Source: Floccifex porci (GTDB lineage: Bacteria; Bacillota_I; Bacilli_A; Erysipelotrichales; Erysipelotrichaceae). From it: a stretch of DNA of 64,000 nt. Made by a program: the position numbers and the translations under genes. Positions 1 through 64,000 of the stretch are shown in pieces (the stretch's first letter is position 1; every line of letters starts with the position of its first letter). The notes beneath the pieces are model-generated. The model was not told where the DNA came from, ran no database searches, and saw only the letters and a program-made list of their open reading frames with translations. The stretch is from NCBI RefSeq assembly GCF_009696175.1, contig NZ_VUMM01000004.1, positions 1-64,000 on the forward strand. The letters are read 5' to 3'.

Positions 1-41
1 TACATGATGTGCAACGATTTATATAGCGACCGACGTAATGA

Positions 42-81
42 ATAATAAAAAACTCATCTATACAATTAAGTATAAATGAGT
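42..81 (-). terminator. Candidate intrinsic terminator at the window edge
   Basis: An imperfect inverted repeat (arms starting ACTCAT at 52 and ending ATGAGT at 81, with TATAC/GTATA inside) is followed on the minus strand by a run of six T. It would terminate minus-strand transcription. Nothing else was recognised in the first 160 bases. Confidence 0.4.
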
Positions 82-161
82 AAATTAGAATAAATATTAA
101 TGAGTCCAAACTTTTGGGTTCACTTCAAAACGTGCTCTTTTATTATTGAAAATATCTATAA

Positions 162-190
162 TAAAAGCAGTAGTTATTCTACTGCTTTTA
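162..190. terminator. Bidirectional terminator after the ABC permease
   Basis: Perfect 11-bp stem AAAAGCAGTAG / CTACTGCTTTT with a 5-base loop and T/A flanks on both strands. The permease stop codon lies inside the hairpin. Confidence 0.8.
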
Positions 191-3100
191 AAGATTCAAC
201 CATTTCAACTTTTTTTAACTTCTTTCTCATAAATAGATTGATGATCATATTAAAGGCGATGGTCATAATAAAACTGATTATAAAACTGGATGGTTTTATC
301 GTTCTACCAAACATAATGTCATCCATTTCTGCCAGATTCATAATTAAATGATGTAAACCAATTCCCAGAATCAATCCGGCAATAGCTCCAATAACTGTTA
401 AAATTGTACTTTCACGATTCACATAAGCACTGACTTCATGAGGAAGGAAACCTAATACTTTAATTGTTGCGATTTCTCGAATACGCTCAGAAATATTTAC
501 ATTGCTTAGATTATAGAGAACAACAAAGGCTAAAGCTGCTGCACATCCAACCAACAGTATAACGATCATTGTTAGACTGGAAACAATGGATTGAAAATTT
601 TCTTCTAGACTGGAGTAGAAAGTGACACTTTTCACATTGTCTATTTTCATTAATGTATTTCCAAGTTTCTTTTCAAAGGTATCAGACTGATCCTTTGTTT
701 TTAACAGACAAACATAGGAAGTAGCAGCCTTTGATTTCCAGGATCGATATGTCTTTCGAGATACAAATATATGGTGTCCCACATAATTTTCATATATACC
801 TGTTATTTTACAGCTTAATTCTTTACCATCCGTATCTTTAAAATGAAGGGTATCTCCAACAGAAAGCCCAACTTTATCGGCTATTTTTTGTGATATGATG
901 ATAGAATCTTCTTTCATCTCTAAATTTTTATTTGAACGTGCATCCTTGAAGGTAATATACTTTCCAATCTTGTCAAAATCATCAAGAATATGAATGGTTG
1001 TACTCATATCTTTATCATCAATGTTAACCGTACCTGCCATCTGTTCTTCTTTTAAATACGACTGGATGCCATTTATTTTATCTATTTCTTTCGTTGAAGG
1101 GCCACTAAGCTTAATAGAAGCATTGTACTGGTAAATCACATTATATTGCTGATGAACAATATCCGAAATACTATCGTTAATTCCAAATCCAGCTACCAGT
1201 AAAGCGGAACATCCTGCTATTCCGATAATGGTCATATAGAAACGTTTTTTATATCGGAATAAATTACGAGCGGTTACCTTATGTAAAAAGGCTAGATGAT
1301 TCCAGATAAAGGATATTTTCTCAAGGAAAATCTTTTTACCGGCTTTGGCAGCTTTAGGTCTCATTAATTGACTTGGAACTTCTTTTAATTCCGATTGGAT
1401 GGAATAATAAGTCGCAAGTAAAGTAACACCTATCATTGAAACAGAAGCCAGTAAAATCAGACCCGGCTGAAATTTAAAACAGATTTTCTCAAGATTGTAC
1501 ATCATATTCCATGCACTGTAGATGACTTTTGGAAAAATATACATCCCAATCGAACAGCCCAGAATGGAACCAAGAATACCGGCACTTAATGCATAGAACA
1601 TATATTTGCTGGCAATCTGTCTTTTTGAATAACCCAGTGCTTTCAGAGTACCGATTTCATTTCGCTGTTCATCCACCATACGTGTCATAGTGGTCATACA
1701 AACCAGAGCAGCAACCAGGAAGAAGAAGACAGGAAAGACTTTCGCAATTCCGTCCATACGATCGGCACAGGCACCATAATCGCGATAAGAATAATGAGAA
1801 TTTCGATCCAGTACGATCCATTCTCCTTTTATTGAATCGATCTGTTCCTGATTTTTCTGGATTTCTTTTTCATACTTATCTTTTGTTTCTTCCAGCTCTT
1901 TTTTGCCATTTTCCAGTTCCTGTTTTGCCTGGTTCAGTTCACTTTGGGCCTGCTGAAGCTGTGCCAATCCACTTTCATATTGTGCCTGTCCACTTACCAG
2001 CTGATTATAAGAAGCATCCAGCTGGGCTTTGGCATCTAATAATAATTCTTTATTCTTTAACAATTCTTCTTTTTGTGCACTTCCCTGATGAATCTGCTCA
2101 ATGGTCTGATCAATCAAAGCAATATTGGCATTGCATTCATCAATCTGGGCCTGAATACTTTCTTTTGTATAAGAAGATAACAGTTCAACCAGACTAGCCA
2201 GCTGTTCTCTTTGTGCAATAATCGCATCACTGGCCAGTCCATTTTCAATTAACCAGTCGATTGCCTGTAATGTGGTATTGTAGAAATCGATATAATCCAG
2301 TTGTTTATTTAAAGACTGAAGCTGACTGATGGCATTTTGAAGCTGTACTTTATTGGCTTCTAATGTTGGCAAAGAAGCTTCTCCCTGTTCAATTTGAGCC
2401 AAAGCATTTTCAACCTGTTCTAAATCGGAATAAACATGAGCATTTTCATTATATTTTGCCCATCCTGCATCCAATTGTGCTTTTGAATCCGCTAATGTTT
2501 TAGAAGAAGCATTGATTTGTGCCTGACCATCGTCAATCTGAGCCTGGGCATCGTTTAATTTTTTCTGAGCCGCATCCATTTCTTCATATAACTGATCTTT
2601 TGCTTCATTCAATTCATTCTGAAGTTTTTGAATACGAGCTTCAATTTGAACAGGGCCTAATTTTTCAATTTTTTTAAGTACCGGTTCAATTAAATCAAAA
2701 TATTCATCACTATAGGTATTTAAGTCTTTACTTCCCTGAACGGATACATCGATTTCTGTATAATAATCCAGAAGGAAATCGGAATCCATAATATAAATGA
2801 AATTATTTACAGAACCAGAACCAATGGAAGAACTTCCTAGTTCATAAGATAAATAATTTGGGTTGTAACATGTACCTACAATTTTATAAGAATCATATTT
2901 AAGTGAATCTTTTATATTTTCATCTCCCTGTGAATACAAAGTAATCGTATCTCCGATTGAAAATCCACCATACAGTTCAGTCGTCGCACTATCAGCCTGT
3001 ACAAGACATTCTTTTTCATTTTCAGGCATACGACCATCAATCAGTCGAATCTGGTTTAATTCCTGATCTTTTTGATAAGATAAAACTTTTATGACCAGTT

Positions 3101-3401
3101 CACTGGCTTCTTTCTGGCACAAAGCATCGATTGAATATCCAGCCTGAACTGATTGGACATTATCCAAATCTTCAATTTCTTTAATATCTTCATCATATAG
3201 TCCTAAAGTAGAATACACTTGTATATCCTGAACATGGTATTTATCGAAATACTGGTCTGCACTGTATTTCATATCGGGAGCACTGGCTTTAATACCAGCA
3301 AAAAAAGCAGTACCAATGGCAACAATCATCATTATCGATAAGAAACGACCGAAAGAATGTCGAATCTCCATTAAAATATTCTTTAAAAATGTTTTTGGCA
3401 T
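174..3401 (-). CDS. FtsX-type ABC transporter permease with long coiled coil
   Basis: Membrane permease of the FtsX/MacB type, 1075 residues, partner of the ATPase encoded just upstream. One N-terminal membrane segment (about residues 18-38) is followed by a MacB-like periplasmic-side domain. Next comes a very long Gln/Ala/Leu-rich coiled coil (about 265-560), then a block of three membrane helices (about 580-700) and a second FtsX block at the C-terminus (about 940-1060). The start codon overlaps the ATPase stop by one base (TAATG), so translation is coupled. Similar permeases in Firmicutes are annotated as putative ABC export or lipoprotein-release systems. The substrate cannot be told from sequence; the coiled coil suggests mechanotransmission or contact with a surface partner. 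Confidence 0.85.
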   Translation of the reverse strand: MPKTFLKNILMEIRHSFGRFLSIMMIVAIGTAFFAGIKASAPDMKYSADQYFDKYHVQDIQVYSTLGLYDEDIKEIEDLDNVQSVQAGYSIDALCQKEASELVIKVLSYQKDQELNQIRLIDGRMPENEKECLVQADSATTELYGGFSIGDTITLYSQGDENIKDSLKYDSYKIVGTCYNPNYLSYELGSSSIGSGSVNNFIYIMDSDFLLDYYTEIDVSVQGSKDLNTYSDEYFDLIEPVLKKIEKLGPVQIEARIQKLQNELNEAKDQLYEEMDAAQKKLNDAQAQIDDGQAQINASSKTLADSKAQLDAGWAKYNENAHVYSDLEQVENALAQIEQGEASLPTLEANKVQLQNAISQLQSLNKQLDYIDFYNTTLQAIDWLIENGLASDAIIAQREQLASLVELLSSYTKESIQAQIDECNANIALIDQTIEQIHQGSAQKEELLKNKELLLDAKAQLDASYNQLVSGQAQYESGLAQLQQAQSELNQAKQELENGKKELEETKDKYEKEIQKNQEQIDSIKGEWIVLDRNSHYSYRDYGACADRMDGIAKVFPVFFFLVAALVCMTTMTRMVDEQRNEIGTLKALGYSKRQIASKYMFYALSAGILGSILGCSIGMYIFPKVIYSAWNMMYNLEKICFKFQPGLILLASVSMIGVTLLATYYSIQSELKEVPSQLMRPKAAKAGKKIFLEKISFIWNHLAFLHKVTARNLFRYKKRFYMTIIGIAGCSALLVAGFGINDSISDIVHQQYNVIYQYNASIKLSGPSTKEIDKINGIQSYLKEEQMAGTVNIDDKDMSTTIHILDDFDKIGKYITFKDARSNKNLEMKEDSIIISQKIADKVGLSVGDTLHFKDTDGKELSCKITGIYENYVGHHIFVSRKTYRSWKSKAATSYVCLLKTKDQSDTFEKKLGNTLMKIDNVKSVTFYSSLEENFQSIVSSLTMIVILLVGCAAALAFVVLYNLSNVNISERIREIATIKVLGFLPHEVSAYVNRESTILTVIGAIAGLILGIGLHHLIMNLAEMDDIMFGRTIKPSSFIISFIMTIAFNMIINLFMRKKLKKVEMVESLKAVE

Positions 3402-4105
3402 TAATATTCGATCCGATCTACATCCATTGGATTTTCATTGATGGAAATACTATCAATTTTTCCACTCTTTACTTTAATAACTTTATCACCCATTGGACAC
3501 AATGCTAAATTATGAGTGATTACGATGACTGTTTTCTGTTGCTCCTTACATGCTTTCTGTAATACTTTTAATACCTGTTTTCCAGTTTGATAATCTAATG
3601 CACCCGTTGGCTCATCGCAAAGCAGAAGCTTTGGATTTTTTGCTAAAGCTCTGGCAATGGCAACACGCTGCTGTTCTCCACCAGATAACTGAGAAGGAAA
3701 GTTATGAATTCTTTCACTTAAACCAACAGAGGCAATGGTTTTATCAATATCCAGTGTATTTTTACAGATTTGACAAGCCAGTTCCACATTTTCTCTTAGT
3801 GTTAAATTTTGAACAAGATTGTAAAACTGAAATACAAATCCAACATCATATCTTCTATATAATGTCAATTCTTTATCGTTATACTGACTGATTTCTTTTC
3901 CATCAACAATAATTTGTCCTTCTGTAACTTTATCCATTCCCCCCAGTAAGTTTAGAATCGTACTTTTACCAGCACCCGATTCTCCACAGATAATGACAAA
4001 TTCTCCTTGAGAAATCGTAAAAGAAACACTATCCAGAGCATGAATCTGCACTTCTCCCATAGTATATGTTTTTCTTACATTTTTAAATTGTATAAAGTTC
4101 TCCAT
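3401..4105 (-). CDS. ABC transporter ATP-binding protein (MacB/LolD type)
   Basis: Cytoplasmic ATPase of 234 residues that energises the FtsX-type permease downstream. Walker A GESGAGKS (about residue 40), signature LSGGEQQR (about 140), Walker [13 protein letters not shown] and the H-loop (VITHN) are all present, as in the LolD/MacB subfamily. It is the first gene of a two-gene operon and overlaps the permease start. There is no Shine-Dalgarno sequence. A TATAAT box (complement of 4112-4117) ends six bases before the ATG, so the message is probably leaderless. Confidence 0.9.
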
Positions 4106-4158
4106 ATCAATATTATATCCTAAAAATATATGTAATTCTATTTAAAAGAGTGTACAAT
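4106..4158. promoter_or_regulatory. Divergent promoter region, ABC exporter / degV
   Basis: Minus strand: perfect TATAAT (complement of 4112-4117), six bases from the ATPase ATG, with a weak -35. Plus strand: TACAAT at 4153-4158 followed by GGAGG at 4167-4171 for the DegV gene. Confidence 0.5.
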
Positions 4159-4177
4159 AATTAAATGGAGGAATGAT

Positions 4178-5032
4178 ATGAAAATTAAAGTAATTGTAGA
4201 TAGCGGGTCTTGTTTGAGTCAGCAGCAAGCCCAAAGAGCCGGACTAGAATTTCTTCCCCTTCAGGTAATGATTGAAGATAAAACGTATCTGGATGGAATT
4301 GATTTAATGACAGAGTCATTATATGACGATTTAGATAATGGATTTATGCCACAAACCAGTTTGCCACCACTGGCAATGATCAAAGATTTATTTGATCGAC
4401 TGGAAAAAGAACAGGTCAGCGATGTGATTCTGATTACTTTATCCAGTGGATTGTCCAGCACCAATGCAACGATACAGGCAATTTCAAAGGAATATCAGAT
4501 AAATGTTCATACTTTTGATATTTATTCTACATTGGCAGTGGAACAGTATCTGGCATTGAGTGCCATTCGTCTGGTAAAACAAGGTGTTGAAATCGATGAA
4601 ATTATGAATCGTTTAAAAGAGAGCATGGAACATTCCAAAGGATATCTGATGCCAGAAAATTTAAATCATTTAGCTAAAGGAGGACGTTTATCTTCAGGAG
4701 CCGCCAAGCTGGCAGGAATGTTAAAGATCGTTCCTATTTTAGAAGTGTCAAAAGATACCCAGGGGAAAGTCGGAAAAGATGGAGAAAAAGTCAGAACGAT
4801 GACAAAGGCCATTGGCAAAGTATGCAAATCTATGATCCAGGATATTAAAGATGGAGAATACGAAGTATATGTCCTGGATTCAAGGAGTGAAAAGTATGCA
4901 CAGATGGCTGAAGATTTATTCAAAGATGAAGGCATTGAAGTGCATCGTATGTCTATAGGAGCTGTTATTGCTTCTCATACAGGAAATGGAGCCATTGGGA
5001 TTCAATATATTAAGAAAGTGAAAGGACATTAA
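4178..5032 (+). CDS. DegV family fatty-acid-binding protein
   Basis: DegV (FakB-type) protein of 284 residues. The family binds a fatty acid and presents it to the kinase FakA for activation to acyl phosphate. Typical landmarks are the N-terminal KVIVDSGSCL, the TSLPP segment (about residue 60), the SSGLSSTNAT loop (about 90) and the GGRLSS motif (about 168). The start has GGAGG seven bases upstream. It is followed after two bases by a second DegV gene, so the two are co-transcribed. No fakA is visible in this window. Confidence 0.85.
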   Translation: MKIKVIVDSGSCLSQQQAQRAGLEFLPLQVMIEDKTYLDGIDLMTESLYDDLDNGFMPQTSLPPLAMIKDLFDRLEKEQVSDVILITLSSGLSSTNATIQAISKEYQINVHTFDIYSTLAVEQYLALSAIRLVKQGVEIDEIMNRLKESMEHSKGYLMPENLNHLAKGGRLSSGAAKLAGMLKIVPILEVSKDTQGKVGKDGEKVRTMTKAIGKVCKSMIQDIKDGEYEVYVLDSRSEKYAQMAEDLFKDEGIEVHRMSIGAVIASHTGNGAIGIQYIKKVKGH

Positions 5033-5034
5033 TT

Positions 5035-5886
5035 ATGAGAGTAGCATTTGTAACCGATACAGGAACAGGGAAAAGCTGTGAACAATGGGAAAAAGAAGGA
5101 ATTTTTTGTCTTCCGCTGCAACTGGAATGTGAGGGTATTTCCTATGATGAATACCAGACAATTACCCATGAACAGGTGATTCAAAAATTACATGAAAAAA
5201 AGATATTCCGTACTTCTTTACCAAAATTAGGTTATATTCAGGATTTATTTGAAACATTAAAGGAACAAGGCTATGATACAATTTTTGCCATTCCCATCTG
5301 CAGAGGATTATCGGGTTGTTATGATGCACTGGAAATGATAGCCAATCAGCTGGATCTGACTTTTATAGGAGTGGATTGTTATGTGACGGCAGTAGTCCAG
5401 ACTCGAATGATTCAGGTGGCAAAACAGATGATCGAACAAGGTCATTCTTTAGAAGAAACGAAAGAATCCGTTCAGACCATTGCGGATTCTGCGGATACGA
5501 TTCTGATGTTTAAAGATTTGCAGCATATGAAAAGAGGAGGACGACTGACACCTGCTGCAGCTGCATTAGCAGGTCTGTTAAAAATTGTTCCAATCTGTCA
5601 TATTAATAAAGAAACAGGCGGAAAAGTGGATACTTTGGATAAAGTACGTACATGGAAAAAAGCGCAGGATAAAGTAATAGATTATATCATAAAAAAAGGT
5701 ATGGATGCTTCTTATACATTTATTATTGCTCATGTAGATTGTTTAGAAGAAGCTAAAGAATATAAAAAACGGATCGAAGAAAGAATTTCTGATGTTCAGA
5801 TTCAGATTATTGATCTGGTAACTGCTGTGGGGATTCATACAGGATTGGGCTGTTTAGCTTTACAGGTGTTTAAAAATATAAAATAG
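5035..5886 (+). CDS. Second DegV family protein
   Basis: A DegV paralogue of 283 residues lying two bases after the first. It keeps the N-terminal beta-strand and Thr/Asp motif (VAFVTDTGTG), a TSLPK segment, the RGLSGCYDA loop in place of SSGLSS, and a GGRLTP motif. Its divergence from the upstream copy suggests a different acyl-chain preference, as is known for FakB1/FakB2 pairs; that is inference. No strong Shine-Dalgarno sequence is visible, so it may rely on translation from the upstream gene. Confidence 0.82.
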   Translation: MRVAFVTDTGTGKSCEQWEKEGIFCLPLQLECEGISYDEYQTITHEQVIQKLHEKKIFRTSLPKLGYIQDLFETLKEQGYDTIFAIPICRGLSGCYDALEMIANQLDLTFIGVDCYVTAVVQTRMIQVAKQMIEQGHSLEETKESVQTIADSADTILMFKDLQHMKRGGRLTPAAAALAGLLKIVPICHINKETGGKVDTLDKVRTWKKAQDKVIDYIIKKGMDASYTFIIAHVDCLEEAKEYKKRIEERISDVQIQIIDLVTAVGIHTGLGCLALQVFKNIK

Positions 5887-5909
5887 AAAGAGAAATCTTT
5901 CTGTTTTTT
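5885..5909 (+). terminator. Intrinsic terminator after degV pair
   Basis: Stem AGAAAG / CTTTCT with a 6-base loop, then eight T after one G. It starts at the stop codon of the second degV gene. Confidence 0.7.
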
Positions 5910-5920
5910 TTGTGGAATTA

Positions 5921-5958
5921 GCGAGGAAACTCGGTCCTTCAGGGCCGAGATGAATCGC
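5921..5958 (+). repeat. Left-end imperfect hairpin of the IS605-type element
   Basis: GCGA (5921) pairs with TCGC (5955-5958), enclosing CTCGG / CCGAG (5930-5934, 5945-5949). This is typical of the subterminal hairpins recognised by the TnpA transposase in this family. Confidence 0.6.
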
Positions 5959-5985
5959 CTTTTTTTGGAAACTGTAATCCATTAT

Positions 5986-6012
5986 CAAGTACTATATGAT
6001 ATAATATATAAA
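5986..6012 (+). promoter_or_regulatory. Promoter in front of the tnpB relic
   Basis: A TATAAT box near 6000 preceded by TGA (extended -10), followed by a GAAGGAG Shine-Dalgarno sequence about ten bases before the ATG at 6064. No good -35 is seen. Confidence 0.4.
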
Positions 6013-6063
6013 TAGAAAGACACGTCAAAAGGCTTACATAACCAGAAAAGAAGGAGTCATCCC

Positions 6064-7222
6064 ATGACAAAGATTAAGAGGGGCTTCCAAATCTGCCTGT
6101 ATCCCAACGATGCTCAGAAACAGCAGATTGCTGTTTCGTTTGGCTGTTCAAGATGGCTTTGGAACAACTTGCTGGCGATGTAGAAAGAACGGCACGACAA
6201 TGAGCCTTCTGCTCCATATCTGAGTGCATTTTCCATGAACTAGCTTATCAAACAGCTCAAGAGAGAATATCCATGGCTAAAAGATGCGGATTCAACCGCC
6301 CTGACTGGAACAACTGAGAATCTGCATAAGGCTTATACCCGTTTCTTTAAAGGACAGACCCGTTTTCCAAAGTTCAAGTCAAAGAAACATGAGCAAAGTT
6401 ACATTTCCAAATGCGTCAACAATAACATTGTTATCATCACATCCGCATTCCAAAGCCGGGTTCCGTATACTTTAAAGCTTGAAAACTCCCTCATGGACGA
6501 ATCTGTTCCATTACCATCAGACAGAAAGCATCAGGAAAATACGAAGCATCTGTTCTTTGCGAATATGAAGAAGTTGATCTTCCAAAGACAGGCAAATCAA
6601 TCGGCATTGATGTCGGGCTCAAAGATTTTGCAATTCTTTCTGATGGCACGAAGATCAACATGCCTCGCTTTGACAAGGAATCCGAAAAACGTCTTCGTTA
6701 TTGGCAAAGACTTGCTTCAAGAATGTTTCTGTGGGTTAAAGAGGCAATGAAAAAGAATAAGAATCTGCGGTTGACTGATTTCAGGAACTACCAGAAAGCA
6801 AGGCAGATGTGTGCAAAGATATACGAATATATTGCCAATCAGAGAAAAAACTATCTGTATAAGCTGAGTACATGGCTTGTAAAGACATATGATGTGATTG
6901 TGATTGAAGACCTGAAAGCCAAGGGAATGATGCACAATCATCATCTGTCAAGAGCCGTTGCGAATGTTTCCTGGAACATGTTTGTAAACATGCTTGCCTA
7001 CAAATGTCTGTCTTATGGCAAGAAAATGATTCGTGTTAATCCGAAATACACAAGCCAGACATGCAATGTATGTGCAGCGTCAACAATCGCATGGGTTATA
7101 ACGCATATGGATAGTTGAAGGTCAGAGAATGGAACTGTCCTGAGTGTGGCACTTACCTTGATCGAGACGTCAACGCTGCAATCAATATCAAAGAAACAGG
7201 TTTGGCTGTAGGCTTAGCCTGA
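6064..7222 (+). pseudogene. tnpB: TnpB (RNA-guided nuclease) pseudogene
   Basis: Broken TnpB reading frame. The N-terminus starts at 6064 with a good GAAGGAG, but has in-frame TAG codons near 6181 and 6241. The frame then shifts between about 6440 and 6558, and again near 7075, where a third TAG follows in the last frame. Pieces read in three frames still show the family landmarks: the RuvC aspartate (GIDVGLKDF, about 6611), the glutamate (VIEDLKAKG, about 6900), the zinc-ribbon cysteines (SQTCNVC and NCPECGT) and the last aspartate ([10 protein letters not shown]). TnpB is the RuvC-type nuclease guided by the RNA transcribed from the right end of its own element. This copy cannot make an intact protein. 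Confidence 0.85.
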
Positions 7223-7340
7223 ATGGATACAAGAAAAGGCTTTGAACGAGCCATGGTAAACAGTTGAGCCTCTGGCTGTAAAGTATGCAGCTAAGTTTGA
7301 CGTTCCCAGAAGCCCTGTCCCTTTAGGGACGGGTAGTTCA
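7200..7340 (+). ncRNA. Candidate right-end guide (omega/re) RNA scaffold
   Basis: The right end contains the hairpin CCCTGTCCC / GGGACGGG (7313-7333) and ends GTAGTTCAC. In this family the 3' part of the transcript forms the TnpB guide-RNA scaffold and the flanking host DNA supplies the guide. The assignment is by family knowledge and position only. The RNA is probably non-functional because tnpB is broken. Confidence 0.45.
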
Positions 7341-7349
7341 CGGAGGGTT

Positions 7350-8054
7350 ATGAAAGAATATATATATAAAAGAAAAAGTGTACGAAATTATAAAAAAGAA
7401 AGAGTAAAAGAATTGGATGTGATTGAATCGTTTCTTTCAGAAATTGTTCCATTGGATGCATCTATTCAAACGAAAATTAAAATTGTAGAAAAAGATCAGA
7501 TACACACAATTTTACCTTTTAAAACATTAAATTGTATTGAAATTACTTCTGAAAAAACAATTCAGGGAAGAATGAATGCTGGATTTATGGGAGCACAACT
7601 GGAACTGTATCTATATTCATTGGGTCTGGGAGCCTGCTGGATGGGAATGGCTTCTTCTAAAGAAGAAAATTATTGTATATCATTATGTTTTGGATATCCA
7701 AATACATCTTCTTATCGTGAAGTATTGCAGTTTAAAAGAAAAGAATGGTCTGATTTTAGCGATCAGCTGGATGAAAACTTAAAACCAGCTTACTATGCGC
7801 CAAGCTCTATGAATTCCCAGCCTTGGTATTTTACCCATGAAACCAATAAAGTACATCTATGGTATATACCTAAATCCGGAATGTTTCATTCTTTAAAGTG
7901 TACACCGGATAAAAACAATCAGATTGATTTAGGTATCTGTTTAGCTTATTTATATGTAAGCCATAAAAATATGAAAATTTCAAAAGAAAAGAATAAAAAA
8001 CATCTGAATTATTTATATATATGTACAATACAATTTAAGGAGGAAGAAAAATGA
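7350..8054 (+). CDS. Nitroreductase family protein (TM1586-like)
   Basis: FMN-dependent oxidoreductase of the TM1586-type nitroreductase family, 234 residues. The N-terminal YKRKSVRNYKKE motif, the central GLGACWMGMA segment (about residue 94) and APSSMNSQPWYF (about residue 150) mark the duplicated half-domain FMN-binding fold. The substrate is unknown. The start fits the family N-terminus, but its GGAGGG lies only two bases from the ATG and directly abuts the right end of the inserted IS605-type element, so the native upstream region may have been replaced. It overlaps the EamA gene by four bases (ATGA), so the two are translationally coupled. Confidence 0.78.
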   Translation: MKEYIYKRKSVRNYKKERVKELDVIESFLSEIVPLDASIQTKIKIVEKDQIHTILPFKTLNCIEITSEKTIQGRMNAGFMGAQLELYLYSLGLGACWMGMASSKEENYCISLCFGYPNTSSYREVLQFKRKEWSDFSDQLDENLKPAYYAPSSMNSQPWYFTHETNKVHLWYIPKSGMFHSLKCTPDKNNQIDLGICLAYLYVSHKNMKISKEKNKKHLNYLYICTIQFKEEEK

Positions 8055-8905
8055 GTCAGAAATATAAAGGGATTTTATATATAATTATTTCCGCTTTCTT
8101 TTTTGCTCTAATGGGTGTATTTGTGAAATGTTCAGGAGATATTCCTTCAATTGAAAAAAGTTTTTTTCGAAATCTGATCGCCTGTCTTTTTGCACTTGTT
8201 TTACTGATTCGATCAAAGGAAAAGATCATCTATAAAAAAGAAAATCTTCCTTTATTAGTATTAAGAAGTACATTGGGTACCATTGGGATCTTATGTAATT
8301 TTTATGCCGTAGATCATCTGATCTTATCCGATGCATCTATGTTGAATAAATTATCTCCCTTTTTTGTAGTTTTATTTTCTTATCTGTTTTTAAAAGAAAA
8401 AGCATCCCTTTTTGAAATGGGATGTGTAACGATTGCTTTTGCGGGAAGTTTGTTTATTATTCGACCCTCTCTGGATTTTGTATCCATTTTACCAGCAATC
8501 ATTGGACTGATAGGGGCCATTGGGGCAGGAAGTGCCTATACTTGTGTAAGAGCGTTATCTTTACGAAAAGAAAAAGGAACGAAGATTGTCTTTTTCTTTA
8601 GTGCTTTTTCCTGTCTGGTAACTCTTCCTTATCTGATATTTAATTATTATCCCATTTCTTTAAAACAATTTATCCTTTTACTATGTGCTGGACTTTGTGC
8701 AGCAGGGGGACAATTTTCAATTACCGCTGCCTATGCCAATGCTCCTGCAAAAGATATATCCGCTTTTGATTATTCACAGGTTTTATTTTCTACTCTGTTC
8801 AGCTATATGATTTTTCATCAGATTCCCACTTCTTCTTCATGGATCGGATATCTGATTATTATCACAACTGGTATTTTATTATTTTTAAAACAAAGAAAAA
8901 AATAA
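8051..8905 (+). CDS. EamA/DMT family transporter
   Basis: Inner-membrane drug/metabolite transporter of 284 residues with ten predicted membrane helices in two EamA repeats. The first repeat begins at GILYIIISAFFFALMGVF and the second near residue 150 (IGLIGAIGAGSAYTCVRAL). Members export or import small metabolites; the substrate is not predictable here. A strong AAGGAGGAAG precedes the ATG, which overlaps the nitroreductase stop. Confidence 0.85.
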   Translation: MSQKYKGILYIIISAFFFALMGVFVKCSGDIPSIEKSFFRNLIACLFALVLLIRSKEKIIYKKENLPLLVLRSTLGTIGILCNFYAVDHLILSDASMLNKLSPFFVVLFSYLFLKEKASLFEMGCVTIAFAGSLFIIRPSLDFVSILPAIIGLIGAIGAGSAYTCVRALSLRKEKGTKIVFFFSAFSCLVTLPYLIFNYYPISLKQFILLLCAGLCAAGGQFSITAAYANAPAKDISAFDYSQVLFSTLFSYMIFHQIPTSSSWIGYLIIITTGILLFLKQRKK

Positions 8906-8926
8906 AGTGGTTCAAAACCACTTTAT
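8901..8926. terminator. Bidirectional terminator between convergent genes
   Basis: Stem AATAAAGTGGTT / AACCACTTTATT with a tiny loop. It contains the stop codons of both the EamA gene and the convergent MFS gene. Confidence 0.85.
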
Positions 8927-10155
8927 TCCATTTTTGATACTTTATTAAAAATGAAGAAACCAATTAGAAACAATACAGATATAGCCGCTACTCCAATATT
9001 CTGATGACCTGTAATCTGTGTAATGAAACCAATTAAGAAAGTTCCTAAGAAACTGGCTCCTTTTCCACAGACATCAAACAATCCAAAATATTCTCCACTG
9101 GAAGCATCTGGAATGATCTTGGCAAAATAGGAACGAGATAAAGATTGAATTCCTCCCTGGAAACATCCAACCGCAAATGCCAGTAACCAGAATTCCCATT
9201 GTTTATCCAGTTGAATCGCAAATACGGCAATACAGAAATAAGCCAGGATTGCGATTTTGATCAGTTTTTCACTTGATCCTTTTTTAGATAATTTTGCGAA
9301 AATCAGACTGGCAGGAAAGGCAACAATCTGTGTCATTAACAAAGCCAGTAATAAACCGGTTGTATCCAGTCCTAAACTGGTCCCATAAGCAGTGGACATA
9401 TCAATAATGGTATAAACACCATCAATATAGAAAAAGAAAGCCAGTAAGAATAAAAAGATTTTTTTATCTTTTTTTGCATTCTTTAATGAATGATACAAAC
9501 GCCCAAATGTCTGTTTCAGTACATGATCCTGTTTTTCAATATAAGATTTCTGTTTATAAGAAATGGCAATTGGAATGGTAAAAGCAATCCACCATACTGC
9601 ATTTAAGATAAAAGCAATCATCATAGAAGTCGATATACTGAAACCAATTTTTTCTCCAATTAAAACCAATCCTAAGCTGATGATAAAAGGAACACAGCTT
9701 CCAATATATCCAAGTGCATATCCAATAGAAGAAACATTATCCATTCTTTCATCCGTTGTTACATCATTTAACATAGAATCATAGAATACTAAAGATAAGC
9801 TGTAAAAGACTTTGGCACATACAAATAACAACAGGAAGTATTTCCAGTTACCAGGAATCCAGAAAGCGGCCAATCCTAAAGCACCTAATAATGCGGAAAT
9901 AAAGAAATACCGTTTTTTCTTATCTTTATAGTCGGCAAGTGTTCCAAAAATTGGACCTGCAAAAACAACAATGATGGTGGCAATGCTTGTGGCATAGGAC
10001 CAGTAGGTTAAATAATCGCTTTCAGCGATTCCTGCAGCCGATGAGATAGAATTAAAATAAATAGGAATAATGGTTGTACATAATAATATAAATGCAGAAT
10101 TTCCTATATCATACACGATCCATTTCAATTCCAGAGATGTGAGTTTATCTTTCAT
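8923..10155 (-). CDS. MFS transporter, UMF1/Atg22-like family
   Basis: Twelve-helix membrane transporter of 410 residues. The N-terminal ELKWIVYDIGNSAFILL matches the UMF1 (BtlA/Atg22-like) branch of the major facilitator superfamily, with the conserved ADYKDKKKRYFF loop between helices 2 and 3 (about residue 75). Family members are mostly uncharacterised effluxers. The gene is single, preceded by AGAGG, and converges on the EamA gene with a shared terminator. Confidence 0.82.
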   Translation of the reverse strand: MKDKLTSLELKWIVYDIGNSAFILLCTTIIPIYFNSISSAAGIAESDYLTYWSYATSIATIIVVFAGPIFGTLADYKDKKKRYFFISALLGALGLAAFWIPGNWKYFLLLFVCAKVFYSLSLVFYDSMLNDVTTDERMDNVSSIGYALGYIGSCVPFIISLGLVLIGEKIGFSISTSMMIAFILNAVWWIAFTIPIAISYKQKSYIEKQDHVLKQTFGRLYHSLKNAKKDKKIFLFLLAFFFYIDGVYTIIDMSTAYGTSLGLDTTGLLLALLMTQIVAFPASLIFAKLSKKGSSEKLIKIAILAYFCIAVFAIQLDKQWEFWLLAFAVGCFQGGIQSLSRSYFAKIIPDASSGEYFGLFDVCGKGASFLGTFLIGFITQITGHQNIGVAAISVLFLIGFFIFNKVSKME

Positions 10156-10299
10156 ATTAAACCTCTTTTCTTACAGAATAATGATAACATGAAAACAATG
10201 TAAACATGTAAATATTTTGAGAATAAAAGTAAAATATATTCTTAATACTTGATTTTTTTGTAAAAAAGCGTTAAAAAGAATTATCAATAGGAGTTAAAA

Positions 10300-13212
10300 A
10301 TGAAGTATAAAATCGGATTTGATATAGGAAGTACAACGATTAAAGCCGTTGTTTTAGATGAGTACAATCACATTTGTTATAAAAGTTATGAACGACATAT
10401 GGCTCAGGTACGCCAGAAAGCACTGGATAAATTAAGAGAATTAAAGTGTTATACCAAAGAGCCTTTTCAGTTTGCCATTAGTGGGTCGGGAGCTTTGGGT
10501 TTATGTGAACAGGGAAATATTCCTTTTGTTCAGGAAGTATTTGCTTCGGCTCAAGGAGTGCATACTTTCTTTCCAGAAACCGATGTGGCTATTGAATTAG
10601 GTGGAGAAGATGCGAAAATTCTGTTTTTTAAAGGAAGCATTGAACAAAGAATGAATTCTACATGTGCTGGAGGAACAGGGGCCTTTATTGATCAGATGGC
10701 TTCTTTACTGGATATGGATCTATCTCAGATGAATGAAGCTTCTTTGCACTTTCATCGTTTATATCCAATTGCTTCTCGCTGTGGAGTGTTTGCGAAAACA
10801 GACATTCAGCCATTGATCAATCAGGGAGTGGATAAAGCTGATCTTTGCGCCAGTATTTTTCAGGCCGTTGTGGATCAGACCATTACTTCTTTAGCACAGG
10901 GAAGAAAAATTGAAGGAAATCTGTTATTTCTGGGAGGACCGCTTTATTTCTTAGAAGGATTAAGGAATCGATTTAAAGAAACTTTAAAGATGGAAGAGGA
11001 TCAGATTACCTGTCCAGAAACAGCCATTCATTTTGTGGCTTTAGGAGCGGCATTATGTGCTAAAGAATCATTCACGTTTGAACAGCTGGAACAGAAATTA
11101 CTGGATCTTGTGAATCAGCCCATCACTTTAGAAGAATCTTCCCCTTTATTTGAAAGTGAACAGGATTATGAAGATTTTATGAAAAGACATCGTTCTCATG
11201 ATGTTCAACATGCTTCTTTAAAAGAATATAAAGGAAAAGCTTATTTAGGAATTGATTCAGGATCCACTACAACCAAACTGGTTTTATTAAGTGAGGATCA
11301 TAAAATTCTATATGATTCGTATTCATCCAATAAAGGAAATCCGCTGGATGTTGTTTTAAAAGAATTGAAAACAATATATCAAATCAATCCGGACATCTGC
11401 ATTGGGGGAAGCTATGCAACTGGATATGGAGAAGAACTGATGGTCCATGCCTTCCATCTGGATGGTGGAATCGTTGAAACAATGGCTCACTATACAGCGG
11501 CAAAAGCGTTTAATCCAGATGTGGATTATATACTGGATATTGGAGGACAGGACATTAAATGTTTTAAGATCCGAGATGGACATATTGATGACATTGTATT
11601 AAATGAAGCCTGTTCTTCAGGATGTGGTTCCTTTATTGAAACTTTTGCCAAATCACTGGGATATGATGCCAAAGAATTTGCGAAGATTGGATTGCAGGCA
11701 AAACATCCAGTTGATTTAGGAACTCGATGTACCGTATTTATGAATTCGGGAGTCAAGCAGGCACAGAAAAATGGAGCGAGCATGGCAGATATTTCTGCCG
11801 GATTGTGCCGTTCGGTTGTAAAAAACGCATTATATAAAGTCATCCGTGCTAAAAATAAAGAGAATATTGGTAAAAATATAGTGGTTCAGGGTGGAACGTT
11901 TCAGAATGATTCGGTTTTAAGAAGTTTTGAAATGGAACTTCAAAGAGAGGTTATTCGTCCAAGCATTGCTCATTTGATGGGGGCTTATGGAGCAGCTTTA
12001 TATGCACAGGATCTGCATCCGGAAAACAGTTCTCTTTTAACATACGATCAGTGTTGTCAATTTACTCATGAATCTAAATCGATTGCCTGCCAGGGGTGTA
12101 CAAATCATTGTTCTTTGACTGTAAATACTTTCTTTGATGGGACGGTATTAGTTGCAGGAAATAAATGTGACAAAATGATCAAAACAAAGAAAAACAATCT
12201 GAATTTACCCGATCTATATAAAGATAAAATGGAATTGATCCATCAATATATAGATAAATATAAACATGAAAAGAAAATAGGAATGCCTCTTGTATTAAAT
12301 AATTACGATTTGCTGCCTTTTTGGTCTGCCTTTTTTGATGCTTTAGATTATGAAGTAATCTGGTCTAGTCCATCAACGAAAAAAATGTATCATCAGGGAC
12401 AGCAATCTATTCCAAGCGATACAGCCTGTTTTCCAGCAAAAGTGGTCCATGGACACATTGAACAGTTAATTGGCAAAGTGGATACGATTTTCTATCCTTG
12501 TATGACATACAACATAAATGAAAAACAGTCCGACAATCATTATAACTGTCCATTGGTTGCGTATTATCCAGAAGTGATTGCAGGGAACATGGACTTAAAA
12601 AACACAAAAATTATTTATCCGTATTTAAGCTTTGATGATGTGAAAACATTTGTGAATGCACTGATTCTTCATTTTAAAAAAGCAGGTATTTCTTTTACCA
12701 GAAAACAGGTTTTACAGGCATTAGATAAAGGAAAGGAAGAATATTTACATTTTAAGGATCAGCTTGTTCAAAAACATATGCAGGCTGTAGCCTTTGCCAG
12801 AGACAATCACTATCCGATTATTGTATTATGCGGAAGACCGTATCATTTAGATCCGCTGATCAATCATCAGATGAATCAGCTGTTAACACAGTTAGGATTT
12901 GTTGTAGTGAGTGAAGAAAGCGTTCCAAGACTGCAAAGACAGAAAGTCAATGTATTAAACCAGTGGACATACCATGCCCGCTTATATCAGGCAGCGCGTT
13001 ATGTCTGTGAGAACGAAGATATGAATTTAGTACAGCTTGTCAGCTTTGGATGTGGAATTGATGCCATTACAACCGATGAAGTAAGAGATATATTACGTAA
13101 AAAAGATAAATTCTATACACAAATCAAAATTGATGAAATTGATAATTTAGGAGCAGCTCGGATTCGGCTTCGTTCTTTAAAAGAAGCCATTGCACAAAAG
13201 GAGGGAAGATAA
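10300..13212 (+). CDS. 2-hydroxyacyl-CoA dehydratase activase-like protein, N-terminal part
   Basis: Two BadF/BadG-type ATPase domains in tandem (ASKHA fold; about residues 3-260 and 315-585) followed by part of the DUF2229-type region (about 600-970). Each ATPase domain begins with a phosphate loop (IGFDIGSTTIKAV; LGIDSGSTTTKLV) and has the cysteine motifs expected to hold a shared [4Fe-4S] cluster (STCAGGTGAF and SRCGVFAKTD; ACSSGCGSF and GTRCTVFMNS). Activases use ATP to drive electron transfer into 2-hydroxyacyl-CoA dehydratases. The large fused forms common in Firmicutes are unassigned in function. It has a GGAG eight bases upstream and is followed immediately by its partner gene. No dehydratase alpha/beta or CoA-transferase gene is nearby. 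Confidence 0.82.
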   Translation: MKYKIGFDIGSTTIKAVVLDEYNHICYKSYERHMAQVRQKALDKLRELKCYTKEPFQFAISGSGALGLCEQGNIPFVQEVFASAQGVHTFFPETDVAIELGGEDAKILFFKGSIEQRMNSTCAGGTGAFIDQMASLLDMDLSQMNEASLHFHRLYPIASRCGVFAKTDIQPLINQGVDKADLCASIFQAVVDQTITSLAQGRKIEGNLLFLGGPLYFLEGLRNRFKETLKMEEDQITCPETAIHFVALGAALCAKESFTFEQLEQKLLDLVNQPITLEESSPLFESEQDYEDFMKRHRSHDVQHASLKEYKGKAYLGIDSGSTTTKLVLLSEDHKILYDSYSSNKGNPLDVVLKELKTIYQINPDICIGGSYATGYGEELMVHAFHLDGGIVETMAHYTAAKAFNPDVDYILDIGGQDIKCFKIRDGHIDDIVLNEACSSGCGSFIETFAKSLGYDAKEFAKIGLQAKHPVDLGTRCTVFMNSGVKQAQKNGASMADISAGLCRSVVKNALYKVIRAKNKENIGKNIVVQGGTFQNDSVLRSFEMELQREVIRPSIAHLMGAYGAALYAQDLHPENSSLLTYDQCCQFTHESKSIACQGCTNHCSLTVNTFFDGTVLVAGNKCDKMIKTKKNNLNLPDLYKDKMELIHQYIDKYKHEKKIGMPLVLNNYDLLPFWSAFFDALDYEVIWSSPSTKKMYHQGQQSIPSDTACFPAKVVHGHIEQLIGKVDTIFYPCMTYNINEKQSDNHYNCPLVAYYPEVIAGNMDLKNTKIIYPYLSFDDVKTFVNALILHFKKAGISFTRKQVLQALDKGKEEYLHFKDQLVQKHMQAVAFARDNHYPIIVLCGRPYHLDPLINHQMNQLLTQLGFVVVSEESVPRLQRQKVNVLNQWTYHARLYQAARYVCENEDMNLVQLVSFGCGIDAITTDEVRDILRKKDKFYTQIKIDEIDNLGAARIRLRSLKEAIAQKEGR

Positions 13213-14463
13213 ATGGCTTATGCGAAATTCAAAAAAGAAATGCGTGAAGATCATTTAATTTTAGCTCCCAATATGCTTCCTATTCATTTTAAATTATTGA
13301 CACCTATATTAAAGATGAGTGGATACAATGTAAAAATTTTGACCAATGCTTCCGATTCCGTAAGAGAAGAAGGGTTAGCTCATGTTCATAATGATACGTG
13401 TTATCCGGCTTTACTGGTAATCGGTCAGCTGATCGATGCTTTGAAAAGTGGTCAATATGACTTAGATCATGTATGTCTGGCTATGACACAAACTGGTGGA
13501 GGATGTAGAGCCAGCAATTACATTTCTTTATTGCGAAAAGCTTTGGAGATGGAAGGATGGGAAGAAAGGATTCCCTGTCTTTCAATTAATTTTTCAGGAT
13601 TGGAAGAAGACAGTGGACTGGAAATCACTCTTCCTATGATTTTGCATGTCATCTATGGCTTACTTTACGGAGATGCATTGATGTGGCTAAAAAATCAGGT
13701 GAAGCCATATGAATTGCATAAAGGAGATACCGATCAGGCTATAGATGAAATCGTTGATGAATTGATTCATTTATTTGAAAATGGAGGATATCAAAAATCA
13801 AAAGTCATTTATCAGAAAATGATTCGACGTTTAAAACAGGTTGAGCAAGATCGTTCTGTACAAAAAATCCGAGTGGGAATCGTAGGAGAAATTTATATGA
13901 AATATTCTCCTTTAGGAAATAACAATCTGGAAGATTATCTGATTGAAGAAGGTTTTGAACCGGTTCTTTCAGGGGTGATGGACTTTATGCTGTACTGTCT
14001 TGAAAATGGATTGATCGATTATGAATATTATCATATGCACAAGAATACAAGATGGATCTATTCCATTGGGAAAGATGTAATTATGCGTATGCAGAAAACA
14101 TTTCGAAATGCGATTCGAAAAGATGGAACATTTTTAGAACCGGATGATTTTGAAGAAGTCATTCGTAATGGAAAACCATTTATCAATCCAGGTGTAAAAA
14201 TGGGAGAAGGATGGCTTTTAACAAGTGAAGTCGTAACTTTGATCAAATCTGGAGTCAATAATGTGATCAGTGCTCAGCCTTTTGGCTGTTTGCCAAATCA
14301 TATAGTGGCCAAAGGTATGGTTCATAAAATAAAAGAACAATATCCAAATGCCAATGTTGTAGCCATCGATTATGATCCAAGCGCTTCTAAAGTAAATCAG
14401 GAAAATCGAATCCGTCTGATGATGGCCAATGCGAAATTAATGAGTGAAATAAGCGAAAAGTAA
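13213..14463 (+). CDS. 2-hydroxyacyl-CoA dehydratase activase-related protein, C-terminal part
   Basis: Protein of 416 residues corresponding to the C-terminal portion of the large activase-related proteins (dehydratase D-component-like fold). Cysteine-containing segments such as NDTCYPALL, GGGCRASN and QPFGCLPNH, plus the final VVAIDYDPSAS, match that family. The ATG follows the upstream TAA directly, with GGAGGG eight bases before it, so it is a true separate cistron. In many relatives the two are one polypeptide of about 1400 residues; here they are split. Catalytic role unknown. Confidence 0.8.
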   Translation: MAYAKFKKEMREDHLILAPNMLPIHFKLLTPILKMSGYNVKILTNASDSVREEGLAHVHNDTCYPALLVIGQLIDALKSGQYDLDHVCLAMTQTGGGCRASNYISLLRKALEMEGWEERIPCLSINFSGLEEDSGLEITLPMILHVIYGLLYGDALMWLKNQVKPYELHKGDTDQAIDEIVDELIHLFENGGYQKSKVIYQKMIRRLKQVEQDRSVQKIRVGIVGEIYMKYSPLGNNNLEDYLIEEGFEPVLSGVMDFMLYCLENGLIDYEYYHMHKNTRWIYSIGKDVIMRMQKTFRNAIRKDGTFLEPDDFEEVIRNGKPFINPGVKMGEGWLLTSEVVTLIKSGVNNVISAQPFGCLPNHIVAKGMVHKIKEQYPNANVVAIDYDPSASKVNQENRIRLMMANAKLMSEISEK

Positions 14464-14482
14464 TATTTCACTCTTTACTTTT
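14443..14482 (+). terminator. Possible terminator after the activase pair
   Basis: Stem AGTGAAATA (14443-14451) / TATTTCACT (14464-14472) with the stop codon in the loop, followed by a T-rich but interrupted stretch. Confidence 0.45.
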
Positions 14483-14506
14483 ATAAAGGATTATGATAAA
14501 TTTATT

Positions 14507-14548
14507 GAGCAAGTTTGCGCTTGCTCTCTGTTTCTTTTTATAAGAAAC
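14507..14548 (+). promoter_or_regulatory. Structured leader of rpsF
   Basis: Two consecutive hairpins lie upstream of rpsF: GAGCAAG / CTTGCTC (14507-14526) and GTTTCTT / AAGAAAC (14530-14548). Ribosomal S6/S18 leaders bind the S6:S18 complex in several phyla. The position fits such autoregulation, but I could not match the known CCG-containing motif with confidence. Confidence 0.35.
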
Positions 14549-14573
14549 CAAAAGTCCAAAGGGAGGTGTACAC

Positions 14574-14867
14574 ATGAAAAAATATGAAATCATGTACATT
14601 GTTAAAGCATCTTTAGATGAAGCTCAATTTGAAAAAGTTAAAACTCGTTTACATTCAACTATTACAGATAACGGGGGAAGCATTGACTCATTTGATGATT
14701 GGGGAATCAAAGATTTTGCTTATGAAATCAATCACATGAAAAAAGGACACTATGTAGTTATTAATGCAACTGCAAATAACGAAGGAATTTTTGAATTTCA
14801 GCGTTTAGCTCGTATCAATAACGATGTTGTTCGTATTATGGTTGTAAAAACAGAAAGTGAAAAATAA
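14574..14867 (+). CDS. rpsF: 30S ribosomal protein S6
   Basis: S6 of the small ribosomal subunit, 97 residues, full length. It starts KKYEIMYIVKASLDE, contains the WGIKDFAYEINHMKKGHY core (about residues 43-60) and ends NDVVRIMVVKTESEK. A strong AAAGGGAGGTG lies upstream. It heads the conserved rpsF-ssb-rpsR operon. S6 pairs with S18, encoded two genes downstream, on the platform of the 30S subunit. Confidence 0.97.
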   Translation: MKKYEIMYIVKASLDEAQFEKVKTRLHSTITDNGGSIDSFDDWGIKDFAYEINHMKKGHYVVINATANNEGIFEFQRLARINNDVVRIMVVKTESEK

Positions 14868-14869
14868 TT

Positions 14870-15340
14870 ATGATTAACCGTGTCGTACTAGTAGGTCGTT
14901 TGACTCGAGATCCTGAATTAAGAAAAACACCTTCAGGAGCGAGTGTATGTTCTTATACTTTAGCGGTTAGCCGTAATCGTAGTGCTCAACCTGGACAGCC
15001 GGAAGCCGATTTTATCAGCTGTGTTACATGGAATCGTCAGGCCGAAACTATGGCTCAATATTTGCATAAAGGTTCTTTATTAGGTATTGAAGGTCGTATA
15101 CAGACTCGCAGTTATGATAATCAGCAGGGTGTGCGTGTATATGTTACGGAAGTGATTACCGATTCAGTTCAATTTTTGGAACCTAAATCAGCCGGTAATT
15201 CACAGCCTCGCAATATGCAGAACGCAAATCCTTATGGTTCAGCCAGTTCTTATTCACAACCAGATTATGTAGATGATGCATTTGGCTCATTTGATTCGAA
15301 TGATACACTGGATATCGCCAGTGATGATTTACCATTCTAG
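14870..15340 (+). CDS. ssb: Single-stranded DNA-binding protein
   Basis: Homotetrameric SSB of 156 residues. The OB-fold covers about residues 1-105 ([42 protein letters not shown]), followed by a Ser/Asn/Gly-rich linker and the acidic C-terminal tip ending ASDDLPF. That tip recruits replication and repair partners. It lies two bases after rpsF and fifteen before rpsR, the usual Firmicutes arrangement. Confidence 0.97.
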
Positions 15341-15354
15341 AAAGGATTATAACA

Positions 15355-15585
15355 ATGGCATTTAAAAAACAACGCATGGGGCGTAAAAAAGTTTGTTACT
15401 TTACAAAAAATAAAATTAAAGAAATTGACTACAAAGATGTAGAATTATTAAAACGTTTTATTAATGCAAATGGAAAAATTATTCCTAGACGTGTAACAGG
15501 TACTCGTGCTAAATATCAAAGAATGTTAGCAACAGCTATCAAACGTGCTCGTCAAATGGCATTATTACCATATGTAGTTGACTAA
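15355..15585 (+). CDS. rpsR: 30S ribosomal protein S18
   Basis: S18 of the small ribosomal subunit, 76 residues. The sequence runs from a basic N-terminus through [18 protein letters not shown] to [19 protein letters not shown] and ends PYVVD. It has AAAGGA upstream and is the last gene of the rpsF operon, closed by a strong terminator. Confidence 0.97.
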
Positions 15586-15611
15586 GACTTCACTGAAGTC
15601 TTTTTTTTTTT
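15584..15611 (+). terminator. Intrinsic terminator after rpsR
   Basis: Stem AAGACTTCA / TGAAGTCTT with a very short loop, followed by eleven or more T. Confidence 0.92.
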
Positions 15612-15620
15612 GCCTTTTTG

Positions 15621-15636
15621 TGATATAAAAAAGGAT
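15621..15636 (+). promoter_or_regulatory. Extended -10 promoter, predicted leaderless start of the yybS-like gene
   Basis: TGATATAAA at 15621-15629 reads as an extended -10 (TG-N-TATAAA). The gap to the ATG at 15637 is seven bases, leaving no room for a normal leader. Confidence 0.5.
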
Positions 15637-16515
15637 ATGAATACTAAAGAATTGACTCGTGGTGCAATGATGTGTGCTATATATGGCGCTTTATTGTTTA
15701 TTAATCAGCAGACTGCTTTAAGCATTGAAACCATTGTTCCCTGGATTTTTGTTTTTCCAATTTTAATTTATACAGTAAATTCAAATATCAAGATGAGTGC
15801 CTTAGTTGCGATAGCTATGGGCTTGTTAACTGTATTTTTAGGAGGATTTACAACCTGGTTTTACAGCTGGACATCTATCTTTATGGGATGGATCTATGGA
15901 ATTGGAGTTTCTAAAAAGTGGAGCAATGTATTGAATTTAGCCATAGCTATGATCATAAATATAATAAGTATGGCTCTGATTGTTCTGGTATGGACTCAAT
16001 TATTTGGCATGGATCTGAGTGAAGATTTTGCACTGCTGCATAAATTTATACCTTCTATTGATTTTAGAGTGTTTGCCTGTCTGTTTATTGTTCTTATGGG
16101 AGGACTGCAGGCATTATGCATTCATACAATTGCCTTATTGATTTTTATAAAAATGCACATTGAAACAAGACCAATGAAACCAATATATAAAGTTTCAAGT
16201 CCTCATTGGGTGGCTTATGTTTCAATGTTTATATGGTATATCTATTTTTTTGGACAACATATGGTAGAATTAAATAAAATGATGATTGATATTATTCAGT
16301 TGGCATGGTTTGCGGATTATGCTCTGCTGGTATATTTTGGAATTGTTTATTTACTGGATGCCTGTGTAAGGAATCATAAACAGAAATTGTCTTTTTTTGT
16401 AATATTATTGGGTTTTTTTCCCCCTATTAATATAATATGGGTTATATTAGGTGAATTGGATTGTCTTTTACAATTAAGAGAAACAAAATCAGAGGTAAAA
16501 AATGAAGAAATTTGA
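15637..16515 (+). CDS. YybS family (DUF2232) membrane protein
   Basis: Integral membrane protein of about 292 residues with about eight hydrophobic helices, resembling Bacillus YybS (DUF2232), which sits in the same place upstream of gdpP and rplI. It starts MNTKELTRGAMMCAIYGALL. A TTG 27 bases upstream lies in the tail of the rpsR terminator and is less likely as a start. There is no proper Shine-Dalgarno sequence, in keeping with a predicted leaderless message. It overlaps gdpP by 14 bases. Function unknown. Confidence 0.72.
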   Translation: MNTKELTRGAMMCAIYGALLFINQQTALSIETIVPWIFVFPILIYTVNSNIKMSALVAIAMGLLTVFLGGFTTWFYSWTSIFMGWIYGIGVSKKWSNVLNLAIAMIINIISMALIVLVWTQLFGMDLSEDFALLHKFIPSIDFRVFACLFIVLMGGLQALCIHTIALLIFIKMHIETRPMKPIYKVSSPHWVAYVSMFIWYIYFFGQHMVELNKMMIDIIQLAWFADYALLVYFGIVYLLDACVRNHKQKLSFFVILLGFFPPINIIWVILGELDCLLQLRETKSEVKNEEI

Positions 16516-18469
16516 AAAGTGGGCTAAGATTTTTATTCTGTCAGCCCTGTTTGCAGCAGCAATTATTTTATTTATGCTGTTTAAAAAACAATGGATCGAA
16601 GCAATTATGCTGATTGTAATCGTAATTTTAATGACCATTCCATTTGTGAATTTATGGAGAGATTTAAAAGAACATGGAATGAAAACGGAATTTGATATTT
16701 CCCGTGTTTTAGGAAAAGAAGCAAAAGATGCTTTAAGTTTTGGAAACATTGGAATGATTACTTATGATGTCGATTACGTTGTAACGTGGTGTTCGCCGTT
16801 TTTTGCAGAACGTGGCATGGATCTGGTTAATAAAAAAGTGACATCGTGGATTGAAAACATCCGCACTTTATTTGATGAAGAAGTAGATGTAGTGATTGGG
16901 AAATATAAAGATTCTGTATTTGAAATTACTCGTAAAGAAGACAATCGATTGCTTTATGTAAAAGATATTACCGAATTTTATGAACTGCGTCAGAAGTATA
17001 TCAATCAGGATGTAGTTGTAGGTCTGATGCAGATGGATAATTATCTGGAATATCAGCAATACGAAAATGAAGAAATCATAGCCAATATCAATACGCATTT
17101 AAGAGCTCCTTTAGTATCATGGGCTAAAGAAAATGGGATGTTTATCCGACGTATTCGTTCGGATCGTTTTATTGTAATCTTAAATCAGGAAATTTTAAAG
17201 AAAGTTCGTGCCCAGAATTTCAGCATTCTACAAACGATACGAGATAAATCTATGGCATTGAACACATCAATAACATTGTCTCTGGCTTTTGCCTATGGAA
17301 CCAGTGAATATCCAAAACTGGATGATATGCTAAACGAATTGATTGAGTTGTGTCAAAGTCGAGGAGGAGATCAGGTGGCCATTCGAAGAATGGGTGAACC
17401 GGTTCAGTATATTGGAGGAAATTCGGAAAGTGGATCGGCTCGATCAAAAGTCAGAGCTCGTATTATGTCTCAATCCATACAGCAGGCGATACTGGATTCA
17501 AAAGCGGTATTTATTGCCGGACATTATATGTCGGATTTTGATTGTATGGGAGCTGCTCTCAGTATTTCAAACTGGGCTACAGCTTTAAATAAAAATGCAT
17601 ATATCGTTTTAAAATCCATTCCAAGAGATGCCCAGCTTCAAATGACAATGGATCATTATTCACAGTCTTTAAACGAAAGACATATTTTTATTACTCCAGA
17701 TCAGGCAATGGAGAGAATGAATTATAATGAAGACTTATTAATTTTGGTTGATCATGCCATTCCTTCTATCAGTTCAGCAAGTTCGTTTATTGAAAGCTGT
17801 AAACGAATCATTGTGATCGATCATCATAGAAGAAATGAATTTTTTGCCAAGAATACTATGTTAAGTTATGTAGAAAGTACAGCTAGTTCTTCATGTGAAT
17901 TAATTGTGGAACTGTTACAGGACATTCCCAACCATATTCCTATTTATGAATCGGAAGCGACGATTATGTATTTAGGTATTCTGGTAGATACCAATCGCTT
18001 TAAAATGCATACCGATGCTCGTACATTTGAAGCATGCGGTGCACTGCGTGCCTGGGGAGCCAATGGTCAGGTTGCAGAAAAAGCTCTAAAAGAAGATTAT
18101 TCTCATTTTATGCTGAAACAACAAATGATCTTACAGGCAAAACCGTATTTGAATCAGTTTATGATTACTTGCGGGGATACACGTATTATCGACCGTACGA
18201 TTATGGCTCAGGTATCGGATGCACTTGTTCTGATCAAAGGAATCAAAGCTTCTTTTACAATTGCCTATACTTCAAAAGAACCAAATACAGTAAGTGTCAG
18301 TGCAAGAGGAGATGGAAGTACTAACGTTCAGAAGATCATGGAAAAAATGAATGGTGGAGGTCATTTCAGTGCGGCTGCTCTGGAAAGAAAGAACTGCACC
18401 GTTTCACAGATAAAAGAAGAATTATGTGATGTAATCAGGGAGGTATATGATGAAAGTAATATTGCTTAA
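16502..18469 (+). CDS. gdpP: Cyclic-di-AMP phosphodiesterase GdpP
   Basis: Membrane-anchored enzyme of 655 residues that hydrolyses cyclic di-AMP to pApA. Order: two N-terminal membrane helices (about residues 10-55), a PAS-like domain (about 80-160), a degenerate GGDEF domain (about 170-295), then the DHH domain with DFDCMGAAL (about residue 344), VDHA and IDHHRR (about 441), and DHHA1 ending with the GGGHFSAAA motif (about 619). Length and order match the family. It precedes rplI, which starts inside its last codons, as in other Firmicutes. Confidence 0.95.
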   Translation: MKKFEKWAKIFILSALFAAAIILFMLFKKQWIEAIMLIVIVILMTIPFVNLWRDLKEHGMKTEFDISRVLGKEAKDALSFGNIGMITYDVDYVVTWCSPFFAERGMDLVNKKVTSWIENIRTLFDEEVDVVIGKYKDSVFEITRKEDNRLLYVKDITEFYELRQKYINQDVVVGLMQMDNYLEYQQYENEEIIANINTHLRAPLVSWAKENGMFIRRIRSDRFIVILNQEILKKVRAQNFSILQTIRDKSMALNTSITLSLAFAYGTSEYPKLDDMLNELIELCQSRGGDQVAIRRMGEPVQYIGGNSESGSARSKVRARIMSQSIQQAILDSKAVFIAGHYMSDFDCMGAALSISNWATALNKNAYIVLKSIPRDAQLQMTMDHYSQSLNERHIFITPDQAMERMNYNEDLLILVDHAIPSISSASSFIESCKRIIVIDHHRRNEFFAKNTMLSYVESTASSSCELIVELLQDIPNHIPIYESEATIMYLGILVDTNRFKMHTDARTFEACGALRAWGANGQVAEKALKEDYSHFMLKQQMILQAKPYLNQFMITCGDTRIIDRTIMAQVSDALVLIKGIKASFTIAYTSKEPNTVSVSARGDGSTNVQKIMEKMNGGGHFSAAALERKNCTVSQIKEELCDVIREVYDESNIA

Positions 18470-18899
18470 AGATGTAAAAAAATTAGGAAATAAAGATCAG
18501 GTATTAGAAGTGAGCGATGGATATGCACGCAATTATCTGATTAAAAATAGATTGGCAGTTGCCTATACAAAAGGTTCAGAAAAAGTGCTTGAAAAACAGA
18601 TGGAAGTAAAAGCACAGGAAGAAGAAAAATTAAAAGAAGAAGCGATTCAGTTATCGAAACAGCTGGAGTCCATCAAACTGGAGTTCAGCTTAAATACGGG
18701 GAAGGAAGGACAGGTATTTGGTTCCATTTCTTCTAAACAGATTGTTGAAAGTTTATCAAAAAAAGGAATTAAAGTGGATAAAAGAAAAATTAAAATGGAA
18801 GAATCCATTTGTTCATTGGGAACTACAAAAGTGAAAGTGGATCTGTATCATGGACTGGTATGGGGAGAAATCAAAGTTCACGTATCAAGTAAGGGGTAA
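18450..18899 (+). CDS. rplI: 50S ribosomal protein L9
   Basis: L9 of the large subunit, 149 residues. N-terminal domain MKVILLKDVKKLGNKDQVLEV, a long connecting helix (about residues 42-75) and a C-terminal RNA-binding domain with FGSISSKQI. Two consecutive ATG codons occur (18447, 18450). The second is six bases from GGGAGG and begins the conserved sequence, so it is chosen. The start overlaps the end of gdpP. Confidence 0.96.
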   Translation: MKVILLKDVKKLGNKDQVLEVSDGYARNYLIKNRLAVAYTKGSEKVLEKQMEVKAQEEEKLKEEAIQLSKQLESIKLEFSLNTGKEGQVFGSISSKQIVESLSKKGIKVDKRKIKMEESICSLGTTKVKVDLYHGLVWGEIKVHVSSKG

Positions 18900-18901
18900 T
18901 T

Positions 18902-20251
18902 ATGGCAAGAGAACTTCCAAACAGCCAGCCGATGGAGCAGGCTTTACTGGGTTCAATATTAATTTATCCAAGTGTCATGCAGGATTGTCAGGATATGGAT
19001 CTGAGTGAGGATGAATTTTTCTTACCTTCACATCAGAAAATATTTCAGAGTATGTTAGAAATCTATCAGACCAGTAAAATTGTAGATTTAAATACACTGA
19101 TCACAAGATTGAATGATAAAAACGATCTGGAAAGTGCAGGAGGGGCGGATTATATTATTCGTCTGGCGGATAGTGCCATTTCAGCAGCCAATACAAGAAA
19201 TTATATTGAAACCATTAAGAATAAAGCCCAGCTGCGTCAGCTGATCTATACAGCTGATCGCATCAGTCAGGATTGTTATGAATCCAGTTTAGATATCGAT
19301 ACTTTACTGGATGATGCGGAACGATCCATAATGGATGTAACCCGTCATAGACGCGGAGAAGAATTTGAATCCAGCCAATTGATTGTTTCTCGAGTGATCG
19401 ATGAATTGAAAGAACTTCGTCTGCACAAAGGGGTAACTGGAATTCAGACAGGGTTTACGGATTTAGATCGAATGACCAATGGGTTTCAAAGAGGAGATCT
19501 GATTATTCTGGCGGCTCGTCCAGCAATGGGAAAATCTGCTCTGGCTTTAAATTTTGCCAATCAGGCTGCTAAACGAAATGATGGAGCGGTTGCGATATTT
19601 TCTCTTGAAATGCCTTCTGATAGTCTTATGAAACGTTTAATGAGTTGTGAATCACAGGTTTTTTCAAATAAATTAAGAGATGGAAATTTAAATAACGAAG
19701 AAATGAATCGTTTAAATAATGCAGGGACTCGTTTGGGTGAAAGAAAAATATATATTGATGATACCAGCAGTATTAAAGTCAGTCAGATTTTTTCAAAATG
19801 TAGAAAACTAAAAGCAGAAAATGGTTCTTTATCTTTGATTGTGATTGATTATCTTCAGCTGATTACGGGTTCTCGTGCAGATTCCAGACAGCAGGAAGTG
19901 TCTGAAATTTCTCGTAATTTAAAAATTCTGGCAAAAGAGCTGGAATGTCCTGTAATTGCTTTATCGCAGTTATCTCGTAAAGTCGAAGAAAGATCCGATC
20001 ATAAACCACAGTTATCAGATCTGCGTGAATCAGGTTCTATTGAACAGGATGCCGATATCGTAATGTTCTTGTATCGTGAAGCTTATTATGACAAAGATAA
20101 AGAAAAGCAGGAAGAAACTGAAGTTATCGATTTAAGCATTGCCAAGCACCGTAATGGAAGCATTGGGGAGATTCAGCTGGCTTTTGAAAAATCCATTTCC
20201 AGATTTACAAATTTAGCCAATTCTTCAGGAGATAACATTTATGAAGGTTGA
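18902..20251 (+). CDS. dnaB: Replicative DNA helicase DnaB
   Basis: Hexameric replicative helicase of 449 residues. The N-terminal primase-interaction domain (PNSQPMEQALLGSIL onward) is joined to a RecA-like motor with Walker A AARPAMGKSALAL (about residue 205), Walker B IVIDYLQLITG (about 315) and the ALSQLSRKVEERSDHKP region (about 355). It lies two bases after rplI, the standard Firmicutes order. The gene is called dnaC in Bacillus. Confidence 0.96.
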   Translation: MARELPNSQPMEQALLGSILIYPSVMQDCQDMDLSEDEFFLPSHQKIFQSMLEIYQTSKIVDLNTLITRLNDKNDLESAGGADYIIRLADSAISAANTRNYIETIKNKAQLRQLIYTADRISQDCYESSLDIDTLLDDAERSIMDVTRHRRGEEFESSQLIVSRVIDELKELRLHKGVTGIQTGFTDLDRMTNGFQRGDLIILAARPAMGKSALALNFANQAAKRNDGAVAIFSLEMPSDSLMKRLMSCESQVFSNKLRDGNLNNEEMNRLNNAGTRLGERKIYIDDTSSIKVSQIFSKCRKLKAENGSLSLIVIDYLQLITGSRADSRQQEVSEISRNLKILAKELECPVIALSQLSRKVEERSDHKPQLSDLRESGSIEQDADIVMFLYREAYYDKDKEKQEETEVIDLSIAKHRNGSIGEIQLAFEKSISRFTNLANSSGDNIYEG

Positions 20252-20978
20252 TTTAATCTGTAGTGGTTCTAAGGGAAACTGCTGTCTGATCCGTAATCAG
20301 GATACACAGATTGTAATCGATTGTGGTTCGACAAAAAAATATTTAATGGATCATTTTAAACTGGCGGGTGCAAAAATTAAAGATACCAATGCTTTACTGA
20401 TTACGCATGCTCATTCCGATCATATTTCACAGATCAAACTTTTTGAAGGCTTACCTGTATACACCTATTGCGATCTGGATGTGGATCATAAAAGTATTCA
20501 GCCCTTTGAAGTCTTTTCGATTGGATCTTTTACAATAAGAGTTATTCCTGTATCTCATGATGCCTATCATACTGTTGGTTTTGTGATTCAAAGTGGAAAT
20601 GAAAAGCTGGTCTATATTACAGATACAGGCTATATATCAAACAAAATTGCTCCCTATTTAAAAGGAGCTACTTATTATATATTTGAAAGCAATCACGATA
20701 TGGATTGTCTGATGAAATCCAAGCGGCCATTGTTTTTAAAACAGAGAATTTCTTCGGACATTGGACATATGAACAATGTGGATGCCAGCCGCTGGCTGAC
20801 TTCACTTGTCAGCAATCAGACAAAAGAAGTGGTACTGGCTCATATTTCCAGTGACTGTAATAAAACGGAACTGGCAAAACAGACACTTATTGATACATGT
20901 ATAGAAAGAAATGTACCTGTAACTTTTCGTATCCAGGCAATGGAGCAAAGAAGCTGGTATTCGTTTGGTGAAAATTGA
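20241..20978 (+). CDS. walJ: Metallo-beta-lactamase-fold hydrolase WalJ/YycJ
   Basis: Metallo-beta-lactamase-fold nuclease-like protein of 245 residues. It has the metal motif THAHSDH (about residue 54), a later HDAYH, the DTGY aspartate (about 133) and a terminal HISSDCN. The N-terminal DLICSGSKGNCCLI is typical of YycJ/WalJ, a 5'-3' exonuclease-like protein usually linked to the walRK cluster. Here it follows dnaB with an 11-base overlap and no walRK is nearby. Confidence 0.88.
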   Translation: MKVDLICSGSKGNCCLIRNQDTQIVIDCGSTKKYLMDHFKLAGAKIKDTNALLITHAHSDHISQIKLFEGLPVYTYCDLDVDHKSIQPFEVFSIGSFTIRVIPVSHDAYHTVGFVIQSGNEKLVYITDTGYISNKIAPYLKGATYYIFESNHDMDCLMKSKRPLFLKQRISSDIGHMNNVDASRWLTSLVSNQTKEVVLAHISSDCNKTELAKQTLIDTCIERNVPVTFRIQAMEQRSWYSFGEN

Positions 20979-21011
20979 TTTCTGTATTTAGATTTGATAA
21001 AATTCTTGCAT
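20975..21011 (+). promoter_or_regulatory. ATP synthase operon promoter, predicted leaderless
   Basis: TTGATT (20975-20980), a 17-base spacer and TAAAAT (20998-21003) with TGA just before it. Eight bases separate the -10 from the ATG at 21012, and no Shine-Dalgarno sequence exists there. It lies just beyond the walJ stop. Confidence 0.6.
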
Positions 21012-21188
21012 ATGAAAGCAAATAATTTTACAGGAGCCTTATTGGCCAGTTTACTTTTGTTTACCTTTATTGGGTATTTATTAGATCATCATTTTCATAC
21101 AACACCTTTGTTTATATGTATAGGTATGGCATATGCGATATTTGGCTGTTTTTACTTATTGATGAAAAAGACGAGGGATCCAGAATGA
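21012..21188 (+). CDS. AtpZ/AtpI-like small membrane protein
   Basis: Short protein of 58 residues with two predicted membrane helices separated by DHHFHTTP, typical of the AtpZ (putative F0F1-ATPase assembly or Mg2+/Ca2+ transporter) family that opens many ATP synthase operons. The ATG at 21012 begins MKANNFTGALLAS; the TTG 18 bases earlier would lie inside the -10 box. The stop overlaps the next start (ATGA). Confidence 0.65.
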   Translation: MKANNFTGALLASLLLFTFIGYLLDHHFHTTPLFICIGMAYAIFGCFYLLMKKTRDPE

Positions 21189-21537
21189 ATCGATTCCAGA
21201 AAAGAATTGAAACAATTTCTTTATTTGTCACCATTCCGGTTTCAATTACAGGGTGGATCCTATTTGATTTTAATGTCTTTGCTGGTATCTGGATTGGATG
21301 CATGTGTGCTTTGATTGGATTTCGTATGATTGTTAAAATGACAAAAAGTTTAAATCCAGATGAACAAAAGGCAAAGAAACAAGGGGTATTTTCTTATACG
21401 ATGCGCTATTTTTTCTATGGAATGATTTTATTTATATGTGCATATAAGGGGATTCCCGTATTATCGGTTTTGGCTGGAATAATGTGTCATAAGGCATCAT
21501 TATTAATATATACAGCAATAGAAAAGGAGGATGCATA

Positions 21538-21538
<1 letters not shown>
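21185..21538 (+). CDS. atpI: ATP synthase subunit I-like protein
   Basis: Hydrophobic protein of 117 residues with four predicted membrane helices, matching the size and place of AtpI, a c-ring assembly chaperone. The start MNRFQKRIETISLF has GAGGGA upstream and overlaps the preceding stop by four bases. Its own stop overlaps the atpB start (TAATG). Sequence conservation in this family is low; the identification rests on topology and position. Confidence 0.7.
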
Positions 21539-22507
<969 letters not shown>

Positions 22508-22524
22508 AATGAGGATAATCGGTT

Positions 22525-23040
22525 ATGATAAATTTTAATATTGATAACTATTTGCGTATTTCATTAACCGATGTTGTTTTAGTTCTGATTTCTACATGTT
22601 TGATTATTATTATCGCAAAACATTTTTTCTGGGATAAGCTGGTTGCTTTTATGCAGAAAAGACAGGCAATTATTCAGGAAAATATTGATGCTTCCAATCA
22701 ATTGAAAATGGAAGCGTTAAATCAGAAAGAAGTTTACGATGCAAAATTAAAAGACGTTGGAAAAGAAGCTCATTCAATTCTTGAATCCGCAAAAGCACGT
22801 GCAGAAGAAGAAAAAGATGAAATTATTCAGAATGCACAGAATCAGGCGGAACATATTAAGCGAAAAGCACAGGAAGAAATTGAAAGAGATAAACGAAATG
22901 CGCAAAAAGAAATGCGAGAAGCAATTAGTGATGTAGCTATAGAAGCGGCTAAAAAACTGGTTGAAAAAGAAATGGATGAAAAAATTCAGAAACAGTTTGT
23001 TCAGGATTTTATTGACCAGGCAGGAGATAAAGAATGGTAG
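22525..23040 (+). CDS. atpF: ATP synthase F0 subunit b
   Basis: Peripheral-stalk subunit of 171 residues: one N-terminal membrane helix (about residues 13-32), then a long charged helix (about 45-150) that dimerises and reaches the top of F1. Four overlapping bases couple it to atpH region translation, since the atpH ATG lies seven bases before the atpF stop. Confidence 0.94.
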   Translation: MINFNIDNYLRISLTDVVLVLISTCLIIIIAKHFFWDKLVAFMQKRQAIIQENIDASNQLKMEALNQKEVYDAKLKDVGKEAHSILESAKARAEEEKDEIIQNAQNQAEHIKRKAQEEIERDKRNAQKEMREAISDVAIEAAKKLVEKEMDEKIQKQFVQDFIDQAGDKEW

Positions 23041-23570
23041 TGTCTTTTAAACCTTATAGCTTAGCTTTATATGAACTAGCTAAAGATAAGGATCAGGTTC
23101 CTTATTATATGGAACAATTAAAAAAACTTTCAGATATATGGAAAGAAAATGAAGATTTTTTAAAGGCGCTTCGTCATCCTAAAATTACTCGCAGGGAAAA
23201 GAAAGAATGGATTTCGCAATTATTTGAATCTGAATTGGACCCTTTGCTGTATCGATATTTACTGGTCATGGTTGAACACGATCAGATTGGATATATACCG
23301 GAAATATATGAGGCTTTTATAGAAGTTTATAAAGAAGATCAGAATATTGAAAGTGTACTGATTGAAAGTGCCTGTCCATTAAGTGAAGATCAGATTCGTC
23401 AGATTAAGACAGTAATTGAAAAGAAATTGAAAAAGAATATTGAAGTGAGAACCAATGTGGTTCCTGAATTGATTGCAGGAGTACGTGTTCGCACCAAAGA
23501 TTTTGTATTGGACAATTCTATGTTGTCGCGCATTAGTAACTTAAAAGAAAAGTTAGAAAATGCCTATTAG
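23034..23570 (+). CDS. atpH: ATP synthase F1 subunit delta
   Basis: Delta (OSCP-like) subunit of 178 residues linking the peripheral stalk to F1. It has the N-terminal helical bundle ([15 protein letters not shown]), the [18 protein letters not shown] segment (about residue 43) and the C-terminal [14 protein letters not shown] motif (about 150). It overlaps atpF by seven bases. Confidence 0.94.
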
Positions 23571-23586
23571 AAAAGCAGGTGATACT

Positions 23587-25105
23587 ATGAGTTTAAATCC
23601 AGCTGAAATCAGTAAATTGATCAAAGCACAAATTCAAAATATCGACCAGGATCTGGAAATGAATGAAACAGGAACGGTTTTAAGCATTGGTGATGGTATT
23701 TCAACTGTATATGGTTTGAAAAATGCTATGATGTCTGAATTGCTTTTATTCCCTCATGATGTTTATGGAATGGTCATGAACTTAGAAGACGATCATGTTG
23801 GGGTTGTATTAATGGGAGACAATCCAGATATTAAAGAAGGGGACATTGTAAAACGTACACAGAAAATTGTGGAAGTTCCAGTAGGAGATGAAATGATTGG
23901 ACGTGTAATCAATGCCCTGGGACAGCCAATTGATGGAAAAGGACCAATTCATACAACAAAAACACGTCCTGTAGAACGTGTGGCTCCAGGAGTTATGACA
24001 CGTAAAAGCGTTTCGGTTCCATTACAGACCGGATTGAAGATCATTGATTCAATGATTCCAATTGGTCGTGGTCAGCGTGAATTGATTATCGGGGATCGTC
24101 AGACAGGAAAAACAGCGATTGCTATCGATACAATTCTGAATCAGAAAGATACAGGAGTAAAATGTATCTATGTCGCAATTGGGCAAAAAGCCAGTACAGT
24201 TGCTCAAATTGTTGAAAAATTAAAACAGAACAATGCGATGTCTTATACAACGGTTGTTGTATCAACCGCTTCAGAAGCGGCTCCATTGCAGTATTTAGCT
24301 CCTTATGCAGGATGTGCAATTGGAGAAGAATGGATGGAAAATGGGGAAGATGTACTGATCGTTTATGATGATTTATCAAAACATGCCGTTGCGTATCGTA
24401 CAATGTCCCTGTTGCTAAGACGTCCTCCTGGACGTGAAGCTTATCCTGGGGATGTATTCTATCTTCATTCTCGTTTACTGGAAAGAGCAGCTCGATTGAA
24501 TGAAGACAATGGAAATGGATCTTTAACAGCACTGCCAATTATTGAAACACAGGCAGGTGATATTTCAGCTTATATTCCTACTAATGTAATTTCAATTACA
24601 GATGGACAGATTTTCTTAAAAAATGACATGTTTAATGAAGGAATCCGTCCAGCAGTAGACAGTGGGTTGAGTGTTAGCCGTGTAGGTTCTGCTGCACAAA
24701 TTAAAGCTATGAAACAGGTGTCCGGTTCTTTAAAACTGGAATTGGCACAATATCGTGAAATGGCAGCTTTTGCTCAGTTTGGATCCGATCTGGATGCAAC
24801 AACAAAAGGAATTCTGGATCATGGGGCACGTTTAACACAGCTTCTGATTCAAAAACAATATTCCCCTTTATCTGCAAGTGAACAGGTAATTGTATTGTTT
24901 GCAGCAAAAAATAAATATTTAAGACCGGTAGCGGTAGAAGATGTACAGAAATATGAAGAAGGACTGTTGTCTTTTATTCATAAAGAATATCCATATATAA
25001 TCGACCAGATTGAAGAAAAACGAGCATTGGATACAGATTTAGAAAATCAGATTAGAGTGGCATTGGATGCCTATGCAATCGAATATAAGAAATTAGAGGG
25101 AACTC

Positions 25106-25119
<14 letters not shown>
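23587..25119 (+). CDS. atpA: ATP synthase F1 subunit alpha
   Basis: Regulatory nucleotide-binding subunit of 510 residues. Walker [10 protein letters not shown] (about residue 169), the VSRVGSAAQ motif (about 366) and the N-terminal barrel are complete. The start [10 protein letters not shown] at 23587 is chosen over an upstream ATG, with AGGTGA before it. It overlaps atpG by 14 bases. Confidence 0.97.
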
Positions 25120-27374
<2,255 letters not shown>

Positions 27375-27375
<1 letters not shown>

Positions 27376-27770
27376 TGATAGCTTTAAGGATCGTTACCCC
27401 TAAAGGAAATTATGCCAGTCTGAATGTAAAAAGCATTCACATTAAAAGTGTAGAAGGAGAAATGACCATTCTATCCAATCATATTCCAATTTTTGCTTCT
27501 ATTGTTCCATGTGAACTGGTATTAGAATGTGAAGATGGAAATAAAAATGAATATGCATTGTCTGGTGGATTTTTCCATTTTGAAAACAATGAAGCACTTT
27601 TATTAACGGATGCGATTGAAGGAAAAGGAGAAATCGACTTGGAAAGAGCGAAAAAAGCTTATGAAAGAGCTCGAAAACGCCTTGAAAAGAAAGATTCCAA
27701 TACAGATATGAAACGAGCTGAATTGGCTTTACAAAGAGCCATTATTCGAATTCACGTATCTGAGAACTAA
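27375..27770 (+). CDS. atpC: ATP synthase F1 subunit epsilon
   Basis: Epsilon subunit of 131 residues: N-terminal beta-sandwich (LRIVTPKGNYASLNVKSIHI, GEMTILSNHIP, ALSGGFFHFENNEALLLTD) and a C-terminal helical hairpin (about residues 90-128) that can inhibit ATP hydrolysis. It is the last gene of the operon. Confidence 0.95.
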
Positions 27771-27772
27771 GG

Positions 27773-27811
27773 AGCTGTAACGAAATGAAATAATTTCGTT
27801 ACAGCTTTTTT
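27773..27811 (+). terminator. Strong terminator of the atp operon
   Basis: Perfect 14-bp stem AGCTGTAACGAAAT / ATTTCGTTACAGCT with a 6-base loop and a T tail. Confidence 0.95.
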
Positions 27812-27819
27812 CATGTAAA

Positions 27820-27867
27820 TCAGTACAAAAATAAAAGAACGCACCGGGAATCGAACCCTCGGCGTTC
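27820..27867 (-). other. tRNA T-arm/acceptor-like relic with U-tract
   Basis: On the minus strand, GAACGC (complement of 27862-27867) and GCGTTC (complement of 27837-27842) enclose GGGTTCGATTCCC, an exact T-arm and T-loop consensus, followed by TTTTATTTTT. D and anticodon arms and the CCA end are missing. It may be a tRNA remnant left by integration or deletion, or a terminator by chance; it is not a functional tRNA. Confidence 0.4.
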
Positions 27868-28106
27868 AATGATATACTCTTTTTGTTCAGGGTAGTGTAA
27901 AAAGTTTATGAAAACTCATTCGTTATTTAGTGAGAAATCAGCTTTTTCATCACCGATAAGAATCAAACAGTTGAAACGAACTGTTTGAATAAATATATGC
28001 CGTGAAATTTTCGTTTACTGATGCTTAAAAAAGCACGACGAAAAGAACTTTCTGAGTGAAAGTTAAAAAAAGAATCCTAATGGTATTGATAACTTAGCTC
28101 GATCAT
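27868..28106. other. Non-coding relic stretch after the atp operon
   Basis: No gene recognised. It contains two inverted repeats, CAAACAGTT / AACTGTTTG (about 27967-27990) and AACTTTC / GAAAGTT (about 28050-28068). It leads into a decayed surface-protein fragment and is probably degraded accessory DNA. Confidence 0.4.
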
Positions 28107-28629
28107 ATGGGTTTTACTACTGCAACAATAACTACACTAACGGTTCGTGGCACTTCAGAAAATGAATTAGCTACGTATTTTGGCAACAATGAATATGTTG
28201 TGAATATTGCACCAAAAGAAATTGAAATGGAAACACCAGAAATCACAAAGATAGAATTTGATAAAAATAATCAAGTGATTAATCAAAATGAATGGGCTGA
28301 AATAAAAATTTAATTTGGAAAGATGGAAAATATAAAGGTTGCTCATGCGATTTTTGAGAATGAAAAATGGTTATGTATCCTTTACATTCAGTCATGCATC
28401 GGATTATTTGGTAGTAATTGATAAGCAAACAGCTGTAAAACCAGAAGAACCAGATTCTACTGAATCGAACACATCACAAAAGAATGAAACTACAGAAAAA
28501 GATAAGAGCACTAAAAATGAAAGTACAAACACTGCTGCAATCTATAATGCACTATTCTATAAAGGATTGCTTGTAGTATCATTGGTAGCCGGTTTTGTTT
28601 TAGTGGTTGTAAAAAGAGAGAGCTGTTAA
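28107..28629 (+). pseudogene. Decayed C-terminal fragment of a cell-surface protein
   Basis: Two out-of-frame pieces read as the end of a large surface adhesin. The first (28107-28313) is a beta-type segment ending AEIKI. After a frameshift the second (about 28339-28629) has FTFSHASDYLVVIDK, a common last Ig-like motif of such proteins, then a Glu/Ser/Thr/Lys-rich wall-spanning linker. It ends with a membrane anchor (about 18 hydrophobic residues) and a short basic tail (KRESC). No LPxTG motif is visible. The missing N-terminus and frame break make it a pseudogene. Confidence 0.6.
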
Positions 28630-28684
28630 TTTAGATTTTAAATAAGATCAAATTTTTATCAAGTATTGACAAAAATGAGATATA

Positions 28685-28747
28685 ATCCCACTTAAGTAGA
28701 CACACGAAAGAATAGAAACAATTCTCTCTTGATCTGCAGAGTGGGAT
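28685..28747. repeat. 63-bp inverted-repeat element (MITE-like or IS-end relic)
   Basis: ATCCCACT (28685-28692) and AGTGGGAT (28740-28747) are perfect terminal inverted repeats. The left end continues TAAGTAGACAC, resembling ends of IS3-family elements. A TTGACA (about 28667) and TATAAT (28681-28686) lie at its left border but are spaced too closely to form one promoter. Confidence 0.35.
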
Positions 28748-28868
28748 TTTTATATAGGAAGAAAAAAATAGTAAAAGATAAAATTAAGATCGGTCTCAGG
28801 ATAGTTTTAAGTGATTCTATGTTTTTTTGACATGAATTCTTCTTGGGTATTAAATTTTCTATAAACTT

Positions 28869-28889
28869 TGGTATAATAGATAAAAAGGT
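28869..28889 (+). promoter_or_regulatory. Extended -10 promoter of the RDD-PHP gene
   Basis: TGGTATAAT at 28869-28877 is a TG-N-TATAAT extended -10. The ATG at 28890 lies twelve bases beyond it, giving a leader of only a few bases. Confidence 0.5.
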
Positions 28890-30398
28890 ATGAAATTTAT
28901 GGAAAAGAATTATAGTTATATTGATTTATCTTTAGCCTATTTTCAAAAGAAAGCTAAAATCTATAAAGATGGTGGATATAAAAAGGCAGTCTCTTTAAAA
29001 AGAAATATAGATGATTATGAGAACCATTTATTTACTTTTCTGATTGATATTAATTTCTGCTTACTTCCAGTTTATTTATGGGTTATAGAATTTCTGTTGA
29101 TTTTAACAGGATTGATTCCACCAAGAATGTTTGATATTTTATTTTACATTATGTTTGTGTTATTGTTTATCACAAGTGTGATTCTTCTACCTGTAATAAC
29201 TTCTCGAACACATGGAGTGACATTTGGTGGAGAAATTATGGGGATTCGTATTGTGAATCGACAAAATCGCATTGTCAATGGATTTCAATTGATTTTAAGA
29301 CAAGCCATTGGGATGGGAATTCCACTTATGTTGTTTGGCTATTTATTTAAAACATGGGGAATCCTTGGATGGTGGCTGATCAATGGAATCGCATCTTTAA
29401 TTTCTCCAAATCAGCAGACCATTATGGATATTGTGCTAGGGCTCCATTTAGTTTATGAATCGGAAACACATATTCGATTTGAGCCAGAATCACAAGAAAA
29501 AAATGAAGAAGAAATCTGTCCAGTGGATCTTCATATTCGTTCAAATTATAGTGATGATGGATATTATGATGTAGAAGAAATCTTTAAACAGGCAAAAGAG
29601 CTAGGATTGGATACGATTTCCATTACCGATCACAATTGTGCAAGGCAAAATGCAGCCGCTTTCCGGTTTGCGGATCTTTATAAGATTCAATACATTCCTG
29701 GAGTAGAACTGGATGCTCAGTATGGCGACATTCGTGTTCGTGTATTGGGTTATTATATCGACTGGGAACATGAAATCTTTGATGCACTGGAAAGAGCTTC
29801 TTTAAAAAGAGAAAAAGAAAATTCATTATTAAGAGTCAAAAAATTTGAAGAATTTTCAGGGGTTTCTATTGATGTCGATTCTCTGATTCAGAATTCTCGT
29901 TTTCAGACTATTACGGCAACCGATATAACGAATATGGTTTTTAACAATGAAAGAGTCCGGTCTTTATCTTTTGTAAAGAAATATATTGATTCGACAAACA
30001 GTACCAGTGAAGCAATGAAACAGTTCAAATACCATATTTTTGGAAAAGGTGGACCTTGTTACATAAAAGGGAACTATCCAAGACTGGAAGATGTAATTAA
30101 ATCAATTCATATTTCAGGAGGAATCTGTGTTCTGGCAAGTTGGCATATGGATTATATTGACGATGAAACCATTCAGCAAATGATTGATAAAGGAATTGAT
30201 GGAATTGAATGTTTCTCACCATGTGTGCAGCAGGAAACCATTTCTTCTTTGTTAAAGATCGCAAGAGAAAATAAATTATTGATAACGTGTGGTAGTGATT
30301 ATCATGGACCAACAAAACAGGATCGTAAATTGGGGGTAACTCATTGTCCAGAAAAAGGGGTCCAGCTGGTAAGGATTTTGACAAAACACGCAAATTAA
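28890..30398 (+). CDS. RDD membrane domain fused to a PHP-type phosphoesterase
   Basis: Two-domain protein of 502 residues. Residues about 40-200 form an RDD-type membrane domain with several hydrophobic helices (SLKRNIDDYENHLFTFLIDI start, GGEIMGIRIVNRQNR motif). Residues about 212-495 form a PHP domain related to YciV/RNase AM-type phosphoesterases. PHP motifs seen are VDLHIRSNYSDDG, SITDHN, PGVEL, SWHMD and CGSDYHG. In the first motif the usual second histidine is arginine (HIR instead of HxH), so metal binding may be altered. Two start codons (28890, 28899) are possible. It is followed by the metG T-box leader. The fusion would place a nucleotide- or RNA-directed phosphoesterase at the membrane; that is inference. 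Confidence 0.75.
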   Translation: MKFMEKNYSYIDLSLAYFQKKAKIYKDGGYKKAVSLKRNIDDYENHLFTFLIDINFCLLPVYLWVIEFLLILTGLIPPRMFDILFYIMFVLLFITSVILLPVITSRTHGVTFGGEIMGIRIVNRQNRIVNGFQLILRQAIGMGIPLMLFGYLFKTWGILGWWLINGIASLISPNQQTIMDIVLGLHLVYESETHIRFEPESQEKNEEEICPVDLHIRSNYSDDGYYDVEEIFKQAKELGLDTISITDHNCARQNAAAFRFADLYKIQYIPGVELDAQYGDIRVRVLGYYIDWEHEIFDALERASLKREKENSLLRVKKFEEFSGVSIDVDSLIQNSRFQTITATDITNMVFNNERVRSLSFVKKYIDSTNSTSEAMKQFKYHIFGKGGPCYIKGNYPRLEDVIKSIHISGGICVLASWHMDYIDDETIQQMIDKGIDGIECFSPCVQQETISSLLKIARENKLLITCGSDYHGPTKQDRKLGVTHCPEKGVQLVRILTKHAN

Positions 30399-30400
30399 GG

Positions 30401-30430
30401 TTGAAAGAAGAAAACAGTTTATCGTATAAT
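30401..30430 (+). promoter_or_regulatory. metG promoter
   Basis: TTGAAA (30401-30406), an 18-base spacer and a perfect TATAAT (30425-30430), directly after the RDD-PHP stop. Confidence 0.75.
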
Positions 30431-30436
30431 AAACAA

Positions 30437-30650
30437 GCGTAGAAAAGAAGAGTACCATTTTATATGGAAAGTAGAGAGCGAATGGCTGGTGAAAATTCGT
30501 TTCGATTGAAATGGGAAGATGGACTTGGAGCTTCTTTTTCGAATCATTAGAAAAAGACGTAGCTGGCGTTAACAGATTGAGACATACATTTGTATGTAAA
30601 CTAAGGTGGTACCACGAAACTTTCGTCCTTGGATGAAAGTTTTTTATTTT
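30437..30650 (+). promoter_or_regulatory. T-box leader controlling metG (Met specifier)
   Basis: Classic T-box riboswitch. The conserved T-box AAGGTGGTACCACG is at 30603-30616. Stem I has the AGAGAGCGAATGGCTGGTG apical motif (about 30472) and a specifier region GAAGATGGACTTGGAG in which ATG (30519-30521) would pair with the methionine tRNA anticodon. The terminator is AAACTTTC / GAAAGTTT (30617-30642) followed by Ts, overlapping the T-box antiterminator. Uncharged tRNA-Met should allow read-through into metG. Confidence 0.9.
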
Positions 30651-30663
30651 ATAGGAGGATAAC

Positions 30664-32577
30664 ATGGAAAATAAAGGACCTTATTATTTAACAACCGCAA
30701 TTGCTTACGCATCCGGTAGACCTCATATTGGAAATACGTATGAAATTATTTTATCCGATGCGATTGCTCGTTTTAAAAGAGAACAGGGATATGATGTTTT
30801 CTTTCAGACAGGAACGGATGAACATGGAATTAAGATTGAAGAAAAGGCAAAAGATGCTGGAATTACTCCCAAACAGTATGTAGATGAGGCTGCTGCTAAA
30901 ATCAAATCTAACTGGGATCTGATGAATACAAGCTATGATTATTTTATTCGTACAACGGATGCCTCTCATGAAAAACAGGTTCAGAAAATCTTTAAGAAAT
31001 TATACAAGCAGGGTGATATCTATAAAGGATATTATGAAGGAATGTATTGTACACCTTGTGAAAGTTTCTGGACAGAATCTCAATTGATTGATGGTTGTTG
31101 TCCTGATTGTGGAAGACCTGTAAAACCGGCAAAAGAAGAAGCATATTTCTTTAATATGCAGAAATATGCCGATCGTTTAATGCAGTATATTGAAGATCAT
31201 CCAGATTTTATTCAGCCAGAATCCAGAAAGAATGAAATGATCAACAATTTTATCAAACCAGGATTACAGGATCTATGTGTATCCCGAACTTCTTTTACAT
31301 GGGGAATTCCTGTTGATTTTGATGATAAACACGTAGTTTATGTATGGATCGATGCCCTTTCCAACTATATAACTTCTTTAGGATACGATGCCGATGGAAA
31401 CAGTTCCGAAATGTATAAAAAATATTGGCCTGCCACTCATATCATTGGAAAGGATATATTACGTTTTCATACCATTATCTGGCCTATTATTCTGATGGCA
31501 CTGAATGAACCGCTTCCTGAAAAAGTATTTGCTCATCCTTGGTTACTGATTGGGGATGGAAAGATGTCTAAATCCAAAGGAAATGTTATTTATGCAGAAG
31601 ATCTGGTGGAACATTTTGGTGTAGATGCCGTTCGTTATTATTGTCTGCATGAAATGCCATATGCGCAGGATGGAACGATTACATGGGAACTGGTAATGGA
31701 AAGAATCAATTCGGATCTGGCCAATATTCTGGGAAATTTAGTTCAGAGAACCATTTCTATGTCCAATAAATATTTTAATGGAGTCATCACAAATCCAGAT
31801 GTAAAAGAAGAAGTGGATGAAGAATTAAAACAGATGGCTGTAGCAGCATTGGATAAAGTAACACAAAAAATGGATGAATTTAGAGTAGGAGATGCTTTAG
31901 ATGAAATCTTTGCGGTCTTAAGACGTACAAATAAATACATTGATGAAACAATGCCATGGGCTCTGGCAAAAGAGGAAGAAAAACAGGATCGTCTGGCAAC
32001 GGTTCTATATAACTTACTGGAATCCATTCGTATTTGTGCCATCTTATTAAAGAGCTTCTTACCAGAAACATCCAATAAGATTTTAGATATGATTGGAACA
32101 CAACAAAGAGATTTTGATACTGTTACAACTTTTGGTCAGCTGGAAGTCAATGGAAAAGTATGTGAAAATCCAGCTCCATTGTTCGCTCGTATTGATGTAA
32201 AGAAATTCATGGATGAATTCAATAAGAAAAAAGAAGAACCAAAAGAAGAACCAAAAATTTCAATTGAAGACTTTTCAAAAGTGGAATTAAAAGCTGGTAC
32301 GGTATTAAAATGTGAAAAACATCCAAAAGCCGATCGTTTACTGGTATTCCAGATTGATTTTGGAAACGAAGTCAGACAAATTGTATCGGGAATTGCGAAA
32401 TTCTATAAACCAGAAGAATTAGTAGGAAAACAGATTGTAGCGGTAACCAATTTAGCTCCAACAACCATTCGTGGAGTGGAATCCAATGGAATGATCTTAA
32501 GCTGTGATGGTGGAAAAAAGAGCTTGTGTGTCATTTCTCCAGAAAAACAGATGAAAAATGGATCTAAAGTTTGTTAA
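30664..32577 (+). CDS. metG: Methionyl-tRNA synthetase
   Basis: Class I aminoacyl-tRNA synthetase of 637 residues. HIGH-type motif PHIGN (about residue 21), zinc-knuckle cysteines CTPC and CCPDC (about 127-146), KMSKSKGN (about 300), anticodon-binding helical domain, and a C-terminal EMAP/Trbp-like tRNA-binding domain (about 535-637, starting FSKVELKAGTVLKCEKHPKA). It charges initiator and elongator tRNA-Met. AGGAGG lies seven bases upstream, and it is controlled by the T-box leader. Confidence 0.97.
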   Translation: MENKGPYYLTTAIAYASGRPHIGNTYEIILSDAIARFKREQGYDVFFQTGTDEHGIKIEEKAKDAGITPKQYVDEAAAKIKSNWDLMNTSYDYFIRTTDASHEKQVQKIFKKLYKQGDIYKGYYEGMYCTPCESFWTESQLIDGCCPDCGRPVKPAKEEAYFFNMQKYADRLMQYIEDHPDFIQPESRKNEMINNFIKPGLQDLCVSRTSFTWGIPVDFDDKHVVYVWIDALSNYITSLGYDADGNSSEMYKKYWPATHIIGKDILRFHTIIWPIILMALNEPLPEKVFAHPWLLIGDGKMSKSKGNVIYAEDLVEHFGVDAVRYYCLHEMPYAQDGTITWELVMERINSDLANILGNLVQRTISMSNKYFNGVITNPDVKEEVDEELKQMAVAALDKVTQKMDEFRVGDALDEIFAVLRRTNKYIDETMPWALAKEEEKQDRLATVLYNLLESIRICAILLKSFLPETSNKILDMIGTQQRDFDTVTTFGQLEVNGKVCENPAPLFARIDVKKFMDEFNKKKEEPKEEPKISIEDFSKVELKAGTVLKCEKHPKADRLLVFQIDFGNEVRQIVSGIAKFYKPEELVGKQIVAVTNLAPTTIRGVESNGMILSCDGGKKSLCVISPEKQMKNGSKVC

Positions 32578-32580
32578 AAA

Positions 32581-32766
32581 ATGAATGAGAAACAAAGATT
32601 ATATAAAAATCAGCTTCAATTAGCCGGCTTAGGAATTGTTATCTTTGTATTTGGATTGATTGAATCCAATAAACCATGTATTATTATAGGACTTTGTATT
32701 TTCCTGTATGGTTTATTAAGACTTTTATTTTTTAAAACATTATTTAAAAAAATAGATTCAAAATAA
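32581..32766 (+). CDS. Small membrane protein of unknown function
   Basis: Protein of 61 residues with two hydrophobic helices (about 12-28 and 33-50) and charged ends, three bases after metG. No Shine-Dalgarno sequence is visible, so it would depend on coupling to metG. A strong terminator follows, supporting that it is the last cistron. No family recognised. Confidence 0.55.
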   Translation: MNEKQRLYKNQLQLAGLGIVIFVFGLIESNKPCIIIGLCIFLYGLLRLLFFKTLFKKIDSK

Positions 32767-32778
32767 AAAGATAGATTA

Positions 32779-32816
32779 TAGGATTCACCATTTAAAGGTG
32801 GATCCTAATTTTATTT
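32779..32816 (+). terminator. Terminator of the metG operon
   Basis: Stem TAGGATTCACC / GGTGGATCCTA (one mismatch) with a 7-base loop, then a T-rich tail. Confidence 0.85.
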
Positions 32817-33050
32817 TATACGATTCTTATAAAAGATTCTGATTGAGTCAGCTACGATTGGATTTAATCCATTTTTTTATATATGGATAGACAGTCTGTT
32901 TTATATTAAGTATAATGGTTCTACTCTATTTTCAAAGAAAATCTATTCTTTATTCTTTTCTTTATAATATCTATATTCTTTCCAATGTATTTTAATGATT
33001 TCTTAGATTTAAAAAAAAGGAAAATCGAATCCTTTCTGAAAGGAGGAACA

Positions 33051-35288
33051 ATGATAGAACCAATTAAAATTAGAGGTTTGAAACAAAACAATTTAAAAAA
33101 CATTTCACTTGATATTCCTAAAAATAAAATTGTTGTTTTTACTGGGGTATCCGGATCCGGTAAATCAAGCATTGTGTTTGATACCATTGCTGCAGAAAGT
33201 CAGCGACAGATGAACGAAACATACAGTGCCTGGATCAGAGGCCGATTGCCAAAGTATGAAAAACCGAATGTAGAATGGATAGATAACTTAAATCCATCTG
33301 TGATTATTGATCAGAGCCGGCTGGGTGGAAATGCGAGATCCACCGTAGGGACCATCAGCGATATGTATTCTCTTTTGCGTTTACTTTTTTCAAGAATCGG
33401 AACTCCTTATGTTGGACCTTCATCCTATTTTTCTTTCAATAATCCAAATGGAATGTGTCCTGCTTGTGCGGGTATTGGAAAAATTATGGATTTAGATATG
33501 AAAAATCTTATTAATGAGAACCATACCTATGATGAAGGTATTTTTAATCTTCCAGCATTTGGAGTGGGTAATTATTATTGGAAAGTATATCGAAGACCTG
33601 AATATTTTCGAATCAATGTCCCATGGAAAGATTTATCACAAGAGGAAAAAAATATTTTATTATATGGGAGTAAAATTAAGGATGGAAAGCGTCTGGATAA
33701 AAAACTTGAGGGAGTTTATAACCAGTTTAAACGGCTTGTTTTAATGAAAGGGCCTCAGGAACAGAGTGATCATACATTAAAGAAAATCGCGAAATATCTA
33801 TATGAATGCCAATGTCCTGAATGCAAAGGAAAACGTTTAAATCAAACCACATTGTCTTGTAAAATCAACGGATATACAATCCATGATATGTGTGAAATGG
33901 AATTTTCAAGATTACGTGAAGAACTAGATAAGATAAAAGATGAAAGAGCGAAAAGTATAATTGACCAGCTCAAAGCATCTTTAAATCGAATGATAGACAT
34001 TGGGTTACCCTATCTATTTATGAATCGAGAAAGTTCAACTCTTTCAGGAGGAGAGGCACAGCGATTAAAGCTTGTTAGATATATGGGCAGTTCACTTTGT
34101 GGGATGATTTATATATTTGATGAACCAAGCACAGGTATGCATCCTAGAGATGTATACAGAATGGTGCAATTATTAAAAAATCTAAGAGATAAAGGAAATA
34201 CGGTACTTGTAGTGGAGCATGATAAAGATATTATTCGTATTGCGGATGAGGTTATTGATATCGGACCATTGGCAGGTAAAAATGGGGGACAAATTTTATT
34301 TCAGGGAAGCTATGAAAATTTACGAATCAGCGGGACTAAAACTGGAAATGCGCTTTCATCTGAAATTAAAATAAAAGAAAATGTACGTCAGCCAAAAGGC
34401 TTTCTTCCCATTCGAAACGCAAATATTCATAATCTGAAAAATGTGGATGTGGATATTCCTTTAGGGGTTATGTTAGTGGTTACAGGGGTTGCAGGAAGTG
34501 GAAAATCTTCATTAATTCGTGAAGTCTTCGCAAAGCAGTATGCCGATCAGGTGGTATTGATTGATCAGAGTGCTGTTAGCGCAACGGGACGGTCAACGGT
34601 ATGCACTTTTCTTGGTTTTTTTGATGAAATCCGAAATGTGTTTGCCAGTCAGATGGGAGCTCCTAAAAGTTTATTTACTTTCAATGGGAAAGGTGCCTGT
34701 CCTCATTGTAAAGGTAGAGGAATGATTACGACCGAACTTGTGTTTATGGAACCTGTCACAACGGTTTGTGAATATTGTAATGGAACTCGTTATAGTGAAG
34801 AATCACTAAAGCATACGGTTCATGGAAAAACGATTGTGGATGTCCTTAATATGAGTGTTGAGGAAGCGTATCCGTTTTTTTCAGATAATAAAAAAATTTC
34901 GGGAATGCTTGAAGCACTGATTGAAGTTGGATTGTCGTATATTTCATTAGGACAGCCACTGTCTACATTTTCGGGTGGAGAACGACAGAGAGTAAAACTT
35001 GCGCAAAACATTAAGAAAAAAGGCAATATTTATATTTTAGATGAACCAACGACAGGACTTCATCCTGCGGATATTGAAAAAGTTGTTGACATTCTGGAAG
35101 GCTTTGTCCAACGTGGTAACACAGTGATTGTGATTGAGCATAATACAGATGTTATGAAACTTGCAGATTTTATTATTGATATAGGACCTGATGGTGGAAC
35201 AAAGGGAGGAGAAGTCGTATTTACAGGAACACCAAAAGAAATGATTGAAAGTGGTAAGACTATAACCGCTGAGTATTTAAGAAAGTAA
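33051..35288 (+). CDS. UvrA-like ATP-binding protein, stand-alone short form
   Basis: UvrA-family double ABC ATPase of 745 residues, shorter than excinuclease UvrA (about 940). Two Walker A motifs (GVSGSGKSS near residue 30, GVAGSGKSS near 480), two signatures (STLSGGEAQRLKL near 330, STFSGGERQRVKL near 640) and zinc-finger pairs CPAC, CQCPEC, CPHC and CEYC are present. Short UvrA paralogues of this kind occur near antibiotic or DNA-damage self-resistance genes, but no such neighbour is here. The start at 33051 has AAAGGAGG seven bases upstream. Terminators flank it on both sides, so it is monocistronic. Confidence 0.85.
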   Translation: MIEPIKIRGLKQNNLKNISLDIPKNKIVVFTGVSGSGKSSIVFDTIAAESQRQMNETYSAWIRGRLPKYEKPNVEWIDNLNPSVIIDQSRLGGNARSTVGTISDMYSLLRLLFSRIGTPYVGPSSYFSFNNPNGMCPACAGIGKIMDLDMKNLINENHTYDEGIFNLPAFGVGNYYWKVYRRPEYFRINVPWKDLSQEEKNILLYGSKIKDGKRLDKKLEGVYNQFKRLVLMKGPQEQSDHTLKKIAKYLYECQCPECKGKRLNQTTLSCKINGYTIHDMCEMEFSRLREELDKIKDERAKSIIDQLKASLNRMIDIGLPYLFMNRESSTLSGGEAQRLKLVRYMGSSLCGMIYIFDEPSTGMHPRDVYRMVQLLKNLRDKGNTVLVVEHDKDIIRIADEVIDIGPLAGKNGGQILFQGSYENLRISGTKTGNALSSEIKIKENVRQPKGFLPIRNANIHNLKNVDVDIPLGVMLVVTGVAGSGKSSLIREVFAKQYADQVVLIDQSAVSATGRSTVCTFLGFFDEIRNVFASQMGAPKSLFTFNGKGACPHCKGRGMITTELVFMEPVTTVCEYCNGTRYSEESLKHTVHGKTIVDVLNMSVEEAYPFFSDNKKISGMLEALIEVGLSYISLGQPLSTFSGGERQRVKLAQNIKKKGNIYILDEPTTGLHPADIEKVVDILEGFVQRGNTVIVIEHNTDVMKLADFIIDIGPDGGTKGGEVVFTGTPKEMIESGKTITAEYLRK

Positions 35289-35305
35289 GAACCATTTAAA
35301 TCTAA

Positions 35306-35346
35306 AAAAATTCCCTTAAGTAAATAAATCACTTAAGGGAATTTTT
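35306..35346. terminator. Bidirectional terminator
   Basis: Perfect 16-bp stem AAAAATTCCCTTAAGT / ACTTAAGGGAATTTTT with a 9-base loop between convergent genes. Confidence 0.95.
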
Positions 35347-35347
35347 C

Positions 35348-36235
35348 TTAATGGTTTACATGAATATAGCCAATAAAAGGATTGGAACAAGAAACAGAAT
35401 ATAAAATCGTAGTATATCCGTTCCATCCACCGTGTACCGCTTGTCCATTGCCAACATATAAAGCGACATGTCCAGAATAAATACAAATATCTCCTGGAAC
35501 TGGTGTATCTGTCCATTCTCCCAAAGAAGCATATTCATAAGGAGCACCGTGGAAATTAATTCCCACAGCTTTTAATGCATTTGTGACTAACATTGTACAG
35601 TCCTGGTTTACACCAATCTGTGCTAAGGCTGCATCTGCAATTTTCTGATAAAAGTTTGAATCACTGACTTTTACATCTACAGTCTTCTTTGTTTCATTTC
35701 CACTTTGATCACTGCAGGAAATCACAATGGAATATAAACCTTCTTTTGAATAATCAATATCACCTTCAATTGTATATTCTAAATCTGAATCACAGTTGTC
35801 TGATAATTGAATTTCTTCATCAAAATTGACAGGTTCATCTACATTGACTTCAAATGAATCTTTTACTTCAATAACTGGTGAAATGGTATCAAAATCCTTT
35901 TCATTAAAATCAATGGTTTCAATTGAATAGGAAGGGAACCCTAAATTGTTTAAATGAGAATTTAAACTTTTTTCATAAATTGTCGCATGACAGTTTACAT
36001 CCTCTTCACTGACTTCAATTGTATATAGATCATTTTCAAAAATGTGTACATCGTTTTTCGTTGTAGAGTACGTTAAATTTGATAAATCCTGATTAAATGT
36101 CTGTTTTAAAACAGAAATCATTGTTTCTTGTCGTTTGCTTGTTATAGGTGCAGTTTCGTTGGCATGTATTGGACAAGTAAATAGGAAAAGAAATTGGCTT
36201 AATGCGATAGGCATTATTAAACCTTTTTTGTTCAT
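35348..36235 (-). CDS. Secreted NlpC/P60-like hydrolase with Ig-like domain
   Basis: Exported protein of 295 residues. N-terminal signal peptide (about 1-25, cleavage after PIHA), a region of unknown type (about 30-120), an Ig-like DUF5011-type domain (about 123-190) and a C-terminal NlpC/P60-like papain-fold domain (about 195-295). Candidate catalytic residues are Cys213 (QDCTML) and His256 (SGHVALY). Such enzymes cut peptidoglycan stem peptides. AGGAGG precedes the ATG. It is single and faces a leaderless small gene across a 139-bp gap. Confidence 0.8.
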   Translation of the reverse strand: MNKKGLIMPIALSQFLFLFTCPIHANETAPITSKRQETMISVLKQTFNQDLSNLTYSTTKNDVHIFENDLYTIEVSEEDVNCHATIYEKSLNSHLNNLGFPSYSIETIDFNEKDFDTISPVIEVKDSFEVNVDEPVNFDEEIQLSDNCDSDLEYTIEGDIDYSKEGLYSIVISCSDQSGNETKKTVDVKVSDSNFYQKIADAALAQIGVNQDCTMLVTNALKAVGINFHGAPYEYASLGEWTDTPVPGDICIYSGHVALYVGNGQAVHGGWNGYTTILYSVSCSNPFIGYIHVNH

Positions 36236-36340
36236 AGTTTACCTCCTTGCATGTGCAAATTGTCTATAATTTGAGCACACAACGAGAGCATTCTAACAGT
36301 TTTCTGAAAAGATGTCAAATTTTCACATAATTCCACACAT

Positions 36341-36374
36341 TTTATTTTCGAAATATTAGTGATAAAATAAGAAT
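36341..36374 (+). promoter_or_regulatory. Extended -10 promoter, predicted leaderless start
   Basis: TTTATT (36341-36346), then TGATAAAAT (36360-36368; extended -10 TAAAAT at 36363-36368). Six bases separate it from the ATG at 36375, and there is no Shine-Dalgarno sequence. Confidence 0.5.
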
Positions 36375-36668
36375 ATGAAACGGTTTATACAGAATTTTTG
36401 TGAAGGATTTTATGACGGAATAAAGAATAAAGATGAAATCAGTTATCAGCAGATAGAAGATGTTTTTATGAAACTAATTCCTTCTCTTATTAAAAAAATT
36501 ATACTGGTAATCATAGCTTTAATTGTATCCATTCCATTTCTAATAAAATTTCCATTTCAGAATAAATTTAATTTATGGATCTTAGAATTTTTATTATGGA
36601 TCGTTTGGATCTATCAGTCACTGGATCTGGAATCTTTTAAAACTTTAATGAGAGAAGTAAAAAAATAG
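36375..36668 (+). CDS. Small membrane protein of unknown function
   Basis: Protein of 97 residues: a charged N-terminal half and two hydrophobic helices (about 38-58 and 65-80). It precedes the ECF S-component gene by 57 bases and may be co-transcribed with it. No family recognised. Expression from a leaderless message is predicted from the promoter position. Confidence 0.55.
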   Translation: MKRFIQNFCEGFYDGIKNKDEISYQQIEDVFMKLIPSLIKKIILVIIALIVSIPFLIKFPFQNKFNLWILEFLLWIVWIYQSLDLESFKTLMREVKK

Positions 36669-36725
36669 AATTGAATTCAAATGTAAAACATTTTATAATC
36701 AATTATATTTCAGGAGGAAAGAGAA

Positions 36726-37277
36726 ATGAAGAAAAGTTTGTTTTCAACAAAAACAATGGTTGCTACTGCTTTAGGAGCTGCCTTGTTTATGGTTTTGTTC
36801 ATGTTTGTAAAAGTGCCTAGTCCAGTTCCAGAAACAAATTTACAGATTGCGTATGGAATTTCAGCTTTCTTTGCAGCGGTTTATGGGCCTGTGGCAGGGT
36901 TTCTGATTGCCTTTATTGGACATGCATTATCAGATTTCTTATCTTATGGATCTCCATGGTGGTCATGGGTAGTGGCTTCCGGAATCAGTGCTTTGGTTTG
37001 TGGGTTGGCATATTTTAAAATCAATACAGAAGGAAAAGTATCCACAAAAGATTTACTGGTATTCAATGTATTTGCGATTTTAGGTTGTGCAATTGCATGG
37101 GTTGTAGTGGCTCCAGTACTGGATATTGTGATTTATGGAGAACCTGTAAATCTGGTATTTGTTCAAGGTGGAATTGCCTTTGTGATGGATGCAATCGTAT
37201 CCTGTGTGATTGGTTCTATTTTATTACTGACATACAGTTCCACTCGTTCTTCAAAAGGAAGCTTAACAAAAGAATAA
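36726..37277 (+). CDS. ECF transporter substrate-binding S component (UPF0397-like)
   Basis: Membrane S component of 183 residues with about five or six helices. It resembles the UPF0397 / ECF-type riboflavin-transporter-like family (KTMVATALGAALF start, GHALSDFLSYGSPWWSW near residue 60). It binds the substrate and docks on the ATPase/EcfT module encoded downstream. AGGAGG precedes the ATG. A terminator and a new TATAAT follow, so S and energy modules may be made in different amounts. The substrate is unproven; neighbouring SAM hydrolases hint at an adenosine- or methionine-related compound. Confidence 0.8.
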   Translation: MKKSLFSTKTMVATALGAALFMVLFMFVKVPSPVPETNLQIAYGISAFFAAVYGPVAGFLIAFIGHALSDFLSYGSPWWSWVVASGISALVCGLAYFKINTEGKVSTKDLLVFNVFAILGCAIAWVVVAPVLDIVIYGEPVNLVFVQGGIAFVMDAIVSCVIGSILLLTYSSTRSSKGSLTKE

Positions 37278-37281
37278 AATT

Positions 37282-37310
37282 GATGTCTGGTTTACAGACA
37301 TCTTTTTTTT
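37282..37310 (+). terminator. Terminator between S component and ATPase genes
   Basis: Stem GATGTCTG / CAGACATC with a 5-base loop and eight T. A TATAAT box follows at 37315-37320, so the ATPase gene probably has its own promoter. Confidence 0.85.
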
Positions 37311-37341
37311 ATCATATAATAAGAAATGCAGGGAGAGCGTT

Positions 37342-39066
37342 ATGGAAGATATTATACGATTTAATCACTTTAGCTTTAAATATTATTCACAGGCAGAACC
37401 CACTCTTTATGACATTCAATTGAATATAAAAAAAGGAGAAAAAATATTGATTGTAGGTCCCAGTGGTTCGGGAAAAAGTACGTTAGCAAATTGCATCAAT
37501 GGATTGATTCCCTTTGTTTATAAAGGAGACATTCAGGGAAGTGTTGAAATTGATGGATTGTGTATTGGAAATGGAAATGGAAAACAGGCAAAATCTTTGT
37601 TTGACGTTTCCAAAAAAGTAGGAACGGTTTTGCAGGATCCAGATGGACAATTTGTAGGACTGAATGTAGCGGAGGATATCGCGTTTGCTTTAGAAAATGA
37701 TAATACACCATTAAAGGAAATGAAGGAACGCGTAGAAAAAATGGCTCAGATTGTTGATATGCAAAATTTCTTATCAAACAATCCATATGAATTAAGTGGT
37801 GGACAGAAACAAAGAGTGTCTTTAGCCGGAGTCATGGTGGATGATGTAGATATCTTGTTGTTTGATGAGCCACTGGCAAATTTAGATCCTAAAACAGGAA
37901 AAGTGGCTATTGAATTAATAGATGATCTGCATAAAGATGGAAAAACAATTATTATTGTGGAACATCGACTGGAAGATGTACTGCATCGCCATGTCGATCG
38001 CATTGTTGTTATTGAAGAAGGACATATTGTACAAGTGGGAACACCGGATGAAGTATTGTCATCGGATGTATTACAAAAATGTGGAATACGTGAACCATTG
38101 TATTGTACAGCCTGTAAATATGCCAATGTAAAGTTAACTCCTGAAATGCATCCAGAAAGTCTGGATTCATTAAATATGGATGCTGTTTCTTCCTCGCTTC
38201 ATAATTGGTATGACCAGGTGAAACCTAAGGAAGAAACACAAAATAAAAAGGTTGTCATGAAAATAGACAATTTATGCTTTAGTTATGATGGAATCAAACC
38301 GATTTTATCCCATGTATCCGCAAATATCTATCAGGGAGAAATGGTCAGTATTATTGGTAAAAATGGAGCTGGGAAATCGACTTTGTCTAAGTGCATTGTT
38401 GGTTTTGAAAATCAGGATGAAGGTACGATTACCATTGAGGATTTAGATTTATCGAAGTTATCCATTAAAGAAAGAGCCGATCATGTAGGAATTGTATTAC
38501 AGAATCCCAATCAGATGATTTCAAAAACGATGATTTATGATGAAATCGCATTGGGATTAAAGATTCGTGGTGTCAGTGAAGAAGAAATTGAAAAAAGAGT
38601 AACACATATTATGAAAATCTGTGGTCTTGCTCCATTTAAAAAATGGCCAATCAGTGCATTAAGCTTTGGTCAAAAGAAAAGAGTAACCATTGCTTCTATA
38701 CTGGTATTGAATCCAAAAGTATTAATTTTAGATGAACCAACGGCAGGACAGGATTATTATCATTATTCTGAAATTATGAATTTTCTAAAAGAATTAAATG
38801 AACAGGGACAAACAATTGTATTGATTACTCATGATATGCATTTAATGCTGGAATATACACCTAGAGCTATTGTTTTATGCAATGGAGAAAAAATTGCCGA
38901 TCAGAAAGCTTATGAAATCTTATGTAATGAACAGATTTGTGAAAAAGCCAATTTAAAAGAAACTTCTTTATTTACTTTAGCAAAAAAAGCAGAAATTGAA
39001 GATCCTGTACAGTTTGTAGAGAAATTCATTCAGTTTGAGAAAGAGAGAAAAGCTTATGAAAATTAA
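37342..39066 (+). CDS. ECF transporter double ATPase (EcfA1-A2 fusion)
   Basis: Two ABC ATPase domains in one 574-residue chain. Domain 1: Walker A GPSGSGKST (about residue 36), signature LSGGQKQR (about 150), Walker B ILLFDEPLANLD. Domain 2: Walker A GKNGAGKST (about 340), signature LSFGQKKR (about 440), Walker B LILDEPTAGQD. The second signature is LSFGQ rather than LSGGQ. It energises the EcfT/S complex. GGGAGAG precedes the ATG. The EcfT gene starts inside its last codons. Confidence 0.88.
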   Translation: MEDIIRFNHFSFKYYSQAEPTLYDIQLNIKKGEKILIVGPSGSGKSTLANCINGLIPFVYKGDIQGSVEIDGLCIGNGNGKQAKSLFDVSKKVGTVLQDPDGQFVGLNVAEDIAFALENDNTPLKEMKERVEKMAQIVDMQNFLSNNPYELSGGQKQRVSLAGVMVDDVDILLFDEPLANLDPKTGKVAIELIDDLHKDGKTIIIVEHRLEDVLHRHVDRIVVIEEGHIVQVGTPDEVLSSDVLQKCGIREPLYCTACKYANVKLTPEMHPESLDSLNMDAVSSSLHNWYDQVKPKEETQNKKVVMKIDNLCFSYDGIKPILSHVSANIYQGEMVSIIGKNGAGKSTLSKCIVGFENQDEGTITIEDLDLSKLSIKERADHVGIVLQNPNQMISKTMIYDEIALGLKIRGVSEEEIEKRVTHIMKICGLAPFKKWPISALSFGQKKRVTIASILVLNPKVLILDEPTAGQDYYHYSEIMNFLKELNEQGQTIVLITHDMHLMLEYTPRAIVLCNGEKIADQKAYEILCNEQICEKANLKETSLFTLAKKAEIEDPVQFVEKFIQFEKERKAYEN

Positions 39067-39889
39067 ATTATTTTCCTATAATCAACTGGATACTTTTGTT
39101 CATAAACTTTCTGGACTAACAAAACTGGTTTGTTTCCTTTTATTAACAACGACAGTTATGTTAACTTATGACATTCGCATTATTTTAGCCATTTTAATTT
39201 TCTCTTATTTTTTAATGAATAAAGCACAAATAAAATTTAAACAGGTTAAAACAATGTTTATCTATGTAGGAATCTTTTTAATCACAAACTTTATTTTAAC
39301 TTTTCTGTTTTCACCAACATATGGATGTGAAATTTATGGAACCAAACACGTATTATTTCCTATATTTGGAAGATATGAAGTTACTTTAGAACAGTTGTTT
39401 TATCAATGTACAAAATTTTTAAAATATTTATCCGTAATTCCATTGGGTATGATTTTCTTTTTAACCACAAATCCAAGTGAATTCGCATCCAGTTTAAATC
39501 ATATAAAAGTGAATTATAAAGTATGTACATCGCTTTCTTTAACGCTTAGATATTTTCCAGATGTACAAAGAGATTATCATACAATTTCTTTAGCACAGCA
39601 GGCTAGAGGACTGGAAATGAGTTCAAAAGCGAAATTAATAAATCGAATTAAAAATGTGGTTACTATTCTGACTCCATTGATTTTTACAACAATGGATCGC
39701 ATTGAATTGATTACCAATGCGATGGAATTAAGAGGATTTGGAAAAGGGAAGAAAAGAAGCTGGTATTCTTTTAAACCGTTGCAGACAAAAGACTGGATCA
39801 GTATGTTTATCTGTTTATTGATTTTCTTATTTATGTTGTATATACGTATCTTTGTGAATAAGAGTATGTTTTATAATCCATTTATATAA
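39056..39889 (+). CDS. ECF transporter T component
   Basis: Transmembrane coupling protein EcfT of 277 residues: helices at about 20-60, 72-95, 110-140 and 250-272. It has the coupling-helix motif with QARGLEMSS (about residue 185) and a second ELRGFGKGKKRS (about 228), both typical Ala-Arg-Gly contacts with the ATPases. The start at 39056 overlaps the ATPase stop by eleven bases. Confidence 0.88.
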   Translation: MKIKLFSYNQLDTFVHKLSGLTKLVCFLLLTTTVMLTYDIRIILAILIFSYFLMNKAQIKFKQVKTMFIYVGIFLITNFILTFLFSPTYGCEIYGTKHVLFPIFGRYEVTLEQLFYQCTKFLKYLSVIPLGMIFFLTTNPSEFASSLNHIKVNYKVCTSLSLTLRYFPDVQRDYHTISLAQQARGLEMSSKAKLINRIKNVVTILTPLIFTTMDRIELITNAMELRGFGKGKKRSWYSFKPLQTKDWISMFICLLIFLFMLYIRIFVNKSMFYNPFI

Positions 39890-39901
39890 GGAGGAATAAA
39901 A

Positions 39902-40759
39902 ATGATAGATTATAATAAACCAATGCTGGTATTTCAAACCGATTTTACATATAAAGAAGGTGCCGTTTGTGCTATGTATGGTGTGGTGAAAAGTGTAGAC
40001 CGTACGTTGGAAATCATTGATGGAACCCATGAATTGCCTCAATACGATACATGGTCCGCTTCTTATCGTTTATATCAGTCTATGAAATTCTGGCCAGAAG
40101 GAACAATTTTTGTTTCTGTTGTGGATCCGGGAGTAGGAACCAGTCGAAAAGCCTGTGTTGCTCGTACAAAAGATGGATATTATATTGTGACACCCGATAA
40201 TGGATCTTTAACACATATAAAAAAATATGTAGGAATTGAAGAAGTAAGAGAAATAGATGAAACCATCAATCGTTTACATGGAAAAGGAACAGAAGGGGTT
40301 GCGATATTCCATGGACGAGATTTATTTGGATATTGTGCCGCTCGTTTGGCTTCTGGAATGATTACTTATGAACAAGTTGGAAAAGAATATCCAGTGGATG
40401 AAATCGTATGCCATGAGATTTTAGAACCTAAAAAAATTGAAAAGGGAATGGAAGGAATATTTGAAATAAACGATCCAAACTTTGGAAATCTATGGACTAA
40501 TATTTATCTGAAAGATTTTAAAAAAGCCGGATTTGAATATGGAGATTATGTAAACGTTACAATTTATCATAAAGAAAATGTTGTTTTTCAAGATAAAGTT
40601 TTGTTCCATAAATCCTTTGGAATGGCAAAACCAGGACAGCCAATTATCTACAACAATGAATTAATGAAAGTTGCCTTGGCAGTCAGTGTAGGAAACTTCT
40701 GTGAAACATATCATTGTTCTTTTGGATCGGATTGGAAGGTAGTGTTTGAACATGAATAA
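39902..40759 (+). CDS. SAM hydroxide adenosyltransferase (DUF62), copy 1
   Basis: DUF62-family enzyme of 285 residues. Characterised members use water or hydroxide to split S-adenosylmethionine into adenosine and methionine. Motifs: QTDFTYKEGAV at the N-terminus, SVVDPGVGTSRKA (about residue 74), TPDNGSLTHI (about 98) and FHGRDLFGYCAARLASG (about 138). AAGGAGG precedes the ATG. It lies 12 bases after ecfT and overlaps the second copy by 14 bases, so all belong to one operon. Confidence 0.85.
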   Translation: MIDYNKPMLVFQTDFTYKEGAVCAMYGVVKSVDRTLEIIDGTHELPQYDTWSASYRLYQSMKFWPEGTIFVSVVDPGVGTSRKACVARTKDGYYIVTPDNGSLTHIKKYVGIEEVREIDETINRLHGKGTEGVAIFHGRDLFGYCAARLASGMITYEQVGKEYPVDEIVCHEILEPKKIEKGMEGIFEINDPNFGNLWTNIYLKDFKKAGFEYGDYVNVTIYHKENVVFQDKVLFHKSFGMAKPGQPIIYNNELMKVALAVSVGNFCETYHCSFGSDWKVVFEHE

Positions 40760-41594
40760 GACCATTGTATTACAATCTGATTTTGGATTGGTGGATGGAG
40801 CTGTCAGTGCCATGGAAGGGGTGGCACTTAGTGTTTGCGAAGATTTAAAAATACATCATTTAACACATGATATAACTCCTTACAATATTTTTGAAGCCAG
40901 TTATCGCCTGTTTCAAACCATTGAATACTGGCCAGAAAACGTTGTCTTTGTATCGGTTGTGGATCCGGGAGTGGGATCCAAAAGAAAAAGTGTTGTGGCT
41001 CATACAGTAAATGGACAATATATTGTTACACCGGACAATGGAACTTTGACTCATATTAAAAAATTTATTGGGATCGATCAGATTCGTGAAATATCCGAAG
41101 CCGTTAATCGAAGAAAAAATACCGAAGAAAGCTTTACTTTCCATGGACGAGATGTTTATGCCTATACTGCAGCAAGACTGGCAGCTGGAGTGATTTCCTT
41201 TGAAGAAGTAGGAGAAGAATTATCCGTTGATCGCATTGTAGAACTTCCGATTACACGCACACAGGTTAGTGAAAACAGTGTAAAAGGCAGCATCGATATA
41301 TTAGATGTACGATTTGGTTCATTATGGACAAGTATTAAACGAGAAGAATTTTTCTTATTGAATCCAGAATATGGAAAACGTTATGAACTAACCATCTACA
41401 ACAACGATATGCTGGTATATCAGAATCAGGTAATCTTCGGAAGAAGCTTTGCGGATGTACGAATAGGATCTCCAGTAATCTATATCAATTCCTTATATCG
41501 AGTAGGAATTGCGATCAATCAGGGATCCTTTGCCAAAGCCTACAATATTGGAGTGGGCGCTCAATGGAGCGTTGAGATTACCAGAATTGACTAG
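40746..41594 (+). CDS. SAM hydroxide adenosyltransferase (DUF62), copy 2
   Basis: A DUF62 paralogue of 282 residues with the same landmarks: QSDFGLVDGAVSAMEG, SVVDPGVGSKRKS, TPDNGTLTHI and FHGRDVYAYTAARLAAG. The N-terminal motif here is closer to the family consensus (SDFG) than copy 1 (TDFT). Tandem copies are unusual; they may form a mixed trimer or use different nucleoside substrates (inference). Last gene of the ECF operon. Confidence 0.85.
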   Translation: MNMNKTIVLQSDFGLVDGAVSAMEGVALSVCEDLKIHHLTHDITPYNIFEASYRLFQTIEYWPENVVFVSVVDPGVGSKRKSVVAHTVNGQYIVTPDNGTLTHIKKFIGIDQIREISEAVNRRKNTEESFTFHGRDVYAYTAARLAAGVISFEEVGEELSVDRIVELPITRTQVSENSVKGSIDILDVRFGSLWTSIKREEFFLLNPEYGKRYELTIYNNDMLVYQNQVIFGRSFADVRIGSPVIYINSLYRVGIAINQGSFAKAYNIGVGAQWSVEITRID

Positions 41595-41620
41595 AAAAGA
41601 AGCATTTACATGCTTCTTTT
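41595..41620. terminator. Bidirectional terminator
   Basis: Stem AAAAGAAGCAT / ATGCTTCTTTT with a 4-base loop, between the second DUF62 gene and the convergent small gene. Confidence 0.9.
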
Positions 41621-41944
41621 TATTGTGTCTATAATTTGTTGTGCTTCCTGTTTTTCTTCAAAATAAGAACCACGTTCAAACTGAACCGGATGATCGGATA
41701 TATACAAAGCTAAATGAGAACCATCTTTCATTTCAAATTGAATTCCAATATAAAATTTTGGAAGATCTAACCAGCCCATTTGAACTTTACCATCCAACAC
41801 CAGATGTTTAAAAGGATCGGTTTTTCCTTTATAACGAGCATCTTCACAAACAATACTCATCTTCACAATATCAGAGATAGGATAAACTCCTTTTGTTCCT
41901 TCTAATATCGTGAAATTATTATTATCAATCACAATATTTTTCAT
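41606..41944 (-). CDS. Small cytosolic protein, paralogue family member 1
   Basis: Protein of 112 residues with no recognised domain and no signal peptide. It shares a pattern with the proteins at 44178-44540 and 57011-57364: an I-L-x-G-x-x-G-x-Y segment, D-I-x-K, an E-D/K-A-x-x-x-G-K-x-x-P-F motif, then F-Y-I/V-G-x-x, K-D-G and Y-I/V-S. Here these are ILEGTKGVY, EDARYKGKTDPF and FYIGIQFEMKDG. The start is the ATG at 41944, with GGAGAC upstream; an earlier ATG nine codons upstream is less likely. It lies 19 bases after the secreted-protein gene and is probably co-transcribed with it. Confidence 0.7.
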   Translation of the reverse strand: MKNIVIDNNNFTILEGTKGVYPISDIVKMSIVCEDARYKGKTDPFKHLVLDGKVQMGWLDLPKFYIGIQFEMKDGSHLALYISDHPVQFERGSYFEEKQEAQQIIDTIKRSM

Positions 41945-41963
41945 AATCTTTGTCTCCTTTTTC

Positions 41964-42446
41964 TTAATCATACCATATTATGTCGTAAGGTTCACTTTCG
42001 ATTATTTCTATTGTTATTTCGTCTGTAGGGTTTAAACTATATGGAGTTCCTGCATCAGATACTCTATATACTAATGTATAATTAACTTTATCACTGTACA
42101 CCCCTTGAGCAGTTCTAGTAACTTGAACAACGTAAGTTGCAGAGCTACCTGAATATGTTTTACTAATTTGTCTTGGAACAACGGTACCGGTATTACCTAA
42201 AATTGTTGAAGTGATGGTTACTTGACTGAAAGATAAATCAGATATTGCATATATAACATCATTTGTATAACTGATTCCAGCCGTTGCACTAAAGGAATAT
42301 CTTAAACTATTATTTGTATAATATGAACCACTTATTGATTTTGAAATTAATTTTCTTCCTGAAGCAGCAAATGTCATACATGTAGAAATGGCAATAATCA
42401 ATGTCAATGCAGATAAAATGCCGAAAATACGATTCTTTTTTTTCAT
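41964..42446 (-). CDS. Secreted beta-rich protein of unknown function (cassette 1)
   Basis: Exported protein of 160 residues. The signal peptide covers about 1-27 (KKKNRIFG start, cleavage after TFA). The mature part is rich in Ser, Thr, Tyr and Val in alternating patterns, suggesting a beta-sandwich, and ends with an acidic ESEPYDIIWYD tail. No cysteine remains after cleavage. AAAAGGAGACC precedes the ATG. It is divergent from the BlaI-type repressor gene and precedes a member of the small-protein family. No known family recognised. Confidence 0.7.
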   Translation of the reverse strand: MKKKNRIFGILSALTLIIAISTCMTFAASGRKLISKSISGSYYTNNSLRYSFSATAGISYTNDVIYAISDLSFSQVTITSTILGNTGTVVPRQISKTYSGSSATYVVQVTRTAQGVYSDKVNYTLVYRVSDAGTPYSLNPTDEITIEIIESEPYDIIWYD

Positions 42447-42791
42447 AATTGGTCTCCTTTTAAAAGTATCAAAGTAATAATATACAAACTACAATCAGGT
42501 CATTATATGATTTATTTTAAAGACTTGATTATCAAAAAATAAAGTAGAAAAATTATTTGAAGTAGACTATTACAATATTAAAATACCCATATTCATGATT
42601 TCTTAAATTTTTTTTGTATTATTAACCATTTTTTGATTTTTATTGTTCGTATATATCACCTTTCTTAAATATAGATAACGTTATCTTTAATTTCATTATA
42701 TATCAATTGTAAAAAAATACAAGAGTTAATAATATAACATAACTTGTAAATAAATGTTTGCTTTGCTATAATTTTTAAGGAGGAGAAGCCG
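42447..42791. promoter_or_regulatory. Divergent control region of cassette 1
   Basis: AT-rich 345-bp gap. The plus-strand promoter of the repressor gene is TTGTAA (42744-42749), 17 bases, TATAAT (42767-42772). A perfect palindrome AGATAACGTTATCT lies at 42673-42686. An inverted repeat TACAAG (42718-42723) / CTTGTA (42743-42748) overlaps the -35 and contains the TACA/TGTA half-sites known for BlaI/MecI operators. A TATAAT for the minus-strand gene lies near 42510. Confidence 0.6.
42673..42686. promoter_or_regulatory. 14-bp palindrome, candidate operator (cassette 1)
   Basis: AGATAACGTTATCT is perfectly self-complementary and lies between the divergent genes. A one-mismatch copy is at 45681-45694 and a near copy, one base shorter, at 57387-57397. 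Confidence 0.55.
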
Positions 42792-43166
42792 ATGGAATAT
42801 ATACAGTTAACAAAAAGAGAAAATCAGGTTATGGATATTTTATGGAAAGAAAATCATGAGATGTCAGCAAATGAAATAGCACAAACTACAGAAGGATTAA
42901 GTATTTATACAGTTTCACAGGTTCTTCAGCATTTATTATCTATTGGATATGTTAAAGTATCGGGAATTGGGAAAAACAAAAAATCAATTGCTCGTTTATA
43001 CAGTCCATGTATTTCTGAATCTGAATACATATCTTCTTTTATTAAGAAAGAAACATTTGAAGAACTGACACTTCATTTTATTCAAAATAACGATGACTTA
43101 GAATCTATTATAAAACTGGAAAAATTAATTGAACAAAAGAAAAAGGAATTGAATCAGAAAGTATGA
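42792..43166 (+). CDS. BlaI/MecI-type transcriptional repressor, copy 1
   Basis: Winged-helix repressor of 124 residues: KRENQVMDILWKENHEMSA opening, recognition helix around SIYTVSQVLQHLLSIGY (about 37-53) and a C-terminal dimerisation helix ending in a Lys/Gln-rich tail. BlaI-type repressors are cut by the partner M56 protease when a signal is sensed. It differs from copy 2 only at residues 4 and 23. AAGGAGG lies eight bases upstream. Its stop overlaps the next start (ATGA). Confidence 0.88.
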   Translation: MEYIQLTKRENQVMDILWKENHEMSANEIAQTTEGLSIYTVSQVLQHLLSIGYVKVSGIGKNKKSIARLYSPCISESEYISSFIKKETFEELTLHFIQNNDDLESIIKLEKLIEQKKKELNQKV

Positions 43167-43516
43167 ATATAAGTATTTCTTCTTTATTTATTACTTTGTG
43201 TGTTTCTTTATTATTTATTCTATTTTTCAGTATGATATTAACACACAAGAAAAGTTATCGTTTATTTCGAGCTGATCTGTTATTCATACTGGCAATTGTG
43301 ATCTGTTTAAGAATGATTTTTCCAGTTGAATTTCCATTCACAAAAACAATTCCTTTACCAGTCATTATGAATCCAATAATGGATTTTTTAAATTTTGAAT
43401 TGTTTTCACAACAATTTAAAGTGGTGTATGTTTTATTATTCATATGGATAATTGGAATTGTGATAGGATGTATAAAATGGGCTGGAATATCATTTCTACA
43501 AAAATATAAAGAATAA
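43163..43516 (+). pseudogene. Truncated BlaR1-type M56 membrane protease, copy 1
   Basis: Only 117 residues remain of a protein that is 364 residues in copy 2: three N-terminal membrane helices, without the HExxH protease motif or the extracellular end. The first 81 residues match copy 2 except at residue 24. After FELFS the sequence departs into a different but still BlaR1-like helix (VLLFIWIIGIVIG) and stops at LQKYKE. This looks like a mosaic of two alleles followed by deletion. The product cannot act as a protease. Confidence 0.8.
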
Positions 43517-43701
43517 AGTATTATGATTTTTATCATAAGAGTTCAGGTTATTATAGGCTTGTTTCAGTTTATTTTTTTTGACTAACATTTGATTAATTCT
43601 CCATACCGTTTCAATCGTATGTAGTACTTTTTAGGCACTGTTGGTGGTGTCAATATCCTTTAAAATAGAGGGGATTACGAGAGTTATGTGCTTTAATCGC
43701 G

Positions 43702-43719
43702 CTCTCCTCACCTCCACCA
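43702..43719 (+). other. tmRNA/tRNA 3'-end-like sequence (possible att remnant)
   Basis: CTCTCCTCACCTCCACCA ends with an encoded CCA, as tmRNA and tRNA 3' ends do. The matching 5' acceptor strand (GGAGGTG) is absent upstream, so it is not a complete RNA gene. Integrases often leave such ends at att sites. Confidence 0.35.
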
Positions 43720-43730
43720 AGTGAAAAATA

Positions 43731-43776
43731 AAAGTGTCAAAAGGCTTTAAATAAAGCGTATTTGGCACTTTTTATT
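43731..43776 (+). terminator. Compound terminator hairpin
   Basis: AAAGTGTCAAA (43731-43741) pairs with TTTGGCACTTT (43761-43771), with an inner GCTTTA / TAAAGC hairpin, followed by Ts. No intact gene precedes it, so it is probably left from a lost one. Confidence 0.6.
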
Positions 43777-43935
43777 ATGTTTTTTTTACACTTGACAACC
43801 TTTTTGGCAACCTTTACAGAAAAAATAGCTTTTTTCTGTATAATATTAATGGTAAGCTCTCAATGAATCGCCCCTGTCAAGTAGACAGCTTAAATGATTA
43901 AAAATCTTTGAAGGACTATAAATTCTAATATAAGA

Positions 43936-44103
43936 ATGTACAGAAGGGGATGCAGACATTTTATGTTGATATTTATAGAGTATAAAAGTGCAAAAGGAAT
44001 GAATGGTAAAAGCGTAATAGATTTGTTTAACCGCTATCGTGTGATAGATTATATTGATGATTATTATGAAGCATTGCATACCACGGGCTTCAATGAGAAA
44101 TAA
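43936..44103 (+). pseudogene. DUF3791-like protein remnant
   Basis: A 55-codon frame (inner ATG at 43963) contains FIEYKSAKGMNGKSV, FNRYRVIDYI and YYEALHTTGF. This matches the core of small DUF3791 proteins, which often pair with DUF3990 proteins in toxin-antitoxin-like or accessory loci. The C-terminal part after LHTTG is missing and no ribosome-binding site or partner gene is seen, so it is treated as a fragment. Confidence 0.5.
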
Positions 44104-44150
44104 TAAAGGAATGGACCCCACTTATTAAGAGTTCATTCCTTTATTTTTTG
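44102..44150. terminator. Bidirectional terminator
   Basis: Perfect 12-bp stem AATAAAGGAATG (44102-44113) / CATTCCTTTATT (44134-44145) followed by Ts on the plus strand. It serves the minus-strand cassette 2 genes as well. Confidence 0.8.
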
Positions 44151-44177
44151 TAATATATTTACTACAGGAGAAATGAT

Positions 44178-44540
44178 TTATGAAATTCGTTTTTCAATCT
44201 TACGTTTAATCAGGTTCCCTTCTTTTACATCTTCTTTATAAATATCAGTATTGAATCTGGTTGTCCTATCTGAAATATAAGCAGCTTTTATTATATGATC
44301 TTTTAAAACAATCTTTAATCCAACATAGAAACTTGGTTCTCCGAAAATGGTATAAAACGTTGTACCACCTAAAACCTGATGTACAAAAGGCTGAGTTTTT
44401 CCTCTGAATTTAGCATCTTCATTTAAAAGAGATACTTTTTCGATATCTTTGTAGTTCACAAAACCTTTATCACCAATTAGAATATTAATTCTATTATTAT
44501 CATCATCAAATTCAATACATTTAAATTTATTCTGTTTCAT
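44178..44540 (-). CDS. Small cytosolic protein, paralogue family member 2
   Basis: Protein of 120 residues, same unrecognised family as 41606-41944 and 57011-57364. Matching segments are ILIGDKGFVNYKDIEKVSLL, NEDAKFRGKTQPFVHQVLGG and EPSFYVGLKIVLKD. No signal peptide. The ATG at 44540 is eight bases from AAAGGAGG and is preferred over a GTG nine bases earlier. It lies 33 bases after the secreted-protein gene, repeating the gene order of cassette 1. Confidence 0.72.
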   Translation of the reverse strand: MKQNKFKCIEFDDDNNRINILIGDKGFVNYKDIEKVSLLNEDAKFRGKTQPFVHQVLGGTTFYTIFGEPSFYVGLKIVLKDHIIKAAYISDRTTRFNTDIYKEDVKEGNLIKRKIEKRIS

Positions 44541-44573
44541 GTATGTCACCTCCTTTATAAAATAATAAATAAA

Positions 44574-45149
44574 TTATAGATAGTAAGTAGTTGATCCTGT
44601 AAATGTTTGTGAGTAAACAGCCGTGTAGTCAATATAACCGTAAATGGTTACACTACGTCCTCCATTTGTAATAGATGCGGAACATCTTGGATTTTTAGAA
44701 TTTTGTGGTGCTCCTGGAGCACTGTAGTTGTAAACATTATATGCTCCAATAGAAGTGATTAAATTTGTACTTGAATTATAATACAATGTTAACGTTACGT
44801 ACAATGTACAATTATACATTGGATCCGAGAAAATTCCTGTTCCTCTACAAATTACAGATACATTAATGGTTCTAGGAACATTCGTAGCACGCATTCCAGA
44901 CCATGCACCATCATATACGACTTCTACACTGGCAACTTCTGTTGAAAGGCTTCCTAATTGATTTCCATTTTCATCAATAACATATGATTCATTTGTTTCA
45001 CCTGATAAAGTATCGATAATTACCGCTTCCTCAATATTTGTGTTTTCTGTCGCCATGACAGGTGTAGCAGAAAATATAACAAATAGAGATGCAAATGTAA
45101 AAAATAAATTTTTAATCAAATTTTTCATATTTAAACATGTATGATACAT
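44574..45149 (-). CDS. Secreted beta-rich protein of unknown function (cassette 2)
   Basis: Exported protein of 191 residues (184 if the inner ATG is used). Signal peptide with hydrophobic core LFFTFASLFVIFSATPVMA. The mature part has an acidic start, then Ser/Thr/Tyr-rich beta-type sequence with three cysteines (VICRGTG, YNCTLYV, PRCSAS). It occupies the same place as the secreted gene of cassette 1 but is not clearly homologous to it. An AAGG five bases before the first ATG supports that start weakly. The leader contains a long inverted repeat. Confidence 0.68.
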   Translation of the reverse strand: MYHTCLNMKNLIKNLFFTFASLFVIFSATPVMATENTNIEEAVIIDTLSGETNESYVIDENGNQLGSLSTEVASVEVVYDGAWSGMRATNVPRTINVSVICRGTGIFSDPMYNCTLYVTLTLYYNSSTNLITSIGAYNVYNYSAPGAPQNSKNPRCSASITNGGRSVTIYGYIDYTAVYSQTFTGSTTYYL

Positions 45150-45176
45150 TTGTACCTTGCGAATAAAGTATCATAC
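45139..45176 (-). promoter_or_regulatory. Leader inverted repeat with short upstream frame
   Basis: GTATGATAC (45139-45147) and GTATCATAC (45168-45176) are a perfect 9-bp inverted repeat with a 20-base spacer. On the minus strand AAAGGAGC plus ATG opens a 20-codon frame through the hairpin that overlaps the real start in another frame. It may be an operator, or a hairpin that modulates translation. Confidence 0.4.
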
Positions 45177-45333
45177 GCTCCTTTCTCTTTCTGTTAAAAT
45201 GAAATAGAACCTTATTCTATTTATTTAATTTAAGGCTTTGTCCTTTTAAAGGAGAGTATAGCCCAGGTCCTATTTTTTTGTTTATAGTTGGATAAGTCTA
45301 TGTACTTTTATGTCTTGCAAGATTACGAGAATA

Positions 45334-45377
45334 GATCACCTTTGGCCAGGCAAGGTTCTAGAAAGGTGGTCTTTTTT
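45334..45377 (+). ncRNA. Hairpin in IS110 left end (possible bridge-RNA segment)
   Basis: GATCACCTTT (45334-45343) pairs with AAAGGTGGTC (45362-45371, one G-U), followed by six T directly before the transposase ATG. IS110 elements encode a bridge RNA next to the transposase; position fits, but the loops cannot be verified without the full element. Confidence 0.3.
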
Positions 45378-45623
45378 ATGACCCACTATATTGGTGTGGA
45401 TATCGCTAAATTTGTCCACTACGCTTGTATCATTGATCATCTCGGTAAAGTACATCAAACTTCTTTTCCTTTTGATAATTCTGCTGATGGATTCCAGCTG
45501 TTCTTATCAAAATTTTCTTCTTATGATAAAGGCGATGTTGTCATCGGTTTTGAATCGACCGCTCATTATCATGAAAATCTCCTTTTCATTTATGTTAAAA
45601 ATAGAATACAATCAATGGTATAA
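45378..45623 (+). pseudogene. IS110-family transposase, N-terminal fragment
   Basis: The ATG at 45378 opens MTHYIGVDIAKFVHYACII, the DEDD-type (RuvC-like) N-terminus of IS110 transposases, with the first catalytic Asp in GVDIAK and the Glu in GFESTAHYHENL (about residue 58). The frame ends after about 81 codons. The rest of the DEDD domain and the C-terminal Tnp20 domain with the catalytic serine are lost. It cannot transpose. Confidence 0.85.
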
Positions 45624-45794
45624 CTGCATCGTACCCATATGTTTCAAATCTTTATTGCCCATATTTCCTTTCTTAAATTTAGATAACGCTATCTTTAATT
45701 TCATTATATATCAATTGTAAAAAATTACAAGAGTTAATAAATTACCTTGTAAAGAAATATTTGCTTTGTTATAATTTTCAAGGAGGAGAAGACG
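45624..45794 (+). promoter_or_regulatory. Control region of cassette 2 repressor
   Basis: Promoter TTGTAA (45747-45752), 17 bases, TATAAT (45770-45775). Candidate operators: AGATAACGCTATCT (45681-45694, one mismatch from a palindrome) and TTACAAG / CTTGTAA (45725-45731, 45746-45752), which overlaps the -35. Confidence 0.6.
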
Positions 45795-46442
45795 ATGGAA
45801 TATGTACAGTTAACAAAAAGAGAAAATCAGGTTATGGATATTTTATGGAAAGAAAATCATAAGATGTCAGCAAATGAAATAGCACAAACTACAGAAGGAT
45901 TAAGTATTTATACAGTTTCACAGGTTCTTCAGCATTTATTATCCATTGGATATGTTAAAGTATCAGGAATTGGGAAAAACAAAAAATCAATTGCTCGTTT
46001 ATACAGTCCATGTATTTCTGAATCTGAATACATATCTTCTTTTATTAAGAAAGAAACATTTGAAGAACTGACACTTCATTTTATTCAAAATAACGATGAC
46101 TTAGAATCTATTATAAAACTGGAAAAATTAATTGAACAAAAGAAAAAGGAATTGAATCAGAAAGTATGAATATAAGTATTTCTTCTTTATTTATTACTTT
46201 GTGTGTTTCTTTATTATTTATTCTATTTTTCAGTCTGATATTAACACACAAGAAAAGTTATCGTTTATTCCGAGCCGATTTGTTATTCATACTGGCAATT
46301 GTGATCTGTTTAAGAATGATTTTTCCAGTTGAATTTCCATTCACAAAAACAATTCCTTTACCAGTCATTATGAATCCAATAATGGATTTTTTAAATTTTG
46401 AATTGTTTTCAGAAATTAAAGTAATGTATGTTCTATTTTTTA
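45660..46442 (+). repeat. Direct repeat, copy 2
   Basis: Nearly identical to 42652-43440. Together the copies show a recent tandem duplication with about 3 kb between corresponding points. This copy continues into a full-length M56 gene. Confidence 0.85.
45795..46169 (+). CDS. BlaI/MecI-type transcriptional repressor, copy 2
   Basis: Winged-helix repressor of 124 residues, differing from copy 1 only at residues 4 (Val for Ile) and 23 (Lys for Glu). It should therefore bind the same operators. AAGGAGG lies upstream, and an ATGA overlap couples it to the intact M56 protease gene, the usual BlaI-BlaR1 arrangement. Confidence 0.9.
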   Translation: MEYVQLTKRENQVMDILWKENHKMSANEIAQTTEGLSIYTVSQVLQHLLSIGYVKVSGIGKNKKSIARLYSPCISESEYISSFIKKETFEELTLHFIQNNDDLESIIKLEKLIEQKKKELNQKV

Positions 46443-47260
46443 TATGGATGACTGGAATAGGATTTGGCTTAATAAATCATATTAAAAATCTTATTGTTAC
46501 AAACAAATTTAAAGATAGAATTATAAGAAAATCAAGATGTTTCAAAATGTCAGAACTTTTACAACAGAATGTGAGTCCGGATTATAATGTCTATATTTGT
46601 GATGCTGTATCGGCACCAATGGTAATTGGATTTAAAAAATGTATTTTTATCCCAGAGCAGGAATATTCACAAATCGAAATGGCTAACATTTTAAAACATG
46701 AAGCCCAGCATTTAAAACAGAATGATTTTATATTTAAACAGATTGTTAAGCTTCTTACTATTATTTACTGGTGGTTTCCACCTGTTTATCTGTTAAAAAA
46801 GAATATTGATCTGTATGTTGAAATACGAGTGGATGAAAAGACAACGGATTCATTGAATGAAAATGAGACAATGGAATATGTCCAAACTCTTATCAGTGTT
46901 CAAAAGAAAATAATGGAAGATCATTCAAAACTATCAAAAGTCATTTCCAGTAATATGATTGGAGAAAATCAGGACATTCTTTCGTATCGTGTGAACTATC
47001 TGTTGAATAAACCCATTCATAAAAAAACAAATAAAATTATACTATGCCTTTTGTTTTTATTGCCATTGGCAAGCAATTCCATTATTTTTGAAGCATATTT
47101 TGAACGATCTGAAGAATTAGAAGGAACTTATTCTTCTGAAGATTGTTATTTGATTAAACATAAAGATGGTACGTATTCTCTAAAATTTGGGAAAGAAGTG
47201 ATGCCAATCGAAAATCCAACAGAATTCATTGAATCTGGAATGAAAATAGTAAAGGAGTGA
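46166..47260 (+). CDS. BlaR1-type M56 membrane metalloprotease
   Basis: Membrane sensor-protease of 364 residues. Helices at about 5-25, 36-55, 86-108 and 280-300 surround a cytosolic M56 peptidase domain with the zinc motif HEAQH (178-182) and a later candidate ligand Glu219 in VEIRVDE. Unlike BlaR1/MecR1, the extracellular part is not a penicillin-binding domain but only about 60 residues (EAYFERSEELEGTYSSE onward). The signal is thus unlikely to be a beta-lactam. The expected target is the co-encoded BlaI-type repressor. Confidence 0.88.
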   Translation: MNISISSLFITLCVSLLFILFFSLILTHKKSYRLFRADLLFILAIVICLRMIFPVEFPFTKTIPLPVIMNPIMDFLNFELFSEIKVMYVLFFIWMTGIGFGLINHIKNLIVTNKFKDRIIRKSRCFKMSELLQQNVSPDYNVYICDAVSAPMVIGFKKCIFIPEQEYSQIEMANILKHEAQHLKQNDFIFKQIVKLLTIIYWWFPPVYLLKKNIDLYVEIRVDEKTTDSLNENETMEYVQTLISVQKKIMEDHSKLSKVISSNMIGENQDILSYRVNYLLNKPIHKKTNKIILCLLFLLPLASNSIIFEAYFERSEELEGTYSSEDCYLIKHKDGTYSLKFGKEVMPIENPTEFIESGMKIVKE

Positions 47261-47266
47261 AAAAAT

Positions 47267-47482
47267 ATGAAAAGAGTTTATGCAATCTGTTTAGCAATTG
47301 TTTGTTCTTTCTCTTGTATTCAACCAGTTTTTGCACAGGAAAATATCAGCCAGATTGAACCAAGATCTGACGTTATTGATTGGAGATATAAAATGGAAAA
47401 TGGGAAACTTTACAAACGCTTATATAATTTTACAAAAGAACAATGGATAGGAGATTGGATTTATGTAGGAAATGTAAATTAA
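47267..47482 (+). CDS. Small secreted peptide with WRYK motif
   Basis: Protein of 71 residues. The signal peptide covers about 1-24 (cleavage after VFA). The mature 47 residues contain DVIDWRYKMENGKLYKRLYN and end WIGDWIYVGN, rich in Trp, Tyr and basic residues. AAAGGAG precedes the ATG, six bases after the M56 gene, so it belongs to the repressor-protease operon. I know similar short WRYK-type peptides only as hypothetical proteins of gut Firmicutes. It could be a secreted signal, ligand or antimicrobial peptide; none of these is shown. Confidence 0.72.
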   Translation: MKRVYAICLAIVCSFSCIQPVFAQENISQIEPRSDVIDWRYKMENGKLYKRLYNFTKEQWIGDWIYVGNVN

Positions 47483-47786
47483 GGTTAAATATTTTATGCC
47501 TTGAACAGTTGATGATTTGCATTTTATATCAGCATATGAGTCTGATAAAGATATGCTTAACAATTTACAATCTATTTTTCTTTTAATCACCATTTTAGAA
47601 TAGTACTATTTAGATTTCGTTTTGTTGTATAAAATTATTTTTTTGTATTTTATAGAATTTACATCTTTAATTAGCATATGATAGACGTGTTTTGTCAATT
47701 CGCTTTGATATCCTGTTTTATCTATTTACAGATAGTGGCTTTTTAATAGATTGTTTGTCATAAATAGCTATTCTATAGAATAAAAG
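47483..47786. other. AT-rich non-coding stretch
   Basis: About 300 bases with no convincing gene on either strand. It contains ATCTATTTACAGATAG, a small hairpin near 47728, and otherwise AT-rich sequence. It marks the right border of the duplicated region. Confidence 0.4.
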
Positions 47787-47818
47787 TGTGGCTCATTTTA
47801 AAAATGAACCACATTTTT
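47787..47818. terminator. Terminator of ldh
   Basis: Stem TGTGG-c-TCATTTT / AAAATGA-a-CCACA with a minimal loop and T runs on both strands, placed just after the ldh stop (minus strand). Confidence 0.85.
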
Positions 47819-47820
47819 AA

Positions 47821-48771
47821 TTATAATAAAAGATCGACAACGGTTTTAATAATATGTTCAAGAGTTTGACAACTATGAATAAATTGTTCCTGTTCGGTTT
47901 TGTTTAGTTCAAGTTCTAACATTTCCTGTACACCGTTTCGATTGATAACTGCAGGAACTCCATTATAGATTCCTTTATAACCATATTCTCCATTCTGATA
48001 ACAGGAGATTGTTAAAATGCGATTTTCATCTTTAAATATTGTTTGAATCAACTGATTTAATGCTAAACCAATTCCATAATAAGTAGATTTTTTACGGTTG
48101 ACAATTTCATATCCTGCTTGTTGTACATCATGATAAATTTCATCTAATTTTTCCTGTGTAATATTTCTTTCTTCACAGACTTTCAGTATTTTTTTGCTTC
48201 CTAAATAAGCATGTGTCCATGGAACAAAGCTAGTATCTCCATGTTCTCCCATTACATAAGCATGCATATTATGCGTTGAAATTTCTAAAAATTCACTTAA
48301 GAAATAACGAAGACGAGCTGTATCCAGCAATGTACCGGTCCCAATAACACGATGATATGGAAGTCCAGATACTTTTTGCGTAACATAGGTCATTACATCT
48401 ACTGGATTGCAGGCAACTACAAAGATTCCATCAAATCCACTTTCCATAGTCTGGGATACAACACTTTTTACAATTTTTGTATCGGTAACGGTTAAATCAA
48501 TTCGTGTTTCTCCGGGTTTTTGAGTGGCTCCTGCTGTGATGACAACAATATCTGCATCTTTACAGTCACTATAATCACCGGCTTTGATCTTCATTTTTTG
48601 TCTGGCATAAGGTAAACCATGGTTCAGATCCATTGCTTCTCCAATTGTCTTTTCTTTATTGACATCAATTAATACAAGTTCATCCACTCCACCAGATATT
48701 AACAAGCTATACGCAAAGCTCATTCCTACAAATCCACATCCAACTAAAACAACTTTCTTTTTTTCATTCAT
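47821..48771 (-). CDS. ldh: L-lactate dehydrogenase
   Basis: NAD-dependent L-lactate dehydrogenase of 316 residues, converting pyruvate to L-lactate in fermentation. Rossmann motif VGCGFVGMSFAY, substrate-specificity loop AGATQKPGETR (Gln as in LDH, not Arg as in malate dehydrogenase), DTARLRY with the substrate-binding Arg (about residue 156) and the catalytic histidine in MGEHGDTS (about 180). AAAGGAT precedes the ATG. It stands alone, divergent from a PTS operon regulator. Confidence 0.94.
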   Translation of the reverse strand: MNEKKKVVLVGCGFVGMSFAYSLLISGGVDELVLIDVNKEKTIGEAMDLNHGLPYARQKMKIKAGDYSDCKDADIVVITAGATQKPGETRIDLTVTDTKIVKSVVSQTMESGFDGIFVVACNPVDVMTYVTQKVSGLPYHRVIGTGTLLDTARLRYFLSEFLEISTHNMHAYVMGEHGDTSFVPWTHAYLGSKKILKVCEERNITQEKLDEIYHDVQQAGYEIVNRKKSTYYGIGLALNQLIQTIFKDENRILTISCYQNGEYGYKGIYNGVPAVINRNGVQEMLELELNKTEQEQFIHSCQTLEHIIKTVVDLLL

Positions 48772-48814
48772 AATTATTTATCCTTTCTGTTTGTATGTAG
48801 TATAAAGATAAAAA

Positions 48815-48848
48815 TTTAAAATGAAAAAGATACATTTTTCATTTTAAA
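48815..48848. promoter_or_regulatory. Long palindrome upstream of ldh
   Basis: TTTAAAATGAAAAA (48815-48828) and TTTTTCATTTTAAA (48835-48848) form a perfect 14-bp inverted repeat with a 6-base spacer, about 45 bases upstream of ldh. It may be an operator for ldh. It does not match the Rex consensus. Confidence 0.45.
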
Positions 48849-48960
48849 ATGAGAAACAAAACGATAATATTAAGGTTACTTTTTGCATTGATAAGTGTAA
48901 ATTAAACTCTTTTATAAACGATTTGAATTTAATATACTGACACTAGAAAGGAAACAAGAA

Positions 48961-50862
48961 ATGAGACTCAGTTCAATCTTAAATGATTTTATTCAGGCCG
49001 ATGGATATTTAACAATTGAATTCTTTATAGATAAATATGATGTTTCAAAAAGAACGATTCAGAGTGATTTATCGTATTTGACAAAGATTTCAAATCAAAG
49101 AGGATACCAGTTAAATTTCAGAAGAGATTATGGTTACCTTCTTAAAATAACAGATTATGATAAATGGAATCAGTTTGTACAGACTTTACAGAATGATTTC
49201 AATTTAAATGCCAGTCAAAGAATTCAGGCAATTTCCTGTTATTTAATAATCAGCAAGGATTATCTGACAATGGAATATTTATCAGAAGAATTTAAAGTGT
49301 CTTTGGCAAGTATTAAAAAAGATATGAAACAGGTAGAAATCTGGTTATCGAATCATAATTTAATACTGGAAAGAAAAAGACACTATGGATTGATTGTGAA
49401 TGGTACGGATTCAAATAAGCGAAAGGCTTTACTGGAAGTGTATCTATGTGACAATCCATATTTTGAACAGTATGTAAAAAAGACGGTTCATAATTTTGAC
49501 AAAATATCTTCATTTGTGATTACGCAAATTGAAAAAGAAAATCTGATGATCAATTATTCAGAATTAAAAACAGTTATTTCTTCTTTGATCATTATTTCTT
49601 TTTATGCCCTGGTTAAACCACAGAATATGAATTCTTTTATAAAAACAAATGGAACATCCATTGAAAAGATTTCCATTCGAATCAAAGAAATGATTGAAGC
49701 GTATTATCAGGTGGAACTGGATGAATCCAGTTTTGAAGACATACTGGAGCTGTTAAAGAACAATGTTCGAGTAAAAGAAATTACACAGATATTTACTGAT
49801 CAGCTTCAGAAAGATATAGAAGAATTCTTAATTGAAACCGACCAGATTCATCATACTGATTTTTCCAAAGATGAAACGTTTAAAAAATCATTGATTAAAC
49901 ATGTGTCTCTATTAATTGATCGACTTTCAAAAAAGATTTCATATAAAAATTCATTGATTAAAGAAATATGTGTACGATATCCTATGTTGTTTAATATTTC
50001 CATTCGTTTTTCAAATATGCTGAAAGAAAAATACAATGTGGAAGTAACCAATGATGAAGCAGGATTTATCGCAACTCATTTTGCGGCACATATGGAAAGA
50101 GAAAAACAGAATAAACTGGAAAGATTTAATCGTATAGCGGTTATCTGTTCTTCGGGTGGAGGAAGTGCTTATCTGATTAAACTTCAGATTGAGTCAATTT
50201 TTAAAAAGGCCAATGTAGAAGCTTTCAGTTTTACACAAATGGAAGAAGTTGAAAATTATGATCCGGACTTAATTTTTACCATTCTGCCATTACAGAAAGA
50301 ATTCTCTGTTCCAGTAATTCATATTAAAGAATTATTAGATGAACTGGATTTAATACAGATTCGTCAGATGCTTCAATATGAAAATTGTGATTCCTTTATA
50401 TTAGCGGATACAAAAGATACAATTTATTCTTTATTTCGTAAGGAATTTTTTGAATATTCCGATGCGAATGATTATATGAAATTGATCAAAGAAATGGCTT
50501 TAAAAATTGAAAATAGTGAATATGGACAGGAACATTATGCAGACTATGTACTGGAACGAGAGCAATATATGAATACCATTTATATGAATGGAATCAGTAT
50601 TGCTCATCCAATCAATCTATGTTCAAAGAAGAATTTAGTATCGGTTACGATATTAAAGAATCCGATTCATTATGAGAATAAAGAAGTACGTATTGTTTTT
50701 ATGGTTTGTTTAAGAAAAGAAGAGGATTATATCCATAAACAAATCACAGAAAAGTTATTTCAGTTTATGAATCATAAAAACCAGATTCAAAAAGTAATTA
50801 AACAACATACATTTGAAGATTTAATTGTAGCTTTAAAAGAAATGGATGGAGGATCCGTTTAA
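48961..50862 (+). CDS. PRD-containing transcriptional activator (BglG/ManR/LicR type)
   Basis: PTS-controlled regulator of 633 residues. N-terminal helix-turn-helix domains (about 1-170; KYDVSKRTIQSDL), two PTS regulation domains (about 180-390, each expected to carry phosphorylatable histidines), an EIIB-like domain with Cys in VICSSGGGSAYL (about 398) and a C-terminal EIIA-like domain with the histidine of SIAHPIN (about 545). DNA-binding by HTH makes it an activator rather than an RNA antiterminator. AAAGGA precedes the ATG. It heads the operon for the downstream PTS and overlaps the next gene by one base. Confidence 0.88.
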   Translation: MRLSSILNDFIQADGYLTIEFFIDKYDVSKRTIQSDLSYLTKISNQRGYQLNFRRDYGYLLKITDYDKWNQFVQTLQNDFNLNASQRIQAISCYLIISKDYLTMEYLSEEFKVSLASIKKDMKQVEIWLSNHNLILERKRHYGLIVNGTDSNKRKALLEVYLCDNPYFEQYVKKTVHNFDKISSFVITQIEKENLMINYSELKTVISSLIIISFYALVKPQNMNSFIKTNGTSIEKISIRIKEMIEAYYQVELDESSFEDILELLKNNVRVKEITQIFTDQLQKDIEEFLIETDQIHHTDFSKDETFKKSLIKHVSLLIDRLSKKISYKNSLIKEICVRYPMLFNISIRFSNMLKEKYNVEVTNDEAGFIATHFAAHMEREKQNKLERFNRIAVICSSGGGSAYLIKLQIESIFKKANVEAFSFTQMEEVENYDPDLIFTILPLQKEFSVPVIHIKELLDELDLIQIRQMLQYENCDSFILADTKDTIYSLFRKEFFEYSDANDYMKLIKEMALKIENSEYGQEHYADYVLEREQYMNTIYMNGISIAHPINLCSKKNLVSVTILKNPIHYENKEVRIVFMVCLRKEEDYIHKQITEKLFQFMNHKNQIQKVIKQHTFEDLIVALKEMDGGSV

Positions 50863-51905
50863 TGAAAGAAATATTAAAAAGATTAAGCAATGCCGATGCG
50901 ATTGCGGCTAGAGAAAAAGAAGTTCGTAAAATTCTAAGAGAAGAAATGAAATCGTATGCCGATGCGATTCAATACGATCATCTTGGTAGTATTTGTTTTG
51001 AAAAGAAAGGATGTTCTCAAAATCCAGTTACCATTGCTTTTATGGCACATATGGACGAAGTAGGCTTCTTCGTTCGACACATTTCCGATAATGGTTTTAT
51101 TTATCTGATTGCGGTAGGTGGTGTACTTTCGAAAAGTAAAGAAATGCAGAAAGTGCGTATTACTTGTCAGAATCAGAAGAAAATCGATGGAATCTTAAAC
51201 GTAACCAGAGATGAAAAAGGAAATGTAAAAGATATGTATGTGGATGTTGGTTGTGAGACAGGGGATGAAATACGGTCTTTAGGAATCCAGATTGGCGATA
51301 TGGTCACCTTTGCCAGTGAATGTTTTGAAATGGCAAATGGAAACGTATTGTGTGGAAAAGCTATGGATGATCGAACAGGGTGTGCCGTTTTAAGCCAGGC
51401 TATAAAAAGGGTCCACGACAATCCTGGAGATTTATGGTTTATCGCAACCAGTTCTGAAGAAGTGGGATGCCGAGGAGGAAAGACGGCTTCAGAACAGGTA
51501 AAAGCGGATATTGTGATTGCAATAGATGTTGCCAACAATCCAGAGCTTGTAAAAAATTATACAAATCATCGATTATTGTCAAAAGGATGTATGATCCTTC
51601 ATTACGATAAGACAATGATTCCCAATGAAAAATTCTTAAATTATGTAAAACAGATTGCCCGAGAAAATGATATTCCATTTCAGGAAGATATGTTTTCAAA
51701 TGGAGGAACCGATTGTAACTTAGCCCATTTAAATGAAAATGGAAAAGTTGGATTGGTGATAGGAATCCCGCTTAGATATTGTCATGGATCGTATTCGATG
51801 GTTCATGAAAAGGATTTAAAAGCCGCGTTGGATCTTGTTTGTTTGCTGGCTGAAAAGATAGGAAATGAACAATATTCTTATTTTATTGATTATGAGAAGG
51901 AGTAA
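50862..51905 (+). CDS. M42 family metallopeptidase (FrvX-like)
   Basis: Dinuclear-metal aminopeptidase of 347 residues. Metal ligands and catalytic residues are visible in FMAHMDEVGF (about residue 65), GKAMDDRTGC (about 168), ATSSEEVGCRG (about 198) and the final SNGGTDCNLAH (about 285). M42 enzymes usually form tetrahedral dodecamers that trim peptides. In E. coli the frv and sgc PTS operons also carry an M42 gene of unknown role. The TAATG overlap couples it to the regulator gene. Confidence 0.88.
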   Translation: MKEILKRLSNADAIAAREKEVRKILREEMKSYADAIQYDHLGSICFEKKGCSQNPVTIAFMAHMDEVGFFVRHISDNGFIYLIAVGGVLSKSKEMQKVRITCQNQKKIDGILNVTRDEKGNVKDMYVDVGCETGDEIRSLGIQIGDMVTFASECFEMANGNVLCGKAMDDRTGCAVLSQAIKRVHDNPGDLWFIATSSEEVGCRGGKTASEQVKADIVIAIDVANNPELVKNYTNHRLLSKGCMILHYDKTMIPNEKFLNYVKQIARENDIPFQEDMFSNGGTDCNLAHLNENGKVGLVIGIPLRYCHGSYSMVHEKDLKAALDLVCLLAEKIGNEQYSYFIDYEKE

Positions 51906-51907
51906 CT

Positions 51908-52228
51908 ATGACAGAAACGGAGCAAAAAATTCTGATGATGATTTCATCATCAGGAGAAAGTAAAGCGAAAGCGTTTGAAGCTTTAAATCAGGTGGCAGAA
52001 GGTCAATATGATAAAGCTAGAGCTTTATTAAAAGAAGCACAGGAAATTGATTTGGAAGCGCATAAAGTTCAGACACAATTGATTACAGCTGAAATGTCCG
52101 ATTCAGAAGATAAACCAGAAATGAGTTTATTGATGGTCCATGCACAGGATCATTATATGACATCGCAATTGGCTCGTGATCTGATTGAAAAATTAATTGA
52201 TGTTTTTGAAAAGAAAGAAGGGAAATAG
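51908..52228 (+). CDS. PTS lactose/cellobiose-type EIIA component
   Basis: Trimeric helical EIIA of 106 residues. The phosphorylated histidine lies in MVHAQDHYM (about residue 78). It passes phosphate from HPr to the EIIB encoded next. It starts two bases after the M42 gene stop, with GAAGGAG upstream. Confidence 0.93.
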   Translation: MTETEQKILMMISSSGESKAKAFEALNQVAEGQYDKARALLKEAQEIDLEAHKVQTQLITAEMSDSEDKPEMSLLMVHAQDHYMTSQLARDLIEKLIDVFEKKEGK

Positions 52229-52229
52229 T

Positions 52230-52562
52230 ATGAAGATTTTATTATGTTGTGCAGGTGGGTTTTCCACAACTATGCTGATGGATAGTATGAAACGTGTTGT
52301 GAAAAACAGTAAAAAGCTAGATGAAAATACATTCACATTTAAAGCCATTCCTGTTGATTTACTTCAATCGGAAGTAGAAGATACAGATGCTTTGGTTATT
52401 GGACCACAAATTGCACATAAACTGGATGCCATTAAACCAATTATTGAACCTTATCATATTCCATATGTAATTGTTGATAAAGATACTTATGGAAAAATGG
52501 ATGGGGCAACAGTAATGAAAATGGTATTTATTGCTCAGAAAAAAGCGCAAATGAATAAATAG
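52230..52562 (+). CDS. PTS lactose/cellobiose-type EIIB component
   Basis: Cytosolic EIIB of 110 residues. The active-site cysteine is Cys7 in ILLCCAGGFSTTML, followed by the P-loop-like turn. The start at 52230 is chosen because it begins the conserved strand; an upstream in-frame ATG would overlap the EIIA end. It receives phosphate from EIIA and phosphorylates sugar during transport by EIIC. Confidence 0.93.
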   Translation: MKILLCCAGGFSTTMLMDSMKRVVKNSKKLDENTFTFKAIPVDLLQSEVEDTDALVIGPQIAHKLDAIKPIIEPYHIPYVIVDKDTYGKMDGATVMKMVFIAQKKAQMNK

Positions 52563-52586
52563 TATTAGAGAAGAGAGGAAAAAATT

Positions 52587-53915
52587 ATGTTTTCAGCATT
52601 TGAAAATTTCATGAATAAATATTTAACACCCATTGCGAATAAAATGGATAAAGAAGTTCATTTAAGTGCCGTTAAAAAAGCAATGGTTGCGATGACTCCA
52701 TTATTGATTATTGGTAGTTTCTGTCTGATTCCAGAAGCCATTCCAAATATGATTGGAGAAAACAACATTGTTTCTCAATGGATCTTAAATAATCTGGATA
52801 CCATTTATATTCCATATAATGTAGGTATGGCTCTTATGTCCTTATATGTTTCCGCTATTATTGGATATCATTTAGCCAATTCACATAAACTGGATGTTCC
52901 AGGATGTGTAAGCATGGCCATTATTGCGTATTTGATGATGGCTGTAGAATATACAGAAGATGGTGGAATTTCTCGTACATATTTAGGACCTAAAGGTCTG
53001 TTCGTTGCGATTTTTGCATCCTTAGTGGCAGTTGAATTGTATCGCTGGTGTAAAAAGAAAAACTTTACAATTAAAATGCCGGAATCTGTACCTGATTTTG
53101 TGTCTCGTTCTTTTGAAATGATTCCTATTTCTGTTATTGTTATTGGATTCTTTTTAATTATTCGTATTATTTGTATCAATGGACTGCATACAATGCCACC
53201 TCTAATCTTTACAAATATTTTAGCACCATTAGTTGGATCTATGGATAATCCATTTGCGGTTACATTCTTACAGATGTTACGTTGTTTACTGTTCTTCTTT
53301 GGAATTCACCCATCTGTATTATCTCCTGTAACAAGTCCAATTTCGACACAGTTCTTAGCAGAAAACATTGCGGCTGTACAAGCTGGAAAAGAAGCTATGC
53401 ACTTCTTCTGTCCAGGACCTGAATCAGCATTTGGTAACTTTACAGGAACAGGGGTAACATTTGGACTGGTATTCTGGTGTTTATTATCTAAATCAAAAGC
53501 ACAGAAACAGATTGGACGTGTGGCATTAATTCCAGCTTTATTTGGAATCAATGAACCAATCTTATTTGGGGCACCAATTGTATTAAACCCAATTTTCTTT
53601 ATTCCATATGTAATCTGTGGTGGTATTATTGGAACCATTCCTTACTGGATGATGCATTTTGGATGGTTATCATGCTCAATCTTTACACCACCTTATGTAG
53701 GGGTATTCTTAGAAGGTTATTTAACAAATCTGGATCCAATGTCAATTGTTGCCAATGCGATTCAGCTGGTATTATCCATTTTAGTATGGTATCCATTCTT
53801 TAAGATTTATGAAAAACGTGAATTGGAACAGGAAGCTATGAATATGGCAGAATCAAATAGTGCCATTTCTGAGGAAGATGCAAAATTACTGGATGATTTA
53901 GATTTAGATTTCTAA
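52587..53915 (+). CDS. PTS cellobiose-type EIIC permease
   Basis: Membrane permease of 442 residues with about ten helices. Family motifs include the N-terminal HLSAVKKAMVAMTPLLIIGS, GIHPSVLSPVTSP (about residue 236) and the substrate-site segment FGINEPILFGAPIVLNP (about 315). It transports a beta-glucoside-like or amino-sugar disaccharide, specificity unknown. No phospho-glycosidase follows in the operon, which is unusual. Confidence 0.93.
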   Translation: MFSAFENFMNKYLTPIANKMDKEVHLSAVKKAMVAMTPLLIIGSFCLIPEAIPNMIGENNIVSQWILNNLDTIYIPYNVGMALMSLYVSAIIGYHLANSHKLDVPGCVSMAIIAYLMMAVEYTEDGGISRTYLGPKGLFVAIFASLVAVELYRWCKKKNFTIKMPESVPDFVSRSFEMIPISVIVIGFFLIIRIICINGLHTMPPLIFTNILAPLVGSMDNPFAVTFLQMLRCLLFFFGIHPSVLSPVTSPISTQFLAENIAAVQAGKEAMHFFCPGPESAFGNFTGTGVTFGLVFWCLLSKSKAQKQIGRVALIPALFGINEPILFGAPIVLNPIFFIPYVICGGIIGTIPYWMMHFGWLSCSIFTPPYVGVFLEGYLTNLDPMSIVANAIQLVLSILVWYPFFKIYEKRELEQEAMNMAESNSAISEEDAKLLDDLDLDF

Positions 53916-53942
53916 AAGACAAGTGAAAGCTTGTCTTTCTTT
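53915..53942 (+). terminator. Hairpin between EIIC and the M24 peptidase gene (weak terminator)
   Basis: Perfect 9-bp stem AAAGACAAG / CTTGTCTTT with a 6-base loop but only a short T tail. It may lower expression of the distal genes. Confidence 0.5.
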
Positions 53943-53954
53943 AGGAGAAAAAGA

Positions 53955-55025
53955 ATGGCAAAAAGATTAAACAAAATGTTTCAATTTATGCAGGATAGAC
54001 AAGTCGATGCATTATTGATAAAAAGTAAAACAATGAAACGATATATCGATACGCTTACTGGTGGAGGGTGTAAAATCTTATTCACAAAAGAAAAAGGGTA
54101 TCTTATACTGGATGGACGTTACTTAACGGAAGCAAAAGAAAAAGAATCGGATCTGGAAATACGATTATTAGGAATCGGACAAAGCTATTTAGAGGTTGTC
54201 AAAGAAATTTTAAAAGAGAATTGTTGTCAGTCTTTAGGAGTGGAAATGGATCAGATTTCTATATTTGAATATGAAAAGTTAAAGAAGATGGATATTTCCA
54301 TTCATTTATATGATGAAGAAATTTCTTTGATTCGTGTTGTGAAGGATGAAGATGAAATCAGAACATTAAAAGAAGCCATTGAGATTACGGATACAATTTA
54401 TAAAAATGTACTGGAACGAATTCATACTGGAATGAATGAATATGAAATCAGTGCTTTGCTACAGTACTTTTCCATTTCTTCTGGAGCTCAGCAAATGTCT
54501 TTTGATACCATTGTTGCCACTGGAGAAAGAACGGCTCTTCCTCATGGCAGACCTACAAGTCGATGTGTAAAGGAACATGAGCCGATTTTAATGGATTTTG
54601 GAATTCAGTATAAAAATTATCAGTCAGATATCACAAGAATCTGTTTTATTGGACAACCATACGATCCAATCGCAAAGATTTATGATACGGTTCTAAAAGC
54701 TAATTTAGCTGGAATTAAAGCCATTAAAGAAGGTGCCATTGCCTGTGATGTGGATAAAGCTGCTAGGGATGTAATCGATCAGGCTGGCTATAAAGATTAT
54801 TTCAATCATGGATTGGGACATGGAATTGGAGTGGACAATGGAAGTGAGTATCCCATTTTAAATCCAAAATCAAAAACGATATTAAAAGAAAATATGGTGA
54901 TGTCCTGTGAACCAGGTATTTATGTTCCAGGAATTGGAGGAATTCGTATTGAAGACGATGTATGGATTCATGATGGAATTGGAATTCCTTTAAATAAAAC
55001 GACAAAAGAAATGATTATTCTGTGA
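53955..55025 (+). CDS. M24 family Xaa-Pro aminopeptidase
   Basis: Pita-bread-fold metallopeptidase of 356 residues. N-terminal creatinase-like domain (about 1-125), then the catalytic domain with metal ligands in ILMDFGIQYKNYQSDITR (Asp pair, about residue 210-223), HGLGHGIG (about 285), CEPGIYVPG and GGIRIEDD (Glu ligands). Removes N-terminal residues preceding proline. The start at 53955 has AGGAG upstream; it follows the weak hairpin. Confidence 0.9.
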   Translation: MAKRLNKMFQFMQDRQVDALLIKSKTMKRYIDTLTGGGCKILFTKEKGYLILDGRYLTEAKEKESDLEIRLLGIGQSYLEVVKEILKENCCQSLGVEMDQISIFEYEKLKKMDISIHLYDEEISLIRVVKDEDEIRTLKEAIEITDTIYKNVLERIHTGMNEYEISALLQYFSISSGAQQMSFDTIVATGERTALPHGRPTSRCVKEHEPILMDFGIQYKNYQSDITRICFIGQPYDPIAKIYDTVLKANLAGIKAIKEGAIACDVDKAARDVIDQAGYKDYFNHGLGHGIGVDNGSEYPILNPKSKTILKENMVMSCEPGIYVPGIGGIRIEDDVWIHDGIGIPLNKTTKEMIIL

Positions 55026-55035
55026 GGAAAAAGTA

Positions 55036-56205
55036 ATGAAATACAATTTTGATGAAATACACAATCGATTGGGAACCTATTGTACGCAATGGGATTTTAT
55101 TGAAGATCGATTTGGAGAAAAAGAGCTGCTTCCTTTTTCGATATCCGATACAGATTTTAAAGCACCTGAACCTGTTATAGAAGCTTTACAGTCATTAATT
55201 CAGAAAGGGATATATGGATATACCCGATGGAATCATCATGACTTTAAAGGAAGCATTGCTTCTTTCTTTGAAAGAAGACACGATACAAAAATAGAAGAAG
55301 ACTGGGTCGTTTATTCTCCTAGTGTTTTATATTCGATCAGTTTATTAATTCGTCTTCTGACAAAACCAGAAGATAAAATTGTAGTGTTTAGACCGATGTA
55401 TGATTCTTTTTTCAGTGTAATCGAAGATAATAATCGAATTCGTATTGAATGTGAAATGACTGTGAATAAAGGTCGATTTGAAATTGATTTTGAATTGCTG
55501 GAAAAACAGTTAAAAGAAGCTTCTATGTTTTTATTGTGTTCTCCACACAATCCAACGGGAAGAATCTGGACAAAAGAAGAATTGGATCGAATGATTGCGT
55601 TATGTAAGAAATATGATGTACCAGTTGTATCGGATGAAATTCATATGGATGTTCAATTAAGAAATCGAAAACACATTCCGATCCTTAAATATTTAAATGA
55701 ATTTGATTCATTATATCTGGTTTCTTCTTCCTCAAAAACATTTAATATACCAGGATTAATTGGTTCGTATTGTATTTTTCCAGACTCAGATATAAGAGAA
55801 AAATTTATACATCATACACGTAAAGTTGATTTCTTAAATTCTGTGAGTCTTCCTGGAATGATTGCGACCATGACAGCTTACAATCAATGTGATGATTACA
55901 TTGACCAGTTAAATGATTATATTAAGGAAAATATGAAGTATGTTAAAGAATATTTAAATCTTCATCACCCTCAAATTCATTTTGAAATTCCGGATGCGAC
56001 CTATCTTGCCTGGATCGACATTACAGAATTGCCTTATTCAGCCAGACAAGTTCAGGATGCCCTTGTAAAGGTTGGAAAAGTGGCCATTATGCAGGGAGAA
56101 ACCTATGGAATGGATAAATATTTACGTTTAAACTGTGGCTGTCCAAGGGAAAAATTAATAGAAGGATTGCATCGTTTCACCAAAGGGATACAATCTTTAG
56201 AATAG
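55036..56205 (+). CDS. PatB/MalY-type C-S lyase aminotransferase
   Basis: PLP-dependent class I/II aminotransferase of 389 residues, of the MalY/PatB (cystathionine beta-lyase) branch. The N-terminus with PFSISDTDFKAPEPV, the CSPHNPTGRIW motif (about residue 173), DEIHMD and the PLP lysine in SSSSKTFNIPGL (about 237) fit well. Members split cysteine S-conjugates into thiol, pyruvate and ammonia. It lies ten bases after the M24 gene. Confidence 0.88.
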   Translation: MKYNFDEIHNRLGTYCTQWDFIEDRFGEKELLPFSISDTDFKAPEPVIEALQSLIQKGIYGYTRWNHHDFKGSIASFFERRHDTKIEEDWVVYSPSVLYSISLLIRLLTKPEDKIVVFRPMYDSFFSVIEDNNRIRIECEMTVNKGRFEIDFELLEKQLKEASMFLLCSPHNPTGRIWTKEELDRMIALCKKYDVPVVSDEIHMDVQLRNRKHIPILKYLNEFDSLYLVSSSSKTFNIPGLIGSYCIFPDSDIREKFIHHTRKVDFLNSVSLPGMIATMTAYNQCDDYIDQLNDYIKENMKYVKEYLNLHHPQIHFEIPDATYLAWIDITELPYSARQVQDALVKVGKVAIMQGETYGMDKYLRLNCGCPREKLIEGLHRFTKGIQSLE

Positions 56206-56220
56206 AAAGCGAGAAATAGA

Positions 56221-56787
56221 ATGGCAAAAAGAATACAAAGAAAAGATGCACCAACCACAAATCGACTGATGGCTTATGCGATTGACTGGGCCTTAGGAGG
56301 AATTGTTTCTGGACTTCCTGCCGTACTGATTTATGGATTTGTGACACAGAGCAATGAAATGTTTTCTGATTTATATGTTTTTGAAGCTTTAGGATACAGT
56401 AAATGGCTGGCTCTTTTTACAGGTCTATTGTGTCTGGTCTTCAGTTATCTTTATTATGTTGTCATTCCATATAAGAAATTTAAAGGACAGACAATTGGAA
56501 AGAAAATTATGAAAATTGAAATCGTATCTCAACAGGAAACACCTGTATCATTAAAACAATTATGGATACGTAATGCATGCATTCTTTTATTAGAATGTCC
56601 AATGTATGTGATTTCCAGATATTTTCTGCAGATGATTACTTTAATCATACGCTTTCAGGTGGAAAGTGTTTGGACCTTTGTTGGAATTGCTTTAACAATT
56701 GTTTCTTCTTTTATGGTGATTTATACAAAAGATCATCTGGCCATTCACGATCGCTTATCAAAAACTAAAGTTGTACAAAGTATGTAA
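56221..56787 (+). CDS. RDD family membrane protein
   Basis: Membrane protein of 188 residues with about four helices. The RDD features are NRLMAYAIDWALGG near the N-terminus, YKKFKGQTIGKKIMKIEIV (about residue 82) and the closing DHLAIHDRLSKTKVV. It is the last gene of the PTS-peptidase operon, 15 bases after the lyase gene. Function unknown; some RDD proteins are Na+(Li+)/H+ antiporters. Confidence 0.82.
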   Translation: MAKRIQRKDAPTTNRLMAYAIDWALGGIVSGLPAVLIYGFVTQSNEMFSDLYVFEALGYSKWLALFTGLLCLVFSYLYYVVIPYKKFKGQTIGKKIMKIEIVSQQETPVSLKQLWIRNACILLLECPMYVISRYFLQMITLIIRFQVESVWTFVGIALTIVSSFMVIYTKDHLAIHDRLSKTKVVQSM

Positions 56788-56793
56788 TACAAA

Positions 56794-56836
56794 ATAGTCC
56801 ACTTATTTCAAAATTGTAAGTGGACTATGTTTTTAT
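56794..56836 (+). terminator. Terminator of the PTS-peptidase operon
   Basis: Perfect 12-bp stem ATAGTCCACTTA / TAAGTGGACTAT with an 11-base loop and a short T run. Confidence 0.88.
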
Positions 56837-57010
56837 TAAAAACGGTTTTGTTGAATCAATTCTGGTCTGGATACGATTGGATTGTTTCCTATTATAAAAT
56901 CATATGTTACCCTTAAATTCTTTCTGGAATATTTGATTTATAAACCTTACTTTTATTATGCAGGAAAGAAAAGTATTTAATAAATCCAATCAATTTGTTT
57001 GATATGGCTG

Positions 57011-57364
57011 TTAGTTGCTAAGACAAATACGAATTGCTTCTGCCTCTTTTCGATCCTCTTTATATTGATCTGTACCAACTTGTGTTTTTTCTTTAGAGAC
57101 ATAAATAGCACAAATTGTTCCATCTTTCATTATTATTTTTAATCCTACAAATAAATATGGCTCAGAAAAGATACCAGCAGGTAATGGACCATTTGGAACC
57201 ACTGCTAAAAAAGGTTCCTGTTTTCCTCTTTTACTTGCTTTTTCATTCAAAATCCATACTTTATCAATATCACAAAGATTATAAGAACCTGTTGTACCAT
57301 CCAATATTGTAAAAGTATCTGAATCAAATGAAACACTTCTAAATGATTTCTTGATGTAATTCAT
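57011..57364 (-). CDS. Small cytosolic protein, paralogue family member 3 (orphan)
   Basis: Protein of 117 residues in the same unrecognised family as the cassette proteins at 41606-41944 and 44178-44540. Matching segments: ILDGTTGSYNLCDIDKVWIL, NEKASKRGKQEPF and EPYLFVGLKIIMKDG. AAAGGAAACC precedes the ATG. No secreted-protein or repressor gene is adjacent, but a near-copy of the cassette palindrome lies 23 bases upstream, which links it to the same control. About 170 bases downstream appear empty. Confidence 0.72.
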   Translation of the reverse strand: MNYIKKSFRSVSFDSDTFTILDGTTGSYNLCDIDKVWILNEKASKRGKQEPFLAVVPNGPLPAGIFSEPYLFVGLKIIMKDGTICAIYVSKEKTQVGTDQYKEDRKEAEAIRICLSN

Positions 57365-57386
57365 AGTTGGTTTCCTTTTATTTTTT

Positions 57387-57397
57387 GATAACGTATC
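57387..57397. promoter_or_regulatory. Candidate operator shared with the BlaI-type cassettes
   Basis: GATAACGTATC is the cassette palindrome GATAACGTTATC minus one base. It lies between a TATAAT-like -10 (minus strand, about 57408-57417) and the start of the third small-protein gene. Confidence 0.5.
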
Positions 57398-57474
57398 TTT
57401 AAAATTATTATATTATAAATACATAAAAATATAAATAGCAATAAAAAATAGTAATGCAAAATGATATGTTATGC

Positions 57475-57502
57475 TTGCAATATAAAAAGAAATTGCTATA
57501 AT
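57475..57502 (+). promoter_or_regulatory. metK promoter
   Basis: TTGCAA (57475-57480), a 16-base spacer, and TATAAT (57497-57502) preceded by TGC (extended -10). Confidence 0.7.
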
Positions 57503-57508
57503 ACATAT

Positions 57509-57650
57509 ACATTATCAAGAGATGAAGTAGAGGGTTAGCTCAATGACTTCACACCAACCTGTCAGCAGAAAAAGTTGGCAAGGTGGTTCAACTAACATAG
57601 ATAAGAAGACATATTTCAAGTTACGTGCTTCTTATCGCACGTTTTTTTTA
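57509..57650 (+). promoter_or_regulatory. SAM-I (S-box) riboswitch controlling metK
   Basis: S-box landmarks: TTATCAAGAGA (57512), AGAGGG, CACCAACCT and GGCAAGGTGGTTCAAC. P1 pairs TTATC (57512-57516) with GATAA (57600-57604). The 3' P1 strand is also part of an antiterminator, GATAAGAAG (57600-57608) with CTTCTTATC (57628-57636). That competes with the terminator ACGTGC / GCACGT (57623-57642) followed by eight T. Bound SAM should keep P1 closed, favour termination and lower metK expression. Confidence 0.88.
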
Positions 57651-57669
57651 TTGTAAGGAGGTTATAAAC

Positions 57670-58770
57670 GTGAAAGATTTTATTTTTACAAGTGAAAGTA
57701 TTACAGAAGGTCATCCAGATAAGGTTTGTGATAAAATTGCGGACTCAATTTTAGATGAGGCATTAAGACAAGATCCAGAAAGTAAAATGGCAGTGGAAGC
57801 GACCATTAAAGATGATTTTGTATTAATTTATGGAGAAGCCAATACAAAAGCTCATATTGACTATGAAAAAATCGCGAAAGATACGATTAAAAAAATTGGT
57901 TACACAGAAGATTATTCAGTCCTTGTAAAAGTCAATAAACAGTCTTCAGAAATTAACAGTGCAGTCATCAATCAGGAAAATGATGAAGTAGGAGCTGGAG
58001 ATCAGGGGATTATGTTTGGGTATGCCTGTAACGAAACAAAGGAATTATTGCCTGCTCCTATTTATTATGCACATCAGCTGGCTTTACAGCTGACTCGTCT
58101 GAGAAAAAATGGTAATCCATATATTAGACCAGATGGAAAGACACAGGTATCTGTAGAATATAAAGACAACAAAGTGAAACGAATTGATACCATTGTAGTT
58201 TCCACTCAACATTCGGCTTCCATTTCACAGGAAGATTTAAGAAAATTAATTATGGAAGAAGTGATTTTACCAGTTATGGATCCAGAGTTGATCGATGAAA
58301 ATACAAAATTTCTGATCAATCCTTCTGGAAGCTTTGTAGTAGGGGGTTCTTTTGGGGATTCTGGAACGACAGGAAGAAAAATTGTCTGTGATACATATGG
58401 AGGAATGGGACGTATAGGAGGAGGATGTTTCTCTTCAAAAGACCCATCAAAAGTTGATCGCAGTGCAGCTTATTATTGTCGTTACGTAGCTAAAAATGTT
58501 GTCGCAAATCATTTGGCTTCTCGCTGTGAAGTGCAGGCAGCTTATGCCATTGGTAAAAGCCACCCTGTTTCTTTATGTGTGGATACGTTTGGCACAGGTA
58601 AACAAAGTGATGAAGAATTACTGGAAATCATTAAAAGAAACTTTAATTTTGAAGTTGGAAATATCATTCGTGAACTGGATCTGAAGAAGCCAATTTATGA
58701 AAAAACTTCTTGTTATGGACACTTTGGAGATCCTCAGTTCAGCTGGGAAAAAATAAAAGAAATGAAGTAA
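57670..58770 (+). CDS. metK: S-adenosylmethionine synthetase
   Basis: Makes SAM from methionine and ATP; 366 residues, slightly short for the family (about 380-400). Motifs are TSESITEGHPDKVCDKI at the N-terminus, GAGDQGIMFGYA (about residue 105) and GGSFGDSGTTGRKI (about 223). The start is GTG at 57670, eight bases after AAGGAGG; the longer upstream reading would run through the riboswitch terminator. It is under SAM-I riboswitch control. Confidence 0.95.
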   Translation: MKDFIFTSESITEGHPDKVCDKIADSILDEALRQDPESKMAVEATIKDDFVLIYGEANTKAHIDYEKIAKDTIKKIGYTEDYSVLVKVNKQSSEINSAVINQENDEVGAGDQGIMFGYACNETKELLPAPIYYAHQLALQLTRLRKNGNPYIRPDGKTQVSVEYKDNKVKRIDTIVVSTQHSASISQEDLRKLIMEEVILPVMDPELIDENTKFLINPSGSFVVGGSFGDSGTTGRKIVCDTYGGMGRIGGGCFSSKDPSKVDRSAAYYCRYVAKNVVANHLASRCEVQAAYAIGKSHPVSLCVDTFGTGKQSDEELLEIIKRNFNFEVGNIIRELDLKKPIYEKTSCYGHFGDPQFSWEKIKEMK

Positions 58771-58775
58771 ATCAT

Positions 58776-58804
58776 TTGTAGAAAATCAGGAATTCGATTA
58801 TACT
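58776..58804 (+). promoter_or_regulatory. Promoter of the ZIP gene, predicted leaderless
   Basis: TTGTAG (58776-58781), a 17-base spacer, and TATACT (58799-58804). Six bases separate it from the ATG at 58811, placing the transcription start at or next to the start codon. No Shine-Dalgarno sequence. Confidence 0.7.
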
Positions 58805-58810
58805 AACTTT

Positions 58811-59578
58811 ATGATCTGGTTAGGAATCTGGATTCCTTTTTTAGGAACCGTTTTAGGAGCATCCTGTGTATATTTATTAAAAAAGTGCAGTCCGCTTATG
58901 ACAAGATGCATGAGTGGAATTGCCGGTGGTGTTATGGTAGCTGCCTCTATCTGGAGCCTGATACTGCCATCGATTGAAGAATCTGTTTATTTAGGAAAAT
59001 TTTCATTTGTTCCATGTCTGATGGGATTATGGCTGGGGGTAGTTCTGCTTCTGGTTCTGGATCGTGTGATTCCTCATATGCATATAAATCAGGAAGAAGA
59101 AGGTCCGGAAAGTCATTTATCGAAAACAACCAAACTGATGCTGGCTGTTACTTTGCATAACATTCCAGAAGGGATGGCTGTAGGTGTGGTTTTTGCCGGT
59201 GTCTTATCTGGACAGGTGGAAATGTCTTTATTGTCTTCTTTTGTACTGGCTGCTGGAATTGCGATTCAGAATTTTCCAGAAGGGGCAATCCTTTCTCTTC
59301 CACTGAAAAATCTGGGAATGTCCAGATATAAAGCTTTTGCATTAGGAGCCATTTCAGGAATTGTAGAACCCATTGCCAGTATTTTGACCATACTGTTTTC
59401 AAAATGGATTTTGGCTGGATTGCCATATTTTTTAAGTTTTGCTGCTGGGGCAATGCTTTATGTTGTTGTAGAAGAACTGGTGCCAGAAATGTCAGAAGGG
59501 GAACATTCAAACTGGCCAACCATTTGTTTTATGATTGGTTTTACATTAATGATGGTGCTGGATATAGCACTGGGATAA
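58811..59578 (+). CDS. ZIP family divalent metal transporter
   Basis: Membrane transporter of 255 residues with eight helices. Helix 4 carries the metal motif TLHNIPEGMAVG (about residue 114) and helix 5 carries NFPEGAILSLP (about 153), both classical ZIP ligands (His, Asn, Glu). A His/Glu-containing loop (MHINQEEEGPESH) lies between helices 3 and 4. It probably imports zinc or iron. Monocistronic. Confidence 0.88.
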   Translation: MIWLGIWIPFLGTVLGASCVYLLKKCSPLMTRCMSGIAGGVMVAASIWSLILPSIEESVYLGKFSFVPCLMGLWLGVVLLLVLDRVIPHMHINQEEEGPESHLSKTTKLMLAVTLHNIPEGMAVGVVFAGVLSGQVEMSLLSSFVLAAGIAIQNFPEGAILSLPLKNLGMSRYKAFALGAISGIVEPIASILTILFSKWILAGLPYFLSFAAGAMLYVVVEELVPEMSEGEHSNWPTICFMIGFTLMMVLDIALG

Positions 59579-59609
59579 AAGTAGAAACCCTTGGGCGTTC
59601 TACTTTTTG
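59577..59609 (+). terminator. Terminator after the ZIP gene
   Basis: Stem AAAAGTAGAA / TTCTACTTTT with an 11-base loop, then a T run. Confidence 0.8.
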
Positions 59610-59624
59610 TTTGAGGAAAGTGAT

Positions 59625-60968
59625 ATGAAAGATGTTGATTTAATAAAAGGAAGTATATGGAAATCCATTGTATTGTTTTCAATCCCTCTATTAATTGGAA
59701 ACTTGTTTCAGCAATTGTATAATACTGTGGATTCCTATGTAGTTGGAAATTATATATCCTCTCATGCTTTGGCAGCAGTCGGACAATCCACTTCGATTAT
59801 CAATATGCTGGTTGGATTGTTTATGGGATTGTCAACAGGAGCTGGGGTCATTATCAGTCAATATTATGGAAGTGAAAATTTTAAAGAATTGAAACAGGCT
59901 ATCCATACATCTTTAGCCCTTACGTTTGTATTGTGCATTGTATTTACTCTTATTGGAATCGCAATGGCTCATCCCATTTTAGTATGGATTGGATCTCCCC
60001 AGGAAGTATTGCCGCTGGCAACGACTTATCTGCAGATTTATTTTGCCGGTGTTTCGTTTATGCTGATATATAATATGGGATCGGGTATTTTAAGAGCGCT
60101 GTCGGATTCAAAGAGTCCGTTGATTTATCTGATGTTTTCCAGTGTGGTAAATATTATACTGGATTTAGTATTTGTGCTTATACTGGACTTGGGAGTTGCA
60201 GGAGTTGCCATTGCGACAACCATTGCACAGTTTGTGTCCGCTATGCTTGTACTCTATAAATTAACCCATACAGAAGAAATATATAAAGTGGAATGGAAAC
60301 AGATTCGATTTTCTGCTCCTATATTATCTCGTATTGTATCCATTGGATTTCCGGCAGCTATTCAGAATGCGATCGTTTCTTTTTCCAATGTACTGGTTCA
60401 ATCTTATATATCTTCCTTTGGAGCTGCAGCGGTAGCTGGATATAGTACAACGGTAAAACTGGATGGGTTTTTACAACTTCCTATTCAGAGTTTCTCAATG
60501 GCCATCACCACATTTTCTGGTCAGAATTATGGAGCCGGTCTGTATAAAAGAGTGCGCAAAGGATTGATGGTTACATTGGCTTTGTGCTGTTTTATCATAG
60601 TATCGGGTTCTTTGATCATGTATACTCATAGTGAATTCCTGGTTTCTTTATTCACAAAGGATGCCAAAGCTATACGGGCTGGAATGACAATGATATCTGT
60701 TTTTGCTCCTGCTTATGTCACATTGCCATTCTGTCATGTGATTGCCGGTTCCCTAAGAGGAATGGGACAGGCAAAAGCACCTATGGTTTCTATGATCTTC
60801 TGTTTTGTTTTTTTGAGACAGCTGTATCTCTATATCGCAACCTCTTTTCATCCATCTCTGGTGACCGTTTTTTTAGGATGGCCTTTGACATGGATCATAA
60901 ATGCGATGATTATGATTATTTATTACATTAAGTATTCAAAAAAGTTGAAAATGAAAGAGTTTGCATGA
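59625..60968 (+). CDS. MATE family efflux transporter
   Basis: Cation-coupled multidrug or toxin exporter of 447 residues with twelve helices in two MatE repeats. Typical segments are PLLIGNLFQQLYNTVDSYVV (about residue 20), the repeat start GFPAAIQNAIVSFSNVLVQ (about 245) and GQNYGAGLYKRVRKG (about 300). The start at 59625 follows GAGG. Substrate not predictable. Confidence 0.9.
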   Translation: MKDVDLIKGSIWKSIVLFSIPLLIGNLFQQLYNTVDSYVVGNYISSHALAAVGQSTSIINMLVGLFMGLSTGAGVIISQYYGSENFKELKQAIHTSLALTFVLCIVFTLIGIAMAHPILVWIGSPQEVLPLATTYLQIYFAGVSFMLIYNMGSGILRALSDSKSPLIYLMFSSVVNIILDLVFVLILDLGVAGVAIATTIAQFVSAMLVLYKLTHTEEIYKVEWKQIRFSAPILSRIVSIGFPAAIQNAIVSFSNVLVQSYISSFGAAAVAGYSTTVKLDGFLQLPIQSFSMAITTFSGQNYGAGLYKRVRKGLMVTLALCCFIIVSGSLIMYTHSEFLVSLFTKDAKAIRAGMTMISVFAPAYVTLPFCHVIAGSLRGMGQAKAPMVSMIFCFVFLRQLYLYIATSFHPSLVTVFLGWPLTWIINAMIMIIYYIKYSKKLKMKEFA

Positions 60969-60984
60969 ATATAATATAGAATAT

Positions 60985-60992
60985 GTTATAAT
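60985..60992 (+). promoter_or_regulatory. Extended -10 promoter of the nucleotidyltransferase gene
   Basis: TGT then TATAAT at 60987-60992, followed by AAAAGGAATTG before the ATG at 61019. Confidence 0.5.
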
Positions 60993-61018
60993 ATTTAATA
61001 CGAAAAGGAATTGATAAA

Positions 61019-61936
61019 ATGAAAACTACATTAATTATTATGGCTGCTGGTATCGGTTCACGATTTGGTGGTGGCATTAAGCAATTAACGGAAATGGGAA
61101 AACATAAAGAACTGATCATTGATTATTCAATCTATGATGCGATGGAAGCTGGGTTCAATAAAGTTGTTTTCATCATTCGAAAAGACATTGAAAAAGAATT
61201 TAAAGAAAAAATTGGAAATCGTATTGAAAAATATATTGAAGTTCAATATGTTTATCAGAGTCTTCAGGATATTCCTGAAGGATATAATGTTCCAGAAGGA
61301 CGAAGTAAGCCATGGGGAACTGGACAGGCAATTTTATGCTGTAAAGACGTTGTAAAAGAACCATTTGTGATCATCAATGCGGATGATTACTATGGAAAAG
61401 AAGCGTTTGTGAAACTTCATGATTTTCTGATTTCTAATAAATCAGAATCCGATTACTACAATATGGCAATGGCTGGATTTATTCTTAAAAATACATTGAG
61501 TGCAAATGGTACAGTAACTCGTGGTATCTGTATTGTAGATGAAAATGAATATCTGGCAGATATTTATGAAACAAGAGGGATCAAAGCTATAAAGGATCAG
61601 ATTGTATGTGATAATTCTTATGTACAACAATGGATTACTATGGATCATAAAGCCAGTATGAATATGTGGGCAGGATATCCGGATTTTATTGAATATCTGG
61701 AATATGGATTCAAAGAATTTTTAAATCATTTATCAGAATACGATCTAAACACAAAAGAATTTTTATTACCAGAAATAGTGGGTCAATTGTTGAAAGAAAA
61801 CAAGGCAAAAGTTAAAGTGTTAGAAACGCACGACAACTGGTTTGGGATTACTTATCTGGAAGATAAAGAACGTGTTCAGAATGAATTTGTTCAATTGATT
61901 GAAAAAGGGGTATATCCAGAAAAATTATGGAAATAA
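61019..61936 (+). CDS. Nucleotidyltransferase (sugar-phosphate type)
   Basis: NTP-transferase-fold protein of 305 residues. The signature LIIMAAGIGSRFGGGIKQL holds the nucleotide-binding loop, and FVIINADDYYG (about residue 120) holds the metal-binding aspartate. It resembles sugar-phosphate nucleotidyltransferase-like proteins of Firmicutes, but the substrate is not evident. Monocistronic with a strong terminator. Confidence 0.8.
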   Translation: MKTTLIIMAAGIGSRFGGGIKQLTEMGKHKELIIDYSIYDAMEAGFNKVVFIIRKDIEKEFKEKIGNRIEKYIEVQYVYQSLQDIPEGYNVPEGRSKPWGTGQAILCCKDVVKEPFVIINADDYYGKEAFVKLHDFLISNKSESDYYNMAMAGFILKNTLSANGTVTRGICIVDENEYLADIYETRGIKAIKDQIVCDNSYVQQWITMDHKASMNMWAGYPDFIEYLEYGFKEFLNHLSEYDLNTKEFLLPEIVGQLLKENKAKVKVLETHDNWFGITYLEDKERVQNEFVQLIEKGVYPEKLWK

Positions 61937-61978
61937 AAGGTCTAACGGTTAAGATTTCTTAACTGTCAGACCTTTTTT
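61935..61978. terminator. Bidirectional terminator
   Basis: Stem AAAAGGTCT-a-AC-g-GTTAAG / CTTAAC-t-GT-c-AGACCTTTT with a 4-base loop, between convergent genes. Confidence 0.85.
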
Positions 61979-62509
61979 ACATATATCTTTTATATCATTT
62001 CCAATATAGATCCAGCGGGCAAAAAATTCTCTTAGAATGTGTTTGATACGATGTTCAGGATAATAGATTCCAGAATAGTCTTTAAAATACTTTTTACAGA
62101 TGGCACAGGCTCTTCCAATATGAGTCTGGGAAGAAATGACCAGTACAGAAGCATCTTTTATAATTTTATGAGTGTATTCAAAATTTTCAAATGTATTTTT
62201 TGACTGGGTTTCTAAAATATAAGGAATGGAAATTTTATCCTGTATATAGCGATTCATTTCTATGCTTTCTACATATTGATTCTTATTGGCTCCTCCACTA
62301 ATGACCATAGTTTTGTAATAGCCTTTCTGATAGGCTTTAATTGCTAAATTACATCGTTTAATTTGAGATGTACATAAACTTCCATCTTTTCGATTGGGAC
62401 AGCCTAAAACAATGGCATAGTCGTATACTTTCTTTCGTTTGGGAATGGGTGGAAAATAAACAAAATATACAATAATGAATCCTGAGACAATCAGACTAAT
62501 AACGATCAT
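61949..62509 (-). CDS. YdcF/SanA-like (DUF218) membrane-anchored protein
   Basis: Protein of 186 residues: one N-terminal membrane helix (about 2-20) and a DUF218 domain with YDYAIVLGCPN, KTMVISGGANKNQY (about residue 66), and VISSQTHIGRA (about 123). Members (YdcF, SanA, ElyC) relate to envelope integrity; the biochemical role is unclear. It overlaps tmcAL by 14 bases and is co-transcribed with it. Confidence 0.82.
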   Translation of the reverse strand: MIVISLIVSGFIIVYFVYFPPIPKRKKVYDYAIVLGCPNRKDGSLCTSQIKRCNLAIKAYQKGYYKTMVISGGANKNQYVESIEMNRYIQDKISIPYILETQSKNTFENFEYTHKIIKDASVLVISSQTHIGRACAICKKYFKDYSGIYYPEHRIKHILREFFARWIYIGNDIKDICKKGLTVKKS

Positions 62510-63491
62510 AAATTATCATCCTATCTTCTATATTTGAAAATGTAGTATATAAAGCTTTTGATTTTCTTTCTACTTCCTGTAAAAATAAAGGCAGATCCTT
62601 AAATCTTGTATAGATGGGTTTCTCCTTTTTTTCTTTTAAAAGACTTTGACCAATGGAATCAAATCCTAAAACACGACAACCATAAAAGGAAGAAGGCATA
62701 TCTTCTTTTCGAATCTGTAGAAGAATCATCATACAGGTTCTTTGGATCCGAGCTTTGGTATAGGTTTTAGAAATACAGGCATTTAAAAAATCGTTCCAGT
62801 TTTTATGATGACTGGCCTGAATGAAACGATATTCAATTCCTTCATTTACTAAATGAAATTGGGCCAATGATTCAGGAGAGCTCATTTGAAGAAAATATCG
62901 CAAATAAGGATAATAGGAATTCCAATTCTGTTCCAGGTGAAAGTATTCCTGAAAATCCTGATTTGTATAATAGGCATCCAGTCTTGTTTGTGTGGCACTT
63001 TTAAATGCTTCCTCTCTTTGAATAGAAATGGGCTGAATCTTAAATTCTTTGCAATGTTGAATATATTGATAACCTAATATGTCATTTGGCTTTAAAGACA
63101 GTTTCTGATTCTGATTGATATTTTTCTTTGGATCTATGGTTTCTTTTAATGAAATGGACTGAAGAGTATTTATATCATTGGATTCAGAACCAAAACAAAG
63201 ACAATCGATATCTAAGACAGATAAAGACTGAATGGCATATCTGGCAAAATAATCAGCACTTTGACAGGCAAAACAGGCAGGCAGTTCCAGTACCAGATTG
63301 GCACCATATTTCAAAGCCAGTTTTGTTTTGTCATGGCGAGATAAAAAACTGGGCAATCCTCTTTGTGAATAAAAAGAAGATACAATGACAATTAAACAGT
63401 CGCATTGCGTGATTTCTTTTGACTTTTGGATATGATAGATATGTCCTTTATGAAAAGGATTGTATTCGGCAATAATTCCACATGTTTTCAT
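62496..63491 (-). CDS. tmcAL: tRNA(Met) cytidine acetate ligase-like protein
   Basis: YlbM/TmcAL-family nucleotidyltransferase-fold enzyme of 331 residues. Known members use acetate and ATP to acetylate C34 of elongator tRNA-Met. Visible are GIIAEYNPFHKGHIYHI (HIGH-type nucleotide motif, residues 4-20), SRHDKTKLALKYGANLVLELP (split here: SRHDKTKLAL and GANLVLELP) and CFGSES (about 100). It is shorter than the usual 390-415 residues, mainly at the C-terminus. No Shine-Dalgarno sequence; a TGATATGAT extended -10 (TATGAT = complement of 63498-63503) ends six bases before the ATG, so it is probably leaderless. Confidence 0.87.
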   Translation of the reverse strand: MKTCGIIAEYNPFHKGHIYHIQKSKEITQCDCLIVIVSSFYSQRGLPSFLSRHDKTKLALKYGANLVLELPACFACQSADYFARYAIQSLSVLDIDCLCFGSESNDINTLQSISLKETIDPKKNINQNQKLSLKPNDILGYQYIQHCKEFKIQPISIQREEAFKSATQTRLDAYYTNQDFQEYFHLEQNWNSYYPYLRYFLQMSSPESLAQFHLVNEGIEYRFIQASHHKNWNDFLNACISKTYTKARIQRTCMMILLQIRKEDMPSSFYGCRVLGFDSIGQSLLKEKKEKPIYTRFKDLPLFLQEVERKSKALYTTFSNIEDRMIIYDRY

Positions 63492-63573
63492 GAGTTAATC
63501 ATATCATAATTTTAAAAGTTTGAAAGATTTCAATTCAAATCATATTGACTTTAACTTTCGCTTTGTTTATAAT
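63492..63573. promoter_or_regulatory. Divergent promoters, tmcAL / yceD
   Basis: Minus strand: TATGAT with TGA in front (complement of 63498-63506), six bases from the tmcAL ATG. Plus strand: TTGACT (63545-63550), exactly 17 bases, TATAAT (63568-63573), a near-consensus promoter for yceD. Confidence 0.75.
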
Positions 63574-63599
63574 ATTCAATGCGACATGAGGTGAGGATC

Positions 63600-64000
63600 G
63601 TGAAATTTACTAAGAAAGATTTTCTAAACGCACAAAATCATACCATTACAATTGATGAATGGATTGCGATTGAGGAAAACGATCTCCTTCATCATACTCA
63701 AGTCAAGTCCATACCGGAGGTACACGTTACTGGTACTTTACAGTTTGATGGATCCACATTGGTATTCAGTGATCTGGATTTAAACGGAACATTAATTGTT
63801 TTAGATTCCATCACAGATGAAGACTTGGATGTGGCATTTGACACGAAGTCGCAAGAAACGTATTCATTTGTTCCTGTTAAACAAGAGGAATGCAATGAAG
63901 ACATTATCGTGGTAAAAAAAGATACAATTGATATCAATCCGGAAGTGTTCCAGGCCATTCTATATGAAGCGCCTATGAGCTTAACAAGACTTCCAAGAAG
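63600..64000 (+). CDS. yceD: YceD (DUF177) 23S rRNA accumulation protein, partial
   Basis: The first 133 codons of a DUF177/YceD protein run off the window. Start GTG at 63600 with GAGGTGAGGA upstream. Family features: an N-terminal FTKKDFLNAQ, then VHVTGTLQFDGSTLVFSDLD and LNGTLIVLDSITDEDLDVAF, and an acidic region ending near EAPMSLTRLP. YceD is linked to 23S rRNA accumulation and usually precedes rpmF, which would lie just outside. Confidence 0.85.
   Translation, partial: MKFTKKDFLNAQNHTITIDEWIAIEENDLLHHTQVKSIPEVHVTGTLQFDGSTLVFSDLDLNGTLIVLDSITDEDLDVAFDTKSQETYSFVPVKQEECNEDIIVVKKDTIDINPEVFQAILYEAPMSLTRLPR

Follow-up and report, generated by a model that had tools for sequence, protein, structure and literature searches.

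The window (the 64,000-nucleotide stretch of Floccifex porci DNA analysed here) carries genes for a BlaI-type repressor that probably silences operons encoding a small secreted, bacteriocin-like protein and its immunity partner, while an M56 membrane protease and a co-encoded secreted peptide (pep) would sense an outside signal and lift the repression. Sequence data show the gene anatomy, the BlaI-M56-pep unit, the promoter-operator arrangement, the order of the B and A genes, and the fusion of pep or target domains to M56. The initial annotation of this DNA had already proposed a BlaI/M56 switch regulating secreted proteins, which now appears very probable, a palindrome conserved over the divergent promoter being the new evidence.

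Organization of the locus

Twice in 6 kb a BlaI and an M56 gene on the plus strand face a secreted/small protein pair on the minus strand, and all of the genes were found at the places initially assigned to them. Copy 1 comprises A1, a small cytosolic protein and putative immunity protein of B1 (ORF, 41606-41971, minus strand), the start of which overlaps by 8 nt the stop of B1, a secreted beta-rich protein and putative bacteriocin-like effector (ORF, 41964-42446, minus strand). Putative operator 1, GATAACGTTATC (42674-42685), lies 9 nt downstream of the divergent −10 (42695-42700, minus strand), and is followed by the BlaI1 promoter, recognized by its consensus match only (TTGTAA-17-TATAAT, 42744-42772, plus strand), by BlaI1 (42792-43166, plus strand; PF03965, E 3.4e-9) and by an M56 N-terminal fragment devoid of the catalytic motif (ORF, 43163-43516, plus strand). 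In copy 2, A2, the putative immunity protein of B2 (ORF, 44178-44549, minus strand), and B2, also secreted and a putative bacteriocin-like effector (ORF, 44574-45149, minus strand), are separated from the operator by the N-terminal remnant of an IS110 transposase (45288-45623, plus strand; PF01548, E 8e-13). Putative operator 2, GATAACGCTATC (45682-45693), is the palindrome at the divergent promoter of this copy (TTGTAA-16-TATAAT, a consensus match at 45730-45703, minus strand), and is abutted, directly downstream, by nine codons remaining of the 5′ end of an A gene (MGNKDLKHM, 45637-45662, minus strand). BlaI2 (45795-46169, plus strand; PF03965, E 3.3e-9), the intact M56 membrane zinc protease (46166-47260, plus strand; PF05569, E 6e-26) and pep, a secreted 71-residue peptide (ORF, 47267-47482, plus strand), complete copy 2. 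An orphan gene identified by its A-family match is found at 57011-57364 (minus strand). The initial distinction between secreted and cytosolic products agrees with the N-terminal hydrophobic segment detected in B1, B2 and pep and absent from A, and the assignment of the only intact protease, as well as of a small secreted peptide, to copy 2 was likewise correct, the HEAQH motif being present in this copy alone.

The description of the locus as a duplicated cassette stands for the regulator block only. DNA comparison revealed a true duplication (42653-43458 corresponds to 45661-46458, 95.5% identity) of the operator, BlaI and the N-terminal part of M56, with only 2 residues differing between BlaI1 and BlaI2. 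Since the duplication is confined to this block, and B1 and B2 belong to unrelated families, with no detectable relationship in profile comparison, the locus is not one cassette present twice. A third copy on contig C8, with the same truncated M56, is 96.6% identical to copy 1 over 1093 bp; there, the A1′ pseudogene occupies the position of the A remnant of operator 2, and the DNA match to C8 starts at 45637. Furthermore, a 488-nt stretch with A2 is 98% identical to C12 (at 35.6k), where A2 and another BlaI gene form a directly divergent pair. IS elements and pseudogenes are found around the copies.

The BlaI-M56-pep unit

The PF03965 score of BlaI is above the curated cut-off (E 3e-9), and the BlaI structure 1p6r matches the protein of the window (E 0.0012). 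The BlaR1 structure (PDB 8exp) matches M56 with an E value of 3.4e-12 over the protease part only. The HEAQH motif of the intact protein corresponds to residues 178-182, and H178, E179, H182, E219 and D223 are invariant in 14 relatives. The tail beyond the last hydrophobic segment, of the HKDGTY type and predicted to be extracellular, is 57 residues long, close to the sensor of about 60 residues initially described as distinct from a penicillin-binding domain; indeed, no transpeptidase or penicillin-binding protein (PBP) family, including a class-D-like domain, was found past the protease part in Pfam and NCBIfam.

The clade of short M56 proteins is rare (19 of the 273 family genomes searched). 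The gene immediately 5′ of M56 is BlaI in the window and at 20 of 28 loci; of the others, some are at contig ends. Pep lies 3′ of 19 of the 28 M56 genes, mostly at a distance of no more than 20 nt or overlapping. No M56 or B1 relatives were confirmed on viral contigs, and no pep or B2 relatives were found on plasmids, where three distant M56 genes were retrieved without comparable neighbours in the annotation.

Pep carries the motif WRYKxxNGKLYKRLYNxxxxxWxGDW. In one lineage (G021) the pep domain is fused to the C-terminus of M56 (E 1.9e-10 with a profile excluding this fusion). The M56 tail of G042 shows homology (E 2e-10) to the secreted protein whose gene diverges from that of its BlaI, and in G514 the pep protein shares a domain with the secreted protein of the divergent gene (E 3e-10). 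Treating the HKDGTY tail and pep as a single domain failed in profile comparison, and a match of the pep profile to a 936-residue protein in G059 disappeared with a better profile. From the gene arrangement and the fusions, pep would be a sensor subunit of M56 rather than a free signal.

The putative operator

A palindrome, GATAACGTTATC or GATAGCGCTATC, is placed right after the −10 of the divergent promoter with a constant spacing (−10, approx. 9 nt, palindrome, ribosome-binding site, ATG) ahead of divergent genes that are unrelated to one another and come from several genera. Of 25 BlaI upstream regions, 8 contain an exact GATARCGYTATC and 10 contain it with at most one mismatch (0.03 expected from shuffles); these 25 regions include near-duplicates and represent approximately seven independent lineages. 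Within the 569 kb of locus DNA, GATARCGYTATC has five exact matches, all of them the BlaI ones themselves, and each of the four GATAACGYTATC sites in the 2.02-Mb genome of the organism, operator 1 among them, is located at a BlaI or B1 promoter. Some loci also exhibit a less regular TTGTA...TACAA dyad at −35. The site conserved at BlaI loci is GATAACGTTATC and not the TACA/TGTA-type TACANNTGTA. For clostridial BlaI proteins, a DAP-seq study (PMC8457756) describes CTAT-type inverted repeats rather than TACA/TGTA. It is likely from its position and distribution that BlaI binds the palindrome found here.

The A and B proteins

A2 and A1 share 36% identity. Among the structure models suggested by the initial annotation, the AlphaFold2 model of A was obtained with a pLDDT of 85 and a pTM of 0.78, and the fold predicted by it may be PH-like, the PH-domain superfold being defined by a curved sheet of seven strands with a C-terminal helix as its cap. 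The top rows in VIA-align are nearly all PH, PTB or FERM domains, with Z scores of 6.3-7.6, below 8, and Foldseek E values above 0.6. The model of B1 is a beta-sheet of modest confidence (pLDDT 66) for which Foldseek returned no significant match; its best VIA-align row, an uncharacterized Listeria protein, has a Z score of 7.9, within the values often seen for models that lack a clear match. A, B1, B2 and pep gave nothing significant in Pfam, NCBIfam, PHROGs and PADLOC, and in Pfam and NCBIfam neither B1 nor B2 had any match at E <0.01, bacteriocin families included.

B1 homologues are limited to six matches in 5 of the 273 family genomes, and B2 matches to 7 genomes, with an A gene following immediately in each of the six cases, whether intact or partial; overall, B is directly followed by A for 10 of 12 B genes. 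On whether homologues neighbour BlaI-M56 genes at all, which the initial annotation took as the point on which its proposal would fail, the picture is mixed. A is mostly found without BlaI-M56 (4 of the 9 A-bearing genomes have no such M56), so the A gene was rejected as the core of the system, and pairs of B1 or B2 with A exist on their own as well. On the other hand, a B1 homologue lies beside a BlaI-M56-pep unit in another genus (G052), and another is near such a unit on contig C8.

Across genera, unrelated divergent genes adjoin BlaI, encoding secreted proteins, an isomerase resembling the bacteriocin disulfide isomerases PedC/BrcD, and small membrane proteins. The outputs next to BlaI-M56 are secreted, immunity-like or membrane proteins. 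The closest M56 (58% identity, in G014) has as neighbours one secreted and one small membrane protein, together with the PedC/BrcD-like isomerase, the match of which (E 7.5e-10) is below the curated cut-off of the model. At some loci a membrane protein of approximately 50 residues (T) replaces A as the small partner. The fixed B-then-A order, the bacteriocin-maturation-like gene at the locus of the closest relative and the interchangeable small partners favour toxin/immunity, one of the options initially considered, and B would be the protein that kills and A the one that protects. However, A usually occurs in the absence of B or BlaI and in some cases is joined to an XRE helix-turn-helix domain, so that its role may be regulation instead of immunity.

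Proposed mechanism and alternatives

BlaI dimers on the GATAACGTTATC-type palindrome just downstream of the divergent −10 would keep the neighbouring operon off. The latter would encode a small secreted B protein, probably bacteriocin-like, followed by an immunity protein, which would be the cytosolic A, with its PH-like predicted fold, or, elsewhere, the membrane protein T. The sensor would consist of intact M56 and the co-transcribed secreted pep, the 57-residue outside tail taking the place of the penicillin-binding domain. Upon detection of the outside signal, M56 would cleave BlaI, by analogy with BlaR1, and the secreted protein would be made along with its immunity partner. A bolder version of this scheme, which can be put forward only tentatively, is that the extracellular portion of the protease is composed of the domains found in the secreted proteins that it controls, plus a separable peptide, so that the cell gauges its own, kin or rival bacteriocin-like proteins and adjusts toxin and immunity output. 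If true, such a family of BlaI-M56 switches, distinct from beta-lactam resistance, would be a proteolytic alternative to pheromone two-component control.

Pep might instead be a free autoinducing pheromone that is exported, builds up with cell density or kin, binds the M56 tail and triggers BlaI cleavage, leading to quorum-sensing control of bacteriocins. Its small size, signal peptide and co-encoding with the receptor, and the common control of bacteriocin loci by pheromones (e.g. the plantaricin and sil systems), would fit, but the absence of a visible operator in front of pep speaks against this proposal, and its co-direction with blaI-M56, the frequent stop/start overlap and the M56 fusion in one lineage fit a stoichiometric subunit, making a free pheromone rather unlikely. 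It is also unlikely, and a little more so, that the switch is real with an output other than toxin/immunity, namely proteins that protect the envelope, mediate adhesion or respond to stress and that are produced once M56 detects damage to the wall or an antimicrobial. In favour, wall-active drugs are the classic signals for BlaR1-family proteases, no toxin match was obtained for B1 or B2, and the best structural look-alike of B1 is the uncharacterized Listeria protein; however, the divergent outputs differ completely between loci under a constant regulator and each come with a small partner gene, the bacteriocin-maturation-like gene is present at one locus, and the A-family paralogue arrays and orphans resemble immunity repertoires.

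That the palindrome is the site of another regulator, such as an XRE protein of the A family, with BlaI-M56 a passenger carried along next to the B-A genes in a mobile block that undergoes shuffling, is improbable. The XRE-A fusions, the IS elements and pseudogenes near the copies, and two A genes of G059 that carry the palindrome (in the ATAACATTAT form) with no adjacent BlaI would be in keeping with it, but the palindrome also lies beside BlaI where no A gene adjoins (G014, G570, G514 and G071/G021), and the common factor is BlaI. Finally, the BlaI and M56 families are those expected at a beta-lactam sensing and resistance locus, an assignment that the initial annotation had rejected and that is now extremely improbable, given the end of the BlaR1 match at the protease part, the short tail in place of a penicillin-binding sensor domain and the absence of beta-lactamase and PBP genes from the ORFs surrounding the locus. 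The repression of bacteriocin-like secreted/immunity operons by BlaI, relieved by M56 and pep, remains the preferred reading.

Relation to known systems

With BlaR1/MecR1-BlaI/MecI of Staphylococcus aureus and Bacillus licheniformis (for BlaR1, PMC9834060), the beta-lactam sensor-transducers and their repressors, the present system shares the winged-helix BlaI-type repressor, the membrane M56 gluzincin (HEXXH...E) encoded in the same operon and the divergent target promoter with its operator. It differs in having no beta-lactam-binding domain, with the 57-residue tail and a separate secreted pep instead, in its secreted/immunity-like targets and in the putative operator, GATAACGTTATC instead of TACA/TGTA. 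The clostridial BlaI proteins, as far as described in the available part of PMC8457756, also have small regulons with BlaR1-like partners, and inverted repeats whose core is CTAT in place of TACA/TGTA, but neither pep nor secreted outputs of the B-A type appear there.

Class II bacteriocin loci, with a thiol isomerase of the PedC/BrcD type and a small immunity protein, resemble the present ones in the small secreted protein, the small partner and, in G014, the isomerase. In the known loci, control is exerted by two-component systems responding to peptide pheromones and not by BlaI-M56. A possible precedent for the homology between the outside domain of a membrane regulator and the secreted proteins that it regulates is offered by the RsgI/sigmaI-type regulators of Clostridium thermocellum, which differ in that they rely on an anti-sigma factor and carbohydrate-binding modules and are not known to involve an M56 protease. 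The literature searched yielded no paper linking BlaI-M56 to bacteriocins. BlaR1/BlaI signalling as such is known; new here would be a different sensor and a different output.

BlaI/M56 pairs, of which Firmicutes have many, usually receive the annotation of beta-lactam regulators, including those with no resistance gene, such as the ones on pCD6-like Clostridioides difficile plasmids (PMC6807378). These pairs gain a testable role, a searchable operator and a candidate peptide sensor. If the proposal is right, the operator would predict new families of secreted and immunity proteins, and a signalling device of the resistance type would also serve interbacterial competition in gut bacteria.

Gene anatomy and history of the two blocks

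The two-block layout described in the initial annotation (41606-47482) was found again on re-reading of the region: in copy 1, A1 and B1 on the minus strand face BlaI1 and a truncated M56 gene, and in copy 2, A2 and B2, also on the minus strand, face BlaI2, an intact M56 gene and pep, which encodes a 71-aa secreted peptide. Pfam searches identified the BlaI repressor (PF03965, E 3e-9) and the M56 membrane zinc protease (PF05569, E 6e-26). For the cytosolic A (putative immunity protein), the secreted B1 and B2 (putative bacteriocin-like effectors) and pep, no significant match came from Pfam, NCBIfam, PHROGs or PADLOC. Protease and repressor relate the system to BlaR1/BlaI. However, two features that define the beta-lactam system, the penicillin-binding domain and a beta-lactamase or PBP target, were looked for and are absent, in keeping with the earlier reading that this is not a beta-lactam resistance locus. 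L173 and L174 (C. difficile and Clostridioides plasmids) also carry BlaI-M56 pairs whose surroundings contain no resistance gene. No paper linking BlaI-M56 with bacteriocins or describing pep was found in the literature searched, which does not in itself prove novelty.

Immediately upstream of the locus (39902-41594), two SAM hydroxide adenosyltransferase genes lie in tandem behind an ECF-type transporter permease-like gene. At 45131-45175, a 9-bp inverted repeat (GTATGATAC...GTATCATAC) separates a good ribosome-binding site from the B2 start; B2 may be disrupted at its 5' end.

The term 'duplicated cassette' holds for the regulator block, in which 42653-43458 and 45661-46458, which span the operator region together with BlaI and the initial third of M56, are 95.5% identical, but not for the secreted proteins, B1 and B2 being unrelated on sequence comparison. 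A third copy with the same truncated M56 is found on contig C8 (96.6% identity to copy 1 over 1093 bp), where the operator is immediately followed by the start of an A gene that has since become a pseudogene (MSNKDLKH...). In copy 2, nine codons of the same start (MGNKDLKHM) remain before an IS110 remnant interrupts. The 488-nt stretch bearing A2 is 98% identical to one on contig C12, where the BlaI opposite A2 is a different, 122-aa protein; at C12:35k, M56 is broken by stops and followed by a degenerate pep. The A-start remnants and the C12 arrangement point to a probable ancestral layout in which a single operator separated A from BlaI-M56-pep; secreted B-A pairs would have moved in and out. 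Next to the BlaI-M56 fragment and the A genes on C8 are two minus-strand genes (L008, 1900-3138 and 5028-5804), whose products have a common N-terminal half, with a weak VG15 phage-protein match, and differing C-terminal ends; they look like polymorphic toxins.

The conserved unit and the genes facing it

The search with M56 alignments over 273 genomes of the family found the short-M56 clade in 19. Among 28 M56 neighbourhoods examined, pep lies directly 3' of M56 in 19, in most of these overlapping it or no more than 20 nt away, and it is vestigial in the G021/G071/G571 group. A class-wide search of 395 genomes gave no strong pep matches outside the family. In G021 (C34), the M56 C-terminus carries a fused pep domain (E 1.9e-10, with a profile built without this protein); in G042 (C43), the M56 tail is homologous to a small secreted protein divergent from BlaI (E 2e-10); and in G514, the pep protein contains a domain with homology to the secreted protein encoded divergently (E 3e-10). 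These homologies indicate, at the sequence level, shared parts between the protease's sensor side and the secreted side.

The genes opposite BlaI vary between loci. In G014, with the M56 closest to that of the window (58%), they encode a thiol isomerase with a match to PedC/BrcD bacteriocin maturation proteins (E 7.5e-10, below the curated cut-off), together with a 147-aa secreted and a 60-aa membrane protein. In G042 (C30), the facing genes encode a secreted protein (205 aa) and a membrane protein (72 aa). G052 has a 173-aa secreted protein, T (a membrane protein of 50 aa) and a B1 homologue that is split; G570 has two secreted proteins, and G071 and G021 have membrane proteins, T among them. 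B is followed by A for 10 of 12 B genes, T being nearby in both exceptions; T recurs adjoining B1 homologues and BlaI-M56 loci, and is apparently an alternative to A. Members of this family of approximately 50-60 aa are encoded at L008 15891-16043, L010 7896-8054, L135 4960-5112 and L125 4700-4879. A secreted domain with no family match (GWRFSG...YYTYNP..GxYYxVAN; L178 2311-2976, L185 5308-5652) adjoins BlaI-M56-pep in two genera, and in G570 it is preceded by a PDGGF domain.

The AlphaFold model of A (19 relatives, pLDDT 85, pTM 0.78) shows a curved sheet plus a helix at the C-terminus. Foldseek alone returned no significant match; the VIA-align rows, at Z 6.3-7.6, were nearly all domains of PH, PTB or FERM type. 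The family is present in 9 of 78 sampled genomes, at one to eight copies each, some of them tandemly arranged or preceded by an XRE HTH, and four of the nine have no M56 of the short clade, a distribution that fits, and does not prove, an immunity repertoire with orphans. Fusions of A domains behind XRE-type HTH, some in tandem arrays, are seen in L032, L036 and L075 (337-aa ORF, 6009-7022).

Candidate operator

The aligned divergent promoters read TATAAT, approximately 9 nt, GATAACGTTATC or GATAGCGCTATC, ribosome-binding site and ATG. GATARCGYTATC is exact in 8 of 25 BlaI upstream regions and within one mismatch in 10 (0.03 expected from shuffles); several regions are near-duplicates, so that independent lineages number about seven. 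Across 569 kb of locus DNA, exact matches fall only at those BlaI sites. The whole own genome contains four GATAACGYTATC sites, each ahead of a BlaI or B1 gene. Since the genes downstream of the aligned promoters are unrelated, BlaI is the factor that these loci have in common. The regulon may extend past the locus, given a candidate site ahead of B1' on C8, distant from BlaI, and the ATAACATTAT form preceding two A genes in G059. The classical BlaI operator is TACA/TGTA (PMC7253601), but the inverted repeats bound by BlaI proteins in C. thermocellum are of CTAT type (PMC8457756). A further, less regular dyad, TTGYA-N5/6-TRCAA, overlaps the −35 element in many of the divergent promoters and might be an additional site of binding.

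Proposed mechanism

Gene anatomy, conserved unit, operator, fusions and B-A order are established from sequence; BlaI binding and cleavage, the identity of the signal and toxicity are what we infer. Most likely, BlaI would block the divergent promoter until an outside signal is read by M56 plus pep, whereupon BlaI would be cleaved, and the secreted protein and its partner made. In copy 2, operator 2 is separated from B2-A2 by the IS110 remnant; in copy 1, B1-A1 can still be driven from operator 1. The copy-1 M56, being truncated, is incapable of cleavage. As BlaI1 and BlaI2 differ at two residues, the copy-2 protease could serve both copies.
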